A stretch of 32,775 bases of DNA from a virus. The position numbers and the translations under genes are program-made. The stretch lies in the IMG/VR virus record IMGVR_UViG_3300042731_002272, positions 1-32,775 of that record. One strand, given 5' to 3'. The notes under the pieces were generated by a model, which saw nothing but the letters and a program-made list of their open reading frames with translations, had not been told where the DNA came from and made no database searches. Numbering within the stretch: the stretch's first letter is position 1; each line of letters starts with the position of its first letter. Positions 1 to 32,775 of this stretch are shown here, piece by piece.

Positions 1-84
1 GGCTGAGAGGAAGGTACTTGACGGGCTTCGCCCATCGGTTCCGAAGGCCGGCCGCAGACGGCGCGGCGACTGCACGAGTGCTCA

Positions 85-103
85 GGCCCCAAGTCATGGG
101 GCC
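85..103 (-). terminator. Hairpin after the DUF1643 gene, possible weak terminator
   Basis: A perfect 6-bp stem (GGCCCC / GGGGCC) closes a 7-base loop, starting 8 bases past the TAG stop of the preceding minus-strand gene. There is no T-run after it, so it is not a typical intrinsic terminator. A second small GGGC/GCCC hairpin lies at about 23-33. I see no gene in bases 1-111; these may be the leader of a gene that begins beyond the window. Confidence 0.35.
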
Positions 104-111
104 ATCATACA

Positions 112-642
112 CTATGGAGTCACGCTACCCCAGGACTCGTATCCCTCGAACTGCATCAGCCTGGAAGTCTTCGGCAAGTAGAGAGGATGGAGTGGGTGGC
201 ACCCGTGCTTGGAGACCCCGAAGCACCACAGGACGAAGCCGTCATGGATGAGCCGGCGAGAGACATCCATCGCCCGGCCCTTGTAGTAGCCGTGGTTTCC
301 CCAGGCGCAGACCACAAGCCCGGCCTCCTGGGCGCACCCGTCGATGTGCTTGTCATTGTCCGGGCCTACCGGGTCATCGACCTTCTGGAGCCCAGCCGGA
401 TCCGTGGACCTCAGGGCGAAGAGGTTGCAGACGATGATCCCCCCATAGCGCTCCCACGCACGCGCGAACCTCATGCACCGACGCACGGTTGGATCGTCCT
501 CCACCGCGTCTGCTGTCGAGGGGTTCAACATGAGCCAGAGCACAGGGGGCCCGTCCCCCCAGGTCCGTCGAAGCTCGTACCGGTAGAGGCCGTCGTCGCT
601 GAAGACCGCATCGTGGCAGTCGAGTGGGAGAGGCAGCGTCAT
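112..642 (-). CDS. DUF1643 family protein
   Basis: This 176-residue protein matches the DUF1643 family along its length. Visible signatures are an early F-S-x-D-G-x-Y-R-Y segment (about residues 14-22), W-L-M-L-N-P-S-T-A-D-A near 36-46, D-D-P-T-V-R-R-C near 49-56, D-P-V-G-P-D-N-D near 90-97, A-W-G-N-H-G near 113-118 and H-P-L-Y-L near 152-156. The family occurs in bacteria and phages and has no established reaction; the conserved Asn, Asp, His and Arg residues suggest an enzyme or nucleotide binder, which is inference. Its ATG overlaps the stop of the upstream gene (ATGA) and no separate ribosome site is seen, so translation is probably coupled. It is the last gene of the left non-structural cluster and is followed by a hairpin. 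Confidence 0.9.
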   Translation of the reverse strand: MTLPLPLDCHDAVFSDDGLYRYELRRTWGDGPPVLWLMLNPSTADAVEDDPTVRRCMRFARAWERYGGIIVCNLFALRSTDPAGLQKVDDPVGPDNDKHIDGCAQEAGLVVCAWGNHGYYKGRAMDVSRRLIHDGFVLWCFGVSKHGCHPLHPLYLPKTSRLMQFEGYESWGSVTP

Positions 643-1577
643 GGTCTAACCCACATAATTGTCAACATTCCTGTTGACTTATCAAGCGTCGCCCTGCTCC
701 CTGCTCTTCTTTCTATCTCATGCAAAAGTGGCTTTCTTCTCTTAGATGTCGAAACAAAAACGAAAGGAGTTTCATCGCCAATGTCCAACGGAAGCTCCCC
801 GGTATCCATGAAGTACCAAGCACACTTGCAGCATAGAGGATGCCGTATCCCACCGATCTTGACCAAAAAAGCAGCACACTCGTCTATGCAGTGGTGGCAA
901 TACGTCTTCGTGGTCAGGGTCTTTAGCAGAGGAGGCGGTCTTGGCTCGTCGTGAAGAATGGCATAGTGCTTGGCTCTTCCAAGCGCAGAACAAGCAACCG
1001 AGCAATACGGTCCACTCTGCCTGCTCGATGCCACTCTCTTCTCTACCGATGCTCTTCTCTCGAACTCGACACCACACAACGCACACGTGAGCACAACAGG
1101 AGGGAGCTTCTTGCGCCCAACCTTCTTCAGTGGCCTATCGGCGATCCTGATGGCCTGCTCTACTGTTAGCCCACGTCGAAGTCTCGAAATCAAAAGCTCA
1201 AGACGAATCCCGACCTCATCGCAAAAGCTAACAATATTCACCAATTCGCCATCTTCGCGTTCTATGCTGTAGTTGGTGTCCAGGGTGTCAACCCATGGCT
1301 CTGTGATCCACAGCCTTGGGTGGACCGCCGATCTTCGGATCGCGGATCTGACTTTCGATACCTTCCTAGAAAGAGGGGCGTCGCTGAACGCGAACTTCTC
1401 CTCTCCGCCGTCTACGACGACGACGATGAGGTTGTCCAACATCATGAGCTTCAGGTATCTCCTGACCGTCCCTTCTGCAAGCCCAACCGCAGATGCTAAG
1501 TCAGACGCCCGAACTGGCACAGGAGCCCTAGCACGAATCTCTCTGAAAACCTTTTCCTTTCCGTCTCTTCCGCGCAT
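639..1577 (-). CDS. Helix-turn-helix and double zinc-finger protein, putative regulator
   Basis: This 312-residue protein has four visible parts. Residues about 9-65 look like a winged helix, with a D-L-A-S-A-V-G-L-A-E-G-T-V-R-R-Y recognition region. Residues about 114-145 hold a second helix-turn-helix of the kind common in phage and HNH-associated proteins (F-C-D-E-V-G-I ... S-R-L-R-R-G-L-T-V-E-Q-A). A first zinc finger uses C165, C168, C192 and C196. The C-terminal 87 residues hold a second finger (C227, C230, C249, C252) and closely resemble the whole protein encoded at 4663-4932. A DNA-binding regulator is the best guess; no nuclease motif is visible. ATG 1577 was chosen because it lies just after the upstream stop, with GGAG about 11 bases before it. 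Base composition is clearly less GC-rich than in all neighbours, which suggests later acquisition. Confidence 0.8.
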   Translation of the reverse strand: MRGRDGKEKVFREIRARAPVPVRASDLASAVGLAEGTVRRYLKLMMLDNLIVVVVDGGEEKFAFSDAPLSRKVSKVRSAIRRSAVHPRLWITEPWVDTLDTNYSIEREDGELVNIVSFCDEVGIRLELLISRLRRGLTVEQAIRIADRPLKKVGRKKLPPVVLTCALCGVEFERRASVEKRVASSRQSGPYCSVACSALGRAKHYAILHDEPRPPPLLKTLTTKTYCHHCIDECAAFLVKIGGIRHPLCCKCAWYFMDTGELPLDIGDETPFVFVSTSKRRKPLLHEIERRAGSRATLDKSTGMLTIMWVRP

Positions 1578-1578
1578 G

Positions 1579-1863
1579 TCAATCGAACTCCGAACGCTTG
1601 TTGCCGCCACCCCGGTCGTACTCCACCGCCGCCCGGCAGACGAAGGCTGCATCCTCCGGCAGAAGCATGGGCTCAGGGCACCCGCCTGGCCAGTACGCCG
1701 TCTTGGCGCCGCAGACCCCGAAGGGGACGACGGTGCGCTTGCGGAGCACCACCTTGACGCGGCCGTTCTCGTCGAGGCAGTCCGGATTGAGCCCCCTGGA
1801 GCTTGGCACCCGCCTGGCCTTCCTGCCGCAGAACCAACACTTGACCGTCCTTCGTTGCTTCAT
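1579..1863 (-). CDS. Small cysteine-rich (zinc-binding) protein, unknown function
   Basis: This 94-residue protein is not assignable to a family. It has a C-x-F-C-G-R-K knuckle at residues about 9-14, then single cysteines in the D-C-L-D-E-N-G and V-C-G-A-K-T segments and a G-G-C-P-E-P motif. The spacing fits one or two structural zinc sites. The N-terminus is basic (M-K-Q-R-R). The ATG overlaps the stop of the upstream gene (ATGA at 1863-1860), which also argues against the longer in-frame extension upstream. It sits in a run of four cysteine-rich proteins, so a nucleic-acid or protein-binding role in host takeover is plausible, but this is inference from context. Confidence 0.7.
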   Translation of the reverse strand: MKQRRTVKCWFCGRKARRVPSSRGLNPDCLDENGRVKVVLRKRTVVPFGVCGAKTAYWPGGCPEPMLLPEDAAFVCRAAVEYDRGGGNKRSEFD

Positions 1864-2054
1864 AGTGGCCTCGTCTTCCCCGTGAACCTCCACTTCGGCT
1901 TGCGCCTCGGGCCGTAGCGACGCACCGTGCAACGCTCGCAGATGCCGAACATCTCGATGCAGTCAGGATGGACAAGGGTGTGGCAGTCCGGGCAGACCAC
2001 CGACTCGTCCATGGGCTTGTCGCACGAAGAACAGATCAGCCGAGGAGGAATCAT
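1860..2054 (-). CDS. 64-residue C4HC3-type zinc finger protein
   Basis: This short protein is almost entirely one zinc-binding module. The ligands in order are C8, C11, C21, C24, H29, C32, C39 and C42, the C4HC3 order of PHD and related cross-brace fingers. The last spacing (six residues between C32 and C39) is much shorter than in true PHD fingers. A basic tail follows (R-R-Y-G-P-R-R-K-P-K-W-R). The start is the ATG that overlaps the upstream stop (ATGA); the longer upstream extension is arginine- and glycine-rich and looks like read-through of another frame. Such small fingers may bind nucleic acid or a protein partner; no specific target can be named. Confidence 0.75.
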   Translation of the reverse strand: MIPPRLICSSCDKPMDESVVCPDCHTLVHPDCIEMFGICERCTVRRYGPRRKPKWRFTGKTRPL

Positions 2055-2617
2055 TCGTCTCTGGCGACCCCTACGTGGATCTCGATGTAGCGCCCCGCCA
2101 CCGCCTCGTGGAGCTTGCGGTCGTGCGGCGGCAGGTAGTGACCCTCTGGCACGATGGGGTGCGGCTGGCACTGCCCGTAGTCGCAGGTGGTCGCCCCCGG
2201 GAGCTTCGTCGGATCGTAGCCCGGCCCTGGCACCCTGAACTCCCCATTCGTCATGTCGTCCACCTCGTCGCCCTGCTCGTCGTGGAGGGGGTCAACGATG
2301 GCCGAGAAGTGCGCCGTGTGGTGCCAGAGGCCCTCGAACTTGAGCCCCAGGACCGGAAGCTGGAAGGCAACCGCCGAGTCGTGCTCGAAGTCCGTGGCGC
2401 CCCCGCTCATGTAGGCCGAGATGTAGTGCCGCTGGCCGTTCCGGTCGTGGCTGCGGAACTCCACCTCGCCGAGGATGATCCACCTCCACTTCGCGTGGCC
2501 CAGGTAGTCGCAGAGGTAGATGACCGTGCGGCACGTCTCCGGGCGCCGCGTGATGCCTCGGAGGTCCGTCTCCGGTGGCACCCAACCCGGCCGCTTCGCC
2601 TTCTTCGCCTTGATCAT
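2051..2617 (-). CDS. Conserved-looking hypothetical protein, 188 residues
   Basis: I do not recognise this protein. It begins with a lysine-rich stretch (M-I-K-A-K-K-A-K-R-P-G-W), has a hydrophobic and aromatic core (I-Y-L-C-D-Y-L-G-H-A-K-W-R-W-I-I-L-G) and is rich in histidine, including L-W-H-H-T-A-H-F and Q-P-H-P-I-V-P-E-G-H-Y. The histidines could bind metal, but no standard catalytic pattern is evident. Its ATG overlaps the stop of the metzincin-like gene upstream (ATGA) and its own stop overlaps the next start, so it is embedded in a translationally coupled set. There is no signal peptide or membrane segment. A cytoplasmic role early in infection is a guess from position only. Confidence 0.75.
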   Translation of the reverse strand: MIKAKKAKRPGWVPPETDLRGITRRPETCRTVIYLCDYLGHAKWRWIILGEVEFRSHDRNGQRHYISAYMSGGATDFEHDSAVAFQLPVLGLKFEGLWHHTAHFSAIVDPLHDEQGDEVDDMTNGEFRVPGPGYDPTKLPGATTCDYGQCQPHPIVPEGHYLPPHDRKLHEAVAGRYIEIHVGVARDE

Positions 2618-3282
2618 CGCTTCTTCCTCCGTCTCCTCTTGCGCTTCGCCGCCATCTTCGTGGGGGCCTGAAGCTCAGGCACATCAGCCCCCTGCCGCTC
2701 GTGGTACTTGAGCGACTGATCGATCTTCTTGAGCGCCGTCTCGGCCCGCCGGAGCTTCGTCACCCACGCCTTCCGCCGGGCAAGCAGGTTCCGCACCTTC
2801 GCGGCCCGCTTCTCCTCGGCCGTGGGCTTGGCCTTGGGCTCGGGCTTGACCTCCTCAAGGTACTGATCGAACCCGTGCTTCTCCAAGACCCACCGGTAGG
2901 GCTCCGCGTCCGTCTTCCAGAAGTTGCGCCCCAGGTGCGCGGGGTAGTCCGGATGCCGCGTCCCGTAGTTGTGGAGGATCTCGTGGTGGAAGAGCTTCGC
3001 CACCCAGAGGAGGTCCACCTTCTCCCGTGGGAGCCGCAGGTTCATGGAGTAGCCGTTGTAGGAGGCGCACCCCGTCATATGCGTCGGGCCGTGAGGGAAG
3101 GGCGTCACCTTCACCGAGCCGTCGTCCTCCTTGACGAACTGCTTCGCCATGCGCCGCGCGTAGGTGATGGTGATCTCCAGGCCCCACCACGTCGGGAGCT
3201 TCCTCGGTAGGTCACTGTGGACCGTGCAGAAGATGGACCGCAGGACCCGCGTGCTGTACTTCGTCTTGTTCTCGACCTTCAT
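2614..3282 (-). CDS. Metzincin-like HExxHxxGxxH protein with basic C-terminal tail
   Basis: This 222-residue protein carries H-E-I-L-H-N-Y-G-T-R-H at residues 100-110, an exact HExxHxxGxxH zinc-protease signature (zinc ligands H100, H104, H110; catalytic E101). Just after it comes P-D-Y-P-A-H-L-G and W-K-T-D-A-E-P-Y-R-W. Other phage proteins carry a similar HExxHxxGxxH motif followed by a charged stretch and are annotated as putative metallopeptidases. A Met-turn is not obvious, so activity is unproven. The C-terminal third is charged and helical and ends in a run of about ten Arg and Lys residues, which could hold DNA. ATG 3282 was chosen for its AGGAGGG site about 8 bases upstream; the upstream extension is low-complexity. 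No signal peptide is visible, so it should act in the cytoplasm. Confidence 0.8.
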   Translation of the reverse strand: MKVENKTKYSTRVLRSIFCTVHSDLPRKLPTWWGLEITITYARRMAKQFVKEDDGSVKVTPFPHGPTHMTGCASYNGYSMNLRLPREKVDLLWVAKLFHHEILHNYGTRHPDYPAHLGRNFWKTDAEPYRWVLEKHGFDQYLEEVKPEPKAKPTAEEKRAAKVRNLLARRKAWVTKLRRAETALKKIDQSLKYHERQGADVPELQAPTKMAAKRKRRRRKKR

Positions 3283-3286
3283 CGCG

Positions 3287-3559
3287 TCAGCCCTCCTGCC
3301 CTGAGAGACGCTCTGGCGCCGTGGACCTGACGAGGTTCTCCAGCCACGCATCGAAGCTGGCGTGGTCCTCGTCGCTGACGCCGAGGCGCCCAGGGTGCTC
3401 CGCGTGCCAGTCGCGCCACCGGGCCTGGATCCAGAGGGAAAACTCAAAGAGGTTCATGGGCGTGCCGTGCTCGTCGCGCTCGATGGCGTCCTCGGGCTTC
3501 TTGCCGATGGACTCGGCCCAGAGCTTGAACCTCGGGGTGTACTCCTTGCCGGCCATCAC
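3287..3559 (-). CDS. Hypothetical protein, 90 residues
   Basis: I do not recognise this small acidic, tryptophan-rich protein. The middle reads F-E-F-S-L-W-I-Q-A-R-W-R-D-W-H-A, which predicts an amphipathic helix, and the C-terminal half has F-D-A-W-L-E-N-L-V. Two starts are possible: GTG 3559, which overlaps the upstream stop as GTGA, and ATG 3556, which overlaps it as TGATG. They differ by one residue. It is coupled to the genes on both sides and is probably made together with the metzincin-like protein. It may be a small host-interaction protein, as is common in such phage clusters, but there is no direct evidence. Confidence 0.7.
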   Translation of the reverse strand: MMAGKEYTPRFKLWAESIGKKPEDAIERDEHGTPMNLFEFSLWIQARWRDWHAEHPGRLGVSDEDHASFDAWLENLVRSTAPERLSGQEG

Positions 3560-3945
3560 GCCACCTTCTCCAGAGCCTTCGGGGTGTAGTCGTCCATCAG
3601 GCTGCCAAGCGGGGAGCCATTGAACCCGTCCGGTGGCGTCGCAAGTAGGTGGAGCATCCGCTTGCAGCGGTAGCGCTTGGTCTCCTCGCCGGAGTGGAGG
3701 TAGCCGAGGCCGCGCTCATCGGTGCTCCAGTCGTCCCCGATGTGCTCCATCGCCTCGAAGAGGTAGGTGCCCTTCGAGTCCCAGAAGCACCACGAGCCCA
3801 TGCCCGCGACGAACCGGAGCCCGTGCTTGTCGCAGAAGGGGATGACGTACTGCTCTCGCACCTGCATGGCGAGCGCTTCGACCTGATCGCAGTAGCCCCT
3901 GAAGAGCTTGTCGAGCGCCTTCTCTGTGGCTGTCGTGCGTGCCAT
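3556..3945 (-). CDS. Hypothetical protein, 129 residues
   Basis: No family is recognised. The N-terminal 40 residues look helical (A-L-D-K-L-F-R-G-Y-C-D-Q-V-E-A-L-A-M-Q-V), and the middle is rich in aromatic residues (G-M-G-S-W-C-F-W-D-S-K-G-T-Y-L-F-E-A). A conserved-looking L-G-Y-L-H-S-G-E-E-T stretch follows. The ATG overlaps the stop of the preceding gene (TGATG at 3947-3943), which sets the start and rules out the arginine-rich upstream extension. Five cysteines do not form an evident zinc site. It sits inside the left operon of small non-structural genes; a cytoplasmic accessory role in infection is all that the context suggests. Confidence 0.75.
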   Translation of the reverse strand: MARTTATEKALDKLFRGYCDQVEALAMQVREQYVIPFCDKHGLRFVAGMGSWCFWDSKGTYLFEAMEHIGDDWSTDERGLGYLHSGEETKRYRCKRMLHLLATPPDGFNGSPLGSLMDDYTPKALEKVA

Positions 3946-4220
3946 CAGTCCACCCCCTCTGTGCAAGGCTCTTGGTCGAGTGTGTAGGGGAAGCTGGAGA
4001 CGTTGATCCATCCCCACTTCCTCACGTAGTCGCGGCAGAACTTCGCCGCGTCGAGGGCCTCTCGCTTCGTGTTGAAGCCGACGCAGAGGCTCTCGATGTC
4101 GTCGATGACGTTCCACATGCCGTCGTCGTCGCGCTCGATGATGAAGCGCCCGCGCCACTTGCCCGACTTGTCGAACTCCCAGCGGGAGTAGCGGCCGTCG
4201 CTGTCCCTGACCTCGGGCAC
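3945..4220 (-). CDS. Hypothetical protein, 91 residues, GTG start
   Basis: This small protein appears to start at GTG 4220, which overlaps the last base of the upstream TAG stop; a CGGAG site lies about 9 bases before it. The longer open frame further upstream is arginine- and glycine-rich and antisense-like in composition, so I reject it. The protein looks like a compact alpha/beta domain, with alternating strands (W-R-G-R-F-I-I-E-R, M-W-N-V-I-D-D-I-E) followed by a helix (K-R-E-A-L-D-A-A-K-F-C-R-D-Y-V). The pattern resembles small single-domain phage proteins that pack a strand pair against one helix. No function can be assigned. Confidence 0.65.
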   Translation of the reverse strand: MPEVRDSDGRYSRWEFDKSGKWRGRFIIERDDDGMWNVIDDIESLCVGFNTKREALDAAKFCRDYVRKWGWINVSSFPYTLDQEPCTEGVD

Positions 4221-4615
4221 TAGCTGTACTCCGGTCGGGTCTTGGAGTAGAGGGCGTTGACCATGTTCACGAGGGTCTCGGCGTCGTACTGCGAGAGCCT
4301 GACGCAGCCGTCCTCGGTGTTGACCGCCGAGGGCAGACCGAGCTTCCGGAGGCGCTCCGCCGTGATGCCGACGTGAGGGTGGGTCGTGGCGGGCACGACG
4401 CGCTCCCTGTCCCTGATGAGGCTCGACGCGCTCACCTGATGGCGCGTGCCCTCGTGGTCGAGCACGAAGGCATCCACGCGGGAGCACGGGGGGCAACCCT
4501 GATCGAAGAAGCCGAGGAGCGTCCCCTCAATGATCGCGCGCTCCTTGCCGAGGCACCGGAAGCGCACTCGCTGACCCTTGCTGAAGCCGCTGTAGTGGTC
4601 GAACAGGTCCATCAT
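4220..4615 (-). CDS. Hypothetical protein, 131 residues
   Basis: No family is recognised. The N-terminal half looks like an SH3-like beta barrel: S-K-G-Q-R-V-R-F-R-C, then a strand pair (A-I-I-E-G-T-L-L-G-F-F, V-D-A-F-V-L-D-H) and H-Q-V-S-A-S-S-L-I. The C-terminal half has Y-D-A-E-T-L-V-N-M-V-N-A-L, a predicted helix. ATG 4615 (M-M-D-L-F) follows a strong GGAGGGAGGG site, so the upstream extension to 4681 is unlikely. It is the second gene after the intergenic regulatory region and opens the tightly coupled set running down to base 112. Confidence 0.75.
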   Translation of the reverse strand: MMDLFDHYSGFSKGQRVRFRCLGKERAIIEGTLLGFFDQGCPPCSRVDAFVLDHEGTRHQVSASSLIRDRERVVPATTHPHVGITAERLRKLGLPSAVNTEDGCVRLSQYDAETLVNMVNALYSKTRPEYS

Positions 4616-4662
4616 GGTTCCCTCCCTCCGACACTCCCATCTTATGCACTGAGATGCGTTTG

Positions 4663-4932
4663 TCAACCCCCTCGGCGCCATTCAATGGTCAAAAGACCGG
4701 TCCTGCGGTCCAACGTGGCGATCTCCCCCCCCATCTTGCGCTCCATTTCGTCGAGGAGCGGGGGCCTTCCACCTCCACCGACGCTCAGACCAAAGCCAAC
4801 CTTGAGGTCTGGGAGCTTCCTCTTCTTGCCGTAGTGGGCAGCACACCCCCGGCAAAGCCAATAGTCTCGACCATCTACATAGACGAGCTTCGATGCCTTG
4901 GCGTCGATGCAATGGTGGCAGTAGCTCTCCAT
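4663..4932 (-). CDS. Small zinc-finger protein, paralog of the 639-1577 C-terminus
   Basis: This 89-residue protein has a zinc finger made by C5, C8, C27 and C30 (Y-C-H-H-C-I-D ... W-L-C-R-G-C-A), then a linker and a C-terminal block P-P-L-L-D-E-M-E-R-K and A-T-L-D-R-R-T-G-L-L-T-I-E-W. The same elements in the same order form the C-terminal 87 residues of the 639-1577 protein, so the two are paralogous domains. Here the DNA-binding N-terminal part is missing; it could be a free-standing partner or competitor of the larger protein. ATG 4932 was chosen for its AGGAGG site 8 bases upstream. It is the first gene after the repeat-bearing intergenic region, so its transcription is probably set there. 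Confidence 0.8.
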   Translation of the reverse strand: MESYCHHCIDAKASKLVYVDGRDYWLCRGCAAHYGKKRKLPDLKVGFGLSVGGGGRPPLLDEMERKMGGEIATLDRRTGLLTIEWRRGG

Positions 4933-4959
4933 CTCCGAACCCTCCTGCTCCAAGTCCCA

Positions 4960-4994
4960 GGCGTCACACCGGGTAAAGACGACAAGGTGTCGCC
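4960..4994 (-). other. Imperfect hairpin in the leader of the 4663-4932 gene
   Basis: In the transcript sense, GGCGACACC pairs with GGTGT-GA-CGCC around a 15-base loop, with a two-base bulge. It ends about 28 bases before the ATG at 4932, just upstream of the AGGAGG site. It might shape translation of the zinc-finger gene or stabilise the leader. It has no T-run and is not a terminator. Confidence 0.3.
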
Positions 4995-5031
4995 ATTACC
5001 CCCCTGTAGACCAGTGCCGTTGCGTTACACT

Positions 5032-5090
5032 CCGATCTACCGGCAACCGAGAACACACCCGGAGTACCGGCGACCGTTACAACCGGCAAC
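5032..5090 (-). promoter_or_regulatory. Three direct repeats, putative operator or promoter element
   Basis: The 242-base gap between 4933 and 5174 is the only gene-free stretch of this size. In the minus sense it holds three imperfect copies of G-T-[T/C]-G-C-C-G-G-T followed by 4-5 bases and C-G-G, at plus positions 5074-5090, 5059-5074 and 5032-5047. The copy starts are 15 and 27 bases apart. No convincing sigma-70 or T4-like late promoter (TATAAATA) is visible. The repeats lie between the structural genes and the non-structural operon, so they probably bind a regulator or phage transcription factor; this is inference. Confidence 0.45.
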
Positions 5091-5105
5091 GCTTGGGACA
5101 TCTCG

Positions 5106-5125
5106 CCCCTCTATGCGCGGAGGGG
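5106..5125 (-). terminator. Hairpin after the structural gene block, possible terminator
   Basis: A perfect 6-bp CCCCTC/GAGGGG stem closes an 8-base loop about 50 bases downstream of the last structural gene, whose stop is at 5175. The flanking bases are a C-run in the transcript sense rather than a T-run, so intrinsic termination is doubtful. Confidence 0.3.
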
Positions 5126-5174
5126 GGGAGGAAACCCTCTGTATTGGGCCGGAAATGTCTGCAATCAGGACAAT

Positions 5175-5540
5175 TCAGGAAAAGTCAGCGTAGGAGGCTT
5201 CGATCACCATCTCTGCGCCCTTGACGACCGGATGGCGGATGGGCGGGGTGCCGGCGAACTCGACCCAGACATCGTACCGATAGCACCCCTGATCGATGTC
5301 GGTGTCCGTCGAGGAGAGGGTAATGGTGGCCTTGCCCTTGGCCTCGTCGGTGATCTCGATGCCGTCCGGGCTCTTCTTGCGGATGACGACGGCGCCGTCA
5401 CCATCGCGGGCAGTGAAGTAGATGGTGGCCCCGCCCAAGGAGGCCGCCGCCCCCTCGCACGTCTTGACCGTCATCTGGAGCACCTTGGTCTGACCACGGA
5501 CCACGCGGATGTTATTCAGTAGATTCGGTGGGCTCGGCAT
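5175..5540 (-). CDS. Ig-like (BppU N-terminal type) virion protein
   Basis: This 121-residue protein looks like one immunoglobulin-like beta-sandwich of the type found at the N-terminus of BppU-like baseplate and fibre proteins. Signatures are V-V-R-G-Q-T-K-V-L-Q-M-T-V at about residues 13-25, L-G-G-A-T-I-Y-F-T-A at 35-44, I-T-D-E-A-K-G-K-A-T-I-T-L at 63-75 and C-Y-R-Y-D-V-W-V at 86-93. In known systems this fold sits at the edge of the baseplate and links to receptor-binding parts. Here the protein contains little else, so it may be a small adaptor or decoration. The ATG overlaps the upstream stop (TGATG). It is the last structural gene before the intergenic region. Confidence 0.7.
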   Translation of the reverse strand: MPSPPNLLNNIRVVRGQTKVLQMTVKTCEGAAASLGGATIYFTARDGDGAVVIRKKSPDGIEITDEAKGKATITLSSTDTDIDQGCYRYDVWVEFAGTPPIRHPVVKGAEMVIEASYADFS

Positions 5541-6013
5541 CAGTCCCTACACCTCCCCTCGCCAGGTTTCTCCTTCAGGGCACCCGACTCCTCGCACTCC
5601 TTGACCTCGGCTGCGGCATCGCCGTCTTCCACCTCGGCCACCGGATCCCCGTCCAAGACCTCGCCGACGTGATCCCCTTCCGGTTCTACCTCGGCAGTCA
5701 GGGGCTTGTCAGCCATTTCGCCGCCAAGCTCGCCCTGCTCCATCATCATCGCCCTCCAGGCCAGGTCCCTGATGATGCCGTCGATGTCGAGCGGCGCCTT
5801 CAGTACGGCCGACAGGTCCATCTGCTGGAGGTAGGCATGGAGATCCTCCTCGGTGATGGACCCGAGTAGCTCATCGTACTGGACAACCGCATCCGAGGGG
5901 AAGCGCGGCACCACATCCGGCAGGACGAGGTATCCGCGCGTGGCGATCCCGTAGGCCCCGCCGAGGAGCCCCCGAGTCGCGATGTGGATCGGCTGGGGAG
6001 GGAGCATAGCCAT
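5540..6013 (-). CDS. Hypothetical virion-associated protein with acidic tail
   Basis: No family is recognised in these 157 residues. The first 35 residues are glycine-rich and hydrophobic (G-L-L-G-G-A-Y-G-I-A-T-R-G-Y-L), the middle is helical (E-E-D-L-H-A-Y-L-Q-Q-M-D-L), and the last 60 residues are strongly acidic, low-complexity and probably disordered (repeated E-V, D-G-D). The start ATG 6013 has an AGGGAG site about 8 bases upstream. It lies between two probable tail-periphery genes, so a structural or assembly role is likely, but nothing in the sequence shows which one. Confidence 0.65.
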   Translation of the reverse strand: MAMLPPQPIHIATRGLLGGAYGIATRGYLVLPDVVPRFPSDAVVQYDELLGSITEEDLHAYLQQMDLSAVLKAPLDIDGIIRDLAWRAMMMEQGELGGEMADKPLTAEVEPEGDHVGEVLDGDPVAEVEDGDAAAEVKECEESGALKEKPGEGRCRD

Positions 6014-6016
6014 CGG

Positions 6017-6829
6017 CTACTCCCTCTGGACGATGAGCTTGTCTCCGATCTCGGTGTGGGAGAGGGTGATCGCGTCCACCTCCTGGCGCGTCTTCGTGAT
6101 GCAGAGCGGGTACTCCGCATCGAGGCCGAGGAGCCGGTGGATTTCCACGAGCCTGAGCGCCAAGTCCGGGTCCATCTGGCACGCCACCTCGCCGAGGATG
6201 CCGAGGACGATCACATCATCGCCAGCCTGCGGAGTGAATGGCAGTTCGGGGACCTCGAACACCCCATCGGTCTGGGAGTAGCTGATGATGCGCCGCACCA
6301 CGTTGCCCGCCGAGTTGCGGACCACCACCGTCATGCCGTTGTAGAAGTCGTCGGCCTGCCCCGCGTTGGTCTCCACATGCTCGGTGTCGCCCCCATCCGC
6401 CGTGAGCACGGCCATGATGAGGGCGCTGTGGATGTCCGTCACGTTGTCGTCCACGTTGGCCAGGCGCCAGCCCGCCGAGTTCGCCGGGAAGGTCCCAGGG
6501 AGGATCTCGCTCCAGACCGCCGCCACGATGGCATCGATCCAGTCATCCGGAGGCGGTCCCACCTCCACCTGATCGGCGAAGATGTCCTCCACCGGGGTCT
6601 CCACCTCGGCGTACCAGAGGCCGTTGGAATCCGGGGTGAAGGTCATCACGTAGCGCCCGGTGGACCCCACTTCGGAGACAGTCATGGTGACCCCGGAGAC
6701 CGTGTTGTCCCGGAGCAGGAGCTTGCCGAAGGCGGTGTCAGGGAGCCCCGTTAGGGGTGTGATCCCGTCGATGTCGAAGCACGGGAACTGGATCTGGACC
6801 AACTCCCCGACTGAGGCATTGAGCGTCAC
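6017..6829 (-). CDS. Modular tail or fibre protein with N-terminal Ig-like domain
   Basis: This 270-residue protein has three blocks typical of phage tail-periphery proteins. Residues about 8-90 look Ig-like, with S-E-V-G-S-T-G-R-Y-V-M-T-F-T-P and G-L-W-Y-A-E-V. Residues about 97-125 carry A-I-V-A-A-V-W-S-E-I-L-P-G-T-F, a segment recurring in many phage structural proteins. The end (R-L-V-E-I-H-R-L-L-G-L-D, then E-I-G-D-K-L-I-V) resembles another common phage module. It probably belongs to the adhesin or baseplate periphery. The start is GTG 6829 with only a weak ribosome site. It has no enzymatic motif. Confidence 0.65.
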   Translation of the reverse strand: MTLNASVGELVQIQFPCFDIDGITPLTGLPDTAFGKLLLRDNTVSGVTMTVSEVGSTGRYVMTFTPDSNGLWYAEVETPVEDIFADQVEVGPPPDDWIDAIVAAVWSEILPGTFPANSAGWRLANVDDNVTDIHSALIMAVLTADGGDTEHVETNAGQADDFYNGMTVVVRNSAGNVVRRIISYSQTDGVFEVPELPFTPQAGDDVIVLGILGEVACQMDPDLALRLVEIHRLLGLDAEYPLCITKTRQEVDAITLSHTEIGDKLIVQRE

Positions 6830-6846
6830 GGCTTCAGTCTACCACC

Positions 6847-7980
6847 TCAGAAGTGAGACCCGAAGAGGGGAGGGTTCACGTCGCTCGGAGGCGTCACTCC
6901 AGGCCACGGGCCATCGGTGTAGTCGTCGGTCTCGCCAACCTGTAGCTGAAGCGACTGCGAGCCGTGCCCTGCGACACGGAAACCAGCGATCACGATGTCG
7001 TAGCGATCCGTCTGGGCCCCTACGAGCCATGATGGGTCCGTCACCGTCGCAAGATGGAGACCCGAGCCGAAGAAGGCGGCTTCGTCCTGCTCCACCTGCT
7101 GGACGCACGCGGACGCATCCCCGAGCACGCGCCCGAAGTGCCCCTGAGCCCCGTCAAGGGTGAGGAGCCCGAACACGAGGTCCGCGCCAGCCGCCACCAC
7201 GTCAAGCTGCGCCCGGTAGACCCCCGTGGTGGGCCACGGCGTTGTGTCGGGCTCGTTGGCCTCGGTCGTCGCTGACCAACAGAGGATACCGGCCGTTCCG
7301 ACGTTGACGTTCTCGATGATGCTCGTCCCGGTCGTCGTGTAGAGGTTGTTGTAGTGAGCACATCCGCCGTGGACAACCGGCCCCGCCGCGTCATCGACGT
7401 GGTAGTAGGTCCGCGTGCCCTTCGGCCGCTTGTAGAGCCCTGCCTGTCGCTGTCCTCTGACCTTGCCGTCCACCACAAGCGTCGGATGGAGCCCCTCGGT
7501 CCATTCCCGCCAGCCACGGATGAGCCTGGCACCCTGATGAGCCTCGTGGGCCTCGTCGGAGACCCAGACGCCGTGCATGGCCTTCTCTCGGCTGTGGTCG
7601 AAGTCGGCCCACGGCCGAACGTCAGCCTCGGGGTAGGCCGCCTGGAAGAGGGCCTCGTCATCGGCGTAAATGGTGAGGAGCCGGCGCACGTTGATCGCGC
7701 CCCCATACTCCGGCCTCGGATCCGGTCCGAGGGGCTGATAGGTCACGACCCTCGCCCACCTCGTCCCAACAGGCCAGTCAGTCGGGTCGTCGTGCCACAC
7801 CGTCACAGAGACGAGCCCGGACCCCACGTCTCGCACGGCGTAGTGGTCCGGGCCCTCGTAGATGTCGCCCTGGATGCACAGCGCATGGATGGTGAACTCG
7901 CCCAGCCGACCCCATTCTTTGGAGTCGCACTCCTGCCAGTCGCCCGGCGTGGCTTGGGTTGGCTGGTAGAGCACCTTCAT
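6847..7980 (-). CDS. Putative tail-periphery protein, 377 residues
   Basis: I cannot place this protein in a family. The N-terminal third is beta-rich and aromatic (V-S-V-T-V-W-H-D-D-P-T-D-W-P-V-G). The middle has a segment rich in Asp, His and Trp (P-W-A-D-F-D-H-S-R-E-K-A-M-H-G-V-W). The C-terminal half looks like a jelly-roll or carbohydrate-binding beta-sandwich, with F-G-L-L-T-L-D-G-A and S-L-Q-L-Q-V-G-E-T-D-D-Y. Jelly-roll ends of this kind often bind glycans in phage fibres, but this is inference. ATG 7980 has GGAG about 9 bases upstream. It sits in the fibre and adhesin block. Confidence 0.6.
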   Translation of the reverse strand: MKVLYQPTQATPGDWQECDSKEWGRLGEFTIHALCIQGDIYEGPDHYAVRDVGSGLVSVTVWHDDPTDWPVGTRWARVVTYQPLGPDPRPEYGGAINVRRLLTIYADDEALFQAAYPEADVRPWADFDHSREKAMHGVWVSDEAHEAHQGARLIRGWREWTEGLHPTLVVDGKVRGQRQAGLYKRPKGTRTYYHVDDAAGPVVHGGCAHYNNLYTTTGTSIIENVNVGTAGILCWSATTEANEPDTTPWPTTGVYRAQLDVVAAGADLVFGLLTLDGAQGHFGRVLGDASACVQQVEQDEAAFFGSGLHLATVTDPSWLVGAQTDRYDIVIAGFRVAGHGSQSLQLQVGETDDYTDGPWPGVTPPSDVNPPLFGSHF

Positions 7981-7983
7981 GGT

Positions 7984-8427
7984 CTACGCTCCGGGGTAGC
8001 CGACGAGCACCTTGGCGTCTTGGAGCTTCTCTTCGTAGAGCGTCCCCTGTCCGTCGTCCACGACCGTCCAGTTGGCGCCCCCACCCATCACGGCGTCGGC
8101 GAGCTTGGAGTCCACCTCTTCCCAGGCGGTCGGCGCGCTCGTCGCCTTGTCGAGACCCTTCTTCCGGGTCTTCGTCGGGGTGATGTCATGGGCCTTGATG
8201 ATCACCTCGTCGTCGCCCTCCTCGACGGAGTACATGCTGTTGCCGCTGTACTCATCCCAGAAGGGACCATAGGCCGGATCGGCGTCGTCCCACTTCTTCG
8301 TGAAGACGCCGACGACCGGGAGGACGCTCTTGAACAGGCCCTCGCAGCCATTCAAATCGCTCTCCCTCTTGAGGAGGTCCCCGTTCGGCTTCATCAGAAC
8401 CGCGTAGATTGTCGTCTTGATAGCCAT
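7984..8427 (-). CDS. Hypothetical protein, 147 residues, in fibre region
   Basis: No family is recognised. The start reads M-A-I-K-T-T-I-Y-A-V-L-M-K-P-N-G, suggesting a beta-strand opening a small domain. An aromatic, acidic middle follows (D-P-A-Y-G-P-F-W-D-E-Y-S-G-N), then a strand of charged residues (E-V-I-I-K-A-H-D-I-T) and W-T-V-V-D-D-G-Q-G-T-L-Y-E-E-K near the end. ATG 8427 follows a purine-rich stretch (GAAGGGAGAAGGA). Being between a fibre gene and a putative tail-periphery gene, it may be a small structural subunit or a fibre-assembly factor; the sequence does not decide. Confidence 0.6.
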   Translation of the reverse strand: MAIKTTIYAVLMKPNGDLLKRESDLNGCEGLFKSVLPVVGVFTKKWDDADPAYGPFWDEYSGNSMYSVEEGDDEVIIKAHDITPTKTRKKGLDKATSAPTAWEEVDSKLADAVMGGGANWTVVDDGQGTLYEEKLQDAKVLVGYPGA

Positions 8428-8458
8428 ACCGTCCTTCTCCCTTCTTCCCTTCCTGTGG

Positions 8459-9727
8459 CTATGCGTAGCCCAGCCTGGCCTCTGCCAGGTAGTTGGTTCC
8501 GTCGTAGAAGAGCGCCACGAGGGCGATCTCGTTGGCGCTCATGGATCCAAAGTCCGGGGGCGATCCGCCGCCCCACTTCACCGCCGCCGGCCACGTCACC
8601 GTGCGCCCGCCTGTGGCGTCCTGCATAAGCTCCAGCATCATGTTGCCCCACCCGTTGGGCGCGACGAACGTGATGGTGGCGTTCGCGTTCAGGGTGCCCT
8701 TCTGCTTGTTGCCCTGCGTCCAGTTGATGGTTGGCGTCGCCCCGAAACCACCGTGGTCCACCCCGGAACCGAAGTCCGCAGCCTTGGCCGACCGGATGTC
8801 CTGCGAGCCCATCTGAAGGGGGCCCGTCATGCTCCTCGTGCCCGCCAAGTCGAGGTAGCCGGGGTGATCGGCCACGTCCGTCAGCCCAGCCAGATCCCCG
8901 TGGTCCATGGCATCAGGCTGACCGCTCGCGTGGGAAGCGGCATGGAGTTGCGCGTGGTGGTCGTCAGAGCCGACCCCACTCAGTTGCGAGTGGGCGCCGA
9001 TAGTCCCGGTGTGCTCTGCGGCCCCGTGGGCCGTGGGCGTCCTCGGGTCCGAGGAGTCATCGAGGGTTGCGTCGCTGACCTTCGTATTCAGTTGGGCCAG
9101 CGTCGCCGCGTCGTGGTCCGCACTCCCGAGACCGTGGACCTGAGCATGGTGGTCGTCGGCCCCCACCCCGGATAGCTGCGAGTGCGCGCCTATGGTCCCC
9201 GTGTGCTCCGCCGCACCATGGGCTGTCGGGGTCCTCGGGTCCGAGGAGTCGTCGAGGGTGGCGTCGCTGACCTTGGCGTTCAACTGCGCCAGCGTGGCTG
9301 CGTCGTGGTCCGCGCTACCGAGACCGTGTTGTTGGGCGTGATGCTGGTCAGAGGTGACGCCGCCGAGGTCCCCGTGGTTGATGGTGCCGAGGCTGATCTG
9401 GAGGTCTTCGTCCCCTCCCGGGTTGACCTCGGTGAGTTGGATGGGGGTCTGGGCCGTGAGCTTCGCGAGGAGGTAGTCGGCCACGGTGTCGTCGCCGCTG
9501 ACCTTCACCTTCTCATCGCCACCGCCCCCGCCAGCCGTGATGTCTACCCAGGTGATGGGGCTATGGTTGGTCAGCCGCCAGAACGTCCGGTTGTCCTGCT
9601 GAAGAGCATCCTTGCCGACATCGGCAGCAGTGAAGCCGGTGGCCGCCAGTCGCGCCGTCGCGTCCGCGTAGGTCCATGTGTGGTTGACGTGGTTGTCGTC
9701 GCCGGTGATGTTCTTATGCAGGCCCAT
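8459..9727 (-). CDS. Tail fibre protein with tandem histidine-rich repeats
   Basis: This 422-residue protein has a fibre-like plan. Residues about 1-65 form the head; a polyglycine stretch at 66-70 follows. Residues 134-197 and 198-261 are two nearly identical 64-residue repeats, each with T-A-H-G-A-A-E-H-T-G-T-I-G-A-H-S and ending in D-D-H-H-A-Q, typical of histidine-rich trimeric fibres. S-M-T-G-P-L-Q-M-G-S-Q-D-I near 295 is a common fibre segment. The last 90 residues (M-Q-D-A-T-G-G-R-T-V-T-W-P-A, then L-F-Y-D-G-T-N-Y) match a widespread phage tail C-terminal domain that probably contacts the host. ATG 9727 has GGAGAGG upstream. Confidence 0.85.
   Translation of the reverse strand: MGLHKNITGDDNHVNHTWTYADATARLAATGFTAADVGKDALQQDNRTFWRLTNHSPITWVDITAGGGGGDEKVKVSGDDTVADYLLAKLTAQTPIQLTEVNPGGDEDLQISLGTINHGDLGGVTSDQHHAQQHGLGSADHDAATLAQLNAKVSDATLDDSSDPRTPTAHGAAEHTGTIGAHSQLSGVGADDHHAQVHGLGSADHDAATLAQLNTKVSDATLDDSSDPRTPTAHGAAEHTGTIGAHSQLSGVGSDDHHAQLHAASHASGQPDAMDHGDLAGLTDVADHPGYLDLAGTRSMTGPLQMGSQDIRSAKAADFGSGVDHGGFGATPTINWTQGNKQKGTLNANATITFVAPNGWGNMMLELMQDATGGRTVTWPAAVKWGGGSPPDFGSMSANEIALVALFYDGTNYLAEARLGYA
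8945..9136 (-). repeat. Second copy of the 192-bp in-frame fibre repeat
   Basis: This copy encodes residues 198-261 of the fibre protein. It is directly adjacent to the first copy and differs by only a few residues (for example N-T-K for N-A-K, and G-S-D-D for G-A-D-D), with silent changes in the DNA. Confidence 0.9.
9137..9328 (-). repeat. First copy of the 192-bp in-frame fibre repeat
   Basis: This copy encodes residues 134-197 of the fibre protein. A shorter related piece (D-Q-H-H-A-Q-Q) directly precedes it at residues 128-133, which suggests growth by unequal duplication. Confidence 0.9.
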
Positions 9728-9740
9728 GCCCCACCTCTCC

Positions 9741-10208
9741 CTACTCCAGCATCGTCACGTCGCCGTCTCCAACATAGACTAGCGACCCGTCTACCTCCAA
9801 GACGACTTTTGAAAGATCCGGGGTTCCTGCGGTCGCAAGCTCGGCCAGCGTCTTCTCCGTCGTCGTGGTGTCCTTGAAACGAAGCTGATCCGTGGAGTCC
9901 TTCCGGATCTCCACCCCCTCGATGTCGAAGGCGAGGCGCCCCTGCTGGATGGTGACGTTCTCCAACGGGGTGCCATCGTGCGCTGCGACCACCGAGTCGA
10001 GGATCGCCTCATCGCCAGGCGACAGAGGGTCGTCGAACCACACGTCGCACTTGTTTCTGGCCGGAGCCCCCCGCCATTCCGTGTTGACGTGCGTGACGGC
10101 TGCCGAGGAGATGGCACTCTGCTCGACTTGGTACTGGAGGGCCGCGTTGTCCACCTTGTCGTTGGGGAAATCGTCAATGACATCGTACTTGTAGGACGTT
10201 GCAGCCAT
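9741..10208 (-). CDS. Putative small fibre or baseplate protein, 155 residues
   Basis: No family is recognised. The protein starts with a short strand pair (S-Y-K-Y-D-V-I-D-D-F), has a helical stretch (N-A-A-L-Q-Y-Q-V-E-Q-S-A-I), then D-V-W-F-D-D-P-L-S-P-G-D-E-A-I-L and V-V-A-A-H-D-G-T-P-L. The phrase 'D-x-L-S-x-G-D-E-A-x-L-D-x-V-V-A-A-H' recurs in phage structural proteins next to fibre genes. The end is beta-rich (V-V-L-E-V-D-G-S-L-V-Y-V-G-D-G). The ATG overlaps the upstream stop by one base (TGATG), so it is made with the DUF2793-like protein upstream and immediately before the fibre protein. It may be a fibre-attachment subunit; that is inference. Confidence 0.65.
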   Translation of the reverse strand: MAATSYKYDVIDDFPNDKVDNAALQYQVEQSAISSAAVTHVNTEWRGAPARNKCDVWFDDPLSPGDEAILDSVVAAHDGTPLENVTIQQGRLAFDIEGVEIRKDSTDQLRFKDTTTTEKTLAELATAGTPDLSKVVLEVDGSLVYVGDGDVTMLE

Positions 10209-11011
10209 CAGGCAATCCTCCAGAGGGTCAGACGTGCGCTCTCGATATAGGCTTGCCCACCCCCGCTATACCGTCGCCAGTCAATATCGAAGGTATGGAC
10301 CCCCGAATAGGAAGACTTGACGACGTGACCAGAGAACACGAGGGACGACGCTGGCCCCGGCGCAATGCCGGCTTCTGCCAGAGAGGTTGTGTCGTCCTCT
10401 TCAAGACGCACCTCCACAAAAGTCGATGACAACGATCCCTCGATGATGGCACTGAACAAGAGGATGTAGTCGCCGGCCGGCAAGCTCGTCGTCGTGAGCC
10501 TGAGCTTCTCCTGCCACGACGCTGACGTGGTGCTCGATTGGGTGAGGCTCTCTACCCACTGAAGCTCGGCGCCGAAGTAGCCGCCCGGGTCGGCCTGATC
10601 CCATACCCACGGCGTCGAGGCAGCCGTCTGGAAATAGGGAGAGACATCGCCCCTGAGGAGGACCCCGGTTCCCTGCTTTGGGGTCGTGAAGACCCAAGCG
10701 CTTCCGTCCCACTGAGCGATCTCCCACTCGTGGCCCACGAAGTCGCCTGTCGGCGAGTCCCCCACGATGACCCGGTAGCCAGTCGAGGGAGACCCCGGCG
10801 GCGTGTCCACGTCGAACTCGTCGATAGGGTGCTGCCAGAGGGCCTCTCTGGTCTCTCCGATGGAGCGAGCCACCCCATCGGCGAAGGTCAGGAGCCCCTT
10901 GCTCTGTACGAATTGAGTGCGGCGCTCTTCGGCTGGGTCGGAAGTCTCTTCAGACCAGATCTGAGCTTCCTCGTATGAGGGACCGTGGAAGGAGTCAGGG
11001 GTGCCCGGCAC
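10208..11011 (-). CDS. Virion protein with DUF2793-like domain
   Basis: Residues about 65-125 resemble DUF2793: P-S-T-G-Y-R-V-I-V-G, then T-G-D-F-V-G-H-E-W-E-I-A-Q-W-D-G-S-A-W and a P-K-Q-G-T segment. DUF2793 is found in phage tail proteins and is thought to be structural. The C-terminal half looks like a beta-sandwich (Y-I-L-L-F-S-A-I-I-E-G, H-T-F-D-I-D-W-R-R) and could bind a surface ligand. The start is GTG 11011, overlapping the end of the upstream gene by 17 bases; the ribosome site is weak. Total length is 267 residues. It lies in the fibre and adhesin block with no enzymatic motif. Confidence 0.75.
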   Translation of the reverse strand: MPGTPDSFHGPSYEEAQIWSEETSDPAEERRTQFVQSKGLLTFADGVARSIGETREALWQHPIDEFDVDTPPGSPSTGYRVIVGDSPTGDFVGHEWEIAQWDGSAWVFTTPKQGTGVLLRGDVSPYFQTAASTPWVWDQADPGGYFGAELQWVESLTQSSTTSASWQEKLRLTTTSLPAGDYILLFSAIIEGSLSSTFVEVRLEEDDTTSLAEAGIAPGPASSLVFSGHVVKSSYSGVHTFDIDWRRYSGGGQAYIESARLTLWRIA

Positions 11012-11807
11012 GACGCTTTGCCCCCTTCTTGGGGGCTGCCTTCTTCTTGGGGGCCGCCCCCTTCTTCTTCACCCCCTTCTTCGGCGCAGCCTTCTTCTTC
11101 GGGGGCGTCTTCTTGGGCTTGGCCTCTACGGGCTTCGCAGGGGCCTCCTGGCCGTTCCCCTTGTTCGGGGCAACATCGTCCTGCCTGGCGGCTTCCGGCG
11201 CTCCAGCGGCCTCCTGGGCGCCTTCCTTGGGCTGTTCTGCCGCCTCCCCCCTCTGAGCGGCCTCTTCGGCCTGCCTGACGGCCTTCAGAGGAAGGCCGGG
11301 ATGGGTTCCTGGGGGACGAGGAGCCCCAGGACGAGGCCCTGGGTCTACGCCCTCGTCCATCACGAGGTCCCCATCTACCTCCTTGAGGGCTCCGGATTCG
11401 AGCAACTGTCGGGCGCCTTCGATCTTCTTCCACTCTTCGTCGTAGACGCCGTGAACCTGCTCGATGGCCCCCTTCAGCCCCTCCTTCTGCCCCTCCATCT
11501 GGATGGCCTGGACAGCCGCCGCCTCGGCCTTCTCATGGACTTCCTTCGCGATCTTCATCATCTCATCGACGATGTACCTACCGACCGCCACGGGGTCAGC
11601 GGGGTCGAAGGGGAGCTTCTCCTCGTCGAGGACCGCATCCTTGACGGCCTGGGTCCTCGTGTTGATCCACGGCTCCAGCTTCCGAAGGGCCGACGCGGCG
11701 CCCTGGAAGCGGTAGGCGTCTCGCTCGACCTTGTCACGGCGCTCCTCAAGGTCTTTGCCAAGCGCCTTGGCCGTCAACATCTTGATTTCGCTCTTGGCTA
11801 GGCTCAT
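10995..11807 (-). CDS. Coiled-coil protein with histone H1-like lysine-rich tail
   Basis: This 270-residue protein is largely helical. Residues about 1-135 contain long charged helices likely to form coiled coils (I-A-K-E-V-H-E-K-A-E-A-A-A-V, W-K-K-I-E-G-A-R-Q-L-L-E). Residues about 150-215 are proline-, alanine- and glutamate-rich and probably disordered. The last 50 residues repeat A-A-P-K-K and K-P-K-K-T-P, very like histone H1 tails or bacterial HctB-type proteins. The tail should bind DNA or an acidic surface. ATG 11807 was chosen because it follows AGGTGGAG; a GTG two codons upstream is possible. A packaged DNA-binding protein or a fibre chaperone are both possible. Confidence 0.7.
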   Translation of the reverse strand: MSLAKSEIKMLTAKALGKDLEERRDKVERDAYRFQGAASALRKLEPWINTRTQAVKDAVLDEEKLPFDPADPVAVGRYIVDEMMKIAKEVHEKAEAAAVQAIQMEGQKEGLKGAIEQVHGVYDEEWKKIEGARQLLESGALKEVDGDLVMDEGVDPGPRPGAPRPPGTHPGLPLKAVRQAEEAAQRGEAAEQPKEGAQEAAGAPEAARQDDVAPNKGNGQEAPAKPVEAKPKKTPPKKKAAPKKGVKKKGAAPKKKAAPKKGAKRRAGHP

Positions 11808-11864
11808 CTCCACCTACTCTCCAGGCTCTCCTCTTCTACTGAGCAGCCAGATGGGGGCTATGGA

Positions 11865-13460
11865 CTACGGATCAGGCTGGCCCCAGACGACCATGTTGAT
11901 GTTGTCCGGGTTCACGCCGCCCCTGTAATGCAGGATGTACTCGCAGTAGAAGTCGCCCGTGGCCTGGTTGGCCGGGGTCGCGTGCGGGTAGACATCATTG
12001 TTGGCCGCCGCATCCGCACCCGGGCGTTGCTTCTGCCCGTTGATGAAGATGCACACGTCTTCAAGAAAGCTCAGGCCCTTGTAGCTCGGCAACTGCACCG
12101 AGATGTTGGGCGAGCCACCCGCGCCAGTGATGTTCGTGTTCGCGGCGATGTCGGCCGTGATGACGTTGGCCCACTCGGAGTCCCGCTCGGCGTCCTGCTT
12201 GGCCTGCACGATGGCGTTCAGGAGGGAGACCTCGCCGAACTCGGCCTCGAAATCGGTCCACTCCTGGGCCGTGTCCGACAGGTGGATGCCCTCGGCGAGG
12301 GACCACCCGACCGGCTTGTAGCCGTCGTCGAAGCTCAGGACCGTGGTGGCCTGGACTTCCAGGGCGCCGGCCGTGGACTCGATGATGCCATCGTTCTCGC
12401 CGATGTCGATGGGCCGCGTCCCGCCGGTGTTGACGCTGATGCCCTGATCGATGTCCACGTCGAGGGCGTCGATGTCGAGCACGTCCACATCGGCCGTGAT
12501 GTCGAGTTCCGTGGTGCTCCCGGCCGACCCCTCCGTGATGCGGAAGAGGGTGGCCTCAAGGTCATCCCGGATCTCCCAATAGATGCCCGCCGACTCCAAG
12601 TCGAGGGTGGCGTTGGTGCCGAGGTCAACCGGGGTCGTACCCTGGTTGTTGTACGCCTGCTGCCTGTTCACGGCACCCGCGCCCGCGTCGGTGAAGTCGT
12701 CCCCGAGCCAGGCGTGCTCGGGCATGTCCTCGAATGCGTACCGCTCGGTTGGGGCGTAGTCGATGGTCTTGCCGTCCATCACGCCAGCCGCCGCAAGCTC
12801 CAGATCGTCGCCCGTCGAGTTCGCCACGACGAAGGAGATCTGAACCCGGTTCGGCGTCGAAGTGGTGATGGTGCTCCCATCGGTGTTGCTCTCGGACTGG
12901 AGCAGGCCGTAGACCTCCCGGCCGGAGCCGTCCGTCACAGGGTCGCGCGTGCCCGAATCGACGATCTTGCAGAGGTTCTTCGGCGTCAGGGTGTCGCCGC
13001 CGGTGACCTCGGTCAGCGTCGCCGTGTCGAAGCTGGCTTCGTAGGCGACGACGGTGCCGAGAGTCGTCACGGCGCCCACTGCGGCCGTGGTGTTGCCCGG
13101 AAGCTCACCCGCCGCGTCGAGGACGACATGCTGCGCGTTGGTGGTGATGGGGCCGATGTCCGCGCCCACGACGGAGCGGCGACGCAGGATCCGCTTCCGC
13201 TCGTTGGCGTGAAGGTCGGTGTTCAGATCGTTGACGCCACGCTGGGTGCCGGTGTCGAGGGCTGTCGGGGTGTTCAAGCCGTCGTACCAGTTGCCGGTCC
13301 GACGCTTCAGCATGTCGTGGGCGAGCGACCGGAGGACGTTCATGTCGTCTTCCAGGCTCACCGGAGTCGTTTCGTAGTTCGCCAGTGAAGGCGCGATGCT
13401 GTCGTCGTAAGCCCCTGACTTGTGGACCTGAGTGTCCTGATCAAAGAGAGAGCGTCCCAT
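11865..13460 (-). CDS. Large putative tail fibre or adhesin protein, 531 residues
   Basis: This protein looks like a large virion fibre or adhesin but matches no family I can name. Residues about 1-95 are helical and basic (L-H-A-N-E-R-K-R-I-L-R-R-R). The middle is rich in Thr, Asp and Val. Around residues 318-353 short repeats (D-I-T-A-D-V-D-V-L-D-I-D-A-L-D-V-D-I-D) suggest a beta-helix or beta-roll. The C-terminal 90 residues form a probable binding head with C-I-F-I-N-G-Q-K-Q-R-P and Y-C-E-Y-I-L-H-Y-R-G-G. Residues 241-247 (Y-A-F-E-D-M-P) resemble Y-A-F-A-D-L-P in the 16518-16928 protein. ATG 13460 follows a GAGGAAGGGG stretch. Confidence 0.65.
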   Translation of the reverse strand: MGRSLFDQDTQVHKSGAYDDSIAPSLANYETTPVSLEDDMNVLRSLAHDMLKRRTGNWYDGLNTPTALDTGTQRGVNDLNTDLHANERKRILRRRSVVGADIGPITTNAQHVVLDAAGELPGNTTAAVGAVTTLGTVVAYEASFDTATLTEVTGGDTLTPKNLCKIVDSGTRDPVTDGSGREVYGLLQSESNTDGSTITTSTPNRVQISFVVANSTGDDLELAAAGVMDGKTIDYAPTERYAFEDMPEHAWLGDDFTDAGAGAVNRQQAYNNQGTTPVDLGTNATLDLESAGIYWEIRDDLEATLFRITEGSAGSTTELDITADVDVLDIDALDVDIDQGISVNTGGTRPIDIGENDGIIESTAGALEVQATTVLSFDDGYKPVGWSLAEGIHLSDTAQEWTDFEAEFGEVSLLNAIVQAKQDAERDSEWANVITADIAANTNITGAGGSPNISVQLPSYKGLSFLEDVCIFINGQKQRPGADAAANNDVYPHATPANQATGDFYCEYILHYRGGVNPDNINMVVWGQPDP

Positions 13461-13515
13461 GCCTTACCCCTTCCTCTCTACCAGCCCCCTGCGTGGAGAC
13501 CTGAGCATACCACCA

Positions 13516-14205
13516 TCAGGGCGCCGGAGTGTAGTCGATCAACAAATTCGACCATGACTTCGGTGGGACAGCCATGACGATTGTGTCGTACCCCGTCCCG
13601 ACGCCTCCAGATTCCACCGCAATGTAGTCGTTTGCGGCGCCCTCAAAGAGCCGCTGACCGCTGTAGTGGACGCTTTCTCCGTCTGGGCCACCATGCCTGA
13701 AGTTGATGGCCGTAGTGAAGCTCGTGCGGACCCCATCCGGGGCCTCGTTGAACTGCTGGTCAAAGAACCTGATCCCACTGCTCGGAAGCCCACCAAAAGC
13801 CACGTCGAGGGGGATGACCAGAAGCTCGTCGGTGCTCGTGGCCACCCCGATCTGCTGGAAGTAGTCCGTGCCCGCGACGGGGTAGTTGGCATCCCCCAGC
13901 TTGGCCGGCTGACCATCCGTCCCGACGAGGTAGATGATTCCAGGCGAGAGGCCCGTGTAGACGTTCCTGAGGGGCCCGTGGAAGTGGACTATGCAGTTGG
14001 TCGCCGTGTACTTCTTGCGGATGATGGCGACCGCAGGAGGGCTCCCAGGCGTCGAGATGTCCACTTTCTCGACCTGAAAGACGTTGCCGACCTTGGCCGC
14101 CCTGATCCGAACGCAGTCGCCGACCGCATCCGTGGCGAGGCAGGTTGCCCTCCCAAGGATGCGCTCGCTACGTGGTACAGAGGCAGCATTGACCTTGGCC
14201 GGCAC
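13516..14205 (-). CDS. Putative virion protein, 229 residues
   Basis: I do not recognise this protein with confidence. Residues about 25-60 form strands (D-C-V-R-I-R-A-A-K-V-G-N-V-F-Q-V-E-K-V-D-I-S) seen in several phage surface or capsid-associated proteins. The middle has G-I-I-Y-L-V-G-T-D-G-Q-P and Y-F-Q-Q-I-G-V-A-T-S-T-D-E-L, the kind of exposed beta domain found in virion decoration proteins. The C-terminal third (D-G-V-R-T-S-F-T-T, then V-H-Y-S-G-Q-R) may be a binding module. The start is GTG 14205 with an AGGAGGGGG site a few bases upstream. It is the first gene after the two tube genes, where tape-measure or baseplate genes often lie, but it is too short for a tape measure. Confidence 0.6.
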   Translation of the reverse strand: MPAKVNAASVPRSERILGRATCLATDAVGDCVRIRAAKVGNVFQVEKVDISTPGSPPAVAIIRKKYTATNCIVHFHGPLRNVYTGLSPGIIYLVGTDGQPAKLGDANYPVAGTDYFQQIGVATSTDELLVIPLDVAFGGLPSSGIRFFDQQFNEAPDGVRTSFTTAINFRHGGPDGESVHYSGQRLFEGAANDYIAVESGGVGTGYDTIVMAVPPKSWSNLLIDYTPAP

Positions 14206-14215
14206 CTACCCCCTC

Positions 14216-14854
14216 CTAGAAGTCCCGGGCGCTCGTCACCGCCTCAAAGGTGCCGGCAGCCAAGGAGAACGCCTTGCCCAGGATTGGAGACAGTGTGGCG
14301 ATGGTCAACTCGTGGACGTACTCCGGCTGGACCTCCAACTCCTGCACAGACACATCAGACGCCATAGCATCGAAGTCGCCGCCGGCCTTGTAGCGCGACG
14401 GCAGGCACCCGGCCATGAACCATGCCCGGCCAGGAATCCTCGTGGCCAGGGAGGTCACAGCGATTTCGTCTGGAAATATCGACCCTTTGTCGCCCGGGAG
14501 TGCCGCAGCCAGAGGGCGGTAGCCGATGAAGTGGACGAGGACGAGGTTGCGCCGGAGAGGCTGAAGGCCCCTGACGGCGTTGCTCACCCAGAGGAAGAAG
14601 TCGGAGTCGTAGAAGCGAGCCCCCCTCGACATGGTGATGGGGCTCACGTCAGCCGTCTTGACCGCCCTCCTCTTGTACTCCCAATTCCCCGGCTGGACGG
14701 TGCGGTGCTCGATGGTGATCTCCGGCGTGGTGCAGGCAGAAAACCCGAGCACGGGATCGAAGATGCTGAAGAGCGGGTTTCCAGCATGGCCCGACGCATC
14801 GAAGACCCAGAACGGGTAAACCTGTAGCAGATCAAGGAATCTGGGTCGGGCCAT
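14216..14854 (-). CDS. gp19-like tail tube paralog
   Basis: This 212-residue protein shares with its upstream neighbour the core pattern T-T-P-E-I-T-I-E-H, then a basic strand (W-E-Y-K-R-R-A-V-K), S-R-G-A-R-F-Y-D and S-D-F-F-L-W-V. These belong to the gp19-type tail tube family (PF06841). Its N-terminus is different and aromatic (L-L-Q-V-Y-P-F-W-V-F-D), and the C-terminal 60 residues diverge. It may be a second tube subunit, a tube-initiator or terminator ring like gp48 or gp54 of T4, or a hub protein; those T4 proteins contain the same tube fold. ATG 14854 has a GGAGG site about 8 bases upstream. Confidence 0.8.
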   Translation of the reverse strand: MARPRFLDLLQVYPFWVFDASGHAGNPLFSIFDPVLGFSACTTPEITIEHRTVQPGNWEYKRRAVKTADVSPITMSRGARFYDSDFFLWVSNAVRGLQPLRRNLVLVHFIGYRPLAAALPGDKGSIFPDEIAVTSLATRIPGRAWFMAGCLPSRYKAGGDFDAMASDVSVQELEVQPEYVHELTIATLSPILGKAFSLAAGTFEAVTSARDF

Positions 14855-14939
14855 CTGGACCTCCTCGGCCCATGATGCCCGACCCCGGCCTTAGAGACCA
14901 GACCTCACGGCAGGATGGGCCGACTCCTCACGGGGGTCT

Positions 14940-15512
14940 CTAGCTCGGCCTCTCGATGTCAACCCGCTCGCAGGCGACATCGATCTCGCCGAGGCTGATG
15001 TCCGACGTGTTCGCGTCGAGGTCTGCCGCCAGCTTCACCCTGATGGGGATGCCGTTGCGGACGATGTACCGCTTGGCGATCTCGTCGCTCACGTCGAGGA
15101 CCGTCCCCGCCGAGGTGTCGCGGGAAAGCTCCCGCGCCGGCCTCTGGACGTGGAAGATGGTCACGTCGGCCCGGTACTCGTTGCCCTCCACCGCTCCGAG
15201 AATCCAGTTGAAAAACGCCGTGTCGTACCGCGTCACGCCCCGACTGAAGGTCAGGTCATTGATGGACGGAACACCCGGGTACTTCTGGGTGTAGGTGAGG
15301 ATGCCCTCACGGTACTCTGCCGTCTCCAGCGTGATCTCCGGAGTGGTGATGGCCTGGAAGCCTGCCTCTGCCTCGGTGGCCGTGAAGCCCTCGCCGGTGC
15401 CTTCCGGCTGAAGGACATCGGTGCCCAGCGTGCCAGGCACGCCGACAACCCCACTCGCCCTGGCGTGGAACCGGAAGCTGTGGAGAGGATCGCTCGCTGC
15501 TGCCCTCGTCAT
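14940..15512 (-). CDS. 19: T4 gp19-type tail tube protein
   Basis: This 190-residue protein has the tube family features: a D-P-L-H-S-F-R-F-H start near residue 9, F-Q-A-I-T-T-P-E-I-T-L-E near 52-63, Y-T-Q-K-Y-P-G near 73-79, F-S-R-G-V-T-R-Y-D near 89-97 and F-F-N-W-I near 100-104. Copies of such a protein stack as hexamer rings inside the contractile sheath and form the channel for DNA. The T4 tube protein is of similar size (about 160 residues). It lies downstream of the sheath gene, with several small genes between. The ATG has a GGAGCAGGGG site upstream. It is the best candidate for the main tube subunit. Confidence 0.9.
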   Translation of the reverse strand: MTRAAASDPLHSFRFHARASGVVGVPGTLGTDVLQPEGTGEGFTATEAEAGFQAITTPEITLETAEYREGILTYTQKYPGVPSINDLTFSRGVTRYDTAFFNWILGAVEGNEYRADVTIFHVQRPARELSRDTSAGTVLDVSDEIAKRYIVRNGIPIRVKLAADLDANTSDISLGEIDVACERVDIERPS

Positions 15513-15530
15513 GTTCCCCTGCTCCTTCCC

Positions 15531-16091
15531 CTAGTAGCTCGGTGTCTGGGTCATGCCGCGCCCGATGAGGTCCCCGAGGGTGAACATCCTTCCCTCGCCC
15601 ACCTCGAACGGCGACGGCAGTGCATAGACCCGATCCACGAACTGCCGGAGAGTCATCTCCTCTTCGGCCATCTCCTCTGCGATGGTGTTGTAGAGGGACG
15701 GCCATTTCTCCACCATGGTCAGGATAGCGCCGGCCTCTTCAAGAGGGCGCCACTTGGATGGCATGAACCGCCACCGCCCGACCTCCCGTGTCTCCCTCAT
15801 GGCGCGGCCAATTGGTGCTGTCGGCAGCATCTCCTTGAGGTCAACCCCCGTCCGACTGAGCTTGTCCGCGAAGGCAACCCCGTAGGCAGACGCGGCGTGC
15901 TCCTTGAGCCACCGCCTCCAATCCGCCTCCCGGAGAGCCTCGTGCCCCACGACAACGAGGGGGAGGACTCCGTGGGCATCCCTGCCGGGGTAGTTCTCGT
16001 TGGTGAGCTTCATGAGCTTGACGAGGAGCCCGTTGCTGTCAGGTGGCGCCGGCCTGAGGGCGCCCTGAAGCTGCTCTGAGAGCTTGCTCAT
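15531..16091 (-). CDS. Hypothetical tail-region protein, 186 residues
   Basis: No family is recognised. It starts with M-S-K-L-S-E-Q-L-Q-G-A-L, strikingly like the shared N-terminal peptide of the cassette at 22964-31407, but without the E-A cleavage residues. The middle is helical and basic, with M-R-E-T-R-E-V-G-R-W-R-F-M-P-S-K-W-R. The last half has helices (I-L-T-M-V-E-K-W-P-S-L-Y-N-T-I-A-E-E-M) and F-T-L-G-D-L-I-G-R-G-M. Its position just before the tube gene could suit a tail assembly chaperone or a small tail component; the helical, non-repetitive sequence fits a chaperone better. The ATG overlaps the upstream stop (ATGA). Confidence 0.7.
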   Translation of the reverse strand: MSKLSEQLQGALRPAPPDSNGLLVKLMKLTNENYPGRDAHGVLPLVVVGHEALREADWRRWLKEHAASAYGVAFADKLSRTGVDLKEMLPTAPIGRAMRETREVGRWRFMPSKWRPLEEAGAILTMVEKWPSLYNTIAEEMAEEEMTLRQFVDRVYALPSPFEVGEGRMFTLGDLIGRGMTQTPSY

Positions 16092-16498
16092 GATGCCGGC
16101 CTCACCCTTCCCGGGCGCGCGTGAACACGCGCCCAGAGCGCCACAGACGCCCCGGTGGTCACCACCTGAATCTTCTGATCCCAGGCCAACTCCAGCGGAC
16201 CCGTGAACAGGTACATGCCTGCCCCCGGGGCCGCCAACTGAGTGGTCCGGGCCGGAGCTGTGATGATGTTCACGACGGCCGTGGCAGCGTCACCGAAGTC
16301 GGCGAGGATCTGATCGATGATGTACGTCTCGAAAGACCCGTCCTGCTCGGCGAAGTCAAGCTCAAAGAGCCCGCCCTGGTTGGCCGGCGGAAACGTGCGG
16401 ATGCCGTCCGCGTCCACAGGCGTACCAGCCCCCGCAGAGCCGGTGAACTGGTTGCCGGCCGTGATCTGCTGCTCGATGATGCCTGGCGCCGTTGCCAC
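16088..16498 (-). CDS. Hypothetical virion protein, 136 residues, GTG start
   Basis: No family is recognised. The protein is small, beta-rich and lacks charged helices: F-T-G-S-A-G-A-G-T-P-V-D near 18-29, L-F-E-L-D-F-A-E-Q-D-G-S-F-E-T-Y-I near 45-60, then M-Y-L-F-T-G-P-L-E-L-A-W and V-A-L-W-A-R-V-H near the end. This looks like a single compact beta-sandwich that could decorate the tail. The start is GTG 16498 with AGGAGG 6 bases upstream, a clear ribosome site. It is translationally coupled to the next gene (ATGA). Confidence 0.65.
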   Translation of the reverse strand: MATAPGIIEQQITAGNQFTGSAGAGTPVDADGIRTFPPANQGGLFELDFAEQDGSFETYIIDQILADFGDAATAVVNIITAPARTTQLAAPGAGMYLFTGPLELAWDQKIQVVTTGASVALWARVHARPGRVRPAS

Positions 16499-16517
16499 GA
16501 TCCCTCCTCAGACGGCC

Positions 16518-16928
16518 CTAGATGGCCAACGCGGAGTCGTCGTAGAAGACGAGCCAAGACGCGGTGTCGGCGTCGTAGTACGTCGGCACGCCTGTCCCGC
16601 CCGTCGCCGGCTCACCCGTCTTCCTGCCGTTCGTGCAGAAAGCCACGCGGCCGTCGAACCCCACGGGGAGGTCCGCGAAGGCGTACTTCGGCAGGGCGGC
16701 CAACTGCGCCGCGCCCTGAAGCGCCTCGGCCGCGTCCACGGTGTCGTCGTCCACCGTGACGCTCAGGGTGCCATCGACGATGTACCCCTTGAGCACGGAA
16801 TTGGCGTCGAGGTCCGCGATGGTGACATCGGACCACACCTTGGAGTCGCCGGGGCCAAGCTCGATGTTCGGGCCTGGCACGAAGACTGGATCCCCGCTCG
16901 CCGGAACGTATGCGATTGTTGCGTCCAT
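16518..16928 (-). CDS. Virion protein with fibre-type C-terminal domain
   Basis: Residues about 86-136 match a small domain common at the C-terminal end of phage fibre and baseplate proteins: D-L-P-V-G-F-D-G-R-V, then T-N-G-R-K-T-G-E and G-T-G-V-P-T-Y-Y-D followed by an aromatic segment. The N-terminal half has several beta-strands (S-K-V-W-S-D-V-T-I-A, G-T-L-S-V-T-V-D-D-D). The protein lies between the sheath and tube genes and may be a small adhesin or baseplate-associated unit. ATG 16928 follows a GAGGTGAGGG stretch. No enzymatic motif is visible. Confidence 0.7.
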   Translation of the reverse strand: MDATIAYVPASGDPVFVPGPNIELGPGDSKVWSDVTIADLDANSVLKGYIVDGTLSVTVDDDTVDAAEALQGAAQLAALPKYAFADLPVGFDGRVAFCTNGRKTGEPATGGTGVPTYYDADTASWLVFYDDSALAI

Positions 16929-16968
16929 TTTCCCTCACCTCACGAGCTAAGAGCCCGTCTCGTCCTCT

Positions 16969-17439
16969 CTACTCGCCTTGGATGCCCTTCACGAAGCGAA
17001 GCCCCAAGACGAGAGCCCCGCGTTTCGACTTGGCCTCTGCTCCGCTGACCCCTTTCAGATCTGCAATCTTGGCCTTGATCTTGGCGATCTTGTCGCTCTT
17101 CTTGAGCTTCTCCCAGGCCGCCTTGGCCACGCCCAGGAGCCGCAGAAGGCGCCCAGGCTTCTTGACTGCGCCCTGGATCCACAGACCCCCCTCGTCGGCC
17201 TCCCCGAAGAGGTCATACTCGATGGCCTCCAGAATGGCCGCAGAGAGCATCTCAGGGTCGGCCCCCGTCCTCTCGGCGATGGAGTCAGCGGCGAACTGAA
17301 CGTCCTCCTGAAGGCCCCAACAGGGGACCCCGGTGACCTCCTCACAGATGTCCTGCTCCAGGGAGGTTTCGTCGTCCTCCCGAGGCTCACCCTTGGCCTC
17401 TTGGAGGATGCGCCTCAGTTCTGCCGCGTTACCGCCCAT
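16969..17439 (-). CDS. Helical protein after the sheath gene, possible N-terminal protease site
   Basis: No family is recognised in these 156 residues. The N-terminus reads A-A-E-L-R-R-I-L-Q-E-A-K-G-E, with L-Q-E followed by A at 12-15, which fits a T4 prohead-protease site and resembles the cassette proteins. The rest is mostly helical: C-W-G-L-Q-E-D-V-Q-F-A-A-D near 40, M-L-S-A-A-I-L-E-A-I-E near 65, and a basic C-terminal region (A-W-E-K-L-K-K-S-D-K-I-A-K-I-K-A). ATG 17439 has a GGGGGTAGG stretch upstream. It lies directly after the sheath gene. It could be a tail chaperone or a minor internal protein. Confidence 0.65.
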   Translation of the reverse strand: MGGNAAELRRILQEAKGEPREDDETSLEQDICEEVTGVPCWGLQEDVQFAADSIAERTGADPEMLSAAILEAIEYDLFGEADEGGLWIQGAVKKPGRLLRLLGVAKAAWEKLKKSDKIAKIKAKIADLKGVSGAEAKSKRGALVLGLRFVKGIQGE

Positions 17440-17455
17440 CGCCTACCCCCGCCGA

Positions 17456-19996
17456 CTACGCCGCCGCCTGCGACACCTGCTGTTGCAGACGGAAGACGAT
17501 GAACTCACCCGGGACGTTCACGGCGACGTAGATGTCGCAGTAGACCAGCCCAGCGTCCTGCACGTTCTGGGGGTTGTTGGTCTCGTCGCAGATGACGGTG
17601 AACGCCTCGGCCGGCGTCTCACCCTTGAAGAGCCCCTGGCCGAACAGGGTCAGCATGAAGGACTCGATGGAGAGCCTGATGCGGCTCCACAGCGAGGGAC
17701 CCACATCCTCGAACACGAAGCCGTGCGTCCCGTCGAAGATGCTCTTCTTCAGGAAGTTGAACAGCCTCCTGGCGTGGACGTACCTGAAGTCCGAGGGTGG
17801 GTTCTCCAGGGTCCTGGCACCCCAGACGGCGCGGCCCGTCTGCGGGGTGTCCATCAGGGCGTTCACCTGCTTGGGGTGGAGAATGTCCACCTCCTCGAAC
17901 TCCAGGGTCCTCTCCAGACCCTCGGAGAAGAGGAGCTTGCCGTCCTCGGTGCCCGCAGGCGCCTTGCCGACGCTCTTGTTGCTGTCCGTGCGCGCGTAGA
18001 CGCCCGCGATGTGGCCTCCCGGTGGGATGTTGGTGGGGAGGTCCGTCACGGGGTCCGCGATGGTGATCCAGGGGTAGTAGAGCGCCGCGTAGGAGCTGTT
18101 GGCCCCGAGGGTGTTGACGCGGTAGTCCCGCGCCTGTTGCGGCGTGTATCCCTGCGGGGTCGCCAGGATGATGAACCACTTTTCGTTGCGCTCCGCCTCG
18201 GTGATCTGATCGTTGCTCATCGTGACGTTGCCGGCCGCGTCCGGGATCGTCAGGTTGATGAGTTCGTCCGTGGGGAGCAGGGCGTACATGCCCTCCCGGT
18301 CCGTCAGGAGCGACGGGTTGGTCAACTCGCTGCGGCCGATGGGCGCGGTGCCGTTCGAGCCGCCCGTCAGGGTCTCCTGCTGGAGGGTGTCGGTGGGCTC
18401 GATGTAGCTGACGCCCGTGATGATGGAGCCAGGCACAGGGCCCGTTGGGGTCGCCGCGTGGCTCGTCTCGGCCTCGGCGGGCTCCTGACCGGCGGGGACT
18501 TGGAAGGCGAAGTCGCCGGTGTCGTAGTCCACCACGTTGAAGTTCGCCGCCGCCGCGCCGTCCACGTCGCCCGTCAGGTTGCCACTGCCGTCGTCGGTGA
18601 TGGTCCTCGCGGTGCCGTTGACATCGGTGTAGGTGATGCTGACCGAGCCCGGCTGGACCGGGGTCGCCAGAGCCGGCGACCGGATGCCCACCGGGATGTT
18701 GGCCGTGCCGCCCGTGCCGTCCGTCGAGCCGAACTGCGCCTGGGAGGTGTTGCCGCCGCCGACCGCCCGAGAGCGCTGGTAGCCGCTCAGGTTGCGCGGC
18801 CCCACGTCCTCGTTGGAGGGCTCGACGAGACCGAGGAGGGACGACCCCACGCCGACGTTGTTGAGGACCGAACCCACGTACTTGGCATCGGTCGAGTCGG
18901 TGAAGGAGAGCCCCTCGAACGTCTCCTGAAGGTCGTAGGAGGCAAGCTCGCTGTCGTACAGGTAGACGAGAACGTCATACCGGCTGTACGACGCCGTGCC
19001 CCGCGTGAAGTAGTCGTCGTCGCCCCGCACGTCGAGGCGGAGATTGTTGCCCCAGGCGCCGGCCGAGATCGGATCGATGTCCCACACCTGCTGGGTGTAG
19101 GCCGCCTGGACCGGGATCTGATCCGCCGGGGCCGTGGCGACCGTCATGGACCACACGCCGGTCGTGTAGTCGATGGCGCCAGCCGTGGCCGGGGAGTTCC
19201 ACCCGCCCACACCGTCGTCGGTGACGGTGATCTGGGTCCCGACGGGGGTGTAGTCCGCGTCGATGGTGGACGCAGCATCGGGCTCCTGACCGCTCTCGAC
19301 CGACAGGGTGTAGTGCCCTGTCTCGTAGTCGATGTAGCCCCGGACCTCGCTGCCGGCGTCCTTGAGCAAGCCGTCCTTCGCCGGGTCGGTGTAGGGCACC
19401 GAGGCCGTCGAGACGGTCGTGTCGAGGGTCACCGTGCCGGGGACGATCTGAGCATCACCTGCCACCACGATGCGACCGGTGAAAGAGTCGTAGCTCCCGT
19501 CAGGCGCGGGCGAGGCGTTGGTGTCCTGGCCCGTGACCGGGGTGCCAGCGGGGTAGTAGGAGACGGTGATGGAGCCCGGTTCGATCTCGGGGACATGGGA
19601 GAAGTCCACCTCGCCGATGGACGGTGACGCCGAGTCCATGGCCACCGTCACACCATCACCTGTGGCGATGGTCTCCTCGGCCCAATCGCTGTTGATGAAT
19701 CCGTCTGCCGAGACGGCCCCGTTCGACGGATCGGTGGACACGACGCGCACCACGTAGGCCCTTCTGCCACCGTTGGCGAAGAAGGCGTAGGTGTGCGTCG
19801 GCACCTGGCTGTCGGCGATGAACGTGCCGAACGTCCGCTCGAACGCAGGGAAGCTCGTCACGAGGACGGCTTCGTTGGTGGGGCCCATGTCGGTGAACCC
19901 GACGATGCCCATGTTGGAAGTCGAGACTCCCTGGATGGGAGTCAAGCCGGTGCGCCGCTCTTGGACGTAGACGCCTGGATGATTGAACTCGGGCAT
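17456..19996 (-). CDS. 18: Contractile tail sheath protein (T4 gp18 type) with inserted domains
   Basis: This 846-residue protein is a sheath subunit. The N-terminus (P-G-V-Y-V-Q-E-R near 7-14, G-I-V-G-F-T-D near 30-36) and the conserved C-terminal core (T-G-R-A-V-W-G-A-R-T near 720-729, R-Y-V-H-A-R-R-L near 738-745, F-T-V-I-C-D-E near 799-805) match the sheath families PF04984 and PF17482. It is about 190 residues longer than T4 gp18. The excess includes three Ig-like modules with a D-D-G-x-G and D-Y-x-T-G pattern at about 137-250, 253-302 and 447-515; the same module occurs in the capsid protein at the right edge. Sheath subunits surround the tube and drive contraction. ATG 19996 has AGGTAGG upstream. 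Confidence 0.95.
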   Translation of the reverse strand: MPEFNHPGVYVQERRTGLTPIQGVSTSNMGIVGFTDMGPTNEAVLVTSFPAFERTFGTFIADSQVPTHTYAFFANGGRRAYVVRVVSTDPSNGAVSADGFINSDWAEETIATGDGVTVAMDSASPSIGEVDFSHVPEIEPGSITVSYYPAGTPVTGQDTNASPAPDGSYDSFTGRIVVAGDAQIVPGTVTLDTTVSTASVPYTDPAKDGLLKDAGSEVRGYIDYETGHYTLSVESGQEPDAASTIDADYTPVGTQITVTDDGVGGWNSPATAGAIDYTTGVWSMTVATAPADQIPVQAAYTQQVWDIDPISAGAWGNNLRLDVRGDDDYFTRGTASYSRYDVLVYLYDSELASYDLQETFEGLSFTDSTDAKYVGSVLNNVGVGSSLLGLVEPSNEDVGPRNLSGYQRSRAVGGGNTSQAQFGSTDGTGGTANIPVGIRSPALATPVQPGSVSITYTDVNGTARTITDDGSGNLTGDVDGAAAANFNVVDYDTGDFAFQVPAGQEPAEAETSHAATPTGPVPGSIITGVSYIEPTDTLQQETLTGGSNGTAPIGRSELTNPSLLTDREGMYALLPTDELINLTIPDAAGNVTMSNDQITEAERNEKWFIILATPQGYTPQQARDYRVNTLGANSSYAALYYPWITIADPVTDLPTNIPPGGHIAGVYARTDSNKSVGKAPAGTEDGKLLFSEGLERTLEFEEVDILHPKQVNALMDTPQTGRAVWGARTLENPPSDFRYVHARRLFNFLKKSIFDGTHGFVFEDVGPSLWSRIRLSIESFMLTLFGQGLFKGETPAEAFTVICDETNNPQNVQDAGLVYCDIYVAVNVPGEFIVFRLQQQVSQAAA

Positions 19997-20038
19997 ACCT
20001 ACCTACCTCGTTTCCCTTCCCACTGACCCGGTATGTTC

Positions 20039-20512
20039 TTAGCGGCGCTTCTTTCGGCCTCTCCGTGTCTTCTTCTTCTCCTCCTCCGGCTCCTTCTCCT
20101 GCCCCTCCTCGTCAGAGGATGAGGCCGCTCCATCTTCGCCCGACGCCACCGGACCTGGCTCGTTGGTCACCCCTGAGACCTCTGAGACATCCTCGGTTGT
20201 GCTAGAGCCTACCACACTCGGAATCTCAGACGCATCCCCTTCTTTGCTACCTTCGCTTTTGGGGGCCTCGACGACCGGAGCCGGTGGGGGCTCGGGTGCC
20301 GGGGCCTCCTTCTTCTGCTCGACCGCTGGCTTCACGGCCGGCTTGGCCGGCTTCTGCCTGACCTCCACCACCTGTGGCGGCTTCATGGTCAAGAGGTGAG
20401 CCACCGCCGCCCTCTCAGCCACGAAGCGGGTCTTCGGCCTGATGACCGCTCCCTCCTTGCCAGGCAGATCCACGCAAGTAGTGATCGTCCCCCTGTAGTA
20501 CCAAAGCGGCAT
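20039..20512 (-). CDS. Small domain plus disordered linker and basic tail
   Basis: This 157-residue protein begins with a compact domain of about 60 residues (M-P-L-W-Y-Y-R-G-T-I-T, then D-L-P-G-K-E-G-A-V-I-R-P-K). A proline-, alanine- and glutamate-rich region of about 80 residues follows, probably disordered. It ends in a strongly basic tail, K-K-K-T-R-R-G-R-K-K-R-R. The plan resembles the protein at 30309-30800, although sequence identity is low. A tail of this kind can bind DNA or negatively charged proteins. The start ATG 20512 follows the upstream stop by a few bases and has an AGAGGTG site; the N-terminal extension to 20605 is unlikely. It lies between the terminator-like gene and the sheath gene. 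Confidence 0.7.
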   Translation of the reverse strand: MPLWYYRGTITTCVDLPGKEGAVIRPKTRFVAERAAVAHLLTMKPPQVVEVRQKPAKPAVKPAVEQKKEAPAPEPPPAPVVEAPKSEGSKEGDASEIPSVVGSSTTEDVSEVSGVTNEPGPVASGEDGAASSSDEEGQEKEPEEEKKKTRRGRKKRR

Positions 20513-20516
20513 CCCG

Positions 20517-21218
20517 TCACCTCTGTCCCACTGACCCGGACTTGGATAGTACCCCCACTCCGAGGTTTGGGGTAGTGGGTGCGATCCAAGGGTCATTGAA
20601 GTCAAGTTCGGCCTCCACCCGAAGGCTCAGGGTGTGGCCGAGGGTTCTGTCAGCTATCGCTGCAACCTCGTCGAGGTTGTCGATGCTCTCCTGAAAGGCG
20701 TAGTAGCCCCGCTCATCCCCTTCGGAATCTACCAAGAAGACCTGGCCGTAGGGGAAGAAGAAGCGGCCAGCGTGCATGAGCATGAGGTCTGCCTCGGAGC
20801 GTCGGCGCCCTCGGATGTGGAGTTCGTAGCTGATGTCGTATGGGTAGGGGTAGGTGGCGATCTCCACGCGCTTGGGATACTGCCTCCCGTCGCTGCCCTG
20901 CTGAGTCTCCCCGTCGCCAGCGGGCGCGATGTAGGCCCGCCCCATGGGGTTCCACCGGTTCATGGCTGGCGTGATGGCGGTCCGAGAGACGGCGATGTGG
21001 GGCATGACCCCATCCTGATACACGTCCTCGGGGTTCTGGAAGATGACGGGGACCATGCCGCCCCACGCCTCGGGGCCCTGCACTCCGTTGATGCGAACCG
21101 CGTAGTCCTGCACCTCTTCGCCGTCAAGCTCGATGAGGACTAGCTCGGCGCCGAGGGTCGTGACGACGCCCTCGTCGAAGTTCCGAAGGAAGACCCTTCC
21201 TGTCCTGCCACCCGCCAC
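20517..21218 (-). CDS. gp15-like tail terminator / sheath stabilisation protein
   Basis: This 233-residue protein resembles T4 gp15 in its plan. Residues about 145-175 contain D-I-S-Y-E-L-H-I-R-G-R-R-R-S-E-A-D, then F-F-F-P-Y-G, like the gp15 segment in which Y-E-L-x-I is followed by a charged helix and an aromatic segment. The later stretch L-S-L-R-V-E-A-E-L-D-F near 200-213 matches a gp15 strand. The early part contains V-E-D-V-Y-Q-D-G and T-A-I-T-P-A-M-N-R-W-N-P. In T4, gp15 caps the tail and joins it to the neck, and its gene precedes the sheath gene as here. The start is GTG 21218 with GGAG about 12 bases upstream. The assignment rests on pattern only. Confidence 0.55.
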   Translation of the reverse strand: MAGGRTGRVFLRNFDEGVVTTLGAELVLIELDGEEVQDYAVRINGVQGPEAWGGMVPVIFQNPEDVYQDGVMPHIAVSRTAITPAMNRWNPMGRAYIAPAGDGETQQGSDGRQYPKRVEIATYPYPYDISYELHIRGRRRSEADLMLMHAGRFFFPYGQVFLVDSEGDERGYYAFQESIDNLDEVAAIADRTLGHTLSLRVEAELDFNDPWIAPTTPNLGVGVLSKSGSVGQR

Positions 21219-21231
21219 CGGCCGATGGCTC

Positions 21232-21753
21232 CTACGCCTTCATCGACCGGACGTACTCACGCGCGATGCCCTGGAGCCCCACGAGCTTCGCGGCAGCGGT
21301 CCATTTCGAGATGACCTCGGCAGAGGCCCTCTCGGGATCCGGGACGTTGGGGATGAGTCCGCGCCGGGCGCAGTCGGCCGCCGCCATGGACACGGCCTCC
21401 AGGGCAGCGTCCTCACTGACCTTCTCCACCTTGGCCACGTCGGTCGCCGTGTCGGCCAGGAAGCCCATGAGCATCTCGGCCGGCGAGGGGTGGTTGGTGA
21501 CGCCGTGGTCACCACCCCTGTCGGGGTCGCCACCCGGGGAGTAGTCCGGTGCCCTCGTGCCGCCGGTCCCCGTGTAGCTGCGCTCGGGAGTCTGCTTGCC
21601 CGGAGCACCACCGTCGAGCGGCATCGCGCCACGCCCCACGTTGGTCATGCCCATGGCCTCGTCCAGGGCCTCCTCTCGGAGACCGTCCAACTCCCCTTCC
21701 TGCACGGTCCTGAGCGCCTTCGTCAGCACCGCGTTCACCTTCGCCATGTCCAT
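21232..21753 (-). CDS. Hypothetical protein, 173 residues, before the terminator-like gene
   Basis: No family is recognised. The N-terminal 60 residues are helical (V-L-T-K-A-L-R-T-V-Q-E-G-E-L-D, then E-A-L-D-E-A-M). A glycine- and proline-rich, disordered-looking section follows (Y-S-P-G-G-D-P-D-R-G-G-D-H-G). The C-terminal 80 residues are again helical, with M-L-M-G-F-L-A-D-T-A-T-D-V and K-L-V-G-L-Q-G-I-A-R-E-Y-V. A helical protein of about this size upstream of the tail genes could be a small terminase or a chaperone, but the similarity is too weak to assign. ATG 21753 or the ATG two codons later could be the start; the first has a GGGGG stretch upstream. Confidence 0.65.
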   Translation of the reverse strand: MDMAKVNAVLTKALRTVQEGELDGLREEALDEAMGMTNVGRGAMPLDGGAPGKQTPERSYTGTGGTRAPDYSPGGDPDRGGDHGVTNHPSPAEMLMGFLADTATDVAKVEKVSEDAALEAVSMAAADCARRGLIPNVPDPERASAEVISKWTAAAKLVGLQGIAREYVRSMKA

Positions 21754-21764
21754 GTTCGAGCCCC

Positions 21765-22574
21765 CTAAGCTCTCTTCGGGGCCATGAGGTCTTGGAACCT
21801 CTGAACCCTCTTGATCACGGATGCCCTCTCCACTGGAAGCGCCCTGATACTACGCCATCTCTGCTCTTCTGGGAACGCAAACCACCGGTAGAGCTTCCTG
21901 AACTCGGCCAGCCCGAGGCTCTGTGGCACCCTCCGCAGGATGGGCCGCCAGTGCGCTCTACCCTTGATGGGTGGAATACCGAACTCGTGCCGCACGATCT
22001 CAAAAAGGAGATCTCTCGACACCTTGCGACTGAGGGTGATCTTCCCTTCGGGTCGCAGGTTGGTGACGCCGAGGTCCCGAAGCTCCAGCACGACCCGGTG
22101 GCGGTCCCGCCTGCGGTAGGTCTCGATTTCGCGTGCCTCTCGTGGCGTGACCTGGCGCGAGACGATGGACGCCTCCTGGCGAGTGGGCTCATACGGGAGA
22201 GTGTCCATGGTCCACGGATTCTCTCGTGAAAGCACCACTGCTGCTTGACTGACTGCCTCACCCGCCCTCGTCCTCGGCCGAACATACAACACCGTTATCT
22301 TTGCGTCCACAGTACGGAGCCGCTGGGCGAAGGCCCACCCGGGGGGCAGGATGCCCATGATGGTCCAGTCCTCCCGGTCAGGGAGCCGCCTGACCTTCAG
22401 CATCTCGGGGTAGCCGGCGATCCCCCTCGGAGCTTGCTTCTGGACGAACCGGAGGATGTCGTCCGCGACGTTCATCGGGAGCACCTGATTGATGGCTTCA
22501 AGGCGCTCGGGCCACTCCTTGAGGAGCCGCTCCACCTTCTTGTTCTTCGGGAAGGCGCGGATCTCAAGTTCCAT
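21765..22574 (-). CDS. Hypothetical protein, 269 residues, neck region
   Basis: No family is recognised. It begins M-E-L-E-I-R-A-F-P-K-N-K-K-V, has helices in the first 60 residues (R-L-L-K-E-W-P-E-R-L-E-A-I-N), a strand-rich middle (K-I-T-V-L-Y-V-R-P-R-T-R) and a basic helical C-terminal half with V-R-H-E-F-G-I-P-P-I-K-G-R and L-A-E-F-R-K-L-Y-R-W-F. The high positive charge suggests contact with DNA or with an acidic partner. Its ATG overlaps the end of the upstream gene by 11 bases, with GGAG about 10 bases before it. It is placed between the cargo-like cassette and the tail genes, where head-tail joining proteins are expected. Confidence 0.7.
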   Translation of the reverse strand: MELEIRAFPKNKKVERLLKEWPERLEAINQVLPMNVADDILRFVQKQAPRGIAGYPEMLKVRRLPDREDWTIMGILPPGWAFAQRLRTVDAKITVLYVRPRTRAGEAVSQAAVVLSRENPWTMDTLPYEPTRQEASIVSRQVTPREAREIETYRRRDRHRVVLELRDLGVTNLRPEGKITLSRKVSRDLLFEIVRHEFGIPPIKGRAHWRPILRRVPQSLGLAEFRKLYRWFAFPEEQRWRSIRALPVERASVIKRVQRFQDLMAPKRA

Positions 22575-22923
22575 CGGGCTTCTTCTCCGGCTCCATGGCG
22601 TCGATGCACTCGGGAATGAGGGCCTTCGCGTGCTCGTTGCAGGCGCCCACGTAGCCACCGTCGAGGTCTGCCTGGAAGACCTTGTTGGCCCGCTGCCCAC
22701 ACCTGTAGCAGGTGGTGGCGATGGACTGCCTCGTCAGGGGGCCTTCGTAGTGCGGAAAGGAGAGCCCGGCCAGCGGCCCACCACAGGTGAGCCCCAGGTC
22801 GAACCCCTCGCAGTACAACTCCTTGCCCGGGGTGTGCCCTCTGGCAAAGGCTCGCCAGAGCTTCTCACAGCAGGCGCATGGGAACGCGAACCCCAGCGCC
22901 ATCAGGTGCTTGACCTTCTCCAT
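22564..22923 (-). CDS. Small zinc-binding protein, 119 residues
   Basis: This protein contains C-A-C-C near residue 17, two separate cysteines (L-Y-C-E-G-F-D and L-T-C-G-G-P), C-Y-R-C-G-Q-R near 76-82 and a later C-N-E-H segment. The spacing fits one or two zinc sites, the clearest being C-Y-R-C with C-N-E-H. The fold is not identified. ATG 22923 follows GGAGAGGGAG; a GTG seven codons upstream is possible. Zinc-binding proteins of this size in phages often bind nucleic acid or host proteins. It follows the last cassette gene and lacks the shared N-terminal peptide. Confidence 0.7.
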   Translation of the reverse strand: MEKVKHLMALGFAFPCACCEKLWRAFARGHTPGKELYCEGFDLGLTCGGPLAGLSFPHYEGPLTRQSIATTCYRCGQRANKVFQADLDGGYVGACNEHAKALIPECIDAMEPEKKPDGT

Positions 22924-22963
22924 CTCCCTCTCCGTCTCCAACACCCACAGGGGGTGATCATCG

Positions 22964-23293
22964 CTAGTCTATCCGGCCGCCGGTGTAGATGCCCTGCATC
23001 GAGGGCCTCAGGAAGAGGGAGATGGCCTTTGGATCCCTGCTGACAGGGGAGTCAGGGGGCTTGACCCACAGGTCGTAGCGCTCGGTGTCCACGTCTATCT
23101 CCAGCGTGGAGCCCGAGGCTTCATCCACCACTCGGACGGTGTGCGTCGCCGGGTCTATCTCGGTGATGCGGCCCTCGGCGACCCTCTCTCCTGGCTTGCT
23201 CCCGCGCGTGCGCGTGCGAACCGTGACGATGTAGCCAGGGGCGAGGAGCACCTTCTGACGCGCCGCTTCCATCAGTTGGGTCGAGAGTCTCAT
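22964..23293 (-). CDS. Cassette protein with capsid-targeting-like N-terminus (109 residues)
   Basis: The protein starts M-R-L-S-T-Q-L-M-E-A-A-R, the shared cassette peptide with an L-M-E before A at residues 7-10. The rest looks like an SH3-like or OB-like beta barrel (G-Y-I-V-T-V-R-T-R-T, E-G-R-I-T-E-I-D, T-H-T-V-R-V-V-D-E-A), a fold often found in DNA- or RNA-binding and structural proteins. The C-terminal 25 residues end in a charged segment. By analogy with T4 internal proteins, the start peptide would bind the scaffold and be cut by the prohead protease. The ATG overlaps the stop of the gene upstream (ATGA), so the two are made together. Confidence 0.75.
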   Translation of the reverse strand: MRLSTQLMEAARQKVLLAPGYIVTVRTRTRGSKPGERVAEGRITEIDPATHTVRVVDEASGSTLEIDVDTERYDLWVKPPDSPVSRDPKAISLFLRPSMQGIYTGGRID

Positions 23294-23808
23294 GATTTGA
23301 TGTTCGCCCCTCTGGATACGGCCTCTGGCGTCGGGGTGCCGTCCTCCTTCGCGAGCTTCTCATCGAGGATCATGTAGAGGCGCTCCTCGGGTGAAAACTC
23401 GGCCCACACCTTCTTGGGGTTGGCACCTTTACGGTGGCCGCGAGGGGTCGCCTCGAAAGCGTCGATGCAGTACCGCCTCACCTTGTCGTGGAAGACGCTC
23501 CCAAGGTGCCCAGCCGCCTTCTTCAGTTTCCGGTAGCGTTCGATGAGGTTCATGGCCGCGTCAACGGCCTCGTCCCACTTCGACAGCATGGCGTCAGGCC
23601 ACGCGCCTTCGCCCTCCTCGTTGTCCGGGTACTTCGCCCCGCGCTTCACCTTCACCGTGAAGCCGTGCTTCTTGAAGACCTCGGCCATCGCCCGAAGCTC
23701 GACATCGGTAATGGCGCCGATGAACTTCTTGATGTCGTACCACTCGCCGGAGAGGTAGACGGTGCCGGGCTTCTTCGTCGCCTCCTGCAACTGCTGTGAG
23801 AGCCTCAT
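23290..23808 (-). CDS. Cassette protein with capsid-targeting-like N-terminus (172 residues)
   Basis: The start M-R-L-S-Q-Q-L-Q-E-A-T-K matches the cassette peptide, with L-Q-E before A at 7-10. The body is mostly helical: D-I-K-K-F-I-G-A-I-T-D-V-E-L-R-A near 25-40, W-D-E-A-V-D-A-A-M-N-L-I-E-R-Y near 78-92, and a C-terminal helix (E-R-L-Y-M-I-L-D-E-K-L-A-K). It is basic overall and could bind DNA. No family is recognised. The ATG overlaps the stop of the gene upstream (ATGA), and its own stop overlaps the next start, so it is in the middle of the coupled run. Confidence 0.75.
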   Translation of the reverse strand: MRLSQQLQEATKKPGTVYLSGEWYDIKKFIGAITDVELRAMAEVFKKHGFTVKVKRGAKYPDNEEGEGAWPDAMLSKWDEAVDAAMNLIERYRKLKKAAGHLGSVFHDKVRRYCIDAFEATPRGHRKGANPKKVWAEFSPEERLYMILDEKLAKEDGTPTPEAVSRGANIKS

Positions 23809-24221
23809 AGCGCCCCTGCCTCCTTGGCAACAGACCGGAGCATCCCCTCGATGCCGTCCACCTCTCGGGCCAGGTCAGGGCGCCCCACGGCCAAGCTCGC
23901 CGACAGGGCCCCCACGGCCTGCTGGGCCTCCTTGAAGCGTCGCGTCAACTGCGCGCCCGACGAGGCCCGCTTCTTGTGGCGCCGGATGTCCTTCATCCGC
24001 GCCTCACCGATGGGCTTCGCGCCCCTCTGCTTGAGCGCACCCTCGGCGTGGTCGAAGCTGGCTCGGCGCCCAAGCCGCACCTCGTCGCCCTCGATGGACA
24101 GGACCCATTCCCGTCCCTTCTTGTAGAGTTTGGCGAGCCCCTTTGAGGTCTTCATTTCGTAGCCCTTGGGAGTCTTCTTCCACTCCGTCAAGGCCATCAG
24201 AAGCTCGGCCGCCAGGCTCAT
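23805..24221 (-). CDS. Cassette protein with variant N-terminus (138 residues)
   Basis: The start M-S-L-A-A-E-L-L-M-A-L-T-E-W-K-K resembles the cassette peptide in its first half, and L-T-E at 11-13 could be cut, but the next residue is W rather than A or G. The body has a basic strand pair (G-Y-E-M-K-T-S-K-G-L-A-K-L, W-V-L-S-I-E-G-D-E-V-R-L-G) and then long basic helices (D-I-R-R-H-K-K-R-A-S-S). It has a high positive charge and could bind DNA. No family is recognised. The ATG overlaps the upstream stop (ATGA). It is the clearest variant of the peptide, so its membership in the set is less sure. Confidence 0.7.
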   Translation of the reverse strand: MSLAAELLMALTEWKKTPKGYEMKTSKGLAKLYKKGREWVLSIEGDEVRLGRRASFDHAEGALKQRGAKPIGEARMKDIRRHKKRASSGAQLTRRFKEAQQAVGALSASLAVGRPDLAREVDGIEGMLRSVAKEAGAL

Positions 24222-24568
24222 GCGTACATCTCCTTGTTCATCTTCAGCCACTCGGCCGACTGCTCGTTGGCGAGCTTCTTCAAGGTGGCACGCGCCTGGC
24301 TGAAGACTGCCTTCCTCACGGTGTTCGCCACATTCCGCAGATCCCTGCTGTACCTCGTCCCCCTGATGACTTGGAGACCCGGGTCCTTCGTGACATCCCC
24401 GACACTGCCACCCACCCTGAACACCCCTTGGTCTCGAATCGGGATGTCCATGGTGAAGCTAATCCCAGAGCCGTCCGTGTAGATGTCTGCCACCACCTCG
24501 ACAGACCCGATCTTCTTCCGGACCTCGCGTGAACGCGCCGCCTCTAGCAACTGCCTCGAAAGCCTCAT
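24218..24568 (-). CDS. Cassette protein with capsid-targeting-like N-terminus (116 residues)
   Basis: The start M-R-L-S-R-Q-L-L-E-A-A-R is the cassette peptide, with L-L-E before A at 7-10. The body has a beta part (E-V-V-A-D-I-Y-T-D-G-S-G-I-S-F-T-M-D-I) and a helical basic end (A-N-T-V-R-K-A-V-F-S-Q-A-R-A-T-L-K-K). No family is recognised. ATG 24568 was chosen because it follows a GGGAGGTGGGC site and overlaps the upstream stop (ATGA); a GTG two codons earlier is possible. If cut after residue 9, the mature protein would start at A10. Confidence 0.75.
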   Translation of the reverse strand: MRLSRQLLEAARSREVRKKIGSVEVVADIYTDGSGISFTMDIPIRDQGVFRVGGSVGDVTKDPGLQVIRGTRYSRDLRNVANTVRKAVFSQARATLKKLANEQSAEWLKMNKEMYA

Positions 24569-25020
24569 GCCCACCTCCCCATCACGTCGAAGGCGATGGT
24601 GTAGGTGAGGGTCTCGGCCCCCGCGTTCACCTTGACCTCGTTGAACTCGGTGGTGTCTGACCAGTCGATGTTGGTGACCCGCGCCCCCCGGCGGAAGTCG
24701 TCGTCGGCCATGCGGACGACTGCCTTGCGGATGGCCGGCTTGACCGCCTGGAGCACCTCCCTGCTGACCTTGTTCCGGTCGCCCATGGGGAAGAGGGCCT
24801 GGCGGTCCGAGAGCTTCTTGAGGAATCCCTGGAGCACACGCCGCTGCTTGCCAAAGAGGCTCGCCACCGTCGCGCCCTTGATCTCGAACTTGACCTCGAC
24901 GAGGGCAATGAACTCGTCGTCACTGTCATCGGACGGGGCGCCGTCCGGAGCCATCTCGGCGGAGATCACCTTGATGCCGCCGGAGGCCGCCTCTGCCAGT
25001 TGGGTCGCCAGGCTACTCAT
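24565..25020 (-). CDS. Cassette protein with capsid-targeting-like N-terminus (151 residues)
   Basis: The start M-S-S-L-A-T-Q-L-A-E-A-A-S fits the cassette pattern with one extra residue, and L-A-E precedes A at 8-11. The body has a beta hairpin (F-I-A-L-V-E-V-K-F-E-I-K-G), a basic helical part (V-L-Q-G-F-L-K-K-L-S-D-R-Q, K-P-A-I-R-K-A-V-V) and a C-terminal strand-rich end (V-N-A-G-A-E-T-L-T-Y-T-I-A-F-D). No family is recognised. The ATG at 25020 has a GGAGG site 7-8 bases upstream and overlaps the upstream stop by 8 bases. It lies beside the possible gp14-like gene, so the cassette is interleaved with structural genes. Confidence 0.75.
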   Translation of the reverse strand: MSSLATQLAEAASGGIKVISAEMAPDGAPSDDSDDEFIALVEVKFEIKGATVASLFGKQRRVLQGFLKKLSDRQALFPMGDRNKVSREVLQAVKPAIRKAVVRMADDDFRRGARVTNIDWSDTTEFNEVKVNAGAETLTYTIAFDVMGRWA

Positions 25021-25582
25021 CGCCATCCTCCAGTGTCTTCCGGATCGGCAGGAATTTGGTGCGCCGCGAAAGCTCCAGCTTGTAGCCAACGAACTGCTCT
25101 GCCGTCCACACGTTGCCGTCTCGGGTCGCCTTCACCACGTCCCACTGGCTGCGGTCCTCTTCGCTGCCGAAGGGTGGCTGCTCCCAGAAGGACACCACGT
25201 CCCCTTCCTTCGGGTAGGGTGCGGAGTGGTCCTCGAACTCCTTCCGACTGATCTTGGCGATGGCCTCGGAGTTGCGCTGGATGCCCACCTCGGTCGCCTC
25301 CGGGGTGATGTTCTCGGACTGCGGGAACTCGATTTCAGCCATCATCTCCCAGGGGCCATCGAACTCCCAATCGCCATCGACGTTGGGCTCTTTGTAAAGG
25401 GGATCCCTGTGCTTCGCCCTGCGGAGCCTGTAGTAGATGATGGGGGTCCCGGCCAGCCGCGCCCCTTCCGAAGCAATCGAGTCATGAACAGCCAACTCGT
25501 CGCCGCACCCCTCGCAGTCGCCGCCGGGGAAGATGCGCCGCTTCGGACCACAGCCGTCTGAGCAGAACCCGCCCACGTCCAC
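25013..25582 (-). CDS. Possible gp14-like neck protein with N-terminal zinc knuckles
   Basis: This 189-residue protein has C-S-D-G-C near residue 7 and C-E-G-C-G near 23, a likely zinc site. The main part resembles T4-type neck proteins: P-I-I-Y-Y-R-L-R-R at about 47-55, D-P-L-Y-K-E-P near 60-66, a helical stretch around 100, and Y-P-K-E-G-D-V-V-S-F near 122-131, a position where gp14-type proteins have an R-P-R-E-G-D type motif. The similarity is short, so the assignment is tentative. The protein lacks the cassette peptide, unlike most of its neighbours. The start is GTG 25582, right after the upstream TAG, with AGGAAG before it. If correct, it sits in the ring that closes the head at the tail. 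Confidence 0.5.
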   Translation of the reverse strand: MDVGGFCSDGCGPKRRIFPGGDCEGCGDELAVHDSIASEGARLAGTPIIYYRLRRAKHRDPLYKEPNVDGDWEFDGPWEMMAEIEFPQSENITPEATEVGIQRNSEAIAKISRKEFEDHSAPYPKEGDVVSFWEQPPFGSEEDRSQWDVVKATRDGNVWTAEQFVGYKLELSRRTKFLPIRKTLEDGDE

Positions 25583-26149
25583 CTACTTCCTGGGCATCTT
25601 CTTGAAGGCCCCCGACACCATCTTGTGTTGGCGGTCCGTCTCGACCTTCATGGTCCCGAGGTTGCCCACGATGGTTCGCGCGGCCTGGTAGACGGTCCTC
25701 GGGTCGTCCTTGCCCTTGCCGATCTGTCCGAGGCCCTTTCGGATCTCCTTGAGCCACGCATCCATGTTCTCGACGAAGACCACGAGACCGACCATGCCGT
25801 GCGGCAAGTCGAAGATGTCGAGGCCCGGGATGACACCCTCGTCGAGGCCCTCCTTCATGGCTGCCTTGAGCTTGGCTGCCTTCTCCTTCGAGCCGACGAG
25901 GGCCAGCCCGTGCCACTCGCTGCGGGGCCCAGCCCAGAAGCTCCGGATGACGAGGCCGTGCGGCTGAAGGAGCTTGGGCACCCGATGGGCCATCTTCTTC
26001 GTGACGACCACCTGCTTGCCGTCTGCGAGGAGCCCGAGCACCTCCTGTTCGCTCATCTTGCGAGCATCGACCTTCCCGGCCTTGCGCTCCGCCGCCGAGA
26101 GGCCCGCCTCGTCGAGGGTTCCGTGGAGTTCCTCCGAAAGCCGCGTCAT
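25583..26149 (-). CDS. Cassette protein with capsid-targeting-like N-terminus (188 residues)
   Basis: The start M-T-R-L-S-E-E-L-H-G-T-L-D-E-A-G fits the longer form of the cassette peptide; L-D-E precedes A at 12-15. The body has L-L-A-D-G-K-Q-V-V-V-T-K-K-M near 40-53, then P-G-L-D-I-F-D-L-P-H-G-M near 105-116, and V-F-V-E-N-M-D-A-W-L near 122-131. It is helical and basic at the end. No family is recognised. The ATG overlaps the stop of the upstream gene (ATGA). It and its neighbour at 26146 are the first cassette genes after the TMEM65-like gene. Confidence 0.75.
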   Translation of the reverse strand: MTRLSEELHGTLDEAGLSAAERKAGKVDARKMSEQEVLGLLADGKQVVVTKKMAHRVPKLLQPHGLVIRSFWAGPRSEWHGLALVGSKEKAAKLKAAMKEGLDEGVIPGLDIFDLPHGMVGLVVFVENMDAWLKEIRKGLGQIGKGKDDPRTVYQAARTIVGNLGTMKVETDRQHKMVSGAFKKMPRK

Positions 26150-26481
26150 GCCGCACCTCTCTTCTTCATCATGTTGTCCACGTACCACTGCGAGTAGAAC
26201 GGGGGCGAGAGCTTCAGCCCCGTCGTGTCGAGCACATGGTCGTGGCTGTAGCGGCCGTACTTGCCACCGATGTTGTCCTTCACCCAGAACTTGATGTCGT
26301 CCTTGGTGGAGGCCCTGGCGATCACCCGAGAGGAGGACTTGTGGGGATCGCCGTAGGTAACGATGTAGCCCCCGGCGCTGTCCTTCGAGATGACGACCAT
26401 GTGAGGCGCCATCTTCTTCTTGACGTTGGAGAGGGCGCCCTTGCCCTTTGCCGCCTCTGTCAGTTGCTCCGAGAGTCTCAT
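26146..26481 (-). CDS. Cassette protein with capsid-targeting-like N-terminus (111 residues)
   Basis: The start M-R-L-S-E-Q-L-T-E-A-A-K is the cassette peptide, with L-T-E before A at 7-10. The mature part has a strand-rich region (M-V-V-I-S-K-D-S-A-G-G-Y-I-V-T-Y-G) and a helical one (R-A-S-T-K-D-D-I-K-F-W-V-K-D). It is basic, with many Tyr and His residues (G-R-Y-S-H-D-H-V), and could contact nucleic acid. No family is recognised. The ATG overlaps the stop of the TMEM65-like gene (ATGA), so the two proteins are made together. Confidence 0.75.
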   Translation of the reverse strand: MRLSEQLTEAAKGKGALSNVKKKMAPHMVVISKDSAGGYIVTYGDPHKSSSRVIARASTKDDIKFWVKDNIGGKYGRYSHDHVLDTTGLKLSPPFYSQWYVDNMMKKRGAA

Positions 26482-28184
26482 GCCACACCTCCGGTCAGGG
26501 CCGCCACGCCCAGCTTGATGGCGATGGGGATCAGGCACCCGACAATGACGCCGATGGTCGCCTGGCTCGTCGTCCCCTCACCCTTGACGCCGAGAACCTT
26601 CCACAGGGCGTAGGCCACCGCGCCCCCGAGGAGCGCCCCCACACCGTCCGAGAACGTGTTGCCGAGGCCCGCCGCCACCTGGGCGCTGTAGCCCATGGCC
26701 TGGACGGCCTCTTCCACCTGATCCATGCCGATGAGCATCCCCGCGTTGTCGATGAGGCCGAAGACCGCCGATGCGCTCATGCCCACGCCGTAGCTCTTCA
26801 TGGCGGCGAGGGCCTTGCGGTGCTTCGACGCCACCTCCTTGTCGGCACCGGAGACGATGTTGGCGACCTTCCGCTTGGTCTGCTCCAGGGAGTCCTCGAT
26901 GCTCCGCTGGATCATCTTCACAAGGGTCTTGTCGTGCTCGGCGAACGCCTGGGCGATCTCCTGTTTCGAGGCGCCGGAGCCAGGGGCCGGGATCATCCCC
27001 TTCTTGATTGCCTGACGCATCGCGTCTTGAACGGCGTCCTCGATGGTGTCCTCTGAGAGCCCCCCTGCGGCCTTCTGGATGCGCTGGGCATACTGGTTGA
27101 CCTGGCGCTTCACGAGGTTCTGGGCGGTCCCTGGGAGCTTCTCAAGGAGCTTCTGGTACACGCGCCCGAGCGCACGCATGACCTTCTCACTCATGACGGA
27201 GAGGCGCCGCTTGACGCCCCTGAAGAGGCCGGCGAGCTTTTCGCCGATGGCCTCGCCCAGAGCCTCGGCGTCGTCGCCCTCGGAGTAGCCGTCGATGAGG
27301 CTCTCGACCACCTGAAGCTCGGCGAGGATGACCTCTTCGGTGAGGGGCTCGCCCTCGGGCTCCACGCCCTCATAGGTGAACAGGTAGGAGTAGGACGGGT
27401 GGTTCTCCAGATCGTCGATGCTCACCTCGACTTCCAGTTCGTCGTACTTGGGGAGCTTGTCGTCGAGGAGAATCAGGACGACCGTCTTCTGCTTCTTGAC
27501 CCACCTCTCGACGTTCCCCTCCGTCCCCTTGGGGAGGGAGACCGTCTCGCCGACGCGGACATCCTTGATCCAGTGAGGGACCTCCACGACCTTGGCACGC
27601 ACGGCCTTGGTGAGAACCCCCGTGTTGCCAATGTGGACCTTCCGCTTCCTCTCCAAGTCGTCCGGGTGGACCCACACCGGCATGTCTTTGAACTTGCCGC
27701 TGGCCACCTTGCCGAAGATGAAACCGCCACCGGTCCACTTGATGAGGTTGATGCTCGTGCCCTTCGGAAGCGTCACCTCCCCGATGGCATCGCCCTTCCT
27801 CATGTCGGTGACTTCAATCGCCTTGTTCGTCTTGAGCTTCCTCCCCAGCTTGAAGTCCCTGAGGGACTCCCGAAGGGTCTCCGGCGCGATGGCGTTGACA
27901 GGGACCCAGCCGTCCGAGTGGGACAGCACCATGGCGAGGGCCGCCTTGGCCTTGGCCTCTTCGACGGCCTCTGCCGTCGTCTTCTTCGGCGGGGTCTTGG
28001 GCTTGGGCGCCGGCTTCTCATCGTCGAGGTTCAGGTCGGGCTTCATCTTCGTCGGCTTGATGCGGCGAAGCTGGCGCACGACGCGGTAGCGCTCGCCGCC
28101 CTTGGTGACGGTATGCGCGGCCCTGGAGCCCGTGAACCGGCCGTCCTTGCCGTGGTAGGTCGTCCCCTCTTCCACCCGCGCCAT
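26478..28184 (-). CDS. Multidomain protein with TMEM65-like C-terminal membrane domain
   Basis: This 568-residue protein has four visible parts. Residues about 1-45 form a head with H-G-K-D-G-R-F-T-G-S. Residues 48-85 are low-complexity. Residues about 130-178 and 210-260 are two related beta modules, each with L-P-K-G-T followed by N and [K/R]-W, and later D-D-L-E. Residues about 280-450 are helical. The C-terminal 116 residues resemble TMEM65 (PF10507): F-G-L-I-D-N-A-G-M near 475-483, V-A-A-G-L-G-N-T-F-S-D-G-V-G near 503-516, and hydrophobic segments at about 514-527 and 543-560. TMEM65 is a mitochondrial membrane protein; a phage role is unknown. ATG 28184 has a GGAGG site. Packaging with the cassette proteins is possible but unproven. 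Confidence 0.75.
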   Translation of the reverse strand: MARVEEGTTYHGKDGRFTGSRAAHTVTKGGERYRVVRQLRRIKPTKMKPDLNLDDEKPAPKPKTPPKKTTAEAVEEAKAKAALAMVLSHSDGWVPVNAIAPETLRESLRDFKLGRKLKTNKAIEVTDMRKGDAIGEVTLPKGTSINLIKWTGGGFIFGKVASGKFKDMPVWVHPDDLERKRKVHIGNTGVLTKAVRAKVVEVPHWIKDVRVGETVSLPKGTEGNVERWVKKQKTVVLILLDDKLPKYDELEVEVSIDDLENHPSYSYLFTYEGVEPEGEPLTEEVILAELQVVESLIDGYSEGDDAEALGEAIGEKLAGLFRGVKRRLSVMSEKVMRALGRVYQKLLEKLPGTAQNLVKRQVNQYAQRIQKAAGGLSEDTIEDAVQDAMRQAIKKGMIPAPGSGASKQEIAQAFAEHDKTLVKMIQRSIEDSLEQTKRKVANIVSGADKEVASKHRKALAAMKSYGVGMSASAVFGLIDNAGMLIGMDQVEEAVQAMGYSAQVAAGLGNTFSDGVGALLGGAVAYALWKVLGVKGEGTTSQATIGVIVGCLIPIAIKLGVAALTGGVA

Positions 28185-28199
28185 CGCCCCTACCTCCAG

Positions 28200-28649
28200 C
28201 TACGCCTTCTTCTTCTGAAGACCCGCCAGTTGGCCGATGCGGTAGAAGACGGCGTTCAACTCAGCCGTGAGGTCTGCCGCCGCTCGCCGTGTCCGGTTGT
28301 CGAACCCGAGGATGCCCGTCCCAGCGTAGTGACCAAGCACCTTCAGGGACCGGATCGCGGCATCAATCTCTTCCGCCGCATTCTCGTTGAACCAATCGAC
28401 AAGATCGTCGATGCCGTCAGGGTCCTTTCGCGACCGCTCAAGATCCCCCTGCTTCCGGCCAGCATTCACCTGTTTCTGGAAAGCCTTGAAGACGGCATCG
28501 CCACGGACCGCCTCGACATCTCCGCCAATGCCCTCCCCGATGGCCCCCTCACGGTTCGATGCCTCGGCGAGCAGGTGCTTGCTGCCAGGCACAGCCTCTT
28601 CTGAGACCAGCCGCCCCAACTCCTCGTCCAGTAGCCTCTCGCGATTCAT
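28200..28649 (-). CDS. Cassette-related protein with late protease-like sites (149 residues)
   Basis: This protein does not start with the standard peptide, but its first 30 residues contain L-L-D-E-E-L, V-S-E-E-A and L-L-A-E-A-S, so several positions look like prohead-protease sites; the last (L-A-E before A at about 27-30) is the best. The body is helical, with A-F-Q-K-Q-V-N-A-G-R-K near 57, W-F-N-E-N-A-A-E-E-I-D-A-A-I near 86 and a basic C-terminus. No family is recognised. The ATG overlaps the stop of the upstream gene (ATGA). It may be a diverged cassette member or a scaffold-like component cut inside the prohead. Confidence 0.65.
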   Translation of the reverse strand: MNRERLLDEELGRLVSEEAVPGSKHLLAEASNREGAIGEGIGGDVEAVRGDAVFKAFQKQVNAGRKQGDLERSRKDPDGIDDLVDWFNENAAEEIDAAIRSLKVLGHYAGTGILGFDNRTRRAAADLTAELNAVFYRIGQLAGLQKKKA

Positions 28650-29035
28650 CGGTTGTCCCTCTTCCTCTCCCCGTAGTTCTGGATGGCGTGATTGAGGAAG
28701 GACTCGACGTGCCGGATGACCTCCCTGTCGCTCGTCTGATGCTTGGCATACATGAAGGACTTGCCGTCCTTCCTCATGAAGATGTCCCACGCCCCCTCAG
28801 GGTGCTTCGTCTCGGCAGCCTTCAGGACGATGGTGAACTTGCCGATGTTCGCCGCTGGCCCATCCGCACTGATGCTCCACTGCGGCGTGTGCCGCTTCAG
28901 GCCGCCTGGCACGCTGTCGATGATGGACTTGGCCATCAGCCAGGCATCCGTGAGAGCCCCCTTGCGGAGCTTGAGCTTGACCTTCCCCTTGGCCTCCACG
29001 AGCGTCGCTTTCAACTGCTCCGATAGCCGTGCCAT
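28646..29035 (-). CDS. Cassette protein with capsid-targeting-like N-terminus (129 residues)
   Basis: The start M-A-R-L-S-E-Q-L-K-A-T-L-V-E-A-K-G fits the longer cassette form; L-V-E precedes A at 12-15. The mature part is a mixed domain: basic helices (L-K-L-R-K-G-A-L-T-D-A-W-L-M-A-K), a strand pair (K-F-T-I-V-L-K-A-A, W-D-I-F-M-R-K-D-G-K) and a C-terminal helix (V-I-R-H-V-E-S-F-L-N-H-A-I). This may be a small alpha/beta domain; no family is recognised. ATG 29035 has a GGGAGGACGGG site, so the arginine-rich upstream extension is rejected. It overlaps the next gene's start by 4 bases. Confidence 0.75.
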   Translation of the reverse strand: MARLSEQLKATLVEAKGKVKLKLRKGALTDAWLMAKSIIDSVPGGLKRHTPQWSISADGPAANIGKFTIVLKAAETKHPEGAWDIFMRKDGKSFMYAKHQTSDREVIRHVESFLNHAIQNYGERKRDNR

Positions 29036-29049
29036 CCCGTCCTCCCGTC

Positions 29050-29478
29050 CTACACCACATCCGGCTCTATCTGCCGGAACAGTTGACCGAATCGCTTGTA
29101 CTTCCCGGGCGCTTCCTTCTCCATGGCGTGCTTCATGGAAGCCCGCGCCCCCTTCTGCGTCTGCCTCACGTTCTTGAGCTTCGCGCCGATCTTGTACGGG
29201 GGCTTCAGGTAGCCGTAGCGCGTCAGGCTCCAGCGGCAGATATTCCACGCCGCCCGCGTGTCGTACTTCTTCCTACGGCGCCTCCGGGCGTGCCCAGGCT
29301 GACCACCCCTGACGGCCAAGACGCAGTGCGCCAACTGCGCCGGCACCTTGTCCACCGCCGCCTTGCCCTTCAGCCCACCTGGCCTCGGCTTCTGCTTGGG
29401 CGGCTTCTTCCGCAAGCCGCCACGAGCGGCCTTCCGCTTCTTCTTCTCTATGAGGAGGCTGAGAGGGATCAGGTTCAT
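29050..29478 (-). CDS. Very basic protein, 142 residues, near neck genes
   Basis: Residues about 11-40 are lysine- and arginine-rich (E-K-K-K-R-K-A-A-R-G-G-L-R-K-K-P-P-K). The middle has L-A-H-C-V-L-A-V-R-G-G, then R-R-R-R-K-K-Y-D, and A-A-W-N-I-C-R-W-S-L near 77-86. The spaced cysteines and the W-N-I-C segment recall small phage proteins in which two short helices share a cysteine pair; no function is known for them. The strong positive charge suggests DNA contact inside the head. ATG 29478 has only a weak ribosome site. It lies between the gp13-like gene and the cassette. Confidence 0.65.
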   Translation of the reverse strand: MNLIPLSLLIEKKKRKAARGGLRKKPPKQKPRPGGLKGKAAVDKVPAQLAHCVLAVRGGQPGHARRRRRKKYDTRAAWNICRWSLTRYGYLKPPYKIGAKLKNVRQTQKGARASMKHAMEKEAPGKYKRFGQLFRQIEPDVV

Positions 29479-29482
29479 CAGG

Positions 29483-30268
29483 CTACCCTACGATGAACGG
29501 CACCGGGTCGGAAAGCCCGATCAGTTCCGTGTTCAGGTCAACGATCTCGGTGGCCGACTCGCTCAGGAGGGTGTCCCCATCCATGCTCTTGGAGCCGCCT
29601 GCCGAGGGCCATTCGGTGTACTTCGACCGGATTCTCCCCAGGGTCTCCTTCATGCGGGCCACGGCGTACCGGAGGATGATGTCCCGGTCCCTGAACCGCA
29701 GGTTCTCGAAATCGTTCTTCGGGGTGGTGGCCGGAGGCGTCGGGTCGTCCACCACGAGCTTGTTCGAGGCGTAGCGCGCCACGAGGGTCCCAGACTGATG
29801 CTGATGCGGGAAGACCGTGAGCAGGTTGGTGTCCTTGTGGAACTCCCAGGCCGGCTCGGCCCCAATGACGCGCCGCGCCGTCTCCGCGTGTTGGATGATC
29901 TGATGGTAGGTGCCGTAGAAGCTCCCGCCGGGGACCCCCGTGATGCTCTGGTACGCGACTGGAAGCTGATCCACGTCGATGAAGGCGTAGGGGTTGATGG
30001 CCGCGATCACGTCAAGCTGGACGCCCGGGAAGGACACCCAGACCACCTCGTCGGTGTCGTCGGGCATCAGGTAGTCCTGAATGCCCTGCGTCACCGTCAC
30101 GACGGCGTGCCGCTTGATGCCCTTCTTGGAGATCCACCACCGGATGGCATCGCAAAAGGCGTCCTCGACGTGCTCATCGGTCAGTTCGAGCACGACGACG
30201 CCACAGCCGAGTCTGCGCTTCAGCCAGCCGAGGGCCTCATCCTTGTTGGTGGGGTCCGAACACGACAT
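29483..30268 (-). CDS. gp13-like neck protein
   Basis: This 261-residue protein resembles T4-type neck proteins (gp13). The first 60 residues match the family: A-L-G-W-L-K-R-R-L-G near 12-21, V-V-V-L-E-L-T-D-E-H-V near 24-34 and D-A-F-C-D-A-I-R-W-W near 36-45. The middle is beta-rich (Q-G-I-Q-D-Y-L-M-P-D-D), followed by F-H-K-D-T-N-L-L-T-V-F-P near 144-155 and Y-A-S-N-K-L-V-V near 170-177. The C-terminal helices (R-D-I-I-L-R-Y-A-V-A-R-M-K-E-T-L) are typical. In T4, gp13 and gp14 form the neck ring under the head after packaging. ATG 30268 has an AGGAGG site. Comparison from memory only. Confidence 0.65.
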   Translation of the reverse strand: MSCSDPTNKDEALGWLKRRLGCGVVVLELTDEHVEDAFCDAIRWWISKKGIKRHAVVTVTQGIQDYLMPDDTDEVVWVSFPGVQLDVIAAINPYAFIDVDQLPVAYQSITGVPGGSFYGTYHQIIQHAETARRVIGAEPAWEFHKDTNLLTVFPHQHQSGTLVARYASNKLVVDDPTPPATTPKNDFENLRFRDRDIILRYAVARMKETLGRIRSKYTEWPSAGGSKSMDGDTLLSESATEIVDLNTELIGLSDPVPFIVG

Positions 30269-30308
30269 CTCCTGAGCCTCCTACGCCCATTGTAGGCCGC
30301 CTGAGGGT

Positions 30309-30800
30309 TCAGGACGATGCCTTCTTGCCACGCCGTCGCTTCGCCGCCCCTGCTCCCCTCTTCGCCGTCGCCTTGGCGAGCTTCGACGCCGGGGACTTCG
30401 TGGTGCTGCCCTCGCTCTTCTTCTTCTCCTCAGGGGGAGGGGGAGCCGGGGACTTCGCCGGAGACGACTTGGCCTTCGGCGCCTTGCCCTTGGCGGCCTT
30501 CTTCGGCGCCGGGGCAGACTCCGTGGTGGGCTCGTCGTCCCGAGCGGGGCTCTCCTGCTCCACGTTGACCTCAGGAGCCTCCTTCGGGGGTGCCTTGGGC
30601 TCCGGGGCCGGCTTCGGCTTCGGGGCCACAGGAGGCGCCGCAGGGGCCTCCTCGTCGGTGACCTCCACGAGCATCCCCAGGGGCACGAACTTGGCCCACA
30701 TCGGACCCACGAGCACCTCGTCGTCTCCGACGATGCGGCTGCCACCGCGCACGTCGAGCGCCAGATACCCCGGGCGAGCCTTCTTGAACTTCCTGGCCAT
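30309..30800 (-). CDS. Small domain plus disordered linker and basic C-terminal tail
   Basis: This 163-residue protein has a compact N-terminal part of about 55 residues (Y-L-A-L-D-V-R-G-G-S-R, then V-L-V-G-P-M-W-A-K-F-V-P). It is followed by about 80 residues rich in Pro, Ala, Lys and Glu and probably disordered, and it ends in a strongly basic tail with A-K-R-R-R-G-K-K-A. The plan matches the protein at 20039-20512. The tail may bind DNA or acidic protein surfaces; the N-terminal part may attach to the neck or head. ATG 30800 follows AAGGAGG by about 7 bases. No enzymatic motif is visible. Confidence 0.75.
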   Translation of the reverse strand: MARKFKKARPGYLALDVRGGSRIVGDDEVLVGPMWAKFVPLGMLVEVTDEEAPAAPPVAPKPKPAPEPKAPPKEAPEVNVEQESPARDDEPTTESAPAPKKAAKGKAPKAKSSPAKSPAPPPPEEKKKSEGSTTKSPASKLAKATAKRGAGAAKRRRGKKASS

Positions 30801-30813
30801 GAACGGCCTCCTT

Positions 30814-31407
30814 TCAGTCCCCGATGCCGAAGGAGTGGTAGTGGTAGGTGTAGGCCCCACTCCCACCATCCACGCTCCCTTGAGCACGGTACGACGAACC
30901 CGGCACACCACCGCCGCCGGGCCTCACCACCTTCTTGAACGCCTGGATGACGAGCTTGGCGATGGCGTCGCTGTCGGCCCTCACCGCCAGGTAGCTGTCA
31001 TCCGAGTAGGAGTTCTGGACGTGGAAGATGCCGATCTCGGCCAACCCGACAGACTCAGGGTCCACCCGGTATCCGCCCTTCGTCGGGAACATCCCCTCCG
31101 ACTTCATCGCCTTGACGAGGAGCGGGGTGACCGCCTTCTTGAAAGCGCCACTGGTCAGCCACTTGAGCTTCTTGCCGTCCTTCGAGATCCAGACCTCGAC
31201 GGTTGGCGTGAACTCGCCCCTCTCGGCGCCCTTCTTCTTGCCGTACTTGTGGGAGGCACTGATCCTCGCCGCCACGTCAGGGGTGTGCCTACGGCCTGCG
31301 GCCCCAGCGCTGAAGCCGATCATCTTGAACTCGACGAGCGACTCCGGCTCGGTGGTCGCCGGCTCAGGATGGCCAATCGCCTCTGCCAACTCCCTCGACA
31401 GACTCAT
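30814..31407 (-). CDS. Cassette protein with capsid-targeting-like N-terminus (197 residues)
   Basis: The start M-S-L-S-R-E-L-A-E-A-I-G fits the cassette peptide, with L-A-E before A at 7-10. It is the first gene after the capsid gene. The mature part has V-E-V-W-I-S-K-D-G-K-K-L near 71-82, a helix F-K-K-A-V-T-P-L-L-V-K-A-M near 90-102 and a glycine- and tyrosine-rich end (S-Y-R-A-Q-G-S-V-D-G-G-S-G-A-Y). No family is recognised. ATG 31407 follows GGGAGG by about 6 bases; the upstream extension lies in the hairpin region and is unlikely. The gap between this gene and the capsid gene is 157 bases with hairpins and no gene. Confidence 0.75.
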   Translation of the reverse strand: MSLSRELAEAIGHPEPATTEPESLVEFKMIGFSAGAAGRRHTPDVAARISASHKYGKKKGAERGEFTPTVEVWISKDGKKLKWLTSGAFKKAVTPLLVKAMKSEGMFPTKGGYRVDPESVGLAEIGIFHVQNSYSDDSYLAVRADSDAIAKLVIQAFKKVVRPGGGGVPGSSYRAQGSVDGGSGAYTYHYHSFGIGD

Positions 31408-31428
31408 CCCCGCACCTCCCGTCAGAGC

Positions 31429-31443
31429 GGCACCTGGGGTGCC
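31429..31443 (-). other. Small hairpin upstream of the 30814-31407 gene
   Basis: A perfect 6-bp stem (GGCACC / GGTGCC) with a 3-base loop lies about 20 bases before the ATG at 31407. It could affect leader stability; it is not a terminator on its own. Confidence 0.3.
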
Positions 31444-31459
31444 GGTCCCTGATATGACA

Positions 31460-31492
31460 ACGGGAGGGCCAGCCAACAGCCGACCCTCCCGT
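31460..31492 (-). terminator. Strong hairpin after the capsid gene
   Basis: A perfect 9-bp stem (ACGGGAGGG / CCCTCCCGT) encloses a 15-base loop, about 70 bases downstream of the capsid stop codon. In the transcript sense it is followed by only a weak T-rich stretch (TTGTCATAT). It may be a partial terminator or an RNA-stability element that lets the capsid message exceed that of the following genes; that role is inference. Confidence 0.5.
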
Positions 31493-31564
31493 CACCTGCT
31501 CCGAGTCAGGGTGACCGACCCCGACGAATCAAAGGAGCGCCTCGGTCCAACACCTCGGGACGGC

Positions 31565-32775
31565 CTAGAGGCCACCCGTGATGGTCACGCGGCCGAACCA
31601 CTCAGACCGCAGGAGCTTCGTCGCGTAGCGCGTCCTCAAGCCCTTGCGATAGCTCTGATCCTCGGGGTCGAGGAACGTCGGCGTCATCTGGAGCGGCACG
31701 TAGGGCGCGAAGACGAAGCCGGCGTCGAGGTACGACTGCCCCCGGAGACCGAGCATGATCTGGTTGCTCGCGAAGAAGGGGTCCTGATAGCCCCACCACT
31801 TGTTGGACAGCGGACCGAGCTTCAGGATGCCCTGATGGCTCGTCAGCGGCCCGTAGGAGGGGGGCACGACGGTCCCGTCGTAGGGCCCCACCACGCTGCC
31901 AGGCGCCGAGACCCACGGGGGCCTGTAGTCGCCGTGCGTCTGGAGCTGGACGAGCTTCGCCGAGACCTCGGGGGAGGTCACGTACCAGTTCGCGGGCGCG
32001 CGGAGCGTCTGCTTGTGGATCTGGAAGCTCACCGCGCTCATGCGCGTGAGGACCGACCGGATGTGGTCCACCTCGCTGACGCCAGCGGGGACCGTGAAGT
32101 CGAAGGTGCCGGTGATGCCGGCCGACGCGGCGAAGAGCTGACCGAGGATGTCCCGGTCCAACTCCAGGGCGATCTCCTGGCTGATGCCGGAGACCAACTC
32201 CGTCTCGGAGTCGATGCCGTGGAACGCCCTCAGGTCGTCCGCAGCCTCGCTCGACCACCTCGCCTTGAGCTTCCGGGTCGTGGCCTGGATGGGCTCGAAC
32301 GAGATGTCGATGTAGATGTCGGGGACCTGCCGGTTCGCCTCGGAGTCGTACCAGTAGGTGACCCGCACGATGCTGTTCGCCAGCGTGGCGCCGGAGAACT
32401 GGAAGGCGGTGATCTGACCGGTGGCGTAGTTGATGCTGCCAGCGGTGTAGTCACCGGTGAAGCCGCCCGTGCCGTCGTCCACGCACGTCTGCCGCACCGC
32501 GCCCGCCGCCGTGTACTCCTCGACGGTGACGCTGTAGCCCAGGTCGGAGTCCAGCGGACGGACCGGGGTGTACTGGCAGATGGCGGAACCGGCCGAGGTT
32601 GACCAGTCGCCAGCCGAGAGCGGGCCGGCCAACTGCTCGTACTCCACCTTCTCCGACGAGTACAGCTCGTCGAAGTTCTGGATGAGGTTCGAGCCGGCGA
32701 CGGTCTGCCCCTTGGACTTCCCGTGCTTGTACTCGAAAAAGAAGACCGCCCCGACCGGAGCCGTCATCGGCTGCA
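31565..32775 (-). CDS. 23: T4 gp23-type major capsid protein, 3' part (N-terminus outside window)
   Basis: The last 403 residues of a gp23-like major capsid protein are visible, running off the right edge. The codons at 32773-32765 read Q-P-M, giving Q-P-M-T-A-P-V-G, the gp23 signature; the frame stays open to the edge, so ATG 32767 is internal. A second signature lies about 165 residues on: R-K-L-K-A-R-W-S, D-D-L-R-A-F-H-G-I-D, then E-T-E-L-V and I-A-L-E-L-D-R. The segment at about 68-141, counted from that Met, has D-D-G-T-G, I-N-Y-A-T-G and V-T-Y-W-Y, the same module found in the sheath. The protein builds the icosahedral head and in T4 is trimmed by the prohead protease, which supports a protease-based reading of the cassette. 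Confidence 0.93.
   Translation of the reverse strand, partial: QPMTAPVGAVFFFEYKHGKSKGQTVAGSNLIQNFDELYSSEKVEYEQLAGPLSAGDWSTSAGSAICQYTPVRPLDSDLGYSVTVEEYTAAGAVRQTCVDDGTGGFTGDYTAGSINYATGQITAFQFSGATLANSIVRVTYWYDSEANRQVPDIYIDISFEPIQATTRKLKARWSSEAADDLRAFHGIDSETELVSGISQEIALELDRDILGQLFAASAGITGTFDFTVPAGVSEVDHIRSVLTRMSAVSFQIHKQTLRAPANWYVTSPEVSAKLVQLQTHGDYRPPWVSAPGSVVGPYDGTVVPPSYGPLTSHQGILKLGPLSNKWWGYQDPFFASNQIMLGLRGQSYLDAGFVFAPYVPLQMTPTFLDPEDQSYRKGLRTRYATKLLRSEWFGRVTITGGL

Follow-up and report, generated by a model that had tools for sequence, protein, structure and literature searches.

Proteins that a phage injects are at work ahead of any expression of its genes, and they are normally found singly, by virion proteomics. 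The window (the entire stretch of DNA analysed, 32,775 nucleotides of virus record IMGVR_UViG_3300042731_002272) contains eight genes that begin with M-x-L-[S/A]-x-[Q/E]-L-x-E-A, or with the same peptide plus one extra helical turn, ahead of bodies that are small and otherwise unrelated. A first-pass annotation had drawn attention to near-identical N-termini on eight proteins. Its peptides hold, while the coordinates it quoted are mostly stop-codon ends rather than starts, since all tag genes lie on the minus strand with their tags at the high-coordinate ends.

In order along the window, and with an arrow at the putative cutting site, the tag proteins are those of 22964..23293 (109 aa, start 23293, MRLSTQLME↓A), 23290..23808 (172 aa, start 23808, MRLSQQLQE↓A), 24218..24568 (116 aa, start 24568, MRLSRQLLE↓A), 24565..25020 (151 aa, start 25020, MSSLATQLAE↓A), 25583..26149 (188 aa, start 26149 MTRLSEELHGTLDEA, site MTRLSEELHGTLDE↓A), 26146..26481 (111 aa, start 26481, MRLSEQLTE↓A), 28646..29035 (129 aa, start 29035 MARLSEQLKATLVEA, site MARLSEQLKATLVE↓A) and 30814..31407 (197 aa, start 31407, MSLSRELAE↓A). 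All eight start with ATG, seven (all except 23293) have a Shine-Dalgarno sequence, and most tag genes share 4 nt with the gene before them, an arrangement of translational coupling. The bodies are mostly basic, and models show the tag as a helix. For the first of these proteins, a core member of the set, the model (pLDDT 67) has a small beta-barrel body, and a fold search returned weak small-barrel matches.

The strict motif occurs at the N-terminus of 8 of 47 curated window genes, compared with a mean of 0.022 and a maximum of 2 in 5000 residue shuffles, and at none of 8338 internal positions of the window proteins. When all window N-termini were compared pairwise with no use of the motif, 13 high-scoring non-homologous pairs were obtained versus 0 in one shuffle, and a single cluster of eight emerged, comprising seven of the eight strict-tag genes plus the gene starting at 16091. 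Together, the shuffles and the motif-free clustering rule out chance as the origin of the tag. A RiPP leader peptide was ruled out by reasoning, as the bodies are diverse and about 70–500 aa long. Membership of a known, unrelated domain had also been raised as a possible explanation; no known domain was matched at the tag N-terminus in the libraries searched, Pfam and PHROG among them. Nine tag-set proteins of the window gave no Pfam match, and those searched against PHROG gave no significant match. On these family-library searches, the mature window cargoes were not assigned to the T4 IPI, IPII, IPIII or Alt families. Almost all cargo bodies are without a match to known families, and they offer almost no functional clue.

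In T4, a 10-residue tag is sufficient for packaging and is cut after L/I-x-E (PMC9026906). The search pattern used here recovers T4 IPII and IPIII, and an [L/I]-x-E end is present in the eight strict members and in the protein starting at 24221, and absent from that starting at 16091. The window peptides are probably capsid-targeting sequences that act like those of the T4 internal proteins. In such a scheme, the tag would fold into a short amphipathic helix through which its cargo docks onto the scaffold core during prohead assembly. A gp21-type S77 protease, fused in this phage group to a scaffold part that follows it, would then cut after L-x-E, releasing the mature and mostly basic cargoes within the head; many of them, at least, would be ejected into the host along with the DNA. 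This suggests that the phage, an uncultured relative of T4, would load, trim and deliver tagged proteins with its DNA to a bacterium.

The enzymes and substrates expected of a T4-type head are found beside the tag set or in relatives. The T4-type capsid gene noted earlier is indeed a gp23-type major capsid gene (31565..32775, minus strand; PF07068, E 1.5e-47; phrog_138), which runs off the contig end so that the N-terminal ~97 residues are missing. No S77 protease was found in the window's own record, whose contig breaks off within the capsid gene, just short of the place expected for the protease. A check for a gp21-like protease upstream of the capsid gene, proposed in the first-pass annotation, was made in relatives: directly upstream of a gp23-type capsid gene, such a protease is present in 13 of 14 records, one of them with a capsid protein 95% identical to that of the window. 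It is also present in 5/5 large records of the group reached via tag or cargo searches, and all of these calls are matches above the curated cut-off. In this phage group, the protease is the N-terminal part of a fusion with a scaffold-like coiled coil. L-x-E-D is invariant at about residue 60 of the relatives' capsid precursors (15/15), and the protease's own N-terminus has L-x-E in all 18 readable sequences. A conserved, very basic head-cluster protein (29050..29478, minus strand; pI 11.4; MNLIPLSLLIE↓K) has [LI]-x-E in 12/12 orthologs, with a linker of variable length directly after the site. The middle residue varies in all three families. L-x-E is conserved at the places where cutting by a T4-type protease is expected, namely in the capsid precursor, the protease N-terminus and the basic head-cluster protein.

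Several further genes, all on the minus strand, carry variant or weaker N-termini. The peptide of 23805..24221 (138 aa, MSLAAELLMALTE↓W), previously described as partial, turns out to be a true variant, a 13-residue form with Trp after the site; its family in four phages reads ALTE↓W, ALSE↓W, ALTE↓W and ALHE↓S, with L-x-E in 4/4. The supposedly diverged peptide of 28200..28649 (149 aa; LVSEEA, LLAEA) can be kept only as a weak member, its ortholog in L001 having LVMAEA at the same place. Another weak member, 16969..17439 (156 aa, MGGNAAELRRILQE↓A), does not keep the site in most relatives. Two related N-termini had been overlooked: that of the gene starting at 16091 (15531..16091, 186 aa, MSKLSEQLQGALRPA), a conserved protein with the tag and no cutting site, and that of the gene starting at 21753 (21232..21753, 173 aa, MDMAKVNAVLTKALRTVQEGELDGLREEALDEA, site MDMAKVNAVLTKALRTVQEGELDGLREEALDE↓A), which is of a second tag type. 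A fold search with the former gave no matches.

Some of these observations count against the capsid-targeting reading. The 16091 family keeps MxRLSEQL with L-x-E in 1/8 members, and its gene sits between the sheath and tube genes. In the 14-member family of 22964..23293, 11 have L-x-E ahead of the body and three (L014, L015, L085) lack the Glu while keeping Leu7 and Ala10. Finally, relatives G006, G008 and G012 have no tag set by the test used, though the protease is present.

Elsewhere among the relatives, the peptide recurs on unrelated proteins, as the first-pass annotation had proposed to check. Tag sets reach about 20 proteins, a number found in one 192-kb genome, and differ strongly from relative to relative; G009, for example, has 13 tag proteins versus 0.37 expected. 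Four window cargoes (23290, 24218, 25583 and 28646) have no relative that could be found. In contrast to these, the 22964, 29050 and 23805 families are syntenic and conserved. Orthologs with their own tag are exemplified by MALSRQLRE↓A in L001 for 30814..31407 and MSIAQQLQE↓A in G009 for 24565..25020. A genome-specific flavour of the tags is marginal (p 0.05). A second tag of 25–30 residues, MDIxxVNxVLxxAI...xEA, is found in relatives G003 (nine proteins) and G017 (seven), and the pattern is common to these and the window protein starting at 21753. In one cargo family, that of 22964, orthologs differ in their tag: the window member bears the short one, its G003 counterpart the long one. The long tag of G003 and G017 looks as if it had been copied from the N-terminus of a core gene.

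An unlikely alternative accepts the packaging and trimming of the tagged proteins and takes them mostly for structural or core head parts (DNA condensation, head size, vertex assembly), not for injected effectors. The synteny and conservation of the 22964, 29050 and 23805 families, unlike host-specific effectors, and the mostly basic bodies would fit such a role; the strong variation of the tag sets and the four cargoes without any relative are instead what accessory effectors would show, and a SprT-like peptidase bears a tag in G009. It is rather improbable that the peptide serves generally as a helix for docking on some virion or assembly partner, with L-x-E-A merely part of the helix and no protease involved. 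The helix in the models, the 16091 family and the three Glu-less members of the 22964 family agree with this idea, whereas P3 and P1 are invariant and P2 free in three unrelated families, and variable linkers begin right after the site. The site also travels with its domain: that of 26146..26481, which follows L-x-E-A at the N-terminus in the window, is internal in G009_71350 and is there preceded by LSE↓A. This pair is the sole support for an enrichment of internal L-x-E-[AG] in tag proteins (a polyprotein idea), which was not convincing. Least probable is the spread by recombination of copied gene starts (a strong ribosome-binding site plus first codons) with a peptide of no role, which would account for the strong ribosome-binding sites, the overlapping starts and the look of the long tag, but not for window tags in which L, [S/A], [Q/E], L, E and A stay constant and the free positions differ, nor for 42 tags of seven genomes with S/A at position 4 in 41 and Q/E at position 6 in 33, positions not selected by the search.

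Taken as capsid targeting, the system is a much enlarged variant of that of T4 and not a new principle. What is new is the second, long tag (G003, G017), the short/long swap on one cargo and the fusion of the protease to a scaffold coiled coil. There is perhaps an even chance that these features amount to a modular packaging code. In such a code, two or more N-terminal tags would be interchangeable, the long one being a copy from a core head-cluster protein; the cargo sets, with up to about 20 members, would change; and the protease-scaffold fusion would be both receptor and processing enzyme. If true, a phage's injected arsenal could therefore be read from its genome. A recognisable tag would make the likely injected set readable from sequence, uncultured phages included, and would supply candidates for an early takeover of the host or for countering its defences. 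These number about nine in the window and about 20 in one relative, and nearly all have unknown folds and functions. The targeting mechanism is open to in vitro tests through the exchange of tags between orthologs and the fusion of protease and scaffold.

Like T4 IPI–III and Alt, which are cut by gp21 (PMC9026906), the window proteins have a short N-terminal peptide common to unrelated small proteins. Also T4-like are its hydrophobic-x3-[L/I]-x-E↓A spacing, the S77 protease of the relatives and the L-x-E site inside the gp23-type capsid protein. Unlike in T4, the peptide is MxLSxQLxE↓A, accompanied by a 13-residue form and a second type of 25–30 residues; cargoes are several times more numerous in each genome, protease and scaffold are fused, and the window cargoes tested match no family of Pfam or PHROG. 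In the giant phages phiKZ and SPN3US (PMC9026906, PMC10052503), a gp21-related protease similarly cuts many head proteins after x-x-E, some of which are ejected, but the site is [S/A]-x-E and the propeptides are mostly long, rather than a uniform short tag with L-x-E. An N-terminal signal also sends the anti-restriction protein DarB of phage P1 into the head (PMC9024508); the Dar proteins have no shared consensus, whereas here the consensus is plain.

Several other candidates were considered. G009_151027 (MGIKEAMTEA...) looked tagged but was discarded, the peptide being presumably an ordinary helix within an AdoMet decarboxylase. The UvrD helicase of G009 starts with MSIGNILSEA, which may be a chance match. 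G007_18380 was rejected as an Acb1-like 2H phosphoesterase, with no significant similarity to T4 57B and only weak family matches. In a blind pattern scan, six of 13 stretches lay in records that had no S77 match and in which the scan used showed no other tagged gene; they were taken as chance. The region around the capsid gene of Microcystis phage Mel-JY01 had no tagged genes. The genome collection yielded a single relative, a contig that had been binned with a Phycisphaerae MAG, a link too weak for a host claim. The uncultured huge phage LR756508 (484 kb) has a related gp23-type capsid and an S77 protease. An ADP-ribosyltransferase reading of one of its tagged proteins was not supported. The LR756508 record is without annotation and does not describe a tag set. 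A separate set of N-termini in this phage follows M-[KRQ]-L-[KQ]-x-x-L-x-E-[ASN] (10 versus 2.4 expected); the peptide is of another flavour than that of the window, the statistics are weaker, and the phage has a low GC content.

The window, a 32.8-kb virus record with a GC content of 64%, encodes a set of proteins that begin with nearly the same peptide, as the first-pass annotation correctly observed. This short tag, M-x-L-[S/A]-x-[Q/E]-L-x-E-A, was recovered by looking in every reading frame for a start codon with [L/I]-x-E-A after it. The tagged genes lie on the minus strand throughout, with tags starting at 31407, 29035, 26481, 26149, 25020, 24568, 23808, and 23293; the positions first assigned to these peptides are mostly stop-codon ends, and the tags begin at the other end of each gene. 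Gene starts are inferred in all cases; all eight are ATG, and seven have a Shine-Dalgarno sequence. From 26481 to 22964, most genes have a 4-nt overlap with their neighbour, resembling a translationally coupled block. Within the tagged-gene block is also a 568-aa protein (26478-28184, minus strand) with hydrophobic segments towards its C-terminus and no match better than a weak one to TMEM65; it is possibly a membrane protein.

A strict motif, M-x(1,3)-L-x3-L-(x3-L)-x-E-A, occurs in 8 of 47 window genes, compared to a mean of 0.022 when residues 2-20 are shuffled (5000 shuffles, never more than 2). It is absent from all 8338 internal positions. Since this motif was picked after looking, N-termini were also clustered motif-free. 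Thirteen non-homologous pairs exceeded the threshold versus none after shuffling (one shuffle per genome), and a single cluster of eight comprised seven of the eight tagged proteins plus 16091 (15531-16091).

From sequence, the best interpretation of the tag is the one originally proposed, namely T4-like capsid targeting, in which tagged proteins (cargoes) would be packaged, cleaved by a gp21-type protease, and injected. Its sequence predictions mostly hold, the exceptions being 16091 and a few losses of Glu. The window capsid protein is a Gp23 (PF07068, E 1.5e-47), and the window boundary falls within its gene. Viral contigs supply 26 relatives of this protein, including one (L001) at 95% identity, while every match in phage records is <60% identical and the best full-length match reaches 34%. 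A gp21-like protease had been anticipated upstream of the capsid gene, and in relatives this position is occupied by a 530-600-codon frame, the N-terminal part of which matches Peptidase_S77 (PF03420; above the curated cut-off in 13 of 14 records; E 1.4e-15 in contig L005). The remainder reads like a coiled-coil scaffold, and this fusion is found in related contigs and genomes L001, L002, L005, L009, L012, L017-L019, L022, L102, G016, and G017. At the protease/scaffold junction, nearly all fusion members contain a Shine-Dalgarno-like sequence and start codon; if used, the nested gene would yield free scaffold, with the caveat that the codons involved also specify a peptide that is itself fairly conserved. 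A portal-like gene of L005 (3-2060) contains an apparent intein (CLHGSTEIQLLDG ... VCN/S). L102 (JAJDDX010000500.1, 183 kb) is binned in a Phycisphaerae MAG, a weak hint of the host.

T4 gp21 cuts after L/I-x-E (PMC9026906); if the S77 protease of this group cuts likewise, its sites should be constant at P3 and P1 and variable at P2. Three unrelated families show this pattern: the capsid precursor (L-x-E-D near residue 60 in 15/15, with seven different middle residues), the N-terminus of the S77 protease itself (all 18 readable sequences have L-[EQASTH]-E-[SAD]), and the very basic 29050 family (29050-29478, minus strand), where a linker whose length varies widely comes after [LI]-x-E (12/12).

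Among cargoes (slashes mark predicted cuts), the 24565 family (24565-25020) has LAE/A in the window and LQE/A in genome G009, and sites of the 23805 family (23805-24221) read LTE, LSE, LTE, and LHE. The 26146 family (26146-26481) has an N-terminal LTE/A in the window; in G009, the domain is internal and preceded by LSE/A, which favours a cutting site over a mere targeting helix. Internal sites show no clear overall enrichment. All 14 members of the 22964 family (22964-23293) retain Leu7 and Ala10; ten have Glu at the first site, three have neither site, and the L060 member has a second L-D-E-A immediately before its body. In the 15531 family, MxRLSEQL is shared, but L-x-E occurs in only one of eight. 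Because separate residues of the T4 tag govern targeting and processing (PMC9026906), by analogy this family may be targeted without cleavage; alternatively, the peptide may not be head-specific. Cargoes 29035, 26149, 24568, and 23808 yielded no relative within the group, which fits a fast-changing accessory set.

A second, longer tag, M-D-[IV]-x-x-V-N-x-V-L-x-x-A-I-x-x-x-Q-E-x-E-..., often terminating in [ILM]-x-E-A, is common to unrelated proteins of G003 (nine) and G017/G018 (seven), and was also recovered by unsupervised clustering. It occurs in the window at 21232-21753 (minus strand; MDMAKVNAVLTKALRTVQEGELDGLREEALDE/A) and on one gene each in G009, G010, G011, and G015. In our view, the most informative new point is the exchange of the two tag kinds on one cargo: in the 22964 family, the G003 protein begins with the long tag (MDVQRINAVLREAIVALQESEVSDIVENSARLEE/AAERVNL) and the window protein with MRLSTQLME/ARQKVLL, and both tags finish at L-x-E-A ahead of the body. 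Downstream of the tag, several proteins of G003 (L027-L034) and G017 (L098-L100) have G-x-[YF]-x-[VI]-P-[ST]-P, a second short motif at the predicted mature N-terminus.

The short tag extends beyond the window as a real but patchy trait. Counted with a crude gene caller, genes with the motif exceeded shuffled expectation in G009 (192 kb; 13 vs. 0.37), G003 (148 kb; 6 vs. 0.24), G015 (186 kb; 6 vs. 0.32), G004 (3 vs. 0.03), and G017 (3 vs. 0.11), while G006, G007, G008, G010, G011, and G012 had 0-1 each. Unsupervised clustering found 22 members in G009, with 20 of 21 ending in [L/V]-x-E (one spurious member excluded); by clustering alone, the set was not visible in G015 and G016. G009 (L048, L049) also has 37 predicted tRNA genes in a single stretch. 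When 2.9 million viral contigs were scanned blind for the tag in degenerate DNA form, only 13 stretches came up, about half in this group. The S77 protease was present in 5/5 larger records found via tag or cargo searches and in 0/6 chance-looking records of the blind scan. No paper in the literature searched, which included few subscription journals, describes a tagged set of this kind for the lineage.

The system would work like T4 capsid targeting, whose sequence-level features are found in relatives, but differs in its peptide, many more cargoes, second tag, and fused protease-scaffold. As a control, 30 T4 genes were screened with a loose pattern, which picked IPII, IPIII, and gp2 and missed IPI, where a candidate site lies further in. 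The uncultured phage LR756508 (484 kb), whose capsid is related, carries an S77 protease and its own set of N-termini reading M-[KRQ]-L-[KQ]-x-x-L-x-E-[ASN], 10 of them against 2.4 expected. Its S77 gene (L114 from 3683) has an apparent intein-like insertion right after GELDHP, and the two halves match PF03420 separately.

AlphaFold models place the tag in an N-terminal helix of locally low confidence in the 22964 (pLDDT 67; residues 3-12) and 15531 (pLDDT 73; residues 2-11) proteins, and fold searches with both gave no confident match. Pfam matches among cargoes are next to none; of the small cargoes, a SprT-like peptidase of G009 (E 4.4e-8) is the clear exception. In G003, a 479-aa protein containing a HELGH sequence (L032 8882-10318, minus strand) has the short tag at its start and tag-like LSDQLIGALREA at its very end, recalling T4 Alt, which is processed at both ends (PMC9026906). 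Elsewhere in the window, 8459-9727 (minus strand) encodes a probably fibre-like protein whose internal repeats (THGAAEHTGTIGAHSQLSGVG[A/S]DDHHAQ) are near-identical.
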